From Acutalibacter sp. (lineage in GTDB: Bacteria > Bacillota > Clostridia > Oscillospirales > Acutalibacteraceae), in NCBI GenBank assembly GCA_022511515.1, contig JAFLRP010000200.1:1-51798 (forward strand): a stretch of DNA of 51,798 nt, written 5' to 3'. Positions 1 to 51,798 of the stretch are shown here, piece after piece. The notes beneath the pieces are model-generated. The model did not search any database. It saw only the letters and a list, made by a program, of their open reading frames with translations, and was not told where the DNA came from. The translations under genes were made by a program, and so were the position numbers. The stretch's first letter is position 1; the number at the start of each line of letters is the position of its first letter.

Positions 1-112
1 CGTTTAAGAGGCTCATATCGCCGCCGATATGCCCTCCCCCGCCGGACATAATGATGTCCAGCACATCTTGACGCAAGTCCCAGCTCAGGAGTTCAAGCTC
101 TTTCAAGTTCAT
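1..112 (-). CDS. Transketolase, N-terminal subunit (partial, cut by window edge)
   Basis: Only the first 37 residues are inside the window. They start MNLKELELLSWDLRQDVL and contain SGGGGHIGGDMS, which matches the start of the thiamine-diphosphate subunit of transketolases, where the His of G-x-G-H-x-G-G is conserved. Two-subunit transketolases are common in Firmicutes, and the C-terminal subunit would be expected further left, outside the window. The ATG lies one base after the TGA of the isomerase gene, so the two are almost certainly co-translated. Transketolases move a two-carbon unit between sugar phosphates. Next to an isomerase this suggests that the ketose product is cleaved by transketolase rather than by an aldolase, but the substrate cannot be read from this fragment. 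Confidence 0.8.
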   Translation of the reverse strand, partial: MNLKELELLSWDLRQDVLDIIMSGGGGHIGGDMSLLN

Positions 113-113
113 C

Positions 114-1514
114 TCATTCACCTCTGAGATAGGCTTTCACCTGTTCCTCGATGGGGTCGTACAAATCGGGCGTAATGCCCAAATATTTGCAGGATTCATA
201 CAGCACCGGCACCACGTCCTTGTGAATGCCCACGCAGTGGTGGATGTACGGCCCCTCCACGATTTTCGCTTCCAAGCGCTTGATGTTCTCCACTTCGATC
301 CAGAGATACGTGCCCATGCCCTTGGGACCGTCCACGCCCTTGGCGTTGCCCAGCAGCAGGCTGTACTCGCCGTTGTCTCCGTCAAAGCGGGCGAGGGTCA
401 AGTCGCCTTTCTTGGCTTCGGCGGTAATCGCGCCGGGATAGTCAAAGGCCAAGGGATATGTAATGCAGGGCTTGCAGTCCGCCACGCTTAACGGCCAGGG
501 GCCGCAGTGCTGCAAAAGCTCTCCGTTTTCGATGTCGGGGTGGCGGATGGTCCAGTCGGCGAAGAAACTGCGCGTGCCGTCATTGGCGGCAGCTTCCACC
601 AGCAGAGCGGTGATGGCCCCGTGGATATCCGTCTCGCAGACGATGGGAATGCCCTTATCGTTCAAAATCGCGTTTGCCGCGCAGGGCATAATGCCCAATT
701 CGCTCTGCAAAGCGTTCCAGCATTGGATCGCCCCGGCGTTGCAGTGATACTTCTCGATCAAACGCTCCATGGCAACGGCAAGCCCCGCCACATTGGTGAG
801 CTGCTCGTCCGTGACATTGATGTCCATATGCTCCCGGCAGTAGGCCATGGTCTTCTGCACATCTTCCCCATCGGCGATGGCTTTCTCCACCTCAGCGGTC
901 AACTCCGGCAGCGGAATGGGCGAAAGCTGCACGTTGAAGCGCTCCAACAGCTCGCCCTCGTTACACATGGTGGACCAGAAGTCAAAAGGCCGAGGACCGA
1001 TCTGCAAAATGCGGATATTTTTGAAGGTCTTCACTACACGGCAGACTGCAAGAAAATCATTGAGGCCCCGCTCGAAAACCGGGTCGTTCAACCGGCAGTT
1101 TGTCATGTAGGTAAAGGGCACACGGAAGCGCCTGAGCACCTTGCCCGTGGCGAACAGCCCGCATTGGGTATCGCGAAGGCGCACACCGTTGGGCTCGGGT
1201 CTTTCGTCCAGCGGGCCCCACAGAAGCACCGGCACGCCCAAATCTTTGGCAAGCCGGGCGCAGACGTACTCCGTGCCGAAATTGCAGTGGGGCAGGAACA
1301 GTCCGTCTACGCCTTCCGCCCGAAATTTTTCCAGAACCTTCAGGCGGTCGTCCTCGTTGTAGAGCAGGCCTTCCTCGTTGATATCGTCGATGTCCACGAA
1401 TTCAACGCCCAACTCCCGCAGACGGTCCGCCGTGAGACCCCGGTACTTGATGGCGTCCGGCGCGGAAAAGATACTCCGGCGGGTGGGGGCATAGCCGATC
1501 TTGATTTTTTGCAT
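114..1514 (-). CDS. L-fucose/L-arabinose isomerase-fold sugar isomerase
   Basis: The 466-residue protein has the fucose/arabinose isomerase fold. Its N-terminal half has the family pattern (IKIGYAPTRRSIFS, then GVDGLFLPHCNFGTEY), followed by the central CETDIHGA motif and a C-terminal HHCVG. In this family an acidic pair and a late His bind the Mn2+ used for aldose-ketose isomerisation; here these are probably Glu and Asp of ETDIHG and one of the two adjacent His. It is somewhat shorter than classical FucI (about 590) and AraA (about 500), which is usual for the uncharacterised Firmicutes branch. An AGGAGGAAT-type ribosome site precedes the ATG. It is translationally coupled to a transketolase subunit, so it should supply a ketose to that enzyme. 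Substrate unknown: a pentose, deoxyhexose or sulfoquinovose are all possible. Confidence 0.8.
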   Translation of the reverse strand: MQKIKIGYAPTRRSIFSAPDAIKYRGLTADRLRELGVEFVDIDDINEEGLLYNEDDRLKVLEKFRAEGVDGLFLPHCNFGTEYVCARLAKDLGVPVLLWGPLDERPEPNGVRLRDTQCGLFATGKVLRRFRVPFTYMTNCRLNDPVFERGLNDFLAVCRVVKTFKNIRILQIGPRPFDFWSTMCNEGELLERFNVQLSPIPLPELTAEVEKAIADGEDVQKTMAYCREHMDINVTDEQLTNVAGLAVAMERLIEKYHCNAGAIQCWNALQSELGIMPCAANAILNDKGIPIVCETDIHGAITALLVEAAANDGTRSFFADWTIRHPDIENGELLQHCGPWPLSVADCKPCITYPLAFDYPGAITAEAKKGDLTLARFDGDNGEYSLLLGNAKGVDGPKGMGTYLWIEVENIKRLEAKIVEGPYIHHCVGIHKDVVPVLYESCKYLGITPDLYDPIEEQVKAYLRGE

Positions 1515-1549
1515 ATGGATTCCTCCTCTTTATGAAAATGATTTTCTGT

Positions 1550-1883
1550 TTATTTTCTATGCAGCGCCAGTACAGCGTCCGTACCCTTGCCAGGCACTTC
1601 CACCAGTAAGGTGCCGTTTTTCACCTGAACCTCCATGGTTGTTTTGAAGCCTGTTGCGGGGTCCATTCTGTAGCCGGTGTAGGTGCCGTCCTGCAGGCCG
1701 TGCAGCGCAAAGCTGCGCCAAGCAACGGTATTGCGGTTCTCATCTGCCGTCAGCAGAGGCGAAGCGTCCGGCAGGGGCGAAAGGCAGCCAATAGCCCACA
1801 AGTTCCACGTCCAGAAAAGGATTTTTAACCTCCAATGCAGCCGTTAACGTGATGAGATTACTTTGCCAACAGGAAATTTGCAT
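1550..1883 (-). pseudogene. Remnant of a glycosidase-like gene, frame-disrupted
   Basis: The stretch between the isomerase and the GH2 gene holds no intact gene. An 83-residue reading frame (1550-1801, only a TTG available as start) ends in a passage like DGTYTGYRMDPATG followed by LLVEVPG and DAVLALHR. This resembles the C-terminal beta-sandwich of secreted or DUF4038-type glycosidases. An ATG at 1883 opens a second short frame, one base out of phase, that runs past 1801 and stops soon after. This looks like the decayed tail of a larger gene whose body is lost. A genuine small protein starting at TTG 1801 is possible but less likely, because no convincing ribosome site precedes it. Confidence 0.45.
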
Positions 1884-1924
1884 ACGGATTGCTCTCTTCT
1901 GATTTCTACCCTGCTTTTTGTCAC

Positions 1925-4282
1925 TTAAATCGTAACAGAAGCGACTGCTTGACCGGATGTAACTTTCAGAGTGATTTCCCCCGCTCCGGTACGCTGCAAA
2001 ATTGCCAGCGCGCAGCCGTCGGCGGCGGTGGTGGCGGGATGGGCATAACCCCTGTTATGCTTGGCGGTCTCACTGCCAAAGCCTAAAAGTTTTGCCGGGC
2101 CGGTGAGCTCCAATTCCAGTGTGTCGTTGATAAAGACCCGGCGGCCTTCGCTGTCGCGCAATTCCATATTGACAAAGATCAAAGACTCTCCGGTTTCAAT
2201 GTCAATATGAACTTCTGCGGTTTCGCCGGCGGTTGACAATGCGCACCGTCCGATCTCCCCGCCGTTTTCATAGGCCACAGCCACCAGATCGCCCGGTTCG
2301 TAAACGGTGTTGTATTGGACTTCAAATTCCGTGTCTTTCCCGCAGGGTTTCCTGCCCAGAGACTTGCCGTTTTGGAACAGCTCTACCGTGTCGCCGCCGG
2401 CGTACACCTGTATCATGATCGGCTTGCCTTCCGCGCCGGGATAGGCATAGTTGAAAGTACAGTCGGTATACTGCCAGGGGCCGAAGTTCCGGTCGCAGCC
2501 GTAGCGGACAGGATCCTGTACGGCGATCACCGGGCCTTTTTGCAGCCCGAAGACGATTTCCCGGTAATACGAGACCGGCCGCCGCACGCCGATGGCGGTG
2601 AGATCTCCCGCCGGGCTCATCAGATTGGGGCAAGGCGGCATGACCTCGCCCAGATAATCCCAACCGGTCCACGTGAAATCTCCCAGCACCGCCGAAGACT
2701 GCAGGATCGCCCCCCAGTTTTCGGCAATCTGCTTGGGGTAGGTCTCGCTGCCCACCATCAGGCGGTCGGGGTTATTTTCCGTATCAGACAAATACCGGGC
2801 GGTCATATAGTTGTAGCCCAGCACGTCCATAGTGGTCTCCAAACGCTCCAAAATATCGCCCACCACTTTGTGCTTTGTGATCGCCGGCATCTGCGTCGCC
2901 ATCATGCCCATGAAGACGTTCACGTCTCCCTTGCCGGGTTCTTGACCGGTCAGGTCCTTGACGATCTGTGTAATGCCGTCGCCTGCGGCAAAAGCGCCGT
3001 TGATGCCGTTGGTGGTGTAGCGGGTGGGGTCGAGCTGATGGAATTTCTCCCCCAACATACGGCTGACTTCAATGCCGCGCTCCGTGGCGATCTCGAAAAT
3101 TTCGTTGCCGGTGGAGTACAGCACCACCGAGGGATGATTGTAATCGGCGGTCACGATGCCCTCCACATCTTTTTCCCAACTGTGGACGAAATCGATGGAG
3201 TAGTCGTAGCTCTTTTTGCTCTTGTTCCATACGTCCACCAGCTCATCCATCACGTAGAGTCCCAAGCGGTCACAGGCGTTCAGCAGCGCTTGGGAAGCGT
3301 GATTGTGCGCCGAACGCACGGCGTTGAAACCGGCTTCCTTCAGACGCTTGACCCGCCGGTACTCGTAGTCATCGTAGGTTGCCGCGCCCAGAATGGACTG
3401 GTCATGGTGCAGGCATGCGCCCCGGAGTTTTACGGTCTTTCCGTTGACCTGCAGGCCGTGGCGGCTGTCCAAGGTCAGTTTCCGGATACCGGAAATGACC
3501 TGCTCGCTGTCAGTGCCGCCACTTTCATCGGTGACCTTTACAGTGATCTCGTAGAGGTCGGGCGTGTCTTCGCTCCAGAGCTTGGCGTTTTGGATAAAAA
3601 GATTTTTGCGCAGTTCCAGTTCCTGATTGCCCTTGATACGCAAGGGGTATGTATGCTCCCCTTTGATTTCACCGTTTTTCTCCTGCACGGTGACGGTGAC
3701 AGAAAGATTTTTGGCGGTCAAGCTGTCATTGCAGATTTTTGCCTCCACGCTGACTGCCGCGCCGTCGGGCTGCAGATCAAGCGTGGTAAATCGCAGGCTG
3801 CCGGGCTCAATGCGCACCGCCGGGCTGTGCAGCAGCCACACGTCACGATAAATGCCTGCGCCGCTGTACCAGCGGCTGTTGCGGGTGCCGCATTTCACGG
3901 TGACCAAAATCTCGTTTTCTTCGCCGAACTTCAGGTAATCCTGAATCTCTACGCAAAACTCAGAGTAGCCAAAGGCGTTCTCCCCTGCCAGAGACTGATT
4001 GACAAACACACCGGCGTGGCTGTACACGCCCTCAAAGAGCAGCATCACTTTGCCCTGCCGGTACTCCTCCGGTACGAAGAAACTCTTGTAGTATTTGTAC
4101 TCGCCGCCGTCGAGAAAGCCGGTGCTGCCGCCGTTTACGCTGTCGGGAGACTATTCCTCGGCAAACATGGCGTCGTGGGGAACGGTCACGTCCAGCGCTT
4201 CCGCCGGGACGTGAAACACCAACTCAAAGGGGTCGTTGTCCTTCCAGAATTTCCAGTTGTCGTGAAACTTGATACGCTTCAT
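1925..4282 (-). pseudogene. Glycoside hydrolase family 2 with an in-frame TAG at codon 44
   Basis: Reading from ATG 4282, with GGGAGG seven bases upstream, gives a 785-residue GH2 protein of the beta-galactosidase/beta-glucuronidase type, interrupted by TAG at 4153-4151. The frame is otherwise open and the sequence on both sides is normal GH2: VPHDAMFAEE before, then SPDSVNGGSTGFLDGG. The order is sugar-binding domain, Ig-like domain, TIM barrel and two C-terminal beta-sandwich domains. The acid/base Glu is in STGNE (about residue 394 of the full frame) and the nucleophile Glu in VGSETY (about 513). Translation from the internal ATG at 4048 would give a 707-residue product lacking the first part of the sugar-binding domain. 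No good ribosome site precedes that ATG, so the gene is probably inactive, unless the TAG is read through or is a sequencing error. Confidence 0.8.
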
Positions 4283-4443
4283 AAAAAACCTCCCAAAATA
4301 TTGTTGTTCTTGAAACTGATACCACATATAAAATCATGATAAATTCCTTCTGCATTCTCGATCACAGAAATGGTATCGCAGTAAAACGATGAATGAACGC
4401 AATCGCGTTTTCTTTTTCACCGGGCAGACGCTCACCGGTCCGG

Positions 4444-5274
4444 TCATAGGCAATGGAATACCGGCTGCATTTTTTCATAGGTGCAAAAGCTCTTAAAACC
4501 AATCTCCTTCAACTGGTCTTTCGCCTCCTGGAGATACGTTCCCAGGTGCGCCGGTGCGTGGCTGTCGCTTCCGATGGTAATGATGCTGCCGCCCAGATCT
4601 TTGTAGAGCCGCAAGATCTCCGGCGATGGCATGGGATCCGTCAGACCGTATCGGTGCCAGGAAGTGTTTACCTCGATCCCCTTGCCGTCAGCGATCACGA
4701 TCTTCAAAATCTCCGCAATGATGGGTTTGAGCTTTTCAAACGGATAGATTCCTTCCTCATCGTACCGTTTCATCAGATCCATGTGGCCCAACACGCTGTA
4801 ATTTTTATAGGCTTTGACCACACCCAGCATTTCCTCATAATATCGCTCGTTATACTCCCGCTGGGTGCGCCCCCGCTGGAAGTCCTGTGTCCAGAACTCC
4901 TTGTCTTCCACTTGGTGGATCGACAGGATGATAAAGTCAAAAGGATATCGCCCAAACAGCGCCTCGTACTGGGGAATGGTGTGGGTCTGCACACCGAACT
5001 CCATTCCCATTTTGATCGCGATCCGGCTTCCATACAAATCCCGCAGCCGTTTGAGGTCCGCCGCCCAGCGGGGATAGTCCACGTTGGCAATCGGTTCTCC
5101 GTGGAAATAACGGATCTCCTCCCCGCTGTCCCAATCCACCTTGACGCCATAATCCACATGGTCGGTAATGCAAATCTCATCCAACCCCAGACGGATGGCG
5201 TTCTTCACGACTTCCTCCATAGGGTAAACGGAATCGTCGCTGTACACCGTATGTACATGATAATCTGCGAACAT
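4444..5274 (-). CDS. PHP-domain phosphatase, histidinol-phosphatase (HisK/HisJ) type
   Basis: The start was placed at the ATG with AAGGAGG seven bases upstream, giving 276 residues, the usual size of the monofunctional PHP histidinol-phosphatase. MFADYHVHTVYSDDS carries the first H-x-H metal motif; ITDHVDYG, LSIHQVED, LGHMDLMKRY and IGSDSHAP supply the other His/Asp ligands of the trinuclear PHP metal site. Histidinol-phosphatase removes phosphate in the penultimate step of histidine synthesis. No other his gene is nearby, however, and it sits upstream of sugar genes, so another phosphoester substrate is possible. The family assignment is firm, the substrate is not. Confidence 0.8.
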   Translation of the reverse strand: MFADYHVHTVYSDDSVYPMEEVVKNAIRLGLDEICITDHVDYGVKVDWDSGEEIRYFHGEPIANVDYPRWAADLKRLRDLYGSRIAIKMGMEFGVQTHTIPQYEALFGRYPFDFIILSIHQVEDKEFWTQDFQRGRTQREYNERYYEEMLGVVKAYKNYSVLGHMDLMKRYDEEGIYPFEKLKPIIAEILKIVIADGKGIEVNTSWHRYGLTDPMPSPEILRLYKDLGGSIITIGSDSHAPAHLGTYLQEAKDQLKEIGFKSFCTYEKMQPVFHCL

Positions 5275-5379
5275 GGCAAAACCTCCTTGTATTCGCTTCC
5301 ATGATGCAGCGCGGCAAAATACTGAATTCCCGACTGTCACGGACAACCGGAGCCGAACTCAGCCTGTGCAGCAGACTGC

Positions 5380-6294
5380 TCACCGGGTGGCTTCCGCAGC
5401 CTTGCCGCCTGTGGTCTCGCGGTACAGCTCCACAATGTCGTGCAGGATGTCGACGCGGGAAAAATCCTTGTTGTATGCCAGACTGATCTCCCGGGTCATG
5501 CTCAAGCTTTCGATGGGCAGGGCCGTCAGTTTGCCCTTGCGAAGCTCGTCCATACAGGCGCTTTGAGGCAGCACCGAAATGCCCATGCCCTTGCGGATCA
5601 AGTCCTTAATGGTAGAAATATTGTCCACCTCGATGGTGATGTTGAAGTTCTCGATGGTTTCGCCGATGCTGGTCAGGGTGGCTTCAAACAGCCGGCGAGT
5701 GGCCGAAGAGGGAAGCCGCAGGATCATGTGCTCGTCCTTGAGCTCCTCCACGCTCACCATAGACCGCTGGGCCAGCCGGTGTTCCGTGTCCAGTACGCAT
5801 ACCAGGGTGTCGGTATCCAGCATCAGATAGTTGAAGCCCGTCCCAGGATGACGGCTCTCCACCACAGCGATGTCGATCTCAAAATTTTCCAGCATTTGAT
5901 AAAGATTTTTAATGGTATCTGTAATAATAGTGATACTTACGTTATCATTCAGACTGCCGTACTTGGCCAGAATTTCCGTGATGGTATTACTCTCCGAGGT
6001 GTGGGTGATCCCCACCCGGATGCGCGTCATATGACGGCCGCGATCGGCGATATCCTGCATCATTTTCCGTTGCATGGCCTTGAGTCTCCGGGCATACCGC
6101 AAGGCGATCTCCCCTTCGGGCGTCAGATCGAACGAACCTTTCCCCCGGTTGAAAAGCCGCGCGCCCAGCTCCTTTTCCAACTGCCCGATGTGATGGCTCA
6201 CCGCCGGTTGGGTGATGTCCAAGATCTCCGCAGCGCGGGTGAAGTTTCTGCACTCTGCCACGGTGAGCAGCGTTTCCAATTTTGCGTCCAGCAT
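5380..6294 (-). CDS. LysR-family transcriptional regulator
   Basis: The 304-residue protein has the standard LysR layout. An N-terminal winged helix-turn-helix (TRAAEILDITQPAVSHHIGQ, about residues 18-37) is followed by a linker helix and a periplasmic-binding-like effector domain starting near RIRVGITHTSE. The effector domain retains the usual GMGISVLPQSA segment near residue 250. AGGAGG lies just before the ATG. It is transcribed away from the antiporter/MgtC genes, and LysR proteins most often control the divergent operon and themselves from the shared intergenic region, so it probably regulates ion or proton homeostasis here. The inducer is unknown. Confidence 0.9.
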   Translation of the reverse strand: MLDAKLETLLTVAECRNFTRAAEILDITQPAVSHHIGQLEKELGARLFNRGKGSFDLTPEGEIALRYARRLKAMQRKMMQDIADRGRHMTRIRVGITHTSESNTITEILAKYGSLNDNVSITIITDTIKNLYQMLENFEIDIAVVESRHPGTGFNYLMLDTDTLVCVLDTEHRLAQRSMVSVEELKDEHMILRLPSSATRRLFEATLTSIGETIENFNITIEVDNISTIKDLIRKGMGISVLPQSACMDELRKGKLTALPIESLSMTREISLAYNKDFSRVDILHDIVELYRETTGGKAAEATR

Positions 6295-6336
6295 AGAGGC
6301 TCCTCCTTATAATGAAACTCTATAGGTAAAGAAAGA

Positions 6337-6376
6337 AATATGATTTGCATTTATTCTGAAAAAATACTATCATATT
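6337..6376 (+). promoter_or_regulatory. Promoter and inverted repeat between LysR and antiporter genes
   Basis: A possible promoter for the antiporter is TTGCAT (6345-6350), 17 bases, TATCAT (6368-6373). It is flanked and overlapped by an 8-bp perfect inverted repeat, AATATGAT (6337-6344) and ATCATATT (6369-6376), with centres 32 bp apart, about three helical turns. This spacing fits binding by a LysR dimer of dimers, but the promoter match is moderate. Confidence 0.4.
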
Positions 6377-6401
6377 CATAAGGATTTTACAAGGGGTTGG
6401 G

Positions 6402-7847
6402 GTGAATCTATTGAATTTCTTTGCGGTCCTTTTCAGCGGGCTCTCCCCTGCAGCGGCGATCATTGTCTCGGTGGCGGCAATGCTGTTGGCAGGCTATTTG
6501 ATGACCCGCCTTACCAAAAAACTCAAGCTGCCTAACGTGACAGGTTACATACTGGCGGGTATCCTCATGGGACCTTACGTGCTGAATGTGGTGCCCGAGT
6601 TTGTGGTACGGGGCTCGGAGTTCCTGCCGGACATCGCGCTGGCCTTTATCGCGTTCAGCGCGGGGCAGTTTTTCCGTCTTGAGACCTTGAAAAAGAACGG
6701 CGCTAAAGTGATGATCATCACTCTGCTGGAATCGCTGGCGGCCAGCCTGCTGGTGTTTGTGTTCACCTTCTGGGTGCTGCGGTTAAATCTGGCCTTCTCG
6801 GTGGTGCTGGCCTCTTTAGCGGCGGCCACGGCCCCGGCCTCTACGCTGATGACCATCCGCCAGACCGGCGCCAAGGGCGACTTCGTGGACACCCTTTTGC
6901 AGGTGGTGGCTCTGGACGACGTGGTGGGTCTGGTGGCCTACAGTGTGGCGATCTCCATTGCGTTGGCTTCCGCCGCGGGACAGGGATTCAGCTTTTCGGG
7001 ACTGATCCTGCCCATTGTGCAGAACCTGCTGGTGATGGCTTTGGGCGGCCTGTTCGGCCTGTTCATGAAGTGGATGAATCAAAACCGCCACTCCACCGAT
7101 AACCGTCTGATCATTGCGGTGGCGCTGCTGTTCTCGTTCTGCGGCATCTGCACCGCAGTGGATATTTCCCCGCTGCTGGGCTGTATGGCCATGGGCATGG
7201 TGTATATCAACCTCACCGAAGACGACAAGCTGTTTAAGCAACTGGGATATTTCAGTCCGCCCATTCTGCTGCTGTTCTTTGTGCGGTCCGGCCTTTCCTT
7301 TGATCTGGGGGCGCTTTTGAGCCCCTCGGGGTCCATCGGTTCAGCGCCGCTGCTGCTGGTGGGCGTGGGGTACTTTGCCGTGCGGCTGATCGGCAAATAT
7401 ATCGGCGCCTTTCTGGGTTGTCTTGCGGTGAAAAAGCCTCCGAAGGTCAGAAACTTCCTGGGGCTGGCCCTGGTGCCTCAGGCAGGGGTGGCCATTGGTC
7501 TGGCGGCCTTGGGCGCCCGCACTCTGGGCGGCGAAATGGGCGAAGCGTTGGAAACCATCATTCTGGCTTCCAGCGTGCTGTATGAGCTCATCGGCCCGGC
7601 CTGCGCCAAGCTTTCCCTGTACCTGTCCGGGTCCTACTCCAACAAGCTGGAAGAAGTGGCCGTGGTGTCGGAAATCACCGAAGACGGCCAGCAGAAAACG
7701 CCTCTGGAATTGCTGGTGGAGCGCATCCATAAAATTCAGGAGGAGATTCCGAACCATGAGATCAGCGAGGAAGAACAGGCCTTTACCGAGGCTGCGGAGG
7801 AGCACTATCACGCAATAGCCGGTCCCAGAATCCGGGCTCGACACTAA
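6402..7847 (+). CDS. Cation/proton antiporter, CPA2 (KefB/NapA-like)
   Basis: The 481-residue protein starts at GTG after AAGGGG. It has about 12-13 hydrophobic segments of the sodium/hydrogen exchanger fold. VVALDDVVGLVAY contains the paired Asp (172-173) that marks the electrogenic CPA2 branch and forms the ion site. The N-terminal VTGYILAGILMGP segment is also typical of KefB/NapA proteins. The last 65 or so residues are a charged cytoplasmic tail, too short for a TrkA-N domain, so nucleotide control through KTN is not expected. It probably exchanges Na+ or K+ for H+. MgtC follows 41 bases later on the same strand, so both likely share a transcript controlled by the divergent LysR. Confidence 0.88.
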   Translation: MNLLNFFAVLFSGLSPAAAIIVSVAAMLLAGYLMTRLTKKLKLPNVTGYILAGILMGPYVLNVVPEFVVRGSEFLPDIALAFIAFSAGQFFRLETLKKNGAKVMIITLLESLAASLLVFVFTFWVLRLNLAFSVVLASLAAATAPASTLMTIRQTGAKGDFVDTLLQVVALDDVVGLVAYSVAISIALASAAGQGFSFSGLILPIVQNLLVMALGGLFGLFMKWMNQNRHSTDNRLIIAVALLFSFCGICTAVDISPLLGCMAMGMVYINLTEDDKLFKQLGYFSPPILLLFFVRSGLSFDLGALLSPSGSIGSAPLLLVGVGYFAVRLIGKYIGAFLGCLAVKKPPKVRNFLGLALVPQAGVAIGLAALGARTLGGEMGEALETIILASSVLYELIGPACAKLSLYLSGSYSNKLEEVAVVSEITEDGQQKTPLELLVERIHKIQEEIPNHEISEEEQAFTEAAEEHYHAIAGPRIRARH

Positions 7848-7888
7848 TAAAAGACACTGAATGAATTAGGAAAGGCGGCGGTACGGTT

Positions 7889-8614
7889 ATGCCCTATACT
7901 GATCCTATTGTAACGCTGCTGGGCCCTTGGTCCGCCCAGCTCACTTTTGAAACGATCCTGCTGCGCATGGGGGTCTCTCTGGTGCTTTCGGCTATCATCG
8001 GCTGTGAGCGCTCCAGCAAGCGGCACTCGGCTGGTCTGCGCACCTTTATTCTGGTTAGCCTGGCCTGCACCACCGCCATGTTGGTAGATACCTACCTGTG
8101 CACCACCATGGGCAGCAACCTGTTTTTGATCTCCGCCGCAGCGGTGGTTTCCCTGTCGGTGATCTCCGTCAACTCCACGCTGTTCAGTTCCCGCAGCCAG
8201 ATCAAGGGCCTGACCACCTCGGTGGGCCTGTGGTTCTGCGGAATTATCGGCTTAGCGCTGGGCGGCGGGTATTACACCGTTACCCTCGTGGGCTTTGTGG
8301 TGCTCATGTGCGGGTTGGCGCTGTTCCCCTCGCTGGAACTGTACCTGAAAAATCGGTCTAATCACTTTGAAGTGCATCTGGAGCTGAAAAATCGCCAGTA
8401 TTTGCAGGATTTTGTGACCACCATCCGCCGGCTGGGGCTGATCATCGATGACATTGAGCTGAACCCCGCCTATATCCACTCGGGCCTGAGCGTGTACTCC
8501 ATTGCGATTTCCATCAGCAGCCAGGAGCTGCGCAAGTACAAGACCCACAGCCAGATCATTGAGGCGCTGGCGACTCTGGACTACGTGTATCACATTGAAG
8601 AAATGAAAGGCTGA
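7889..8614 (+). CDS. MgtC/SapB-family membrane protein
   Basis: The 241-residue protein has an N-terminal membrane domain with the MgtC signature: LRMGVSLVLSAIIGCER, then SAGLRTFILVSLACTTAML, with the conserved acidic residue in GCER and the Arg of GLRT. Four to five helices end near residue 150. The C-terminal part (about 155-241) is soluble and ACT-like, as in MgtC. MgtC proteins help survival at low Mg2+ or acid pH, in Salmonella partly by restraining the F-type ATP synthase. Its position directly behind the antiporter suggests a shared role in proton or cation homeostasis. Confidence 0.88.
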   Translation: MPYTDPIVTLLGPWSAQLTFETILLRMGVSLVLSAIIGCERSSKRHSAGLRTFILVSLACTTAMLVDTYLCTTMGSNLFLISAAAVVSLSVISVNSTLFSSRSQIKGLTTSVGLWFCGIIGLALGGGYYTVTLVGFVVLMCGLALFPSLELYLKNRSNHFEVHLELKNRQYLQDFVTTIRRLGLIIDDIELNPAYIHSGLSVYSIAISISSQELRKYKTHSQIIEALATLDYVYHIEEMKG

Positions 8615-8651
8615 GCCCCATACCCTTCGCTTTCTTTCACAAAGTGGATAG

Positions 8652-8684
8652 AAAATACGGCCCCTCGCGGGGCCGTATTTTTTT
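8652..8684. terminator. Bidirectional intrinsic terminator
   Basis: A 13-bp perfect stem (8652-8664 with 8669-8681) and a TCGC loop are followed by a T run on the plus strand and have an A run on the other side. It ends the MgtC transcript and can also end the convergent GH1 gene. Confidence 0.9.
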
Positions 8685-8721
8685 GCTTTCCGTTGGGCAA
8701 CGGGAGTCGAAGCCCGTTGCC

Positions 8722-10170
<1,449 letters not shown>

Positions 10171-10310
10171 TCATTCCTTTCCAAACGATAATGATGTGCA
10201 GTAAACTTCAAAAGATCCGTAGTTTACTTCATTGTTTGCCCTGCTATCGAAATGCCGATTCCGAAAATTATTATGGAAGCCGAAGCAAAGCCCGTAAAAA
10301 ATTCTTTTGG

Positions 10311-10369
10311 CCGACTTTTCTTGTAAGAAAAGTCGGGAAAGGAATACGGCCCCCGTAAGACAGGGGGCC
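10311..10369 (-). terminator. Two hairpins between the GH1 genes
   Basis: Reading in the gene direction, a stem GGCCCCC/GGGGGCC (10348-10369) is followed by a perfect 12-bp stem CCGACTTTTCTT/AAGAAAAGTCGG (10311-10336), then AAAAG and a T run. This fits a terminator for the second GH1 gene (10389-11804). The rest of the gap up to 10388 shows nothing else convincing. Confidence 0.65.
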
Positions 10370-10388
10370 TATTCTCAATCTGTGCTCT

Positions 10389-11882
<1,494 letters not shown>

Positions 11883-12659
11883 TTACTTGCAGGCTTTGAT
11901 TACCTGCATAAAGTTGTCCAGAGTGCGGTTGGCCACCAGCTCATGGGGGAAATGGATCTCCTCCAGCATCTGCACGGCCCGCTCCACATGACCCACATAC
12001 CAGGCGCTGTGGGCGTCGGAACTCACCACGATCTGCACGCCCAGCTCCGCGCATTTTAGGGCGATCCGCCGGCACTCGTCGGTCACGGCGCTGGGAGAAT
12101 CAAAGGAATGGTCGTTGACCTCCAACATTTTGCCGTGGGCCTTTGCGCATTTGCACACCTCGTCAATGTCAAACCGCAGCCCTGCCCGGCCGGGGTGACC
12201 GATGATATGGATGCGGGGATTCTCCAGCACCCTGCAGTACATCTCGGTGTTTTTGGCGACGGTATTTTCTTCCATGCCGGGGAAGCGGTGGACGCTGGCG
12301 ATGGCGTAATCGCGGCTTTCCAGCAGCGGCTCGTTGGGAGAGATATCTCTGGTATCGCCGGGGCGCTTAAAGGGCATCACCTTGTCCCAGTAGGCCAGAT
12401 GGCCTTCAAAATCCATAATGTCGATCTCCACGCTGGCCAAAACGGTCACTCCGTCGATGACCCGGGGCAGGGCCGCCATGTTCATCATGCTGCCCCAGCC
12501 CGGCAGATCGCCGCCGGAGAAAAGGGAGCTGTAATGGTCCGCTAAGCCTATGGCTTCCAGCCCCATTTGCTTGGCATAAGCGGCGTTTTCGCCGATGGTG
12601 CTGAAAGCATGGCCGGAAAACAGCGTGTGTGTATGGGGGTCTACTTTGATCTCAAGCAT
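11883..12659 (-). CDS. PHP-domain phosphoesterase, YcdX-like
   Basis: The 258-residue protein has the PHP signatures in order: VDPHTHTLFSGHAFST, GLADHYSSL, ASVEIDIMDFEGH, IASVHRFPG, IIGHPGRAG, EVNDHSFD and VVSSDAHSAWYVGH. These supply the His, Asp and Glu ligands of a trinuclear metal site. YcdX-type proteins of this size are phosphoesterases of unknown natural substrate. It differs clearly from the HisK-like PHP protein near the left end. GGAAGGAAATAAC precedes the ATG. It sits upstream of two 6-phospho-beta-glucosidases, so a role on a sugar phosphate is plausible, but this is only context. Confidence 0.8.
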   Translation of the reverse strand: MLEIKVDPHTHTLFSGHAFSTIGENAAYAKQMGLEAIGLADHYSSLFSGGDLPGWGSMMNMAALPRVIDGVTVLASVEIDIMDFEGHLAYWDKVMPFKRPGDTRDISPNEPLLESRDYAIASVHRFPGMEENTVAKNTEMYCRVLENPRIHIIGHPGRAGLRFDIDEVCKCAKAHGKMLEVNDHSFDSPSAVTDECRRIALKCAELGVQIVVSSDAHSAWYVGHVERAVQMLEEIHFPHELVANRTLDNFMQVIKACK

Positions 12660-12699
12660 TGTTATTTCCTTCCTATTGTTACGAAAACTTGGACTTTCC

Positions 12700-12728
12700 T
12701 TGACTTTTTGTCGGAGAACAAATAAAAT
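12700..12728 (+). promoter_or_regulatory. Promoter of the AraC-type regulator gene
   Basis: TTGACT (12700-12705), a 17-base spacer and TAAAAT (12723-12728) form a good sigma-A type promoter 38 bases before the GTG start. The intergenic region also has to carry the divergent PHP gene's promoter. Confidence 0.6.
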
Positions 12729-12766
12729 TTGAATACTACTTTACTGAAATTGCGGGGTAAAAACCT

Positions 12767-15106
12767 GTGAAACGATTTTTTAAGAAAAACTTCGGGCGCA
12801 CGCTGTTTCTTTCCTACGCGCTGCTGCTGATCCTCTCCCTCACCGTGCTGCTGGTGCAGATGCGCTCGTCTCTTGCCCAATTAGAGCAGAGTACTGAGCA
12901 GTTCAGCCGCATTGCCCTCAATCAGGTCAGCAACTCCATGGAGAGCACCTACGCCGGTATTTTAGGCCAGATGGATCAGGTGCACTCCCGTCAGGAATAT
13001 ACTTCGCTGGTGTACGCCGACGCCGATTTAAGCAGCTACAAGCTGCTCAAGGTGGGCAAACTGGAGGACGAGATGGTCCGTCAGGTGTCTTACAGCGGCG
13101 CCATTACCCGCATGTATATCTGGTTTGAACACCCTCAGGTCGCCGCCACCACTTCCGGGTTCCTTCGCACGGCCCCGGCCTTTGACCGCGCCCTGCAGCG
13201 GGACTTGAATATCACTCTGGAGGAAGTGGAGACCTTGGCCCGGGGCAACGGCCTTACCTTTTTTGCCATCGGCCCGGCCGGTCCCAAACAGAAGCTGATC
13301 GCCGTGCTGGCCAGCGGCAAAAGCGCCAACCCGGAGCGTAGCTGGACAACCATCGAAATTTTGGAGCTGGACCGCAGCGTCTTTTTCAGTCCCTTGGGAG
13401 CCCGCACCGCCGAAGGCTATACCACCGAGTTTTGGGCAGTTACCCCGGAGGGGTCGCTGCTGGCGGATTCCGCCCAAGTGGCGGCACTGGCCGCCGACGT
13501 AAAGGAAAAAGAACTGACGCCGGAGACTGTCTCCCGGATCCCCTTTGAGGGCACCGATTACGCGGTGATGGGCACCACCACCCGTGACGGTCTGGCCGTG
13601 TATTCCGCGGCAGATTTCACCCTCTGGTCCAGAACTCAGTCCCAATACAGGACCACCGTACTGGTGTACTGCGCAGTCTACCTTTTGGTGGGCTTGGGAG
13701 TGGCATTCCTGTTCTCCCGGCGCAATTCCCAACCCGTGGAGCGCTTGAGCAGCCTGATCTCCGAAAAACTTTCCGACTATTCCCAAGAAGGGGATTTCGC
13801 CAGCCTGGAGGCGGGTATCAATTCCCTGCTGCGCTACTGGCAGGATTATGCCAGTGCCCGGGGCCGTCAGGAGCGCCAGCAGACCGAGCAGAATCTGTAC
13901 GACCTGCTTTCCGGGAAACTGGGAGAGCAGGAGTACCGGGAGATCATCGAGCGCCATGGGGTGCATTTCCCGTCGGAGCAGTTTGCCGTGGCAGGTATCA
14001 ATCTGCGCAGCCTTACCGGCAGCTTCTTGGACGGCAAAGCCCCCGATGACCGCAAGACCTTGGAGATCGCCCGGTTTGCCATCGGTTCGGTGGCAGGCGA
14101 GCTGCTTGGCGAATGCGGCGCGGCCTATACCTGCCGCCACGAAGATCGTATCTGGGTGCTGGTGTGCCCTGCGCTGCAAAAAGGCGCTACGGAGAAAGAG
14201 ATCACCGAGGAGCTGATGGACTGCCTGAACCGTGCGGAAGTCTTTCTGCGGGAGCAGATCGGCATTGAGACCGCAGCCTATTTGAGCCGTTTCGTCTCCC
14301 AGTGGAACAACATCTCCACGGCTTTCCGAGAAGCCGCCTGGGGCCTGGAGCAGATCGAAGGCTACAACATTCCCGGCGCGCTGTTCGACCTGTACACCGT
14401 GGAGAAGTTCCTCTCCCCCGAGGATAAGGACCGGCCGGTGGAAGACCACACCGAAAAGCGGCGCAGCTTCTTCTCCGCCGTGGTCGCCGGCGACTTTGAC
14501 GAGGCCCGCAGGCTCTACTTGGAGCTCCGCCGGCAGGACTTGGCTTTTGCAGACGAATCCTTTGCGGCGATCCGGGTGCAGACTTCCATCCTGCTGGGTT
14601 ATCTGGTCTCCAATCTGCCCCCGGAGTACCGGGAGGCCCACAGTCAGGAGATCGAATCCTACGTCATCGCTGTACGTATGGAACGCCACGAGGAGCAGCT
14701 CACCGATCTGATGTGCCGCTGGATGCGGGAATTCAACCGCATGTACCGCGAGGCTCAGGAGGAAGGCCGGGAAGAGAAGACCGACGTGGCTCAAAACGCA
14801 GTCAGTTATATCAACGACCACTTTGCCGACCGCGAGGTGAGCGTCACCTCGGTGGCGGAGAGCCTGAACGTGAGTCCTTCGTATTTGTCCCGGGTGTTCC
14901 GCAAAAAGTACGAGTTAAGCGTTCTGGACTATATCCACCGCCGGCGTATCGAAACTGCCAAGCTGCTTTTACGGGAAAGCGATTTGACCGTGGAAAACGT
15001 GGCGGGTCAGGTGGGCTATGCCAATGCCCTGGCACTGATCCGGGCCTTCCGCAAGGCGGAAAACTGCACGCCAACGGAATACCGGAAATCCCTCAAGCTG
15101 GGATAA
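12767..15106 (+). CDS. Membrane-bound AraC-family regulator with extracellular sensor
   Basis: The 779-residue protein starts at GTG. A transmembrane helix (LFLSYALLLILSLTVLLV, about 13-30) and a second (VLVYCAVYLLVGLGVAFLF, about 300-320) enclose an outer sensor domain of roughly 265 residues, probably Cache-like. A cytoplasmic region follows, and the last 100 residues are an AraC double helix-turn-helix (VTSVAESLNVSPSYLSRVFR, then LTVENVAGQVGYANALALIR). This YesN/YtdP-like design lets an external sugar be sensed directly and drive transcription. The sugar ABC genes lie convergently just downstream (15183-18890), and such regulators usually control the adjacent transporter. The external ligand is not known. 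Confidence 0.85.
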   Translation: MKRFFKKNFGRTLFLSYALLLILSLTVLLVQMRSSLAQLEQSTEQFSRIALNQVSNSMESTYAGILGQMDQVHSRQEYTSLVYADADLSSYKLLKVGKLEDEMVRQVSYSGAITRMYIWFEHPQVAATTSGFLRTAPAFDRALQRDLNITLEEVETLARGNGLTFFAIGPAGPKQKLIAVLASGKSANPERSWTTIEILELDRSVFFSPLGARTAEGYTTEFWAVTPEGSLLADSAQVAALAADVKEKELTPETVSRIPFEGTDYAVMGTTTRDGLAVYSAADFTLWSRTQSQYRTTVLVYCAVYLLVGLGVAFLFSRRNSQPVERLSSLISEKLSDYSQEGDFASLEAGINSLLRYWQDYASARGRQERQQTEQNLYDLLSGKLGEQEYREIIERHGVHFPSEQFAVAGINLRSLTGSFLDGKAPDDRKTLEIARFAIGSVAGELLGECGAAYTCRHEDRIWVLVCPALQKGATEKEITEELMDCLNRAEVFLREQIGIETAAYLSRFVSQWNNISTAFREAAWGLEQIEGYNIPGALFDLYTVEKFLSPEDKDRPVEDHTEKRRSFFSAVVAGDFDEARRLYLELRRQDLAFADESFAAIRVQTSILLGYLVSNLPPEYREAHSQEIESYVIAVRMERHEEQLTDLMCRWMREFNRMYREAQEEGREEKTDVAQNAVSYINDHFADREVSVTSVAESLNVSPSYLSRVFRKKYELSVLDYIHRRRIETAKLLLRESDLTVENVAGQVGYANALALIRAFRKAENCTPTEYRKSLKLG

Positions 15107-15138
15107 GAAAACAAAAAGTGAAAAAGGTCTCATCAACA

Positions 15139-15175
15139 ATTCAGCGGAGCAAATCGGCTCCGCTGAATCTTTTTG
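15139..15175 (+). terminator. Terminator between AraC regulator and ABC permease genes
   Basis: A perfect 12-bp stem ATTCAGCGGAGC/GCTCCGCTGAAT (15139-15150, 15157-15168) is followed by CTTTTT on the plus strand. It ends the regulator transcript; the opposite strand has ATTG rather than a clean T run, so it is weaker for the convergent transporter. Confidence 0.88.
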
Positions 15176-15182
15176 ATAGTGG

Positions 15183-16070
15183 TTAACCCTTCACGGAACC
15201 AATCATAACGCCGGTAACGAAATACTTCTGAACGAAGGGATAGATGACCATCATGGGAATGACCGACACCATGATGGTGGCATATTTAATCAACGGTCGG
15301 TATATTTCTACGTCTTGCCCATCCGCGTCCGCCACGATGGCGTTTTCAGAGCTCAGCAGCACAATCTCACGCAGGGTCAACTGCAGGGGATAGAGATTGC
15401 GATCCGCATGGGGCAGATAGATGGAGGCGTTGAACCAGGCGTTCCACACCTGAATGGCGTAGAACAGCACGATGACCGCGATGATGGCCTTACTGACGGG
15501 GATCACGATCTGCCACAGAATGCGGAAGTTCCCCGCGCCGTCAATGCGGGCCGCCTCGTAGAGCTCCTCGGGAATCTCCGAGAAAGAGGTACGCATCAAA
15601 ATGATGTTATAGGCCGTCAGACAGCCGGGAATGATCAGCGCCCAGCGGGTGTCCAGCATGCCCAGATCCCGCACCACCATGAAGGTGGGAATCAGACCGC
15701 CGTTGAAGATCATGGTGAACAGCACTACGAAAGCGAAGAAGCTCTTAAAATAGAGCTGCTTTCTGGAGAGCACAAAGGCCGCCAGAATGTTCAGGATCAG
15801 GCCCAGCGTCGTGGAAGCCACCACATAGATGATGGTGTTCATGTAAGAGATCCAGATGCTGTTATTTTGCATGACCAGCCGGTAGCCGCCCAGGGTGGGC
15901 TTACCCAGAGGGGTAAGGATCAGGCCGCTGGAGGCGGCAACCTTTAACGGATCGCTGATAGAGCCCATGGCCACGTGCCAGACGGGAAGAATAAAGATGA
16001 TCGACAACAGGATCAAGCCAATGGTGTTGAACACCGCAAATACTTTTTGTCCTTTTGTGCGTTGCAGCAT
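15183..16070 (-). CDS. Carbohydrate ABC transporter permease, LplC/YtcP-like
   Basis: The 295-residue protein has six predicted membrane helices. ELYEAARIDGAGNFRILWQIVIP carries the EAA motif that docks on the ATPase, and it ends FVTGVMIGSVKG, the typical LplC ending. GGGAGG precedes the ATG. It is the last gene of the lipoprotein-LplB-LplC operon. LplABC-type CUT1 importers carry complex oligosaccharides, and their ATPase is normally a shared MsmX-type protein encoded elsewhere, consistent with none being present here. Confidence 0.9.
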   Translation of the reverse strand: MLQRTKGQKVFAVFNTIGLILLSIIFILPVWHVAMGSISDPLKVAASSGLILTPLGKPTLGGYRLVMQNNSIWISYMNTIIYVVASTTLGLILNILAAFVLSRKQLYFKSFFAFVVLFTMIFNGGLIPTFMVVRDLGMLDTRWALIIPGCLTAYNIILMRTSFSEIPEELYEAARIDGAGNFRILWQIVIPVSKAIIAVIVLFYAIQVWNAWFNASIYLPHADRNLYPLQLTLREIVLLSSENAIVADADGQDVEIYRPLIKYATIMVSVIPMMVIYPFVQKYFVTGVMIGSVKG

Positions 16071-16085
16071 ATTTTCTTTCCCTCC

Positions 16086-17033
16086 TTACCACAGACTGGT
16101 GTCGCTGATCTTGCGGCTGATGGTATTGCCCAAGAACAGAATGATAAAGTTGACGACGGAGTTAAACAGGTTGATGGCTGTGGAGTAAGAATAGTTTCCG
16201 TCGATGATACCCACACGGTACACATAGCTAGAGATCACATCGCCGGTGTCGAACGTGGTGGGGCCGTACATGAGGATGATCTTCTCATAGCCCACGTTCA
16301 TGATCTGGCCCAGACGCAGGATCAGCAGCACCACGATGGTGGAGGCGATACCCGGCAGGGTGATGTACAGTGTCTGCTTCCAGCGGCCCGCACCGTCGAT
16401 GACCGCCGCCTCATACAGCTCGGGATCGATGGCCGCCAGCGCCGAAATAAAGATGATGGCGTTGTAGCCCAGATGCTGCCACATGTTGGAGCCGATGAAC
16501 AGCGTCCGGAACCACTCGGGCCGGGAGATCAGCGCGCCGCCGGTGTCGCCGAAAGCGGCAGCCAACTGGGTGAGCACGCCATTGGCCTTGCAGAAGTCAT
16601 TCAAAATGGAGACGACGACCACCACAGAGATAAAGTAGGGCAGGTAGGAGATGGTCTGGGTGACCTTCTTGAACTTCTTGTTCCGCACCTCGTTGAGACA
16701 CAGTGCAAAGATGATCGGGAACGGGAAAGAGAAGGCCAGACCGTAAATGCTGATCAGCAGCGTGTTACGGAACGTGCGCCAGAAGTTGGGGCCGTTGAAA
16801 TAGCGGATAAACTGTTCCATTCCCACCCATTTGCTGCCCCACAGACCCTTTTTGATGCTGAAGTCCTGGAAGGCCATCAGAATACCGCCCATGGGGATAT
16901 AATTGAAGATGATGAAATACGCCAGGGGAAACAGGGCCATGATATAGATGCTCCAGTTGTTGCGCAGGTCACGCTTGATGAGCCTGCCCCGTGAGACCTT
17001 GATCTCGCCCACAGCGGAAGTATTCTTCTTCAA
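16086..17033 (-). CDS. Carbohydrate ABC transporter permease, LplB-like
   Basis: The start is placed at TTG 17033, because GAGAGGAGG lies eight bases upstream and the resulting 315 residues match the family. A longer frame to 17093 lacks a ribosome site and overlaps a hairpin. Six membrane helices are visible; YFIIFNYIPMGGILMAFQDF is the typical LplB first helix, and ELYEAAVIDGAGRWKQTLYITLP the EAA loop. It pairs with the LplC-like permease, whose start is 15 bases downstream. Confidence 0.9.
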   Translation of the reverse strand: MKKNTSAVGEIKVSRGRLIKRDLRNNWSIYIMALFPLAYFIIFNYIPMGGILMAFQDFSIKKGLWGSKWVGMEQFIRYFNGPNFWRTFRNTLLISIYGLAFSFPFPIIFALCLNEVRNKKFKKVTQTISYLPYFISVVVVVSILNDFCKANGVLTQLAAAFGDTGGALISRPEWFRTLFIGSNMWQHLGYNAIIFISALAAIDPELYEAAVIDGAGRWKQTLYITLPGIASTIVVLLILRLGQIMNVGYEKIILMYGPTTFDTGDVISSYVYRVGIIDGNYSYSTAINLFNSVVNFIILFLGNTISRKISDTSLW

Positions 17034-17063
17034 GTTTTTTCCTCCTCTCGCAAAAATAACAGA

Positions 17064-17104
17064 AAAGCGGGCCCCTTTCAGAATAATCTGCAAGAGGCCC
17101 GCTT
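17064..17104 (-). terminator. Attenuator hairpin between solute-binding protein and permease genes
   Basis: A 13-bp stem with one mismatch (AAGCGGGCC arms) has a loop of about 15 bases, followed in the gene direction by TTTTCTGTTATTTTT. It lies between the binding-protein stop and the LplB start and probably makes the binding protein more abundant than the permeases by partial termination. Confidence 0.75.
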
Positions 17105-17144
17105 CCCATTAAATCCTAAATGTTATGCAGCCCTCAAAAAAGGC

Positions 17145-18890
17145 TTAGCGGTCATTGTAACGATCCAGAGCAGCCTGCTGCAGCGCCATGCAATCTTCGA
17201 TGCCCATAGCACGCAACTGATCGCGATAAGCGTCGTACTCGTCCAGAGAACGCTGGCCCATGATAAAGGCGGCGTTGGCCTCCTGCACATATGCCTCGAT
17301 GTCGGCATACTTGGCAGCATAGGAGGTGTTCTCCTCGGCGGTCATGGTGACGCGGCTGGGGATCAGGTTGGAGGGGAAGTACTCGGACCACACGGTGTAG
17401 CCGGACTTCAGCTCGTCAGCCATCTGCTCGATCTGAGAAGCCTCAACACGTACGGGCGGGTTCTTGGTCCAGAACTGCACCAGCACGGTGGCGGAGGAAA
17501 TTCCGTCGGGATTGGAATAGCGGAAGTCATAGTCGCCCACACGGTGGCCGTCTGCAGCGGCGTGCCACACGGTGCCCTCTTCGCTCTCCAGGCCGTAGTT
17601 GGCATTCAGATAAACGTCTTCCGCATAGAAGCCGTCCACCCAGCGGATAGCGGTCTCCAGATTTTCGCCTTCGACGTTAAACACATGGCAAACGCCGCTG
17701 TGATGATCGGTAGCTGCCCAGGAACGCCAGGCAGGATCCACAGCGTCAGCACCGGACTTGACGGGCTGCTTGGCGGGAACCATGAAGAAATCGGGGTTGG
17801 TAGCGCCGCGGGTCAGGTAAGTCGGGCCCATACGGGTGCCCCAGTCAACCAGAGCACCAACCTTGTCGTTGAGCATCATGTCGTTGTCAGCGGCAACGCC
17901 GGTGGACTGACGGGTGGCAAAGTCGGGATCCAGCAGGCCGCGCTTGTACCAGTCGGCGAGCAGGGTCAGATAATCCTTATACTGGTCATCCAGAGGACCG
18001 TACTGGACCTTGCCGTCTCTCATATACCAATAGGGAGCGGTATCATAACCGGCCATGAACTCGCCGTAGTCGATGCCGTACTTGGAGGTATACAGAGGAG
18101 CCTCAACGCCCAACTGCTCCTTGAATGCGGTGAGCACAGCGTCCCAATCGTCATAGGTGACGGGCACGTCCATGCCAACAGCGTCCAGGAAGTCCTTGCG
18201 GATGGAGATGCCCTGGTCGGCCACGGCGTATTCGCCCATGGTGTCCCAGAGACCCCACATGCCGTACATCTTGCCGGTATCGCTCTTAGCGGCGCGGCCG
18301 AAGTCCTCGAGGGAGTTGAGCCAGCTCACATAGTTGGGAGCAATGTCCAGATGATCCATCATATCGGCAAAGTAGCCGTCCTCGATAGCGGCGTCCTGAC
18401 CGGTGCGATAGGTATGACTGGAGGGGTTGGTATACAGCATGTCGGGCATATCGTCGGAAGCGAACAGCAGGTTGAACGCTTCGGACTCGGTGCCGGAGGC
18501 AGGTACGATAAACTCAACGTGAACATTGGTCTTTTCTTCGTACCACTGCCAGAATTCGCCGTCGTTAAAGTCGGCGAGCTCGCCCTGGGAACCGGCCATG
18601 GGATACCAGTAGCTCAGGGTGACCTTTTCGCTTACCAGGGGGTAGGTCTGGCCATTGGTCTCGCCCTTGTAAACGGTGGAGACGGGATAGCCATTCTCGT
18701 TGAGCTCGACATCGCCGTTGTTCACGTCGGAATCTACGGGCTCTTTCCCATCATCCGAAGTGGAAACGGGAGTGCTGTTGTCGGCCTTGGAGTTGGGAGT
18801 GCTGTTGTCGTTGCCGCCTCCGCAAGCTGCGAAAACGGACAGGATCAGCATGGCAGCCAAGACCAGCGCAAGTGCTTTCTTGAACTTCAT
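17145..18890 (-). CDS. Sugar ABC transporter solute-binding lipoprotein, LplA-like
   Basis: Starting at ATG 18890, after AGAGGAAG, the protein has 581 residues. The signal peptide MKFKKALALVLAAMLILSVF ends in the lipobox FAAC with Cys23, followed by a Ser/Thr/Asp-rich linker and the extracellular solute-binding family 1 fold. A longer frame up to 19088 is rejected because it would hide the signal peptide. The large size (over 500 residues) is typical of the LplA/oligosaccharide group. It leads the operon with the two permeases and has a good promoter upstream. The convergent AraC-type sensor is the likely regulator. Confidence 0.92.
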   Translation of the reverse strand: MKFKKALALVLAAMLILSVFAACGGGNDNSTPNSKADNSTPVSTSDDGKEPVDSDVNNGDVELNENGYPVSTVYKGETNGQTYPLVSEKVTLSYWYPMAGSQGELADFNDGEFWQWYEEKTNVHVEFIVPASGTESEAFNLLFASDDMPDMLYTNPSSHTYRTGQDAAIEDGYFADMMDHLDIAPNYVSWLNSLEDFGRAAKSDTGKMYGMWGLWDTMGEYAVADQGISIRKDFLDAVGMDVPVTYDDWDAVLTAFKEQLGVEAPLYTSKYGIDYGEFMAGYDTAPYWYMRDGKVQYGPLDDQYKDYLTLLADWYKRGLLDPDFATRQSTGVAADNDMMLNDKVGALVDWGTRMGPTYLTRGATNPDFFMVPAKQPVKSGADAVDPAWRSWAATDHHSGVCHVFNVEGENLETAIRWVDGFYAEDVYLNANYGLESEEGTVWHAAADGHRVGDYDFRYSNPDGISSATVLVQFWTKNPPVRVEASQIEQMADELKSGYTVWSEYFPSNLIPSRVTMTAEENTSYAAKYADIEAYVQEANAAFIMGQRSLDEYDAYRDQLRAMGIEDCMALQQAALDRYNDR

Positions 18891-19031
18891 TTCTCGATAC
18901 TTCCTCTCTAAGCATAATGAATTCGACGTGCTCCCGCACTTTCCCCGTGCAGTCTGCGGCTGCCTATTATTATAGGTAGGAACCGCGCCCGCTGCCTCGG
19001 AAACCGCGCAGAAAGCCGTCTTTATGCTTCC

Positions 19032-19060
19032 AGTATACCTGTCATTTCTTGGAAAAGCAA
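19032..19060 (-). promoter_or_regulatory. Promoter of the sugar ABC transporter operon
   Basis: Reading on the minus strand: TTGCTT (19060-19055), a 17-base spacer, and TATACT (19037-19032). The leader to the ATG is about 135 bases long, room for catabolite or regulator control, though I see no clear cre site. Confidence 0.65.
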
Positions 19061-19240
19061 GTATCAAAATTGTAACAAAGCATATCAAAATGTGAACTAA
19101 TCAAAAAATGATATTGTTTTCAATACCACAAAGGCTGCTTTCACATTTTTCAACGATTTTATGGAAACTGCCCAAAAGAAATTTGATCGACCGATAAACA
19201 GTTGTGTTCAGATATTTACGCCGTCCCACAAGGCTATTGC

Positions 19241-19270
19241 AAAACCCCTTGGACAAGCCAAGGGGTTTTT
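19241..19270. terminator. Terminator downstream of carboxylesterase gene
   Basis: A perfect 12-bp stem AAAACCCCTTGG/CCAAGGGGTTTT with loop ACAAG. T residues follow on both strands, more on the plus strand, so it probably works for the minus-strand carboxylesterase gene and could also act in the other direction. Confidence 0.75.
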
Positions 19271-19309
19271 TCAATTCCTATATTCTGTCTTTTCCTTACC
19301 GGAAAAGGA

Positions 19310-20893
19310 TCAGAATACCCAGGCATTTCCGCCCTCTTCGTCCTCGTCGTCAGCAGGACCGAAATCGAAGTGGAAGGGCGGCTTATACTGCTGCAGCAGA
19401 GGCAGGATCTCGTCTTGCAGCCCGACCTTGGTGTAGCACTGATCGTCAAAGACCATGGTGACCGTCTTGCCGTCCTCGCACTTATCCCACTGGGGCAGGC
19501 CTTCCGCGTTGGGATTGCCGGTGCGGGCAAAGTTCACGAAGGAGGCGGACATCACTCTGTCCAGCATCTCGCCGTTTTCCTGATGGCAGATGGGAATCAT
19601 TTCCCCGTTGTGGAAGAAATAGGGAATATCGGAGCAGTGCCATGCCGCACGGCCGCCGTCGTAGTCGAAGATCTTGGCGAAAATGTAGTTATAAACCGGG
19701 GCGCTGGCCTCTTTGGCTTTCTTCTCAACGTACTCTACCGTGGCAGGCAGGAACATGGTATCCAGATCTATCGCATACACCTCGTTCTTGCCGGGATAGG
19801 CCTTGCGGTACGCAGCGAGGATCTTCTCGCCGCCTTCGCTGCCGTAGAACTCCTTGACGATCTGCTCTCTGCGCTCGGCGGTCAGCTTCGATCTGTCGCC
19901 GTAATCGTGGACCATGCCAAACTCGGCCACCACCGTTCCCACCATCGTGGGGATTGTCAGAGAATGAGGCGTGAAATCTCCCTCCAGCGGATCGCAGACA
20001 TAATAATCATTGGGCTGGGGTGCCCAGCCGATCCGCTTGCCCTGCTTGTAGAATTCAGCAGAGACCTTGTTGATCGCCCAAATAAACTGGGGCACCGGCA
20101 CCTTTTCCAGCTTTTCCACTTCCGCCTCGGGAATGTTCAGCTTCGCGAGAACAGCCTGCACAAATTCCTTGGGATCGCAGTTAGAATCGAAATCTCCGGC
20201 GGGGATCACGCCGGACATGACGATCATCTTGTGGAACAGCCCCTCGGCTTCGGGGATCTGCCCCAGCACGGTGACCTTCCCGCCGCCGCCGGACTGGCCG
20301 AAGATGGTGACGTTATTGGGGTCGCCGCCGAACTGGGCGATATTGTCCCGCACCCAGCGCAGAGCTTCCACCAAGTCGGCCATGCCCACATTTACACTGT
20401 TTTTGTATTTCTCGCCGAAAGCGGACAGATCCAGATAGCCAAAGGCATTCAGGCGGTGATTGACGGAAACTACCACCACGTCATCCAGCTTTGCCAGGTT
20501 GAAACCATCGTAGCATTCCTGCTCAATGGACGAGCCGGCGGAATAGCCGCCGCCGTGGATCCAGAACATGACCGGCTTCTTTGCGGAGGGATCGCATTTC
20601 GCAGTCCACACGTTCAAATACTGGCAATGCTCCGAGGAGGGCCAGAAGCGGTGAGGGGTCATCACTTCGCCCATGGGCATGGGCTCACTCAAAACCGGGC
20701 AGATCATGCCGTAGCTGCCTGCGTCCTTTACGCCCTCCCAAGGTGCCACCGGTTCCGGCATCTGGAAACGCTTTGCTTTCGCGTAGCGGATGCCGTAGAA
20801 ATGATCCACTCCGTCAAAGTGGAAGCCGCGCAGCTTGCCGGCCTTGGTCTCCACGATGGGGGAATCCTTCGTCATGTAAAATGCTTTTTTCAC
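19310..20893 (-). CDS. Type-B carboxylesterase (PnbA-like)
   Basis: The start is set at GTG 20893 because AAGGAGG lies eight bases upstream; this gives 527 residues, close to the usual 490-550. MFWIHGGGYSAGSS carries the oxyanion-hole HGGG, and FGQSGGGGKV the nucleophile Ser (about 201) of the type-B signature. No signal peptide is present, so it should act in the cytoplasm on small acyl esters. It is divergent from the lipid-kinase gene across a short AT-rich region. It may remove acyl groups from imported plant sugars or detoxify esters; the substrate is unknown. Confidence 0.9.
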   Translation of the reverse strand: MKKAFYMTKDSPIVETKAGKLRGFHFDGVDHFYGIRYAKAKRFQMPEPVAPWEGVKDAGSYGMICPVLSEPMPMGEVMTPHRFWPSSEHCQYLNVWTAKCDPSAKKPVMFWIHGGGYSAGSSIEQECYDGFNLAKLDDVVVVSVNHRLNAFGYLDLSAFGEKYKNSVNVGMADLVEALRWVRDNIAQFGGDPNNVTIFGQSGGGGKVTVLGQIPEAEGLFHKMIVMSGVIPAGDFDSNCDPKEFVQAVLAKLNIPEAEVEKLEKVPVPQFIWAINKVSAEFYKQGKRIGWAPQPNDYYVCDPLEGDFTPHSLTIPTMVGTVVAEFGMVHDYGDRSKLTAERREQIVKEFYGSEGGEKILAAYRKAYPGKNEVYAIDLDTMFLPATVEYVEKKAKEASAPVYNYIFAKIFDYDGGRAAWHCSDIPYFFHNGEMIPICHQENGEMLDRVMSASFVNFARTGNPNAEGLPQWDKCEDGKTVTMVFDDQCYTKVGLQDEILPLLQQYKPPFHFDFGPADDEDEEGGNAWVF

Positions 20894-21031
20894 AAAAACT
20901 GCCTCCTTCATTTTTATTTACATTTATTTTACCGGAAACTTAGGTATTTTTCAATAAAAAAAATTACACTTCTATACTTTTTCTGCATCTTATGTTACAA
21001 TGATTATAAATAAGGGAAAGGGGCGGCTTTC

Positions 21032-21901
21032 GTGCAGCAACTCCATATCATCAACCCGGCGGCCGGGAATGGGCTGGCCGAACAAACGGTTATGCAAAAA
21101 ATCCCCGCCGGACAGGCGCGGTATCTGACCACCGGCGTGGGCGACGCAGAGCGCATCGTGCTGGAAACCTGCCGCAGTGACCCAAATACGCATTTTGTCG
21201 TCTACGGCGGCGACGGCACCGTACAGGAAGCGGCCGCCGGAATCATAAAGGCCGGGGCGGGGAAAACTGCCCTGCTCTCCGTCGTACCGGTGGGGACGGG
21301 GAACGACCTGCTGCGCACTTTCCCGGAACAGGGGAAGCTCCATGTCATCGACGCGCTGAAGTGCGGGGAGACCTACGGGCTGAACATCGTCAATTTCGGC
21401 TTTGACAGCTTGGTCGTAGAAAAGACCGAGCGATATAAAAAGCGGTTCCCGGGCAGTGCGGCATACATCTTCGGGCTCGTTGACACTCTGTTTCACAAAA
21501 TCGGGCAGCAGTGGAAAATTGAACTCGAGGACGAGCACGGAAACACCGAGACCCTTTCGGGGGAATTCACTCTTGCGCTGGCAGCGAACTGCCAGTATTA
21601 CGGCGGCGGATTCCACGCCGCTCCCCTTGCCGACCCCACCGACGGGCTCATCGATTTTCTGGCGGTCAAGGCTGTCTCGCGCCTGACATTTCTGCGGCTG
21701 GTGGGCGACTATAAAAAAGGAACGCACTTTGACCCCGCCGCTGGGAAAGTGCGTGAGAAATTTCAGAGCTATGTCTGTTATCGCCGCTGCCGGCGCGTGA
21801 AACTTTCCGGCATCGGCAGTTTCTGCGTGGACGGCGAAGTCCGCCCCAGGGCGGAGTTGGAGCTTTCTGTCGTGCCTCAGGCGCTGCGTCTGCAAACCTA
21901 A
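21032..21901 (+). CDS. Diacylglycerol/lipid kinase family protein (DagK/YegS-like)
   Basis: The 289-residue protein starts at GTG after GGGAAAGGGG. FVVYGGDGTVQEAAAGI holds the GGDGT nucleotide motif and VPVGTGNDLLRTF the second conserved glycine motif. A beta-sandwich C-terminal domain follows, as in DgkB/YegS. Firmicute DgkB recycles diacylglycerol to phosphatidic acid. The HIINPAAGNG start is the usual N-terminal P-loop-like turn. The alpha/beta hydrolase gene follows after 59 bases on the same strand. Confidence 0.9.
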   Translation: MQQLHIINPAAGNGLAEQTVMQKIPAGQARYLTTGVGDAERIVLETCRSDPNTHFVVYGGDGTVQEAAAGIIKAGAGKTALLSVVPVGTGNDLLRTFPEQGKLHVIDALKCGETYGLNIVNFGFDSLVVEKTERYKKRFPGSAAYIFGLVDTLFHKIGQQWKIELEDEHGNTETLSGEFTLALAANCQYYGGGFHAAPLADPTDGLIDFLAVKAVSRLTFLRLVGDYKKGTHFDPAAGKVREKFQSYVCYRRCRRVKLSGIGSFCVDGEVRPRAELELSVVPQALRLQT

Positions 21902-21960
21902 GGCAGCAGACGGCGCTTATCATAACATGATGGCAAATAGAAAAACTGGGAGGTACAGCT

Positions 21961-22896
21961 ATGGAAATCAAAAATTGGACTTACGAGGAATTCCCGGAGT
22001 TCACCGATGCGGTCGAAGGCGTGGAGGTCATCAATACTACCGGGGACGAGGTCGGGATCTCCTATCTTCACGATGTGGAGTATGCCAATGTGGACGGCAC
22101 GCCGCTTCACCTGCAGCTCCTGATCCCAACCTGCAGAAATGACAGATTCGACTTCATGGGGGAACAGACCCGGGCTTTGCCCTGTTTCGTGTTCGTACAG
22201 GGTTCCGCGTGGATGAAACAGTATGTCTACGGCAATGTGGCGGAAATCGCCAAGCTGGCCCGCAAGGGCTATGTGTGCGCCATCGTCGAATACCGCCATT
22301 CTGAAATCGCTCCTTTCCCGGCCCAGGCCATCGATACCCGCAACGCCATTCGTTATCTCAGAACGAAGGCAAAGCGGTTCGGGATCGATCCGGAGCGCAT
22401 GGTGGTGGCGGGAGATTCTTCCGGCGGACATACCGCTATGTGGGCAGGTCTGCGCCACAACGATGACGACCCCAAAGAGAACCTCTTCCCCGGCATTTCG
22501 GCGGAGGTAAAGGGCATCGTCAACTACTACGGCTCCGTCAGCGTGATGCTGGAAGACGGCAATCCCAGCACGATCAACCATCATCTCCCCGACAGTCCGG
22601 AGGGTCTTGAAATGGGCGGCGTCAATCTGAGAGAGCACCCCGAGCTGTGCCGCGCCCTCTCGGTGGAGGAAAACATCGACAAGGACACCGATGTGGCCCC
22701 GGTGCTGATGTTCCACGGGACAAAGGACCGCGTCGTGAACACAAGGGAAAGCGTGCTGCTCTACAACGCTTTAAAGGCTGCCGGCAAGGATGTGGCCTTC
22801 TACCTTGTCAAAGGCGCGGACCACGGCGGATCGGAATTCTGGACAGACCGGATCCTCGACATCGTGGACAATTTCATGAAAAAGGTACTTGCTTGA
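21961..22896 (+). CDS. Alpha/beta hydrolase (BD-FAE/acetyl-esterase-like)
   Basis: The 311-residue protein starts at ATG after GGGAGG. VVAGDSSGGHTAMWAG holds the nucleophile Ser153 in a G-D-S-S-G elbow; the late Asp and His are in FHGTKDRV and GADHGGSEFW. In place of the usual HGGG oxyanion motif it has FVFVQGSAWMKQ, so the oxyanion hole is built differently from typical acetyl-esterases. No signal peptide is visible, so it is probably cytoplasmic. It likely removes acetyl or other acyl groups from sugars, inferred from fold and neighbourhood. Confidence 0.85.
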   Translation: MEIKNWTYEEFPEFTDAVEGVEVINTTGDEVGISYLHDVEYANVDGTPLHLQLLIPTCRNDRFDFMGEQTRALPCFVFVQGSAWMKQYVYGNVAEIAKLARKGYVCAIVEYRHSEIAPFPAQAIDTRNAIRYLRTKAKRFGIDPERMVVAGDSSGGHTAMWAGLRHNDDDPKENLFPGISAEVKGIVNYYGSVSVMLEDGNPSTINHHLPDSPEGLEMGGVNLREHPELCRALSVEENIDKDTDVAPVLMFHGTKDRVVNTRESVLLYNALKAAGKDVAFYLVKGADHGGSEFWTDRILDIVDNFMKKVLA

Positions 22897-22911
22897 CACA
22901 AAACCTGACAT

Positions 22912-22944
22912 AAAAATGGTGAGGCAATCAGCCTCACCATTTTT
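22912..22944. terminator. Bidirectional terminator between hydrolase and FHA-ABC genes
   Basis: A perfect 14-bp stem AAAAATGGTGAGGC/GCCTCACCATTTTT with loop AATCA has T runs on both strands. It ends both the plus-strand hydrolase transcript and the minus-strand phospho-signalling operon. Confidence 0.92.
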
Positions 22945-22948
22945 GCAT

Positions 22949-25294
22949 TTATGATTTTTCCTTTCCGATAGTCGATAAAACGATTCTGGCAAGGAACAGG
23001 AAAACAACGGTATAAAACAGCAAAATTCCCCATGAGGCCAACAAATGAGAGGAAGTGAACTCAAAGAACGATTCCGCTTCGTGGGGGATCATAACGCCTT
23101 CCTGCTGTAATCTGAGGGTCAGCTCATTCAAGTTTGCCGTGGTGCCGTAGCCCTCCATGCTCCAGCGGCAGACCGCGATCCAGGAAACCATTTCCGTTGC
23201 GCCGCTCAGTTTGAAGATCAAGCCGGAGAACAGGATCTGCGGCATCAGCAGGATCGGCGCCAGAGTCATGGCTCTGTCCGCGTTGGTAAACAGCGACGAG
23301 ACAAACAGTCCCGTTGCGGTGGAAGCGATGGCTGTGATAAAGGTGGTGATCAGCAGCTCCAAAAACGGATGGATCAGAATTCCTTCTTCGGGCAGACCCA
23401 CCATGACGCTGAACACCCCGGTGATCAGCACGCTTTGAATCAGGCACAAAACACCCAGAACGATGATCTTGGAAGATACATAGGCGCTCAAGGACAGACC
23501 TGTCATGTATTCCCGCTTCATGATGGTGCGCTCTTTACAGATCTCCTGAATGGCATTCAGCATGCCGACCCAGAAAGCGGAACAGGATAGGGCAAAGAGC
23601 AGGCTCTTTGTCATCTCGTACTGGTCGAACTGATTGCCGTCCGCAACAAAGGAGATCAGCAGCGCCAGCAGCGGGGCCTGCACTAAGAGCAAAAGAAGCC
23701 GCTGTTTGTCGTTGACTACCAGCTTCAAATACCGTGCGCTCAGGACGCGAAGCTGCTTGAACCGGTTTTTCTTGGCCTTCCCGGAGGCCGCGGCACTTTG
23801 GCGCACTTTTCCGGAAACGGCTCTGGACTGTTCAAACTTCTCGCTCCACTGCTTCGGCTGTTCCGTGATCATGTTGTATACGTCGACAACATCGGAAACG
23901 CCGAAGAAATCGAGGGCGTCGTCGTGAGAGCCGTAGAAGCAGAGATTGCCGCCCTTCCCCATGAATACGATCTTATCGCACATTTTGAGTTGCAGCGTGC
24001 TGTGGGTGACGAGGATCACCGTCTTTCCGCCGTCGGCCATGTTCCGCAGGGATTGCATCAGATTGCGCTCTGTGCCGGGATCCAAACCGGAGGCAGGCTC
24101 GTCCAAGAACAACAAATTCGGATCGGACAAAAGCTCCACGGCAATGCTGGCCCTTTTGCGTTGGCCGCCGCTGAGAGATTTGATCAGACTGTCGCGCTTC
24201 TCCGGCAGCTCCACCATATTGATCGCTCTGGTAATGGCAGCTTCCCGCTCCTCAGGGGTGGTATCCTTCGGAAGACGGAGCTTTGCGGTATACAGCAACA
24301 TATCGTGAAGCGTCAAATTATCGTACACGATATCGGATTGAGGTACATAGCCCACCAGCTTTTTGAGGGAATCAAAATTCTGATACAGATTGACGCCGTT
24401 GATGAACACCTCGCCCAGTGTGGGCTTCAGATAGCCGCACATGCAATTTAGTATGGTGGATTTTCCCGCGCCGGAGCCGCCGATAATGGCGATCAGCTCG
24501 CCCGGTCTGACATTCAGGCTCACATGATTGCTGGTGACAAACGATTTCCTGCCCTTTCCGCGCCGGATCACGATGTCGGATGCGTCCACCGAAATGCCGC
24601 TCTTATAGCAGCAGTAGGAGATCATCGTCGAGGTGAAGATCAGCTTGGAGTTCGTGATGGCGATGACGTCCTTCTCGTGAAGCTTTTCTTTGCCGGAAAC
24701 CCGCTTGTTGTTGACGATGACGCCGTTGGTGCTGCCGCTGTCCACTATGTAGTAGCCGTCCTGTTCCAGAACGATCTTTGCATGGCATTTGGAAACGGAA
24801 ATGTGAGGGAGCGTAATATCGCAGCTTTCCTCCCGGCCGACGGTCAATTCCTGCTGCCCGGCAAGGGCCATCGATTGCCACTTATTGTCCGAATCGTCGG
24901 AGGAAAAGACAAAGAGCACACCTTCGGAAATCGTCTCCACGCCGTCGTCGATGCGGATAAAATCGCCGTCGCTGAGGGAACGGGACGTGATGGAGGTGTT
25001 GTTGTAGATCAGCCCGTTTGTACTGCCGGTCTGTTGATAGACCGCCTTGTCCTCGATGGTCCAATGGCCGTTCCGCAGGCTGAAGCGGCCGTGCTCGTTG
25101 GAGACAAGGGGCGAGGTCAGAACAATGTCATTTGCCGCGCCTCGGCCGAAGGATACGACCCCTTTCCGATAGTCGGCCAATCGGATGGTTTTCGGTTGGG
25201 TATCCCCGTCAAAGATGGTAACAAGCAGATTGCCGGAAATGCCCGTTACAGGTTGAGAATATGGTATTCGTGTTGTTTTATCAAATTCGTCCAT
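22949..25294 (-). CDS. ABC exporter with two N-terminal FHA domains (Rv1747-like)
   Basis: This 781-residue protein joins two FHA domains (about 40-115 and 145-222) to an ABC ATPase (about 240-465) and an ABC2-type membrane domain with about six helices (530-775). FHA1 has GR50-51, SNEHG and GSTNG; FHA2 has GR153-154, S-x-x-H and GSTNG, so both keep the residues that bind phosphothreonine. The ATPase has GGSGAGKST (Walker A), LSGGQRKR (signature) and LLFLDEP (Walker B). As a single-chain half-transporter of the ABCG type it should dimerise. AGGAGG precedes the ATG. It is the last gene after two kinases and a PP2C phosphatase, the same partnership as mycobacterial Rv1747 with PknF. Its cargo is unknown; cell-wall or lipid-linked material is a reasonable guess. 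Confidence 0.92.
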   Translation of the reverse strand: MDEFDKTTRIPYSQPVTGISGNLLVTIFDGDTQPKTIRLADYRKGVVSFGRGAANDIVLTSPLVSNEHGRFSLRNGHWTIEDKAVYQQTGSTNGLIYNNTSITSRSLSDGDFIRIDDGVETISEGVLFVFSSDDSDNKWQSMALAGQQELTVGREESCDITLPHISVSKCHAKIVLEQDGYYIVDSGSTNGVIVNNKRVSGKEKLHEKDVIAITNSKLIFTSTMISYCCYKSGISVDASDIVIRRGKGRKSFVTSNHVSLNVRPGELIAIIGGSGAGKSTILNCMCGYLKPTLGEVFINGVNLYQNFDSLKKLVGYVPQSDIVYDNLTLHDMLLYTAKLRLPKDTTPEEREAAITRAINMVELPEKRDSLIKSLSGGQRKRASIAVELLSDPNLLFLDEPASGLDPGTERNLMQSLRNMADGGKTVILVTHSTLQLKMCDKIVFMGKGGNLCFYGSHDDALDFFGVSDVVDVYNMITEQPKQWSEKFEQSRAVSGKVRQSAAASGKAKKNRFKQLRVLSARYLKLVVNDKQRLLLLLVQAPLLALLISFVADGNQFDQYEMTKSLLFALSCSAFWVGMLNAIQEICKERTIMKREYMTGLSLSAYVSSKIIVLGVLCLIQSVLITGVFSVMVGLPEEGILIHPFLELLITTFITAIASTATGLFVSSLFTNADRAMTLAPILLMPQILFSGLIFKLSGATEMVSWIAVCRWSMEGYGTTANLNELTLRLQQEGVMIPHEAESFFEFTSSHLLASWGILLFYTVVFLFLARIVLSTIGKEKS

Positions 25295-25376
25295 GTGTGT
25301 CCTCCTGTGTGTGCTGAAGCCGGATAGTATAGATCATCAAAGTGAGAGTTATTTCCGCATTTAATCAAAGTTTGCT

Positions 25377-27605
25377 TTAATCGATAAGAATGCGCTCGGC
25401 ATATTCCGAACAGTGGGCAATACTCCCATCTGAATTATAAACGTTGAATCTGATTTCATTGCCCGCCACATCATAGACATACTCATACCAAAAAGAAATG
25501 CTCCCATCTGAATGGTATCCTATCTCTTTTGTTTGATTCTCTGCTGCATCGTATTCATACTCATACCAACTGTTAATACTCCCATCTGAATTGTAAATTG
25601 TCAATTTTACCTGATTTCCTGCCTCATCGTATTCATACTCCATACCGTAATCAATACTCCCGTCGGAATTATACCTTGTCCACTTTATTTTATTTCCCGC
25701 TGCATCATATTCATACTTGTCCCAGTCATCAATGCTCCCGTCGGAATTATACCTTGTCCACTTTATTTCATTTCCCGCTGCATCATATTCATATTCGTGA
25801 CACTGCGAAATGCTCCCATCTGAATTGTAAGTTGTCAATTTTACCTGATTTCCTGCCTCATCGTATTCATACTCCGTACCGTAATCAATACTCCCGTCTG
25901 AATTATATCGTATCGTTCTTTTTTCATTTCCTGCTGCATCGTATTGAGATTCATCCCAGAAATTAATGCTCCCATCTAAATTATAGCTTGTCCACTTTAT
26001 TTCATTTCCCACCGCATCATATTCATACTCGTCCCAATCGCTAATGCCCCCTTCTGAATAGTATATTTCCTTTATTTCATTCCCTACTGAATCATAACCA
26101 TATTGCCTATACTTCGTGCCGTCGGAACGATACCAAGTACGCGTTTCATTCCCTGCGCGGTCATATTCCCGCTCACACCAGCAGTCCAGCGTGTCATCCG
26201 CCAGATAGAATGTGGTTTTTACCGCGTTGCCGGCGGAATCGTACTCGTTTTCCGCATAGAGGCCCACATTCCCGTCCGTGTCATACCAAAAATCCGTCAC
26301 TCGATTTTCCGAATTGTCGAACTCCCTCTTCCAGGAATAGTACAACTGATCATCCGCTGTATACCGTTGTTCACTGACCGCAATCTTACCCAAATACTCT
26401 ATCTTCTTCCAACTCCCGTCTTCCTCCTGCTCTATTTCAAAGGATGGACTCGTTCCACCCAATAATTTTGAAATCCCAAACACTCCGCCGCCTACCAGCA
26501 GTGCAACCACCAGCACCGCCGCGATGATCACCGGAAGCTTTGATTTCTTCTTTCCAAACGTGTTCACTTCTCTCTGCGCCTCGGGCGCTTTGCGGACGGA
26601 AACCGTGCGGTTCGGGTCTTGCGTCTCCGCGGGCCGGCAAATGGGAACGGTTTTGTTCAGGGGGTCCTCCCTGACGGCTTGGGGGCTGCTCCCCACGCTC
26701 ATCAGCGCATTTTTCATAGCCGTAGCCGAAGCAAAACGCATATTGGGATCATAGGCGCAGGCGCAGAGAATCACAGACGCCATGGCGGGGGACGCGTCGC
26801 AGGGGGCGGGAAGGGGTTCGCCGTTCATTCTGCGGCGCAGTGCCGCCGTGCGCTCATTGGGGTTCTTTTGCTGCTGTTCTGTATCCAAAAACGGCAGACG
26901 GTTTTTATTCAGAAGCCGGTAGAGCACCAGCCCCAGAGAATACAGGTCCACCGTGGCGCCGTAATGAGGGCCTCTTTCCACTTCCGGGGCCATGTAGTTA
27001 TAGGTCCCCTTCTGCGAGAGGCCGCCCGTCACGTTTTCCAGCTTCCGCGCGATGCCGAAGTCTCCCAGCTTGTAATAGCCGAACTGATTGACAAAAATGT
27101 TTTCCGGCTTGATGTCCCGGTGGATGACATTGCGCTGCGCGCAGAGCTCCAAGGCCGTGCAGATATCACAGCCCAATTTAATGACTTCCTGTTCCGACAA
27201 CGCCTTATCCCGGATGTAAGTGTTGAACGGCGTCAGCAGTTCCATGCGGATATAGATGTCCCAGCCGATCCCGTCCGCCTTTTCGACCACCTTGTAATCT
27301 TCAATGCTCACGATGTTCGGAACGCCCTTGAAAGAGTCCATGAGCTGAATTTCGCCCACAAATTCATTGACAACGCCCTGGAAATATTCTCTTGTGTCTC
27401 CCTCAGACATTCCCTCAGACCGCAGGGAATCGACCTCCGACTCATTCTGCGGGATGGAGATCACCTTGATCGCGGCGTAGCTTTCCACATTGTTATCTCT
27501 GCGGACAGCCTTGTAAACCGCGCCGAAGGAACCGGTCCCCAGCGGTTTTTCGTCCGCTTCCCATTCCGGCCACGGCCAAGTTTGTTTTACAGTCTCCATT
27601 CCCAT
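25377..27605 (-). CDS. Transmembrane Ser/Thr kinase with RHS/YD-like repeat ectodomain
   Basis: The 742-residue protein has a kinase domain at about 15-305: GTGSFGAVYKA loop, Lys47, HRD with Asp164, DFG 182-184 and TYNYMAPEVE activation-end motif. A basic juxtamembrane segment with T319-VPI and T334-VSV leads to one membrane helix (357-377). The rest (about 424-742) is some twelve tandem 26-residue units of the form YEYDAAGNEIKWTRYNSDGS, like short RHS/YD repeats. I know of no usual kinase sensor of this kind (PASTA, NHL and SH3b are more common). The encoding DNA repeats every 78 bp and is visibly AT-richer than the kinase part. It begins three bases after the phosphatase stop, so the two are coupled. 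Confidence 0.93.
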   Translation of the reverse strand: MGMETVKQTWPWPEWEADEKPLGTGSFGAVYKAVRRDNNVESYAAIKVISIPQNESEVDSLRSEGMSEGDTREYFQGVVNEFVGEIQLMDSFKGVPNIVSIEDYKVVEKADGIGWDIYIRMELLTPFNTYIRDKALSEQEVIKLGCDICTALELCAQRNVIHRDIKPENIFVNQFGYYKLGDFGIARKLENVTGGLSQKGTYNYMAPEVERGPHYGATVDLYSLGLVLYRLLNKNRLPFLDTEQQQKNPNERTAALRRRMNGEPLPAPCDASPAMASVILCACAYDPNMRFASATAMKNALMSVGSSPQAVREDPLNKTVPICRPAETQDPNRTVSVRKAPEAQREVNTFGKKKSKLPVIIAAVLVVALLVGGGVFGISKLLGGTSPSFEIEQEEDGSWKKIEYLGKIAVSEQRYTADDQLYYSWKREFDNSENRVTDFWYDTDGNVGLYAENEYDSAGNAVKTTFYLADDTLDCWCEREYDRAGNETRTWYRSDGTKYRQYGYDSVGNEIKEIYYSEGGISDWDEYEYDAVGNEIKWTSYNLDGSINFWDESQYDAAGNEKRTIRYNSDGSIDYGTEYEYDEAGNQVKLTTYNSDGSISQCHEYEYDAAGNEIKWTRYNSDGSIDDWDKYEYDAAGNKIKWTRYNSDGSIDYGMEYEYDEAGNQVKLTIYNSDGSINSWYEYEYDAAENQTKEIGYHSDGSISFWYEYVYDVAGNEIRFNVYNSDGSIAHCSEYAERILID
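25380..26336 (-). repeat. Tandem 78-bp coding repeats (about 12 copies)
   Basis: Units coding for 26 residues recur in frame. For example, TCGGAATTATACCTTG occurs at 25663 and again at 25741, exactly 78 bp apart. Central copies are nearly identical at the DNA level, while the outermost copies have diverged, as expected if the array grew from the middle. Copy number is likely to vary between strains. Confidence 0.9.
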
Positions 27606-27608
27606 TTT

Positions 27609-28400
27609 TTATCCCTCTTTCTTTTCTGATTGGCGCTTCCGTTTGAAAAACCATCCGGATTCACGCTCGATTTTACATAGAATGATAGTGATATTGTCCC
27701 GGCCTCCGTTGGAGAGAGCTTTCTGAAGCAATTCCGTACAGGCCTTTTCAAGAGACTTTGAAAGAAGCACCTCGGCTATTTCTTCTGTTGTCACCATATC
27801 CGTCAGCCCGTCGGAGCAGATGAGGTAGATATCCCCATCCCGGCACGCGCCCTGCGCCAAATACGGACTGATCGCCATTTCCGTCGGCGGAATGCCCAGA
27901 TTTTGGGAAAGCGGCGGCTTCACGCCAAAGGGAGCCGCTGCAACATGGTCTTCCGAAATCTGTTCCAATTTGCCGGCGCTGAGAAGAAAAATCTTGCTGT
28001 CCCCAATGTTGCAAAGGGTCACGCTGTTGTCTGCAAAGGCAAGCATTGCCGCAGTGGTCCCCATGGAAGAAACTTCATTTTCCCGGGCATACCTGCAAAT
28101 ATCCTCGTTTGCTTTTTGGCAGAACCGCGACAGATCGGACAAAGTATCTTTTCCCAGCTCCAAGGCGGAAGAATCCTTTGCGGCAATGTACGACGCGACT
28201 TCGCCGCATTCCTCTCCGCCCATGCCGTCGAAAACGCCAAACAGAGAAATTTCCTTGGAAGATTTTTCCCCGCATAACGAAGACTTCATGGGTTCGCTGT
28301 TTGTCTCCATGTACTGCCCGTCGCAGATATAATTATCCTGATTGATCTTTCGGACCTTGCCGATATGGCTGATGCATGAATATCGTATGCTGTAATGCAT
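27609..28400 (-). CDS. PP2C-type Ser/Thr protein phosphatase (PrpC/Stp-like)
   Basis: The 263-residue PPM/PP2C phosphatase has the classical metal motifs in order: KINQDNYIC, GVFDGMGGEECGE, SMGTTAAMLAF, NIGDSKIFLL, YLICSDGLTDMV and GGRDNITIILCKIE. The Asp residues of DGMGG, SDGLTD and RDN bind the Mn2+/Mg2+ pair. AAGGAGG precedes the ATG. It lies between the two kinase genes and should dephosphorylate both kinases and the FHA-ABC protein, resetting the system. In the usual firmicute PrkC/PrpC pair one phosphatase serves one kinase; here it serves two. Confidence 0.95.
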   Translation of the reverse strand: MHYSIRYSCISHIGKVRKINQDNYICDGQYMETNSEPMKSSLCGEKSSKEISLFGVFDGMGGEECGEVASYIAAKDSSALELGKDTLSDLSRFCQKANEDICRYARENEVSSMGTTAAMLAFADNSVTLCNIGDSKIFLLSAGKLEQISEDHVAAAPFGVKPPLSQNLGIPPTEMAISPYLAQGACRDGDIYLICSDGLTDMVTTEEIAEVLLSKSLEKACTELLQKALSNGGRDNITIILCKIERESGWFFKRKRQSEKKEG

Positions 28401-28467
28401 ATGTCCCTCCTTTTGTTCAGGCTTTACGATGAGTCACCGAACCTGAAAATCGTGCTCAAAGCCGCTT

Positions 28468-31077
28468 TTAGGGTCTTACACTGGACAGGAACTCCCGCTT
28501 TACATACCCGTAAGTGGTTCCGTATCTCACTCTGGCAAAGATGCTGTCAGCGTTTTCGATGAATTCCACTTCCGTGCCGAGAGCCAGTGTATCAAGAATA
28601 TTATCGCTGCGCTCCTCGGGAGAGCTTCTCAAATATGCGGCAACGGGAACATTTGTGATGTATTGATAGGAAGATCCCGCGCTGTACGGCGGCACAGAGG
28701 ACAGGAATTCCTGCTTCACATAGCCGATTTTACTGCCATATTTCACCTTGGCAAAAATGCTGTTGGCGTTTTCGATGAATCCCACTTCCGTGCCAAGATA
28801 TATGGTATCCAAAATATTATTATCCAGTTCCTCCGGCGTGCTTCTGAGATAGGCGGCGGTCGGAACATTGAAAATATACCGATAAGAGACAACGGTGGTG
28901 TTGGGGGGCGAAGCGGAAAGGAATTCGCGCTTTACATAGCCAAACAGATCGTTGTATTTTACTTTCGCGAAGATACTGTTGGTGTTTTCGATAAAGCCGA
29001 CTTCCGTATTCACTGCCACCGTGCCCAAAATATTGTCTTCCCGCTCCTCCGGAGAGCTTCTCAAATATGCCGAAACCGGAACATTGGTAATATATTGATA
29101 GGAAGCGACCGTTGTGTTCGGCATGACAGAAGACAGAAAAGCTTGTTTGACATAGCCGTACATCCCACTGTATTCCACATACGCAAAGACATCGTCCGCA
29201 TTTTCAATAAATCCCACTTTAGTGCCCAAAAGCAAGGTGCTCAGGATATTGTCGCTGCCCTCTTCCGGCGTGCTGTAAAGCTCAACGGAATCCGGTACAT
29301 TATCCACATATTTGAGAGAAACCACTGTGGTATTCGCCGGAGGATCATCGGTTGATCCCTCCAGGCCGTCATCAAAAGATGACCCGAATAAACCGTACTG
29401 TCCCTCCTCCAGATACTCCGTATAGTCGTCGAAGATCCATCTCCTATCCTTCTTTTCCCCGTACAGGACATACGTGTTTTCCGTACTGCCCTCTTTCCAG
29501 TGAACTGTCAAAAAGCAGGTGTTGGCCTCCGCCATGTCGATTTGATAGTCGGGCTCAAACAACGTCAAGTCAACGCTGGGTGCGGAAGACAGCGGAAGAA
29601 GCAGGGGATCGTCCTCTTTTGAGACCCCCAGCCGAAGCATACAGCTTGCCACATAGCGGTCAGAGAAAAAAGTGCCCAGCAATTCAGCCATTGTCTCTCC
29701 GTTATGTACATGCATTTGAGTGACCGTATCAATCTGGTCGATCGCGGTCTGCGCTGTGCCGGTTCGGCCGTCTATCCAGCTTCGGTATACCGTGTAAGCA
29801 TCCAGGAAATCGGAAATGACCTCTTGCTCGCTGTCTGAATACGCCCCAATCAGCTCATCTTCTGATTCTTCCGGCTGGCTGGAGATCGCTGAGCTCTCAT
29901 CGCCGAGGCTCCCGTCATGGTCTTTGCCATTGGAAAAATACCAGAACGCAAAGAGCCCGCCCAGAATCAGCACAGCGAGAAGCACCGCTGAAAGGATCAG
30001 CGGGGTCTTGGACTTCTTTGCCCCGAAAGTATTCACAGGGGACGCCGGCTGCTGCGTCTCGGGCGCTTTCCGAACGGAAACCGTCGCGTCAAGATCCTGC
30101 TGTTTCTGCGGACGGCGCACTGCCGTTGTTTTTTCCAATTCCTCTTTGGGGTTGTAAATGCCGCCGGAAACGTTCATCAGGGCATGTTTCATTGCCGTTG
30201 CCGAGGCAAATCGCCTGGTCGGATCCGGCTCACAGGCGCAGAGAATGACTGCCGCCATATCCGGAGACGCGTTGCAGGGCGGCGGCAGCGGCTCACCGTC
30301 CAGTCTCCGGCGATTGGCAGCTTCCCGCTCGCTGGGGCTGAGCAGTTGTTTTTCCGTCTCGATAAACGGAAGACGGTTATTGTTCATAAGGCGGTACAGG
30401 ACAACTCCCAGAGAATACAGATCGACGGTGTCATCGTATTCCAAACCCTTCTCAATTTCCGGGGCCATATAGCTATACGTTCCTTTTTGAGAAAGCCCGC
30501 TCGTAATATTCTCCAGTTTCCGGGCAATTCCGAAATCGCCCAATTTGAAATCGCCGAACTGATTGATAAAGATGTTTTCCGGCTTGATGTCCCGATGGAT
30601 CACATTCCGTTTCTTACACAGCTCTAGGGCTGTGCATATGTCAATACCCAGCTTCATGATCTCTTTTTCCGACAGCATTTTATCGTAAGAATACGTGGTA
30701 AACGGAGTCAGCAATTCCATACGGATATAGATGTCCCAGCCGATCTCACCCTCCTTTTCAACCACCTTATAGTCTTCCACGCTCACAATGTTCTGAACGC
30801 CTTTAAAAGACTCCATGAGCTGAATTTCACTGACAAAATCACTCACTACGCCCTGCAGATAGGCCTTTGTTTCATCCAAAGATAATCCTTCAAACCGCAG
30901 GGATTCGATCTCAGATTCATTTTGAGGGATGGAGATAACCTTAATTGCCGCCGTGCTTTCCACTTCGTGGTCTTTCCGAAAAGCCTTATATACGACACCG
31001 TATGACCCCTGTCCGATGGGCTTGCTTTCTACCTGCCACTCCGGCCATACTTTTCCCAAAAAATCAATCGCTGCCAT
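28468..31077 (-). CDS. Transmembrane Ser/Thr kinase with four SH3-like repeats
   Basis: The start is placed at ATG 31077, after GAAAGAGG, giving 869 residues; a longer frame to 31110 lacks a site. The kinase domain (about 10-300) has GQGSYGVVYKA, HRD with Asp163, GDFGIA and TYSYMAPEIE. The juxtamembrane part carries T317-TAV and T332-VSV and is followed by a helix (about 358-382). Outside, a roughly 190-residue domain comes before four SH3b-like repeats of about 72 residues (582-869), each ending GYVKREFLS or similar. SH3b repeats often bind peptidoglycan or its peptides. The kinase and juxtamembrane parts closely resemble the other kinase, showing duplication with replacement of the sensor. 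It is the first gene of the operon. Confidence 0.94.
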   Translation of the reverse strand: MAAIDFLGKVWPEWQVESKPIGQGSYGVVYKAFRKDHEVESTAAIKVISIPQNESEIESLRFEGLSLDETKAYLQGVVSDFVSEIQLMESFKGVQNIVSVEDYKVVEKEGEIGWDIYIRMELLTPFTTYSYDKMLSEKEIMKLGIDICTALELCKKRNVIHRDIKPENIFINQFGDFKLGDFGIARKLENITSGLSQKGTYSYMAPEIEKGLEYDDTVDLYSLGVVLYRLMNNNRLPFIETEKQLLSPSEREAANRRRLDGEPLPPPCNASPDMAAVILCACEPDPTRRFASATAMKHALMNVSGGIYNPKEELEKTTAVRRPQKQQDLDATVSVRKAPETQQPASPVNTFGAKKSKTPLILSAVLLAVLILGGLFAFWYFSNGKDHDGSLGDESSAISSQPEESEDELIGAYSDSEQEVISDFLDAYTVYRSWIDGRTGTAQTAIDQIDTVTQMHVHNGETMAELLGTFFSDRYVASCMLRLGVSKEDDPLLLPLSSAPSVDLTLFEPDYQIDMAEANTCFLTVHWKEGSTENTYVLYGEKKDRRWIFDDYTEYLEEGQYGLFGSSFDDGLEGSTDDPPANTTVVSLKYVDNVPDSVELYSTPEEGSDNILSTLLLGTKVGFIENADDVFAYVEYSGMYGYVKQAFLSSVMPNTTVASYQYITNVPVSAYLRSSPEEREDNILGTVAVNTEVGFIENTNSIFAKVKYNDLFGYVKREFLSASPPNTTVVSYRYIFNVPTAAYLRSTPEELDNNILDTIYLGTEVGFIENANSIFAKVKYGSKIGYVKQEFLSSVPPYSAGSSYQYITNVPVAAYLRSSPEERSDNILDTLALGTEVEFIENADSIFARVRYGTTYGYVKREFLSSVRP
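28471..29334 (-). repeat. Four tandem 72-residue SH3-like coding repeats
   Basis: Each unit reads approximately as NTTVxSYxYIxNVPxxAYL, then RSxPEE, NIL, GTEVGFIEN, IFAKVKY and GYVKxEFLS. The first unit (DNVPDSVELYSTPEEG) is the most diverged and the last three are very similar, again suggesting duplication of the outer domain. Confidence 0.85.
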
Positions 31078-31123
31078 TTTAGCACCTCTTTCAGACGGAA
31101 AATTCCGCAATTCGTCATTTTAT

Positions 31124-31152
31124 ATTGTATTCCTTTGCCTAAACAATAGCAA
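31124..31152 (-). promoter_or_regulatory. Promoter of the kinase-phosphatase-exporter operon
   Basis: On the minus strand: TTGCTA (31152-31147), 17 bases, TACAAT (31129-31124), about 46 bases before the kinase ATG. It is divergent from and well separated from the GntR promoter. Confidence 0.6.
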
Positions 31153-31293
31153 GACAGATTTCCCCAAAAAATGCAAAACAGATTTCACCGATTACACCGC
31201 AGCATCGACGATCCCTGCCAAAGGCGGGTCATTGTCGGCAAAGGGAAGTCCGATTGCAGCCGCCTTTTCTCTTTTAGAACGATACAGACCCTA

Positions 31294-31322
31294 TTGACAT
31301 TTCCGTTTATACTGTATATAAT
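31294..31322 (+). promoter_or_regulatory. Consensus sigma-A promoter of the GntR-ABC operon
   Basis: TTGACA (31294-31299), a 17-base spacer, and TATAAT (31317-31322) match both consensus hexamers exactly. The leader before the GTG start is only about 25 bases long. Confidence 0.9.
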
Positions 31323-31345
31323 AAGCATATACAGTATAAACGGAA
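31301..31345. promoter_or_regulatory. 19-bp perfect inverted repeat, likely GntR operator
   Basis: TTCCGTTTATACTGTATAT (31301-31319) and its exact complement (31327-31345) flank a 7-base spacer. The repeat covers the promoter spacer, the -10 hexamer, the transcription start and most of the leader. This is where a dimeric YtrA-type repressor would block its own promoter. Confidence 0.85.
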
Positions 31346-31353
31346 GTGACAGC

Positions 31354-31731
31354 GTGAATATTTTAATTGACAACAAAAGCGGGGCTCCGATCTACGATCA
31401 GATCTATGCCCAAATCAAAAGCCAGATCATCAGCGGCGTATTGCAGGAAGATGAAATGCTGCCGTCCATTCGGGGACTCGCCAAGGACCTTCGCATCAGC
31501 TTTATTACCACCAAGCGGGCCTATGAGGAGCTGGAGAAGGACGGCTTTCTCTACACGCTTCCCGGCAAGGGCTGTTATGTGGCTCCGAAAAATGTAGAGC
31601 TGCTGCGGGAAGAATATCTGAAGGAAATTGAGGGGCATATGGAGGAGATCGCCCGGCTTGCTGTTTGCTGCAATTTGAGCAAGCAGGATATCATAGAAAT
31701 GATCACTTTCAGTCTGGAGGAACAAGAATGA
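31354..31731 (+). CDS. GntR-family transcriptional repressor, YtrA subfamily
   Basis: Starting at GTG 31354, after GGAAGTG, the protein has 125 residues, the typical size of YtrA regulators. A longer frame from 31171 would extend back through the promoter and operator and is rejected. The winged helix-turn-helix spans about 10-75 (PIYDQIYAQIKSQIISGVL, then LPSIRGLAKDLRISFITTKR), followed by a short dimerisation tail. YtrA proteins repress adjacent ABC transporter genes and release on cell-envelope stress or certain peptides. The stop overlaps the ATPase start (ATGA). Confidence 0.93.
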   Translation: MNILIDNKSGAPIYDQIYAQIKSQIISGVLQEDEMLPSIRGLAKDLRISFITTKRAYEELEKDGFLYTLPGKGCYVAPKNVELLREEYLKEIEGHMEEIARLAVCCNLSKQDIIEMITFSLEEQE

Positions 31732-32570
31732 ACGCACTGGAACTAAAGAACCTGTCGAAAACATATCCCGGATTTCTGTTGGATCATTTGAATTTGACAC
31801 TGCCAAGTGGGTGTATCATGGGGCTGATCGGGGAGAACGGCGCCGGGAAAAGCACTACGATCAAGCTTGTTCTCGATATGATTCACAAGGACAGCGGGAC
31901 GATCACAATACTCGGCAAAGACAATGAGGACAGCATCCATCTGACCAAAGAGGAGATCGGCGTTGTGATGGACGAGGTGGGTATTCCCGATTGCCTAACC
32001 GTAAAGCAGGTCGGAAAAGTGATGAAGAATACGTTCCGCTGCTGGGACAACGACGAGTATTCCCGTTTGACAGCGAAACTCCGGCTGCCGGACAAAAAGC
32101 CGTTCAAGGAGTTCTCCCGCGGTATGAAGATGAAACTGGGCATTGCCATTGCCATGTCCCACAACAGTAAGCTGCTGCTGCTCGACGAAGCCACCTCCGG
32201 GCTTGATCCGGTGGTCCGGGACGAGGTGATCGAAATGCTTCTCGATTTTACCCGGGATGAAGATCACTCCATTCTCATTTCCTCACATATTGTCAGCGAT
32301 CTTGAAAAACTCTGCGACTATGTGGCATTTCTGCATGAAGGGAAATTGCTGCTCTGCGAAGAGAAAGATCAGTTGCTTTCCGAATACGGCTTGATCCACT
32401 GCACTGCCGAGGAACTGCAAACTCTTCCGCCACAGGCAGTCCGATACAAAAAGGAAAATCCCTATGGCATAGAAGCCATGGTGCAGAAAAGCGCTATGCC
32501 GCGGGGAGCAAAGATCAGTCCCATCAGCATAGAGGAACTCTTCTTATTCATGGTAAAGGAGGCCGGATGA
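31728..32570 (+). CDS. ABC transporter ATPase (YtrB-like)
   Basis: The start is at ATG 31728, overlapping the repressor stop and preceded by GGAGG; it gives 280 residues. GLIGENGAGKSTTIK is Walker A, FSRGMKMKLGIAIAM the signature region (SRGMK in place of SGGQ, common in this subgroup), and LLLLDEATSGLDP Walker B. The last 70 residues resemble the C-terminal extension of YtrB-type ATPases. With the permease it forms a two-gene exporter under GntR control. Confidence 0.92.
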   Translation: MNALELKNLSKTYPGFLLDHLNLTLPSGCIMGLIGENGAGKSTTIKLVLDMIHKDSGTITILGKDNEDSIHLTKEEIGVVMDEVGIPDCLTVKQVGKVMKNTFRCWDNDEYSRLTAKLRLPDKKPFKEFSRGMKMKLGIAIAMSHNSKLLLLDEATSGLDPVVRDEVIEMLLDFTRDEDHSILISSHIVSDLEKLCDYVAFLHEGKLLLCEEKDQLLSEYGLIHCTAEELQTLPPQAVRYKKENPYGIEAMVQKSAMPRGAKISPISIEELFLFMVKEAG

Positions 32571-32571
32571 A

Positions 32572-33201
32572 ATGAAAGGTCTGCTCTTAAAAGACTGGTA
32601 TATGGTGAAGAAATATTGCAAAGTCTACCTTGTAATCGCCGCCTTTTTCATTGCCGCGTCCTTTGCAAGCGACGACAATCTGTTCTTTGTGTTTTACCCC
32701 TGCCTGCTCTGCGGCATGATCCCGGTGAACCTGCTGGGCTACGATGAACGCAGCAGATGGGTCCAGTACAGCGGCACGCTGCCGTATACAAAGGCCCAGT
32801 TCGTGTCCGCCAAGTATTTGGTCGGTTTGCTCGCCCAGGCCGCCATGCTGCTGGTTACAGGTATTGCCCAGGGAATCAAAATGAGCGTAAACGGCAATTT
32901 TGTATCTCATGATTTTCTCATGCTCATGCTGCTGCTTCTGACTGTCGCCACGGTCACCTCTTCCATTTCCCTGCCGTTTATTTTCAAGTTGGGCGTGGAA
33001 AAAGGGCGGATCGCCTACTATGCCATGGTGGGCTTTATCTGCGCGGCAAGCGCCGCGTCCGCCCTTGTGTTCAAAGGGCAGCAGCAGGCGGCGCTGCAGC
33101 AAAATGTCCTTCTCGCCGTATCGGCCCTTGCGGCCATCGGCATTTATCTCCTTTCCTGGTATTTGTCCATCGTCTTTTACAAAAATCGGGAAATAACGTG
33201 A
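32572..33201 (+). CDS. ABC-2 family transporter permease
   Basis: The 209-residue protein begins one base after the ATPase stop and starts MKGLLLKDWYMVKKY, the typical opening of this ABC-2 permease group. About six hydrophobic segments follow. GYDERSRWVQYSGTLPYTKAQFVSAKY is the conserved cytoplasmic loop seen next to YtrB-type ATPases. Antimicrobial-peptide or lipid-II-related stress is the known theme of such GntR-ABC sets, but the substrate is unknown. Confidence 0.88.
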   Translation: MKGLLLKDWYMVKKYCKVYLVIAAFFIAASFASDDNLFFVFYPCLLCGMIPVNLLGYDERSRWVQYSGTLPYTKAQFVSAKYLVGLLAQAAMLLVTGIAQGIKMSVNGNFVSHDFLMLMLLLLTVATVTSSISLPFIFKLGVEKGRIAYYAMVGFICAASAASALVFKGQQQAALQQNVLLAVSALAAIGIYLLSWYLSIVFYKNREIT

Positions 33202-33268
33202 AGTTCGCCGTGCCCCGTCAGGCAGTATGGCCTGCCTGGATGTGACGAACGGCGGCCCTTTCGCAAAT

Positions 33269-33304
33269 AAAGAGCAGACCTTCCGCAGAGGGTCTGCTCT
33301 TTCG
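33269..33304. terminator. Terminator between GntR-ABC operon and DUF4349 gene
   Basis: A perfect 12-bp stem AAAGAGCAGACC/GGTCTGCTCTTT (33269-33280, 33291-33302). The T runs on either side are short, so it is a moderate terminator serving both convergent transcripts. Confidence 0.75.
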
Positions 33305-33325
33305 CACTGTAAAAGCGGCTGTTTC

Positions 33326-34345
33326 TTATTCTTTCTTTTCCGGGAGTTGCGTCTCAGATTGTTCCGGCTCCTTCTCTGCGGCGCTCTCCGGCTGCGGAGC
33401 AATAACTTCGGGCGCTTGGGGCAGTCCGTTTGCCGGCCGATTCTTTTTGCGCTTTTTTGCGGAACGCCTGACCAAGAACAGGATCACAACGGCGAGGACG
33501 CCCAGTATGATGAGCACAGGCAGCGCGCCCACCAAGAAGACAAACAAATCTTCAAAGAACACGCCCATGCCCTGAAGCGTATTCAGGAACGCGTCTCCGG
33601 CGCGCGAACCGAGATTTCCTTCCGAAGCAGTGACAGCCTCCGCCTTTACCACTTCTCTGAGCTCAATGCGTACAGTGGAATATTCGATCCGGTTGTCGAT
33701 GTGCCGCTTGCTCCCCTTGAGGACATCCAGCTCATAGAGGATCTGGCTCATTTCGTTTTCCAGCTCGATGATGTCACTCATCTCCGTGGCACGTTCCATA
33801 TGCTCTTCAAACTTGGCATAGCGCTTTTCCAGCATTTCGATGCGCGCCTCTACATCGTAATACTCGTCTGTCACATCGTCCACATTCATGCTCCTCGAGG
33901 TGATCCTGCCCACCTCGTTCAGGGTCTGCATGAATTCTTCAAATTTATCTGTGGGGATGCGGGCTTCCATATAGCTGTTTCTGCCCACATCGCCATAGTG
34001 CTGGGGCACAGCGCCCCTGACTTCCTCGTTGGAAACGTATCCCCCCACCGCTTTCACGCTCTGCACTAAGGCGCTGTAATCCGTTTCGTAAGCTTCCGTT
34101 TCGATGGAAACCTCAGCGGTGTAGATCAGCTTTCTTGTGGGGTCGGCGGCTATCACGACAGCATCGGCTGAGATCCCGCCAGGCAATTCCGTATTCTCCA
34201 CCGCCCCGTCATAGTCGTAGCCGTAGTCACTCCCTGCCGCGTCAGAAATCGACGTTCCCTGGGACCCTTTGCCTTGGGACCCGCAGCCGGACAAACTCAC
34301 CAGACAAAAACAAAGAGCCAGTAATAGACAAAGATATCTTTTCAT
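33326..34345 (-). CDS. DUF4349-domain lipoprotein with C-terminal membrane helix
   Basis: The 339-residue protein starts with a signal peptide whose lipobox is LSLSGC (Cys about 21), followed by a Gly/Ser/Tyr-rich linker. The DUF4349 domain spans about 70-260: KLIYTAEVSIETEAYETDY, then YMEARIPTDKFEEFM and a long heptad-like coiled coil around EARIEMLEKRYAKFEEHMER. A membrane helix follows (PVLIILGVLAVVILFLV, about 280-296) with a basic, Pro/Glu-rich tail. GGAGGG precedes the ATG. DUF4349 proteins are envelope proteins of unknown role. It follows the epimerase gene on the same strand with a 67-base gap and may have its own promoter. Confidence 0.88.
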   Translation of the reverse strand: MKRYLCLLLALCFCLVSLSGCGSQGKGSQGTSISDAAGSDYGYDYDGAVENTELPGGISADAVVIAADPTRKLIYTAEVSIETEAYETDYSALVQSVKAVGGYVSNEEVRGAVPQHYGDVGRNSYMEARIPTDKFEEFMQTLNEVGRITSRSMNVDDVTDEYYDVEARIEMLEKRYAKFEEHMERATEMSDIIELENEMSQILYELDVLKGSKRHIDNRIEYSTVRIELREVVKAEAVTASEGNLGSRAGDAFLNTLQGMGVFFEDLFVFLVGALPVLIILGVLAVVILFLVRRSAKKRKKNRPANGLPQAPEVIAPQPESAAEKEPEQSETQLPEKKE

Positions 34346-34412
34346 GTTATCCCTCCTGTACTTTCTCGGTTAGACGGACAATTTCGGAAAACTCTGTCTC
34401 TTCTAACTGATT

Positions 34413-35594
34413 TTACCTCTTTTGTCCCCTTTTCGCAAGCCGCCGGATTACTTCCAGACACATTCTGCCGTTGTGGTACGGGCACTTCCAGGGTTCTACA
34501 ATTGGCCTTTCCATGGGCGTACCGCCTTCGGTTAAGCACCAGTACCATTCAGAGCCGGGCCGTGGGTCGACAAGCACATTTTGAATGTACTCCCACTGGG
34601 TATTTACCGCGTCAAAATAGCGCTGTTCCCCGGTCTTCTGCCAGGCGCTTAAAAAGCCCATCAGCGCCTCGGCCTGTACCCACCAGATACGGGTGGTATC
34701 CACATGATCGCCCTCGCCCTCATTGGCAAAGCCGTGATCGGTGAAAGCGACTTCCAAAGTGCGGTCAGCCAGGGAGAGCAGCAGGGGACGGATCCGTGCG
34801 GTGAGTTCCTCATCGCCCAGCACCTCCAAGGTGTGGTCCGCCAGCCAGGAGGTCTCAATGTCGTGGCCGAAGCTGTGCAGGTCCAGGAGGGAATGGTAAT
34901 CCAAATCGAAGAAAACCTCCTGCCGGCGCTTCTCCGGGTTATAGAATTGATCCGCCCATAAATTCAGAATGAAAACCAGCTTCTCCCGCACCTTTTCGCT
35001 GCGGCTGGCTTCAAACAGGCCGGTATAGCCCTCCAGCACATGGAGCAAAGTGTTCATCGTGCGCTTTGCCTGCAATCCACCTCCGCCGAGCTTTTCATTT
35101 CCCGCAGGCTGCCAATCCACAGTGAAAGCTTCCAAATAGCCTTTGCCGTCAAAGCAGCGGTTTTCCACCAACTCAAACAGCGAAAGGGCCTGCTGCAGCG
35201 GCTCCTCTTTGCCGCTTGCCCGGGAATATGCCGAAAGGGCGTAAATGGCAAAAGCCTGATTGTAGGTGTGCTTCGTACCGTCAAACACCGTGCCGTCGGC
35301 GTTCAGCGCCCAGTAGACGCCGCCGTGTTCTTCGTCGATCATGCGGCATAGCATTTTGTAGGCGTGATGGGCTTCTTCCAGAAGCTTGGAATCGCCCAGA
35401 GTTCTGTAAGCCTCGGAGAAAAACCACAAAATACGGCTGTTCAGGATGCACCCTTTGGGGGCGTCCGGCCGCCGGGTCAGGTCGAAATCCACTTGGCCGA
35501 TATATCCGCCCCGTTCGTCGTCACGCAGGCCCATCCAAAAGGGCAGGATACGGTCTGTCAGCTCCCGGCGAACTTCGGAAACAAGTTTTGTCAT
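34413..35594 (-). CDS. AGE-family 2-epimerase (cellobiose/mannobiose 2-epimerase type)
   Basis: The start is set at ATG 35594, after GGGAGGG, giving 393 residues, the normal size. The (alpha/alpha)6-barrel motifs GGYIGQVDFD, HTYNQAFAIYALSAY, MNTLLHVLEGYTGLF, HSFGHDIETSWL and WWVQAEALMG match cellobiose 2-epimerases rather than N-acylglucosamine 2-epimerase. The conserved His pair of the HDIE and the later AFTDHG segments are the catalytic candidates. It would turn beta-1,4-mannobiose into mannosyl-glucose, or cellobiose into glucosyl-mannose. With GH113 in the same region mannan use is the better guess. It lies 25 bases after the esterase gene. Confidence 0.88.
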   Translation of the reverse strand: MTKLVSEVRRELTDRILPFWMGLRDDERGGYIGQVDFDLTRRPDAPKGCILNSRILWFFSEAYRTLGDSKLLEEAHHAYKMLCRMIDEEHGGVYWALNADGTVFDGTKHTYNQAFAIYALSAYSRASGKEEPLQQALSLFELVENRCFDGKGYLEAFTVDWQPAGNEKLGGGGLQAKRTMNTLLHVLEGYTGLFEASRSEKVREKLVFILNLWADQFYNPEKRRQEVFFDLDYHSLLDLHSFGHDIETSWLADHTLEVLGDEELTARIRPLLLSLADRTLEVAFTDHGFANEGEGDHVDTTRIWWVQAEALMGFLSAWQKTGEQRYFDAVNTQWEYIQNVLVDPRPGSEWYWCLTEGGTPMERPIVEPWKCPYHNGRMCLEVIRRLAKRGQKR

Positions 35595-35619
35595 ACTTGG
35601 CCCTCCCAGATAAAACGCC

Positions 35620-36891
35620 TTATTTTTTCTGGGCGGCAAGCCATTCCAGCAGAGTGACTTCTCTGCCGTTCTTGACCACGGGTTTTCCGTCGAAGTCTAC
35701 ACGGCAGTCATCGTTCAGCATGGGGATCCACGCAAAATGCCCGATATACTCAAAGGGTTTTCCTTCCGCGTCCGTAAAGCCCTCGTGAATGTCCTCGATC
35801 TTATCCCAGAACGTGAAATGGGTGTCCTTTGCCCCGGCGGCAATGAGCCGCTTGTAGGTGGGGACAACGGTCTCGTCGGGCTTGACCACCGGGTCATTCT
35901 TGGCATGGGTAAACCAGATGGGCAGGTGGACGATCTTTTTGAGCGCTTCATCGGTGATGGTGCCGTCGTAGAGCGCCTCGCAGACCGGGAATGCCGCCGC
36001 AAAATAGTCGGGGTAGTCCAGCACCATGCGCATGGTCATAAAGCCGCCGTTGCTGTCGCCGCCGATATAGATACGGTCGCGGTCAATGCCGGGATTCTTT
36101 TCCACGAACTCGTCGATACAGGATTTCAGCGCCTTCCCATACATGCTCTTTCCGCTGCGTCCGTACTGGCCGGAGCCGTCGTTCATCCAGAAGGTCTTGG
36201 TCTGGGGAGCGAGGACATACGCGCCGCCGAACAGCGCCTGCACCTTGTCCGAAACCAGCGCCACCACCTTATTCCCGGTGTAGGCGATGGTGGGGTCCAC
36301 GCCGCCCTCCCCCGCGCCGTGAAGCCAGATGATCAGCGGCCGGGGCCCGGCATTTCGCACCTGCGGGATAAAATATCCGTAATTCAGGGGTTCCTCCGGA
36401 TCGCTGGACGTACCGTTCTGAAAGCCTGCCGCGTCGGGAGAGCAGTTTCCCAGCGGATAGTCGTAGAGAAGTCCAGTCAGCGTCCCATTGTCGCTTTCGA
36501 TGGGGGCGGTCTGGGTGACGGTGTAGCGCATTTTCACATAGACGTTGAGACCTTGGGGCGCGGAAATACAGGACGAAAGCTGCGCCATGGGGCCGTATGC
36601 CATATCCAGCGTGATGTATTCGCCCTCACTCAGAGCGTTTCCGTCCCCATCCGAGGGGTATGCCGCTTTTACCTGCACATAGCCCTGGCTTGGCTCTTTG
36701 TCATCCTGGGCCATCCAGCTTTTCGGCAGGAGAAGCAGTTCCCCCCTGTCGTCCATGCGCTCCACATAGACGGAGAATTTCTCCTGTGACACCGCCGCGG
36801 CCTTTACCTTTCCGCTGACGGGCAGGATCACCTTGGTCACGTAAGGACCGTAATCGGTGATGCGTGTGATGGTGTAATAGCCTCTGCTCAT
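35620..36891 (-). CDS. Esterase with N-terminal Ig-like domain
   Basis: The 423-residue protein has an N-terminal beta-sandwich of about 145 residues like the Ig-like domain of EstA-type esterases, then an alpha/beta-hydrolase domain. RPLIIWLHGAGEGG carries the oxyanion HG, IYIGGDSNGGFMTMRM the nucleophile Ser (G-D-S-N-G), WFTHAKNDPVV the Asp and EDIHEGFTDAEG a late His. This type of carboxyl-esterase removes acyl groups such as acetate or ferulate from plant glycans. No signal peptide is present, so it should act on imported fragments. AGGAGG precedes the ATG. It lies between the lyase and epimerase genes, all on the minus strand. Confidence 0.87.
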   Translation of the reverse strand: MSRGYYTITRITDYGPYVTKVILPVSGKVKAAAVSQEKFSVYVERMDDRGELLLLPKSWMAQDDKEPSQGYVQVKAAYPSDGDGNALSEGEYITLDMAYGPMAQLSSCISAPQGLNVYVKMRYTVTQTAPIESDNGTLTGLLYDYPLGNCSPDAAGFQNGTSSDPEEPLNYGYFIPQVRNAGPRPLIIWLHGAGEGGVDPTIAYTGNKVVALVSDKVQALFGGAYVLAPQTKTFWMNDGSGQYGRSGKSMYGKALKSCIDEFVEKNPGIDRDRIYIGGDSNGGFMTMRMVLDYPDYFAAAFPVCEALYDGTITDEALKKIVHLPIWFTHAKNDPVVKPDETVVPTYKRLIAAGAKDTHFTFWDKIEDIHEGFTDAEGKPFEYIGHFAWIPMLNDDCRVDFDGKPVVKNGREVTLLEWLAAQKK

Positions 36892-36991
36892 TTTCTTTTC
36901 CTCCTGACTTTTTTATTTCAGGAGCCGAAATATGCCCTGTGTCTTTTCGTCTGGATCGGGAATATCGGCTCGTTTGTACTTTTTCTTCGCC

Positions 36992-38149
36992 TTACAGTTG
37001 CTCCAGCGCCGTTTTGAGCCTGTTCAATCCGTCCAGCAGCACAGATCGGGGACAGGCGGTGTTCAGCCGCAGGAACTTTTTCCCGTTGCCCCGGTACTGA
37101 CTGCCGGAAGAGAGATAAAGCCCGGTTTTTTCCCGGATCTGTTTTGCCAGCGCGTCGGTGTCCTCTGCATACTTGGAGCAGTCCAGCCACAACAGATAGG
37201 TGGCGTGTTGGGGCACACAGTGCACCAAGGGCAGCTCCTTTTTCAAGAATTCATAGACCGTTCTTTTGTTCTCCATAAGATAAGCCCGCAGCGCGTCCAG
37301 CCATTCTCCGCCCCGGGTAAAGGCAGCCTCGGCGGCGGCCACGGCAAAGGCGTTAGGCTCGGCCACCTCGTCGGTGTTCAGGGCACGGTTCATCTTGAAG
37401 CGCAGGGCTTCATTGGGCACGCACACCGCAGCGGTCTGTAAACCGGCGATATTGAAGGCCTTGGTGGGCGCGAGACAGGTCACGCTGATCTCCCGGCAGG
37501 TCTCGGAAGCGGACGCAAAGGGCACGTACTCAAAACCGGGATCGGTGAGATCGCAGTGGATCTCGTCGGAGAGTACCGTCACGTGATGTTTTTTGCACAG
37601 CTCGCCGATTTTCGCCAGAGTCTCCCTGTCCCAGATGGCGCCCACGGGATTGTGGGGATTGCAGAGGATCATCAGGGTGGTCTGGGAATCGGACAGCTTT
37701 TCCTCCAAATCGGCAAAGTCCATAACGTACTTCTCGCCGTCGTAAGTCAACGGGCTCTCCAGCGGTACACGGCCGTTGTTGAGAATAGAGTTGAAAAAGA
37801 TGTTGTATACCGGGGTCTGCACCACCACCTTTTCCGCCGGGGTGGTCAGTTTCCGCACCGCCGTGGAAATAGCGGGAATCACGCCGGTGGTGAAGATCAG
37901 CCAGTCGGGGTTTATGACAAAGCCGTGGCGCCCTCTCCACCAGCCGATATAGGCTTCCGCCCAACTGTCGGGAAGATCGGAATACCCGAACACGCCGTGG
38001 GCTACCCGATCGGCCAACGCCTCCCGAACGGCGGGCGCGGTCTCAAAATCCATATCGGCCACCCACATGGGCAACTCGTTTTCCGCCACGTTCCACTTCA
38101 TGGAATCCGTGCCCCGGCGGTCCACGATTTTATCGAAATCAAAGGTCAT
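36992..38149 (-). CDS. MalY/PatB-type PLP-dependent aminotransferase (cystathionine beta-lyase)
   Basis: The 385-residue protein is a fold-type I PLP enzyme. Its start FDFDKIVDRRGTDSMKWNV and MWVADMDFETAPAV are classic for MalY/PatB; CNPHNPVGAIWDRETL holds the PLP-contacting Asn, LSDEIHCDLT the Asp, and TCLAPTKAFNIAGLQ the Schiff-base Lys. Such enzymes split cystathionine or cysteine conjugates, releasing pyruvate and ammonia; MalY of E. coli also modulates MalT. The ATG is one base after the DUF3737 stop, so the two are coupled. Why they sit with sugar genes is not evident. Confidence 0.93.
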   Translation of the reverse strand: MTFDFDKIVDRRGTDSMKWNVAENELPMWVADMDFETAPAVREALADRVAHGVFGYSDLPDSWAEAYIGWWRGRHGFVINPDWLIFTTGVIPAISTAVRKLTTPAEKVVVQTPVYNIFFNSILNNGRVPLESPLTYDGEKYVMDFADLEEKLSDSQTTLMILCNPHNPVGAIWDRETLAKIGELCKKHHVTVLSDEIHCDLTDPGFEYVPFASASETCREISVTCLAPTKAFNIAGLQTAAVCVPNEALRFKMNRALNTDEVAEPNAFAVAAAEAAFTRGGEWLDALRAYLMENKRTVYEFLKKELPLVHCVPQHATYLLWLDCSKYAEDTDALAKQIREKTGLYLSSGSQYRGNGKKFLRLNTACPRSVLLDGLNRLKTALEQL

Positions 38150-38150
38150 C

Positions 38151-39032
38151 CTACTCTCCCTCCCAGCACACGCATTTCAAAGGTGTCTCCGGCTCGCGGC
38201 AGATGATATGCACCTTGTCCACGTCCACCTTATCCCGTTCCAAGATCAGCTCGCCGATGGAATCCGCAGTAATGGTGCCGGAAGTGGGGTTGATCACGCT
38301 GTCGATGTGCCCGGTAATGTCCGCCTCCACGGTGGAATACTCAAATGCCAGCGTGGTATTGATCAGCTTACAGTTGACCATTTTGAGATTTTCAATATAG
38401 CACATGCCCTGCAAACTCTCGATGGTGCAGTTCACCAGCGTCAAATTTTTGGCGTTCCAGCCCAGATATTCACCGGAAATAAAGGAATCGTACACGGTCA
38501 CGTTGCCGCTGTTCCAGAAAGCGTCCTTGGAGAGCAGCTTGGAATTCCGGATGGTCACGTTCCGCACGCCGTCAAAGGAATAATTGCCGTACAAGGTGAG
38601 ATTGTCCACTTCCATATCACCGCAGTTCATGGCGAAGTAGTCGCCGTGGGCGGTGATATTTTTCAGCGTGACGCCGTCGCAGTGCCACAATGTCTCGGCG
38701 GCGTTGGGGATGGACACGTCCTCCAGCGTAAGGCCGGTGCAGCGGCGGAAATTTTTCGGCGCCGCCACCGGGGTGTTTTTCACCGTGACATTTTTGGAAT
38801 ACCACACTCCCGCCCGGGCGCCGTCAAACCAGGTGCAGTTTTCGGCGGTGACATTCTCCGCATACCACAGCGGATATTTCCACCGGAACATACAGCCGTG
38901 AAGCTCAATATTCCGGCTTTCCTTCAGGGGCGACTCGCCGTCGTCAAAAATGGTGTCAAAAATCAATAGGTCTTTCCCCTGAAACAATGCGCGCTCGCCG
39001 GTCAAAAATTGACGGCGGATCTCCTGTTTCAT
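38151..39032 (-). CDS. DUF3737 family protein, repeated beta-helix type
   Basis: The start is placed at ATG 39032 (MKQEIRRQFLTGERALF) with AAAGGAG upstream, giving 293 residues. Short units of about 20 residues recur (NVTAENCTWF, NVTVKNTPVA, GVTLKNITAH, NVTIRNSKLL, NLTLVNCTIE), the pattern of a right-handed parallel beta-helix, with Asn, Thr and Cys ladders. No signal peptide is present. Family function is unknown to me; the form resembles sugar-binding or isomerising beta-helix proteins. It is coupled to the MalY gene by a one-base gap. Confidence 0.88.
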   Translation of the reverse strand: MKQEIRRQFLTGERALFQGKDLLIFDTIFDDGESPLKESRNIELHGCMFRWKYPLWYAENVTAENCTWFDGARAGVWYSKNVTVKNTPVAAPKNFRRCTGLTLEDVSIPNAAETLWHCDGVTLKNITAHGDYFAMNCGDMEVDNLTLYGNYSFDGVRNVTIRNSKLLSKDAFWNSGNVTVYDSFISGEYLGWNAKNLTLVNCTIESLQGMCYIENLKMVNCKLINTTLAFEYSTVEADITGHIDSVINPTSGTITADSIGELILERDKVDVDKVHIICREPETPLKCVCWEGE

Positions 39033-39077
39033 GTCAGATGCTCTCCTTTTTTCAGTCAATATTTGGAATCGTCAAGC

Positions 39078-39518
39078 CTATTCGGCTTTTTTGATTTCGT
39101 GTTCGATTTCAAAGAAATAGATGTGAAGCCCGTCCTCTTTGATGTGTCCCTCTCCCTCAAACTGATTGCGGTGCAGGTAAGGAGCCAGCGCTTCGCTGTC
39201 TGTGTAGAAGGTCGGCACGGTGTGGAAGGGCATGGAGCGGTGCTTCTCTTCAAACCAACCGTTGTTTTCCACATAGATATGGGCGTCTTTCCCCGTGCTG
39301 TCCTTGCCGGTCAGCATATACCGGGCACTCATATGGCGCACACCGGCGGCGTTTACCACCTGGGTATCTACGCCGCAGGGCTCTACAATGCCCCGGAACA
39401 ACTCACAGTCCACACTGCCTTTGAAGGGGATCATCTCCACCTCGCCATTTTCGCTTTTCAGGTGCAGGGCCTCCCCCATCATCTCAATTTTGATATCCAG
39501 AATCGGTTTTCTTGCCAT
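39078..39518 (-). CDS. DUF3237 family protein
   Basis: The 146-residue protein starts at ATG after GAGAGGAG and has the beta-barrel pattern of DUF3237, with GSVDCELFRGIVEPCGVDTQ, SARYMLTGKDSTGKDAHIYV and the paired C-terminal strands. Function of the family is unknown; it is small and cytosolic. It leads the run of minus-strand genes down to the epimerase and has a promoter of its own. A link to sugar or aromatic-ester breakdown is only inferred from the neighbours. Confidence 0.82.
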   Translation of the reverse strand: MARKPILDIKIEMMGEALHLKSENGEVEMIPFKGSVDCELFRGIVEPCGVDTQVVNAAGVRHMSARYMLTGKDSTGKDAHIYVENNGWFEEKHRSMPFHTVPTFYTDSEALAPYLHRNQFEGEGHIKEDGLHIYFFEIEHEIKKAE

Positions 39519-39542
39519 GCTTTTCTCTCCTCTCTGTTATAA

Positions 39543-39571
39543 AGTATACCGCATAACGCAAAAAAGCGCAA
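39543..39571 (-). promoter_or_regulatory. Promoter of the DUF3237 to epimerase operon
   Basis: On the minus strand: TTGCGC (39571-39566), 17 bases, TATACT (39548-39543), with the transcription start about 20 bases ahead of the DUF3237 start. Confidence 0.55.
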
Positions 39572-39645
39572 ATGCCAATCTTGCATGAAAAGCCATGCTC
39601 AGCAGGCATGAAATACAATTTTGCGTCCCTTGCGGCGGACGCCAA

Positions 39646-39679
39646 AGGTCCGTGGGAGACTTTGTGTTCCCACGGACCT
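39646..39679 (-). terminator. Hairpin downstream of GH31 gene
   Basis: A perfect 12-bp stem AGGTCCGTGGGA/TCCCACGGACCT with a 10-base loop follows the GH31 stop. There is no clean T run, so it may be a factor-assisted terminator or an RNA-stabilising structure. Confidence 0.5.
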
Positions 39680-39704
39680 GCATCCCTGCGGATACTTTGG
39701 ACGT

Positions 39705-41708
39705 TTACTCCCGGAAAAATGCCAGCATTTCCGGGTCATTGGTGAACACCGGAATCACGGTGAGGGGGGCGTCGGCCTCCACCGTGCGGCCGCCTTCCAG
39801 CTTTTCGCCTGTCCACACGTTGTACCAAGTGCCGTCAGGGAGATAGACGGCCTTTTTCCGCGCGCCCGCTTCCATGACCGGGGCCACCAGGAGCTTTTCG
39901 CCGAACATATACTGCTCCATGGGTTCCCAAGTCTTGGAATCACCCGGGAAATCGTAGAACATGGGACGGATCACGGGGCTGCCCTTTTCGTGGGCATTAC
40001 GCATCACTTCGGTGATATAGGGCTTCAGTTTTTCCCGGAGGAAGATATACTTGCGGCACATTTCGTAGACCGTTTCCCCGTAGGACCAAATCTCATTGGG
40101 TCCGCCGGAAGGCATTCTGCCGCCGCCCACCGTGCTCATGGGCGGCGTGTGGGGCTCCCGGTCGCCGTGGAGGCGCATGACCGGGCAGAACGTACCGTAC
40201 TGGAACCAGCGGGCAAAGACCTCCCGGAAGCTTTCGTCCCGGGGATCGCCTCCGTGGAATCCGCCGATATCCGTGGTCCACCAGGGGATGCCCGCAATGC
40301 CCATGTGCAGTCCGGCGGCAAACTGATTCCGCATACTTTCAAAGCTGGAATGGATATCTCCCGACCACACAAGAGCTCCGTACTTCTGAGAACCCGCCCA
40401 GGCACAGCGCAGGAGGTTAAGGACGTTTTTCTGCCCCTCTGCCGTCATGCCGTCAAAGAAAGTCCGGGCGTAGCACTTGGGGTACACGTTGCCGATCTGC
40501 ACGTTGGGGCCCAGATGATAACGGTAATTGTCGAAATCGTAAAAGCTGTACTCCGGCTCGGCCTCGTCCAGCCAAAAGACCTGAATACCCTTGTCGTAGT
40601 AGTTTTTCTTGATCTCGCTCCACACAAAGTCTCTTGCCTCGGGATTTGTGGCGTCAAAATGCAGTGTGTCATCTATGCAGTGCAGCCCTACAGGGTAGCC
40701 GCGCTCCACATTGATGAGCAGCCCCCGCTCCCGCATTTCCCGGTAATTCTTGGATTTGTGGTCCACTGTGGGCCAGACGGAGACCATCAGTTCCACGCCC
40801 ATTTCTTTGAGTTCCCTGATCATCCCATCGGGGTCGGGCCAGTATTGGGGATCAAACCGCCACTCGCCCTCCAGCGGCCAGTGGAAGAAATCCACCACAA
40901 TGACAGACAGCGGCACGCCCCGGCGCTTGTATTCTCTGGCTACCTCCAGCAGTTCTTCCTGCGTCCGGTACCGCAGCTTGCACTGCCAGAAGCCCATGGC
41001 CCAGTCGGGCATCATGGGGGCAGTTCCCGTGACGGCAGCGTAATGTTCCTCGATCTCCGCCGGAGTATCCCCTGCCGTGATCCAATAGTCGATCACCTTG
41101 GTGGACACCGATTTCCAGGAAGTGATGTTCGTGCCGAAGGTCACAGAGCCGATGGCGGGATTGTTCCACAAAAAGCCGTAGCCCAGAGAGGAAAGGACAA
41201 AGGGCACGCTGGCCTGAGAATTGCGGTGAGCCAGCTCCAATTCGCAGCCTTTCAGATTTATCAGGGGCTGCTGGTACTGCCCCATGCCGAACAATTTCTC
41301 TGTGGGATCGGATTCAAACCGCAGCGTGACGGAATAGTCCCCGCCCAAAATAGGCTTCATTTCTCTAGCGTCCACGTCCAGCGCGCTGCACTTGGGGGAT
41401 CTGATATCCCGGCGGTTTCTCACGAATTCTTCCAGAAGCAGCTTCCCGTTTTGATTGTAGAAAGCGATCTTCCCAATCTTGTTTATCTTGGCAGTGATCT
41501 TTCCGTTGGTGACGGTGGCCTCCTGCTCCCCTACGGTGACCTGGGCGGTTTCACTCACCGGTTCTTCCAGCGCCCAAACCTCCTCGGGCATCTTTGCCTG
41601 CCGGGCGGCACGCACACGCAGCGCGTCTTTGCCCCAAGCCTCAATCCAGACCTTTTCGTTGTTGTCCGTCATGATGAGACGGCCGTTCTCGCTTTTGAAA
41701 ATAGCCAT
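39705..41708 (-). CDS. GH31 alpha-glycosidase (alpha-xylosidase-like)
   Basis: The 667-residue protein has the N-terminal beta-sandwich, the GH31 (beta/alpha)8 barrel and C-terminal beta domains. FWLDEAEPE carries the nucleophile Asp381, and LVWSGDIHSSFESM the acid/base Asp451. The DEAEPE form and the shape of the PWWTTDIGGF loop are typical of alpha-xylosidase-like GH31 members rather than maltase. No signal peptide is present. The start lies six bases after the GH113 stop, with AAAGGA inside the GH113 end, so the two are translationally coupled. Alpha-xylosidase or alpha-glucosidase action on imported oligosaccharides is the likely role. Confidence 0.92.
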   Translation of the reverse strand: MAIFKSENGRLIMTDNNEKVWIEAWGKDALRVRAARQAKMPEEVWALEEPVSETAQVTVGEQEATVTNGKITAKINKIGKIAFYNQNGKLLLEEFVRNRRDIRSPKCSALDVDAREMKPILGGDYSVTLRFESDPTEKLFGMGQYQQPLINLKGCELELAHRNSQASVPFVLSSLGYGFLWNNPAIGSVTFGTNITSWKSVSTKVIDYWITAGDTPAEIEEHYAAVTGTAPMMPDWAMGFWQCKLRYRTQEELLEVAREYKRRGVPLSVIVVDFFHWPLEGEWRFDPQYWPDPDGMIRELKEMGVELMVSVWPTVDHKSKNYREMRERGLLINVERGYPVGLHCIDDTLHFDATNPEARDFVWSEIKKNYYDKGIQVFWLDEAEPEYSFYDFDNYRYHLGPNVQIGNVYPKCYARTFFDGMTAEGQKNVLNLLRCAWAGSQKYGALVWSGDIHSSFESMRNQFAAGLHMGIAGIPWWTTDIGGFHGGDPRDESFREVFARWFQYGTFCPVMRLHGDREPHTPPMSTVGGGRMPSGGPNEIWSYGETVYEMCRKYIFLREKLKPYITEVMRNAHEKGSPVIRPMFYDFPGDSKTWEPMEQYMFGEKLLVAPVMEAGARKKAVYLPDGTWYNVWTGEKLEGGRTVEADAPLTVIPVFTNDPEMLAFFRE

Positions 41709-41714
41709 ACCATT

Positions 41715-42647
41715 TTATCCTTTCTCAACTTTTGTTTGATAGAATTCCCTGACTACAGCTTCCGCGGGCTTTTGATAGATGTCGTATCCATATTTCATGT
41801 GTTCTCCGGCGAGCTTTCCGCTCCAGGACCAGATGGCAAATCCCTGCACCCAATCCCTCTTTCCGCCGGCGGTCAGCATTTCGCGGAACCAATCCGCCTG
41901 CTCCTCCGGGGCATACTCCCCCCTGACCCGCCAATCATTGGGAACAGCGGCGGAGCCCGCCACGGACATGCAGCCCGTTTCGGCAAAAAAGAACGGTTTT
42001 TGAAACTTCTTGACCACCTTCTCGATCCGATCCAACTGGTTTTCCCAATCGCCGGCGGGATAGTAGCCGCTGGAAGAAATGACGTCCACCGCGTCCCACC
42101 AGGTCACATTGTGTTCCTGATATTTGTCCGTGTTGTAGGACACCGGCCCGTGATAGACTTCCTTGATGTCGGAAATCAGCTTCCTCCACTCTGCGTCCCG
42201 ATGCTCGCTCATCACCATTTCACAGCCGGCGATGAACATCTCGCACCCCTTTTTTTGAGCAATGGCCGCATAATGCAGTTGAAACTCCGTATATGCTTTG
42301 AACCAGTTCCCCCATTTCGGCTCACAGGGCACATCCTCGTCAAAGAAGCTGATGTGTGCCCGCCAGGTGCCGTTTTTGCAATTTACCGTGGGCTTCAGCG
42401 CCACCATAAGCCCCAATCCCTTGGCGCAGTCGATCATGGCTTCCAGTTCGTCGTCGCCCATCTGAATGCCGTCACCGTACTCGATGGTTTCAGACTGGGG
42501 CGTCTCCTGGAGCCCGCTGGGCACGAAAATCACAAAATTTGCGGCCGTGCGCTCCTTCATCAGGCGAAGGCTCTCCTTTGTCTCCTCTGTGCAGAAGCTC
42601 CCTTTCCTCGCAAAAGGGGCAAATGTGAGCCCGCACAAGTATTTCAT
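41715..42647 (-). CDS. GH113-like beta-mannanase/mannosidase
   Basis: The start is set at ATG 42647, after GGGAGGAG, giving 310 residues. The TIM-barrel sequence resembles GH113. FIAGCEMVMSE gives the acid/base Glu143 and FFFAETGCMS the nucleophile Glu223; they are 80 residues apart, as I recall for the characterised GH113 mannanase (E151/E231). AVDVISSSGYYP and GFAIWSWSG are further family patterns. There is no signal peptide, so it is probably a cytoplasmic mannooligosaccharide hydrolase. It leads a two-gene operon with GH31. Confidence 0.82.
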   Translation of the reverse strand: MKYLCGLTFAPFARKGSFCTEETKESLRLMKERTAANFVIFVPSGLQETPQSETIEYGDGIQMGDDELEAMIDCAKGLGLMVALKPTVNCKNGTWRAHISFFDEDVPCEPKWGNWFKAYTEFQLHYAAIAQKKGCEMFIAGCEMVMSEHRDAEWRKLISDIKEVYHGPVSYNTDKYQEHNVTWWDAVDVISSSGYYPAGDWENQLDRIEKVVKKFQKPFFFAETGCMSVAGSAAVPNDWRVRGEYAPEEQADWFREMLTAGGKRDWVQGFAIWSWSGKLAGEHMKYGYDIYQKPAEAVVREFYQTKVEKG

Positions 42648-42683
42648 CCTGCTTTCTCCTCCCATCCGATTCTTGCTGTCTCT

Positions 42684-42712
42684 ATTGTAAAGGATAAACT
42701 GCCGGATGCCAA
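42684..42712 (-). promoter_or_regulatory. Promoter of the GH113-GH31 operon
   Basis: On the minus strand: TTGGCA (42712-42707), 17 bases, TACAAT (42689-42684), about 37 bases before the GH113 ATG. Confidence 0.6.
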
Positions 42713-42841
42713 CAGAAAGTTATGAATATTTCCTGAATTTTTTGAATTTGCTTCCGCTCTCGGAATATCGATCGGGAAGGGCTGTTTTCGGGCTCTGAAT
42801 CTCTCTGATTGAATATTTATACAATTTTTTGCAAAAAACTA

Positions 42842-42871
42842 TTGACACGAGATAAAAGAATATGCTAAGAT
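42842..42871 (+). promoter_or_regulatory. Promoter of the amino-acid ABC transporter
   Basis: TTGACA (42842-42847), 18 bases and TAAGAT (42866-42871), followed by a leader of about 60 bases and AAAGGAG before the ATG. The AT-rich stretch from 42715 to 42840 shows nothing else. Confidence 0.65.
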
Positions 42872-42937
42872 ATCCACAGTTTTCGAGATTTGCCAAAAAC
42901 GGCGAATGAATAAATTTGCATAAAAGGAGAAACGAAC

Positions 42938-43747
42938 ATGAAAAAGATTTTTGCGTGCCTTCTGGCTGCGGCCCTGATGCTGTCTCTGACCGCCTGCGGC
43001 GGCGGGAGCAGCGAGGACGCCAAGTACAATACCGTGGAGAGCGGCAAGCTGATCATGTCTACCAACGCCGAATTTCCTCCCTATGAGATGCAGGCGGACG
43101 GTGAAGGGGTCTACACCGGCGCTGACAGTGTGAAATTTGAGGGTATCGATGTGGAGATCGCCCTGGCACTGGCCGAGAAGCTGGGCTTGGAGCTGGTCAT
43201 TGATGACATGGACTTTGACGCTGCCTTGATCGCCGTACAACAGGGCAAGAGCGACATGGTGCTGGCAGGTCTGACCTATCGCGAGGACCGGGATGAACTC
43301 ATGGATTTCTCCACCAGTTATGCCACCGGCGTGCAGGTCGTCATTGTCCGGGATGATTCTGACATCACCGATCTGGACGATCTGGAAAACGACAAGATGA
43401 TCGGCACCCAGCGGGGTACCACCGGCTATATCTACGCCTCCGATACGCCGGAGAACGGCGGTTACGGAGAGGACCATGTGCTGGCCTACGACAACGGCGC
43501 GCTGGCGGTTCAGGCTCTGCTCAACGGGCAGATCGACGCGGTCATCATCGATAACGCACCCGCTCAGGCCTATGTGGCCTCCAATGACGGTCTGCACATC
43601 CTGCCTGCCGAGTGGGTCACCGAGGACTATTGCCTGGCGGTAAATGAGGGCAACACAGAACTTCTGGATGCGCTGAACAGCGCGCTGGAAAAATTGATCA
43701 ACGATGGGACGGTTCAGATCATCCTCGACAAGTACATCACCGAATAA
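42938..43747 (+). CDS. Amino-acid ABC transporter solute-binding lipoprotein (family 3)
   Basis: The 269-residue protein has a lipoprotein signal peptide (MKKIFACLLAAALMLSL, lipobox SLTAC, Cys about 20). The family 3 fold follows: STNAEFPPYEM, FEGIDVEIALALAEKLG and GLTYREDRDELMDFSTSYA, patterns shared with glutamine, cystine and basic amino-acid binders. The exact ligand is not readable. It is followed by an attenuator hairpin, then the permease and ATPase genes. Confidence 0.94.
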   Translation: MKKIFACLLAAALMLSLTACGGGSSEDAKYNTVESGKLIMSTNAEFPPYEMQADGEGVYTGADSVKFEGIDVEIALALAEKLGLELVIDDMDFDAALIAVQQGKSDMVLAGLTYREDRDELMDFSTSYATGVQVVIVRDDSDITDLDDLENDKMIGTQRGTTGYIYASDTPENGGYGEDHVLAYDNGALAVQALLNGQIDAVIIDNAPAQAYVASNDGLHILPAEWVTEDYCLAVNEGNTELLDALNSALEKLINDGTVQIILDKYITE

Positions 43748-43761
43748 GTATTTCATTCCGC

Positions 43762-43792
43762 AAAAAAGGCGGTCAGTATGACCGCCTTTTTT
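43762..43792 (+). terminator. Attenuator hairpin after the amino-acid binding protein gene
   Basis: A perfect 14-bp stem AAAAAAGGCGGTCA/TGACCGCCTTTTTT with a 3-base loop and a T run. Partial termination here would keep the binding protein in excess over the permease and ATPase, as at the sugar operon near 17064-17104. Confidence 0.85.
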
Positions 43793-43818
43793 AAACGGGA
43801 AGAAAGCGAGAAAATCAT

Positions 43819-44586
43819 ATGAATATCGATCAGCTTTTTGAAAGTCTTTCCAGCATTCCCAAAGCAGACCTCACTTTCTGGCAGAGGATCTTTCTGCGGT
43901 TCTACCGGGCTTGGTTCGAGGCAGATCGTTGGCAGTCTTATTTTAAAGGTCTGGGGGTCACCCTGCAAGTCACCGTCATCGCGCTGTCCATCGGGGTGGC
44001 GCTGGGTATTTTGGTAGCCATTATCCGCGTGGCTCACGACCAGCAGCGTCCCGGCAGCCGTTCTCTTTTGCTGGGCGCCGTAAACTGGGTCTGCAAAATA
44101 TACGTCACCGTCATCCGAGGTACGCCTATGACGGTCCAGCTTTTGATCTGGGGCTTGGTCATCTTTGCCTCCAGCCGGGAATTCAATCTGGTGGGCGCGC
44201 TGGGACTGGGCATCAACTCCGGCGCCTACGTGGCCGAGATCATCCGAGGCGGTCTGATGTCCCTGGATCCCGGTCAGGCGGAGGCAGGCCGGTCTCTGGG
44301 ATTGGGATACATAGACACCATGCGTTTTATCGTTATCCCTCAGGCCTTTAAGGCGGTCCTGCCCGCTTTGGGCAACGAATTCATCGTCCTGCTGAAGGAT
44401 ACCTCCCTGCTCACAATCATTGCCGGCAAGGAGATCGTCTACTTTGCCAAAAGCATCGGCGCCAACACCTACGACTACATGTTCCCTCTCCTGATCACGG
44501 CAATCATGTACCTGTGCCTGGTGCTAATCCTGAGCTGGCTTCAAAGTAAAATGGAAGGGAGGCTGCGCGCAAGTGATCGACGTTAA
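43819..44586 (+). CDS. Amino-acid ABC transporter permease (HisMQ family)
   Basis: The 255-residue protein has about five membrane helices. [15 protein letters not shown] is the HisM/GlnP N-terminal signature; [31 protein letters not shown] is the EAA loop that docks on the ATPase. The N-terminal extension of about 45 soluble residues is slightly longer than usual. Its end overlaps the ATPase start by 14 bases. Confidence 0.93.
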
Positions 44587-45295
44587 GCATCTTACCAAAA
44601 CTTTTGGCGACCACACCGTGCTGGACGACATTTCCGAGCACATCGATCCCGGAGAAAAAGTGGTCATCATCGGGCCCTCCGGTTCCGGAAAATCCACCTT
44701 TCTCCGGTGTCTGAACCTGCTGGAAAACCCCACAAAAGGCTCTGTTTCTTTTGAGGGGCAGGACATCACCGATCCTAAAACGGATGTGGACCTGATCCGC
44801 CGTCAAATGGGCATGGTGTTCCAGCATTTTAATCTGTTCCCCAACATGACCATCCGCAAAAACATCACCCTTGCCCCGGTCCGTACCAAGCTGATGACCC
44901 AAAAAGAGGCGGACGAAACGGCGGAATCTCTCCTGACCCGGGTCGGGCTTCTGGATAAGATCGACGCCTACCCCGCCCAGCTTTCCGGCGGCCAGAAACA
45001 GCGTGTGGCCATCGTTCGCGCTTTGGCCATGCGGCCCAAGCTGATGCTCTTTGACGAGCCCACCTCCGCCTTGGATCCGGAAATGGTGGGTGAAGTGCTG
45101 GACGTTATGAAGGAACTGGCAAGTGAGGGAATGACCATGGTGGTGGTCACTCACGAAATGGGCTTTGCCCGGGAAGTGGGCAGCCGCATTTTCTTCATGG
45201 ACGAGGGAAAAATCATGGAACAGGGCACGCCTGAGGCGGTTTTCGGCAATCCTCAGCACCCCCGTCTGCAGGAATTTTTGAGCAAGGTACTATAA
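44573..45295 (+). CDS. Amino-acid ABC transporter ATPase (GlnQ/HisP family)
   Basis: The 240-residue protein starts at GTG 44573 inside the permease end, after [23 protein letters not shown] is Walker [16 protein letters not shown] the signature, [14 protein letters not shown] Walker B, and [22 protein letters not shown] the H-loop stretch specific to polar amino-acid importers. It completes a full three-gene importer. Confidence 0.95.
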
Positions 45296-45341
45296 AGCCC
45301 TGCTCATCGGACGATATAGAGCCATTCCATGCCCGCTGCAA

Positions 45342-45375
45342 AGCACCCCTGCCGGGGAGTCCCGGCAGGGGTGCT
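45342..45375. terminator. Strong hairpin between ATPase and surface-protein genes
   Basis: A perfect 15-bp GC-rich stem AGCACCCCTGCCGGG/CCCGGCAGGGGTGCT with loop GAGT. The T runs are poor, but stem stability and the convergent position suggest it ends both transcripts. Confidence 0.7.
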
Positions 45376-45391
45376 GCTGTTTCGTGATTGC

Positions 45392-48300
45392 TTACTCTTC
45401 TTCTTGTCCCGGTTTTTCTTCTTCGTCTCCGCCGGGCTTCTGCTCTTCCTGTTGATCCTCTTCCACAGGATTTTCCACCCAATTACAGAAGCTGGACATG
45501 ATTCTGGCCATTTCGGCGCGGGTCAGGTTGTTCTTGGGTCGGAAGGAGCCGTCATCATAGCCGGAGATCAGATTGTTGATCTGGCCCCAGGTGACCGCTT
45601 TCACCGCCCAGGAATCCACGTTCTTTCCGTCGGCAAAGCTCATGGTATAGCCGGGTTTCACTTCCGTGTTCGCTTTCACATAGCCGGCGTAGCGGTACAT
45701 GATGGCGATCATCTCTTCCCGGGTAACGTATCGATCCGGCCGGAATTTGCCGTCCTCATAGCCGGCAACGATCTTGTTCTTCACCGCCCAGTTGATCGCG
45801 GGGGTGTACCACTTGGTTTCCGCCACATCGGAGAATTTGTTGTTCCCCTCGGGCGGAGCGCCGCACATACGCCAAAGCACTGCCACCACTTCAGCTCTGG
45901 TGGTCTTGTTCATGGGGCTCATGGTGTTGGTAGTGGTGCCGGCCAGCAGTCCGCGATAGTACATATCCGTCAGGAATTTATAATACCACGCTTTCTCGGA
46001 AACGTCGGTGAACTGAGGAGGAAGCTTCTTGTCCGTGTTATCGGGATCGTCCTTGCTGGGATCGTCCTTACCCGGATCATCCTTGCCGGGATCGTCCTTA
46101 CCGGGGTCGTCCTTGCCGGGATCATCCTTACCGGGATCTTCTTCCTCCCCCGCAACCTTACCGCAACGGATACACTTGCCGTCTTCATAGGTATGGCCGA
46201 GGGCGGGAATCACTTCGCTGACGCTCAGCACTTCGCCGCAAATTTTGCACTTGTAGCCATCGGTATGACCGTCGTTCTCGCAATCCGCAGCTTTATAGGG
46301 GGTGTAGTCGTTTTCTTTGTCGATTTCGTGTTTGCAGACTTCGGGGGTCTCAACGGCCTCACCCCGCTCCTCCTCAGCCTGCTTGATGCTCTCAGGAACG
46401 AAAGCCACGTTGAGAACGGCGCTGACGCCTGCCACATCATCATAAGTCAGGCTGAATTCCTTGTTCCCATCGGGCGTGATCTCGCCCTCGCCGGTGAAGG
46501 TGATGGAATCGATCACATAGCCGGTTTTGGGAGTGATCTTGAAGGTATGGGTCGCATTTTCCACAAACTTGACCATATCCTTGGACTCGTTTTCCCCAAC
46601 GGTGACATCGGTGGCCTCAACCGTGCCGTTTCCGTCGCTGGAAAGGATCACATAGCGATCGGTGTCGGGCTCAAGGTCTTCCACCTTGTTGGAATCCAGA
46701 GCCACGATCTCAAAGGGAGAGAAGGACTTGCAGGTGATGACCAGGCCCTGTTCCGTCACCGTGCAGGGGATCTCCTCCACGGAGTAAATTTCGCCGGTGT
46801 GGACATGAGTCGGATCCTTTTTGTAGGTAGGATCTTCCTTTGCCTTCGCAACCTCAGAACAGCTCCTATCGATATCGCGGGTGAAGTGGTATGCCTTAAA
46901 GACAAGGCCTGCCATGCTGGCGTCGATCCCGGGAGGGAATCCCACGCAAAGCCGCAGGGTCTGTCCCGTCTCAACGACCGTACATCTGCAGACACGGGCA
47001 AAGTCGATCTCAAACAGGGAACTGCTCAGAACGGCGTCAGCGGGAACCTCCACATCTCCGCTTTCGCTGATGGCGTTGGCAAGCTCTTCGTTCCTGTCCC
47101 GGTTGCCGTCCACATTCTCGACCACCAGCATCAGGCGGCCGTTCATGTCGTTGGGGTCGGTGTTCGTGCGGCCGTACAACTCCATCAGGCTCTCTACACT
47201 GCCGTCCACGCCCTGCACCGACAGGGCGCCCAAATCCAGGTTATTGGGATTGTCCAGCGCCTGGGGCTGTCCCCACAAATTCCACTGATAACCGGAATAA
47301 AGAGGACAGGTCCAGAAGGGATATTTGTGTTCGAACACGTAGCTCCAATGGTTCGGGCGTTTGTTGGACTTTCTGCCCACAAGGCCGGTGAAATAGAACT
47401 CGTGCTGCACGCTGTCGTCAGCCCACATGTCACTGGGGGTAAAATCGTACTCCAACCCGGAAATCTCACAATCTGCGCCGACGGCGCTCAGGTCGTCGTG
47501 GGTCTCATGGGTCTCACAGAACAGGACAAGATTCTCAGGGGAGGGCTTTTTGGAAAATACGTGAGGCTGACGCCCATTCATACCCCAGTCATAAGTCGTG
47601 CCCTTGAAGTCCATGGTCACTTCTTCCGCCATGGCGTCTTTTGCTTCGTTGATTTTGTTCTCCGGTGTGTTCTTCAGGCTCTCTTCCGTGGGGTGATACA
47701 GATTGTCCGAGAACTCTATGTGGATGCGGTGCGACTTATCAGCACTGATGCTCGTGTTGAAGCCCGGGGACGCGTTCTTGATATACGGAGGCGGTTCGTA
47801 ACTGCCGTTGACATTGAACAGCATGCCGGATTCCGCCACCAAATTGGAGTAATCTCCCTTGTAATACCCGTCCATTTCCGGCTTGAGCAAATCCTCGGCG
47901 CTCTGCCAATCAGGCGGGGCAATCGTTGTCACGGCAAACTCGACATAGTCGCAGTTAGACACGTTCATGACGAGATACCCATCGGTGTCCCGATAATGCT
48001 CATTGCCGGTGTTCTGGAAGTCGTTGTCCGGTTTGAATTCGTCCTGCACCATGTGCAGTCCGTGAACGACGTAATACCAATCGTCAAATTGGTTAACCGA
48101 ACCGTCGGCTCTTACCTTGTACATCTTGTTCAGGAGATAATAGCCATTCTTCGCGGCTTCCACCAAACCGTCGCCGTTAAAGCTGACGCGGTATACCGTA
48201 GATTTCGTTCCCTCCATCAGGCCTGTGTCGTACTCGACCTTCAAGCCGTTATCTGCGACCGCCCCGGAGCCGTAAGAGTACTCGGCGATCTCGGGATAGT

Positions 48301-49291
48301 GGAACTCCATGGTCCCGGTGGAAACATAGCCGGAGGGCTGCCAGTTGTTGGCCAAAACATTCTGTCCGACCAGCAGATAGGTCTCGACCTCATAGCCGTC
48401 GTTGCCGTTTGAGCCGGTTTTCATGACATTGCCGTTGCTGTCCACGCGGACGGGGTCGTCCCAAGTGGCGTCTACCACATACCATTTGGTTTCTTTCGTG
48501 TTGGGGTCGGCAAGCTGTACCGCGGCCCACATATGATCCTCCGGCGTGCCGGAAGTCTGCAGGCCGTGGATCAAAACGCAGGGAATACCCAGCTCGTTCA
48601 GCGCATACTGGAAGGAACGGGCATAACCCTCACAAACACCCTCGTGGGTAACAAGGGCATAGGCCGTGCGGATAAAGCCCACATTCCCCTCCGCGCAGTC
48701 CGTTTCAAACCGATAACTGATGCTGTGGGTGATCTGGCTGTGGACGTACTTCACCTTGTCGTAGTCTGTGCCGCTGGCCTTGGAAACGATATTGTTGATC
48801 GCCTGTTCCAATTCAGCGGACTTCTCACGCACATCGCCCGCGTCCTCTACGCCCTTGACATAGTAGTCCTCGGATTTACCGGGACCCATATAGGCATGGA
48901 GCGTGCCGTTTGTCTCGCTGGTCACCCGGAAGGACAACTCGGAGGAATCCATATACCAGGCCTCGGGATGCTCCAAATCGAAGGCGTCCTTTGCCGCGGC
49001 AAAGTCGTTGAACAACGTCCGGTTGCCTTCCAGATAGTTTTCGACAACAGACTTCTCCACGACGCCCTTCGCGATCAGGTCGTAGCTGTTCGTACCGTTC
49101 TCCATGTCGCCGTCCTCGTACATTTCCAGAATGGCGTCATAGATGTCCTGTCCCTGCTCGCTCAACTGGTCGTAAAACCAGTGCGCCGCAGGGTTTGCCG
49201 CCGTGTCTCCCTCAGCCGCGAAAGCCGACAGGGGGATCATGCTCAAAAGCATGACTGCGGACAGCAAAATTGCCAATACCCTTTTCCGCAT
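45392..49291 (-). CDS. Secreted transglutaminase-like protein with three SLH domains
   Basis: The 1299-residue protein begins with a signal peptide (MRKRVLAILLSAVMLLSM, cut after AFAA). A transglutaminase/protease-like domain lies at about 180-290, with Cys220 in GVCEGYA, His253 in EDHMWA and Asp274 in VVDATWDDP, the full catalytic triad. A long region of beta-rich domains follows, then a Cys-rich motif (YKCKICGEV and CIRCGKV), a hinge of PGKDD repeats and three SLH modules near 1110-1280. SLH modules tether the protein to the cell wall. I infer a wall-bound peptide-crosslinking or peptidase function with the catalytic domain held outward. It has no sortase motif. Confidence 0.9.
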   Translation of the reverse strand: MRKRVLAILLSAVMLLSMIPLSAFAAEGDTAANPAAHWFYDQLSEQGQDIYDAILEMYEDGDMENGTNSYDLIAKGVVEKSVVENYLEGNRTLFNDFAAAKDAFDLEHPEAWYMDSSELSFRVTSETNGTLHAYMGPGKSEDYYVKGVEDAGDVREKSAELEQAINNIVSKASGTDYDKVKYVHSQITHSISYRFETDCAEGNVGFIRTAYALVTHEGVCEGYARSFQYALNELGIPCVLIHGLQTSGTPEDHMWAAVQLADPNTKETKWYVVDATWDDPVRVDSNGNVMKTGSNGNDGYEVETYLLVGQNVLANNWQPSGYVSTGTMEFHYPEIAEYSYGSGAVADNGLKVEYDTGLMEGTKSTVYRVSFNGDGLVEAAKNGYYLLNKMYKVRADGSVNQFDDWYYVVHGLHMVQDEFKPDNDFQNTGNEHYRDTDGYLVMNVSNCDYVEFAVTTIAPPDWQSAEDLLKPEMDGYYKGDYSNLVAESGMLFNVNGSYEPPPYIKNASPGFNTSISADKSHRIHIEFSDNLYHPTEESLKNTPENKINEAKDAMAEEVTMDFKGTTYDWGMNGRQPHVFSKKPSPENLVLFCETHETHDDLSAVGADCEISGLEYDFTPSDMWADDSVQHEFYFTGLVGRKSNKRPNHWSYVFEHKYPFWTCPLYSGYQWNLWGQPQALDNPNNLDLGALSVQGVDGSVESLMELYGRTNTDPNDMNGRLMLVVENVDGNRDRNEELANAISESGDVEVPADAVLSSSLFEIDFARVCRCTVVETGQTLRLCVGFPPGIDASMAGLVFKAYHFTRDIDRSCSEVAKAKEDPTYKKDPTHVHTGEIYSVEEIPCTVTEQGLVITCKSFSPFEIVALDSNKVEDLEPDTDRYVILSSDGNGTVEATDVTVGENESKDMVKFVENATHTFKITPKTGYVIDSITFTGEGEITPDGNKEFSLTYDDVAGVSAVLNVAFVPESIKQAEEERGEAVETPEVCKHEIDKENDYTPYKAADCENDGHTDGYKCKICGEVLSVSEVIPALGHTYEDGKCIRCGKVAGEEEDPGKDDPGKDDPGKDDPGKDDPGKDDPSKDDPDNTDKKLPPQFTDVSEKAWYYKFLTDMYYRGLLAGTTTNTMSPMNKTTRAEVVAVLWRMCGAPPEGNNKFSDVAETKWYTPAINWAVKNKIVAGYEDGKFRPDRYVTREEMIAIMYRYAGYVKANTEVKPGYTMSFADGKNVDSWAVKAVTWGQINNLISGYDDGSFRPKNNLTRAEMARIMSSFCNWVENPVEEDQQEEQKPGGDEEEKPGQEEE
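46019..46140 (-). repeat. Tandem 15-bp repeats coding for a PGKDD hinge
   Basis: Five PGKDD units and one PSKDD unit encode an acidic, flexible hinge in front of the SLH modules. The DNA units are nearly identical (GGATCGTCCTT and variants on the plus strand), so slippage could change hinge length. Confidence 0.85.
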
Positions 49292-49450
49292 ACTTGAAAC
49301 TCCTCACTTTCATAGAATTTCCAAATCGTGAAAATTCCATAATTTTATACGCTAGATTATAGCACAAGCGGAAAACTATGTAAACCCTTTTTTCCCCAAA
49401 ATATGGAGAAAAACACAGGAAGCAGAACAATATGTCCTGCTTCTCATGTT

Positions 49451-50047
49451 CTATTCCGCATATCGTTTAATCGCTTCTTCGACCTTCTCAGGGGAAAGTT
49501 CCACGTCATACAACGGGCCGTCCTTGCTGATGATTGTCCCGTACCATTTGGCGTAGCCCTCCCAGGTGTAGGAATCCTTGGGCCGGGCGGAATTGTAGTT
49601 TTCCTCGTAGGGGTAGGCGGTGAACCGGTAGCTATAGCTGGTTTCTCCCCACTCCATTAAATTGAGGTACAGATGCGGGGGATACCAGAGACCCGCCTCC
49701 TTTGGGTGCTTTTTCCCCTGCTCCTCATGGAACGCCAGAAAATCTTCGATAAATTCCTCGTCCCGGACGATTTCGGTCAAATACCCCAAAATGATGTAGG
49801 CGCTTTCCTCGTCGAAGCCGGATTTGGTCACATTGATATCGACCCATACCCCCCGCGCGTATTTGCACTCCACAATGGAGAGGGGGTATTTGCTGCGGAC
49901 TTTCCGCTCAAACTCCTTCAACTGGGCAAGCCGCAGAGGAGTATATGTCATACAACCTCCCAAGCTTGCCGCCAAAAGGACCGCTGCCAGCCCAAGGCAG
50001 GCGATCTGGAACAGCATGCTCCGCCGGATACGTTTCTGTTGGCTCAT
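49451..50047 (-). CDS. Small lipoprotein of unknown function
   Basis: The start is set at ATG 50047 (MSQQKRIRRSMLF), with AAGGAG nine bases upstream, giving 198 residues; a longer frame to 50305 lacks a start signal. A membrane-type signal (FQIACLGLAAVLLAASLG) ends in lipobox SLGGC with Cys at about 32. The rest is mixed alpha/beta, rich in Tyr, Trp and Glu, with no motif I recognise (for example VDINVTKSGFDEESAYIIL). It lies 46 bases after the membrane-protein gene on the same strand. Confidence 0.8.
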   Translation of the reverse strand: MSQQKRIRRSMLFQIACLGLAAVLLAASLGGCMTYTPLRLAQLKEFERKVRSKYPLSIVECKYARGVWVDINVTKSGFDEESAYIILGYLTEIVRDEEFIEDFLAFHEEQGKKHPKEAGLWYPPHLYLNLMEWGETSYSYRFTAYPYEENYNSARPKDSYTWEGYAKWYGTIISKDGPLYDVELSPEKVEEAIKRYAE

Positions 50048-50093
50048 GGAAATCATCTCCTTGTACCAATGATACTCTATATCCGTTCCTTTG

Positions 50094-51095
50094 TCACGCC
50101 CTGCCGTGGCGGGGAATGTGCTTTTGCTTGGATTTTCCAGCGGTTTTTCCGGTTTTCTCCGACTTTCGGGATTTCCGAGCGGTTTCGGAAAAGAAAATCC
50201 CCACCCCTGCGGCGGCACCCGCAGCCAAAATCCCCAAAGAAATCCCAATGGAGATGTGCACCTGTGAGAGAACACGGCCGGCCACCTGATTTTCCTCGGC
50301 GGCAAAGCGTTCCAGCGCGCCGAAAATCCCGGAGAACTCGCCTGTGTAGTGGCCGATCTCCACGATCACCTCGTGAGGCAGCAGCGACTGGGGCAGCGTG
50401 ACGGCATGTAAAATCAGGGGCAGAGAACCCAGCATCAGCAGAGCCAGTAGGATATTGACCCCCAATATGATCCGGTTTTTCCCCGGCGCTTTCGCCAAAC
50501 GGAAAGAGGCCGCCCACAGGCCCAGCAGGAAGAAAAATTCTGCGGGGATCACGGACAGCGTCAACAGCGCGCCGAAGAAATCCGTCACTTCGTTCATGCT
50601 GAAAACCCGTTTTACCTCCCGCTTATTGGTTTCCCGGTTTTCCATGAAGGGCTGCTCCACTTCCTCGTTTTCCAGCAGAACGGGGTCGGAATTCTCCTCC
50701 TCGAAGATCAGCAAATCGTCGGGAAGCGTTTCCGTCTTTCCGAACCTTTTTTCCACCAGACCGCCGTCCTCTACTTCCTTGGTGGAATACTGAATAAACG
50801 ATACGCCGTACCCTCCCAGGACGGAGATCGTTTCCGGCAGGATGGTGTACTGGGAAGCGGGATATTCTCTCGCCCTTGTGCCGAGGGACCAGTCCGTCCC
50901 CTCCTGCAAGGTGAACAGGTGGGGGATCATCTCGTCCTCCCAGTGCAGGCAGCTCAGGGAAAGCTCGTCAAGCTGATTGGTCCCGTTGGTGGTGACAACG
51001 GGGGTCATCCACTGCTCCACCCGAATGGAAAACAAGGTGCTGAACCCAATGAGCCAGAAAATCAGAGCGAATGTGCAAAAGGAAATGCGTTTCAT
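50094..51095 (-). CDS. Membrane protein of unknown function
   Basis: From ATG 51095 the protein has 333 residues: an N-terminal helix (FCTFALIFWLIGFSTLFSI), an outer domain of about 160 residues rich in Glu, Asp and Thr, then three more helices (around FFLLGLWAASF, GVNILLALLMLGSLPLILHAV and IGISLGILAAGAAAGVGIF) and a basic Lys/Arg/Ser tail. I do not recognise the family. The start is uncertain: ATG 51185 and ATG 51107 are in frame, and the only good ribosome site (AAAGGAGG at 51128-51135) is 20 bases before 51107 with a hairpin between them. It is followed by the small lipoprotein gene, so the two may act together at the membrane. Confidence 0.6.
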   Translation of the reverse strand: MKRISFCTFALIFWLIGFSTLFSIRVEQWMTPVVTTNGTNQLDELSLSCLHWEDEMIPHLFTLQEGTDWSLGTRAREYPASQYTILPETISVLGGYGVSFIQYSTKEVEDGGLVEKRFGKTETLPDDLLIFEEENSDPVLLENEEVEQPFMENRETNKREVKRVFSMNEVTDFFGALLTLSVIPAEFFFLLGLWAASFRLAKAPGKNRIILGVNILLALLMLGSLPLILHAVTLPQSLLPHEVIVEIGHYTGEFSGIFGALERFAAEENQVAGRVLSQVHISIGISLGILAAGAAAGVGIFFSETARKSRKSEKTGKTAGKSKQKHIPRHGRA

Positions 51096-51108
51096 ATTTA
51101 TAATCATT

Positions 51109-51128
51109 GCTTTCGTTTTAGCGAAAGC
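51109..51128 (-). promoter_or_regulatory. Hairpin between ribosome site and possible starts of the membrane-protein gene
   Basis: GCTTTCG (51115-51109 side) pairs with CGAAAGC across a 6-base loop, directly after AAAGGAGG. The helix could expose or hide the ribosome site. A second inverted repeat (AAGTTCGTC/GACGAACTT, 51190-51211) lies just upstream. Confidence 0.4.
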
Positions 51129-51228
51129 CTCCTTTCTGCGGGAATTGCGGCTGGTTTTGCGAAGCGAAATTGCTGCCATTTTCATTCAGAAGTTCGTCGC
51201 CAGACGAACTTTTGCGCCGACAAAACCG

Positions 51229-51256
51229 GTAGTTGGAACATTTATGTTCCAACTAC
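51229..51256 (-). terminator. Near-perfect palindrome at the end of the sugar permease gene
   Basis: GTAGTTGGAACAT/ATGTTCCAACTAC with a 2-base loop starts within the permease's last codons. CGGTTTTGTC follows in the gene direction, so it is probably the terminator, though the T run is short. Confidence 0.6.
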
Positions 51257-51798
51257 TTCACCTCCGCTAAAGTGATGCCCTCCACCAGCTCTTTGTTGAA
51301 GCAGGTGAACAGGAACAGCGGCGGAATGGCCGCCAGTACACAGCAGACAAGCTGGATCGTTGCGCTGCCGGTGGGCACATAGGCCAACGCCACAGACAGG
51401 GGATAATCGTAGAAGCTCTTTAAGTAGGCAATGGGCTGCTCCACCATGTTCCAGGCATCCAGAAAGGAGAGCAGCAGCACGCAGACGATGCCGCTCCAGT
51501 TCATGGGAACGGCAACTTTTATGAGAATTTGTGCCACGTTGCAGCCGTCCAGCATGGCTGCGTCGATGAGAGAATCGGGAATGGCGGAAAAGCTCTGCCG
51601 GAGAATGAACGTCCCCAGCGGGACGAAGATGGAGGGCAGAATCAGGGCGGCGTAGGTATCGAGCAGGTTCAGATTGTCCAGCATCAGGTAATTGGGTACC
51701 AGCGTGACCTGCACGGGCAGCACCATCAAAATCAGCAGCAGGAAGAAGATGGTATCTCTCCCCCGAAAACGGCATTTGGCAAAGGCAAAACCCGCCAG
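51253..51798 (-). CDS. Carbohydrate ABC transporter permease, MalG-type (partial, cut by window edge)
   Basis: The open frame runs to the window end without a stop, so the N terminus lies outside. The visible 181 residues start LAGFAFAKCRFRGRDTIFF, the usual MalG-like second helix region, then MMVLPVQVTLVPNYLM. SLIDAAMLDGCNVAQILIKVAVP is the EAA loop. It ends FNKELVEGITLAEVK, the GV/GIT ending of CUT1 permeases (usually GAVK). A second sugar importer is therefore encoded at the right edge, distinct from the LplBC system at 15183-17033. Confidence 0.9.
   Translation of the reverse strand: MAGFAFAKCRFRGRDTIFFLLLILMVLPVQVTLVPNYLMLDNLNLLDTYAALILPSIFVPLGTFILRQSFSAIPDSLIDAAMLDGCNVAQILIKVAVPMNWSGIVCVLLLSFLDAWNMVEQPIAYLKSFYDYPLSVALAYVPTGSATIQLVCCVLAAIPPLFLFTCFNKELVEGITLAEVK

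Follow-up and report, generated by a model that had tools for sequence, protein, structure and literature searches.

The 51,798-nucleotide stretch of Acutalibacter DNA analysed here, called the window, carries four minus-strand genes, for two membrane sensor kinases (K1 and K2), a PP2C phosphatase, and an FHA-FHA-ABC exporter. We give even chances to the reading that they form an exporter gated by phosphothreonine and fed by two sensors, in which the juxtamembrane linkers of the kinases would dock the exporter FHA domains, the N-terminal tail of the exporter would be switched, and the phosphatase would reset both. Switching of the pump becomes testable because the kinases and the pump share a threonine motif that resembles a docking signal. 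Judged from its sequence, the operon is an informative, ordinary-looking variant of the Rv1747/PknF kind, and what is new in it is that kinases and exporter have a threonine motif in common and that the sensors were swapped.

K1 (28468..31077, minus strand, 869 aa) comprises a kinase domain at 30178-31026, then a juxtamembrane linker, a membrane helix, a region without assignment, and SH3 repeats. The phosphatase (27609..28400, minus strand, 263 aa) is identified by its open reading frame and Pfam (PP2C, 1.5e-15). K2 (25377..27605, minus strand, 742 aa) has a kinase domain at 26709-27551, followed by a linker, a membrane helix, and a repeat ectodomain; the Pkinase matches of K1 and K2 are 2.3e-42 and 2e-42. 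The exporter (22949..25294, minus strand, 781 aa) contains, in this order and in a single chain, two FHA domains (two FHA stretches, 9.5e-33), an ABC ATPase (ABC_tran, 1e-30), and an ABC2 membrane domain (ABC2_membrane, 9e-22). All four open reading frames are intact, and the intergenic gaps are 67, 3, and 82 bases, so the gene row that an earlier note on this DNA had described is borne out by the coordinates and by Pfam. The terminator that the note placed at 22912-22944 is found as a 15-pair hairpin at 22911..22945 (no strand given), which lies between the exporter gene and a convergent esterase gene and closes the row; the fold of 22898-22960 has a z-score of -5.34, and none of 200 shuffles is equally good. 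The promoter that it placed at 31124-31152 stands as a sequence, TTGCTA-17-TACAAT on the minus strand, but the evidence for it is weak because the site matches only 9 of 12 consensus positions and promoter-like sites in the region are at chance level (10 found, 9.6 expected). It was dropped as statistical evidence. The four genes presumably share one transcript.

The flanks were traced for signs that the operon might be an inserted island. At E up to 1e-60, the esterase gene on one side is matched in 7 of the 29 genomes from the genus, and at E up to 1e-80 a flanking ABC ATPase gene is matched in 10 of 29. These two genome sets overlap only in the window's own genome, and no empty insertion site can therefore be read. 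A divergent cassette at 31171-33201 (plus strand) encodes a short GntR regulator, an ABC ATPase, and an ABC2_membrane_5 protein, and we take it to resemble a YtrA-type envelope-stress cassette. Its promoter, TTGACA-17-TATAAT at 31294-31322, matches 12 of 12 positions and overlaps the palindrome TTTATACTGTATAT...ATATACAGTATAAA. Elsewhere in the genome, the Pkinase family is found above the cut-off only once more, in a PASTA kinase on contig C127, and apart from the exporter the FHA family turns up in one protein only. This protein (L007, G000:C156) fuses an FHA domain to a multi-helix membrane protein that is FtsW/RodA-like by eye. A zinc-ribbon, weakly kinase-like protein (L004, G000:C163) reaches 30.8 bits for Pkinase, below the cut-off, and its C-terminal part is PASTA-like by eye.

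FHA domain 1 (24950..25156) and FHA domain 2 (24656..24844), both on the minus strand, match the FHA profile. Both retain the phosphothreonine-binding residues G-R, S, H, and N-G in alignments, as the earlier note had stated. The second domain also matches solved structures, with Rv1747 (6cah) as the best match and GarA next, among others; the matches include the phosphorylated Rv1827 (GarA) structure 2kfu. The Rv1747 match, together with the seven recurring loci described below, supports the note's comparison with the Rv1747/PknF circuit. Like that system, the window has two FHA domains, an ABC ATPase, and an ABC2-type membrane domain in one chain, and its exporter gene shares an operon with a Hanks-type kinase gene (here two, by presumed co-transcription). 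It differs by its two kinases and PP2C gene, its other ectodomains, and its clostridial host. In Mycobacterium tuberculosis, the PstP gene lies outside the pknF operon, and the phosphorylated sites of Rv1747 lie in the linker between its FHA domains. FHA-dependent phosphorylation of Rv1747 and a role in envelope export are described in PMC3908365 and PMC9312465, and the disordered nature of the linker in PMC9312465. The window exporter lacks a long FHA1-FHA2 linker of this type when compared with two mycobacterial homologues (GR-to-GR distance of 103 residues, against 244 and 220) and has a threonine motif in its N-tail instead.

Residues 11-359 of K1 and 12-358 of K2 are 69% identical over about 350 residues in BLASTP, which finds nothing significant between the two proteins beyond residues 359 and 358; the similarity thus stops immediately ahead of the membrane helix. 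A tree of 57 kinase domains places the two as sisters (support 98/87), with a kinase of Candidatus Scybalocola (L042) nearest to the pair. Alignment and tree show that K1 and K2 stem from duplication of one kinase, with the kinase domain and juxtamembrane linker kept and the predicted ectodomains different. The outer part of K1 (28483..29250, minus strand, outer limits approximate) has four SH3_3 stretches (5.2e-20), whereas that of K2 (25377..26450, minus strand) consists of DUF2963/RHS-like repeats (DUF2963, 7.4e-31; RHS_repeat, 1e-9). Matches to the K1 outer part occur in 15 of 300 family genomes including its own, and the others cover only the SH3 part (query residues 200 and up). The K1 region between the helix and the SH3 repeats has no match in Pfam (E up to 2) or among solved structures. 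The K2-type ectodomain is also present on kinases from other genera (L185, 8e-24; L188, 3e-42; L189, 2e-44). Three tandem subfamily kinases are seen in each of L192, L197, and L200, with a PP2C gene in L192, a further sign of kinase duplication.

The PASTA kinases (PknB/StkP/PrkC) and their Stp1/PstP-type phosphatases also pair a membrane Hanks kinase with a PP2C partner. However, Pfam detects no PASTA domain in K1 or K2, the PASTA kinase on C127 is a separate protein, and the linker motif described below is absent from 30 of 30 PASTA kinases. The nearest NCBIfam models are the PASTA kinase model NF033483 for K1 and K2 (scores of 133.5 and 122.7, where the cut-off is 450) and the Stp1 model NF033484 for the phosphatase (151.6 bits, against 230), which is recognised by its PP2C fold itself.

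The juxtamembrane linker of K1 (30001..30162, minus strand) contains the threonine motifs LEKTTAVRRP and LDATVSVRKAP, and that of K2 (26532..26693, minus strand) contains LNKTVPICRP and PNRTVSVRKAP; both sets of coordinates are derived from the protein. Besides LDATVSVRK and NRTVSVRK in the window, linker sites include EQTVRVRR in L042 and DGTVSVF, EKTVSIF, and DKTISPF in others. The linker was defined as the stretch between the kinase domain and the helix, and 51 of the 59 kinases collected (57 of them in the tree) have a usable one. The pattern T[VIST].[VIPL][FR], which was written after these 51 linkers had been inspected, occurs in 18 of them, against a shuffled mean of 1.0 (0 of 500 shuffles as high). 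Its serine version is found in 1 of 51 linkers (1.1 expected), and the motif itself in 3 of 51 when the first 300 ectodomain residues serve as a control (3.3 expected). Among kinases less than 65% identical, 8 of 30 linkers have the motif (0.53 expected) and none of the 30 has the serine form.

The enrichment is also seen outside the pattern-making set. Of 35 new kinases, 8 were dropped as having no clear linker or helix; 5 of the remaining 27 carry the motif (0.65 expected, 0 of 1000 shuffles as high), and none carries the serine form. A first small further set, whose linkers are contained in the later 35 kinases, gave 2 of 10, with 0.26 expected and 28 of 1000 shuffles at least that high. 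Same-family PASTA kinases had the motif in 0 of 30 linkers, with 0.48 expected by chance; this control drew 30 loci from 92 matching genomes. The linker of the kinase in G782, a genus relative, was fetched after the pattern was fixed and reads DKTTAVRKAP. The strict motif is missing from 33 of the 51 linkers, including those of the FHA-ABC loci L028, L036, and L068. A looser acid-x-T pattern is strong in the first set (29 of 51 linkers, 13.7 expected) but does not stand out among the further kinases (13 of 27, with 9.3 expected; serine form 15 of 27, with 10.8 expected), which led to its rejection as a general rule.

These counts indicate that a linker threonine motif like the ETTSVF site of GarA is enriched in this kinase subfamily. 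In the GarA system, the autophosphorylation sites of PknG are described as recruiting and anchoring the GarA FHA domain, and the phosphorylated substrate motif ETTS lies in the N-terminal part of GarA, in the peptide SDEVTVETTSVFRADFL (PMC8546545). The window resembles GarA/OdhI and PknG in the linker motif and in the match of FHA domain 2 to GarA. It differs in that all partners of the GarA/OdhI and PknG systems are soluble proteins, GarA and OdhI being regulators of metabolism, whereas the partners here are a transporter and membrane sensor kinases.

The N-tail of the exporter (25217..25294, minus strand) has DKTT at residues 5-8. Six of seven exporter orthologues with at least 60% identity have [DE][KR]T at residues 5-7, which none of 20000 shuffles reaches; the exception is L027 of G243, which has no adjacent kinase. 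Across FHA-ABC loci, 7 of the 8 N-tails that have a linked subfamily kinase contain [DE].T, as do 3 of the 26 that lack one (Fisher, 1.6e-4); the rows are related to each other, 5 of the 7 linked-kinase positives being close orthologues. This comparison entered 34 of 53 FHA-ABC loci (L038, L050-L056, L058-L067, and L303 were left out) and set the N-tail limits by a rule of thumb. The motif-positive N-tails of L036 (DDKTVSFF) and L294 (SEQTQFSERTQF) belong to exporters only 39-45% identical to that of the window. The counter-cases are L068, with a linked kinase and no motif, and L043, which has the motif but whose kinases are all distant and on the opposite strand.

In the proposed mechanism, the ectodomain of either kinase would sense its envelope signal, and the kinase would then autophosphorylate its linker threonines. 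An exporter FHA domain would dock on the phosphorylated linker, and the docked kinase would phosphorylate the DKTT of the N-tail. The phosphothreonine of the N-tail would bind an FHA domain, either within its own exporter or in a neighbour, and thereby alter activity or clustering, and PP2C would reset both the kinase linker and the N-tail. By analogy with the known systems, the linker is likely to be the dock and the N-tail the switch. As has been suggested for Rv1747, the exporter probably carries a component of the cell envelope. We infer that both kinases act on the exporter; if either suffices, the exporter would compute an OR of two envelope signals, and this logic is a guess.

A rival account holds that only Rv1747-style clustering takes place, with the exporter phosphorylated at scattered threonines, FHA binding between exporters that leads to membrane clusters, and linker motifs that are mere autophosphorylation sites. 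It accords with the condensation of the Rv1747 N-terminal module on phosphorylation by PknF and its reversal by PstP (PMC9312465), and with the StkP juxtamembrane threonines that are phosphorylated and act in division (PMC12077195). The lack of a long FHA1-FHA2 linker and the occurrence of the N-tail motif together with a linked kinase argue against it, and it is given a distinctly lower chance than the docking mechanism. A little less probable again is a division of targets, in which K2, whose gene adjoins that of the exporter, would serve the exporter, and K1 would have gained another target after duplication and share only the phosphatase. The fully different ectodomains would suit this, as would the presence of subfamily kinases beside other FHA proteins, including the FHA-FtsK ATPases of L181, L193, L214, and L219. 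Yet both linker motifs are kept in K1 as well as or better than in K2, and the FHA-membrane protein on C156 is the genome's only FHA protein besides the exporter.

The patchy distribution of the exporter counts against the docking mechanism with two inputs. Including the window's own genome, matches at E up to 1e-40 occur in 14 of the 300 genomes from the family and in 2 of the 29 from the genus, and matches at E up to 1e-80 in 11 of 391 class genomes. The other genus member, G782, has on one contig a PP2C gene, one kinase gene (TPR, NPCBM), and the exporter gene, in this order, and this kinase is the only K2-domain match of its genome at E up to 1e-20. The search that the earlier note proposed, for FHA-ABC genes beside kinase and PP2C genes, was run, and the same-strand set recurs in seven other loci (L221, L042, L028, L030, L036, L068, and L041), with zinc-ribbon genes between its members in L028. 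This shows the predicted PP2C and FHA-FHA-ABC half-transporter to be members of one gene set that recurs. Among 15 FHA-ABC loci from the family-genome search, a kinase lies within 5 kb on the same strand in 9, and 5 have a kinase and PP2C; among the 27 loci L042-L068, such a same-strand kinase is present in 7, and in 8 more the kinase is on the other strand. These counts come from single-sequence phmmer matches, which distant kinases or PP2Cs may escape. That the genes are chance neighbours or loosely co-transported envelope genes, with an exporter that works without kinases, is rejected as very improbable because the set recurs across genera, and both FHA domains keep their binding residues, although some FHA-ABC genes have no nearby kinase (e.g. 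L027, L034, L044, and L046).

As for the genes being scattered in close relatives, which the note had named as counter-evidence, they stand together in G782; but 27 of 29 genus genomes are without the exporter, and no kinase adjoins the exporter in G243 (L027), where subfamily kinases and a PP2C gene lie about 11 kb off. The two-input version that the note proposed fits the anatomy of the operon, but two kinases of this subfamily at an FHA-ABC gene are seen only in the window among the loci examined. As G782 has one kinase, the second input seems to have arisen by duplication in this particular lineage. Uniqueness of multiple kinases beside an FHA-ABC gene was rejected, as L048, L054, L057, and L059 have several more distant same-strand kinases near one such gene.

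The sensor domains vary between loci. The ectodomains of linked kinases are NPCBM (L028, L221), F5/8-type (L030), PASTA (L036), DUF6273 (L041), and RCC1 repeats (L068), and none was assigned to the linked kinase of L042. In L030, a gene of the D-Ala-D-Ala dipeptidase family (PF01427, 1.8e-34) lies between the kinase and exporter genes. An envelope signal is guessed because several of these kinase and neighbour domains point to the cell wall. In L036, the tail of the PASTA-domain kinase (4348-7682) and the next gene are L,D-transpeptidase-like by eye; a YkuD domain in that next gene, an extra lipoprotein, was rejected (Pfam E of 0.0027, below the cut-off). Runs of small zinc-ribbon membrane proteins stand beside the exporter in L028, L221, and L027 and are absent from the window operon.

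Subfamily kinases also adjoin FHA-FtsK ATPases, with a PP2C in L181, L214, and L219 and alone in L193. A single type of kinase thus seems to work with two sorts of FHA export machine. By gene content, these loci recall the T7SSc-j variants, in which a kinase occurs with a PPM phosphatase and FHA components; for T7SSe, PMC11217815 describes a kinase, a phosphatase, and FHA components. The machine in the window differs in being an ABC exporter, and Pfam finds no FtsK domain among ten window proteins, the four genes and the neighbours scanned. A search of open-licence papers found no description of a clostridial kinase-PP2C-FHA-ABC operon or of this linker motif. A broader proposal, offered tentatively and with less confidence than the mechanism for the window, is that a clostridial sensor-kinase subfamily uses a linker phosphothreonine docking code (TVxV[F/R]) to plug interchangeable sensors into FHA export machines, ABC here and FHA-FtsK elsewhere. 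Kinase duplication and an ectodomain swap at the membrane boundary would then give a new input with the wiring unchanged.

If true, the operon would be a compact and harmless model for Rv1747-type exporters, with two sensors, an eraser, and an exporter together, and a short motif would explain how a kinase finds its FHA exporter. The bacterium would have added a second signal to one pump through a kinase copy and a swap of its outer part.
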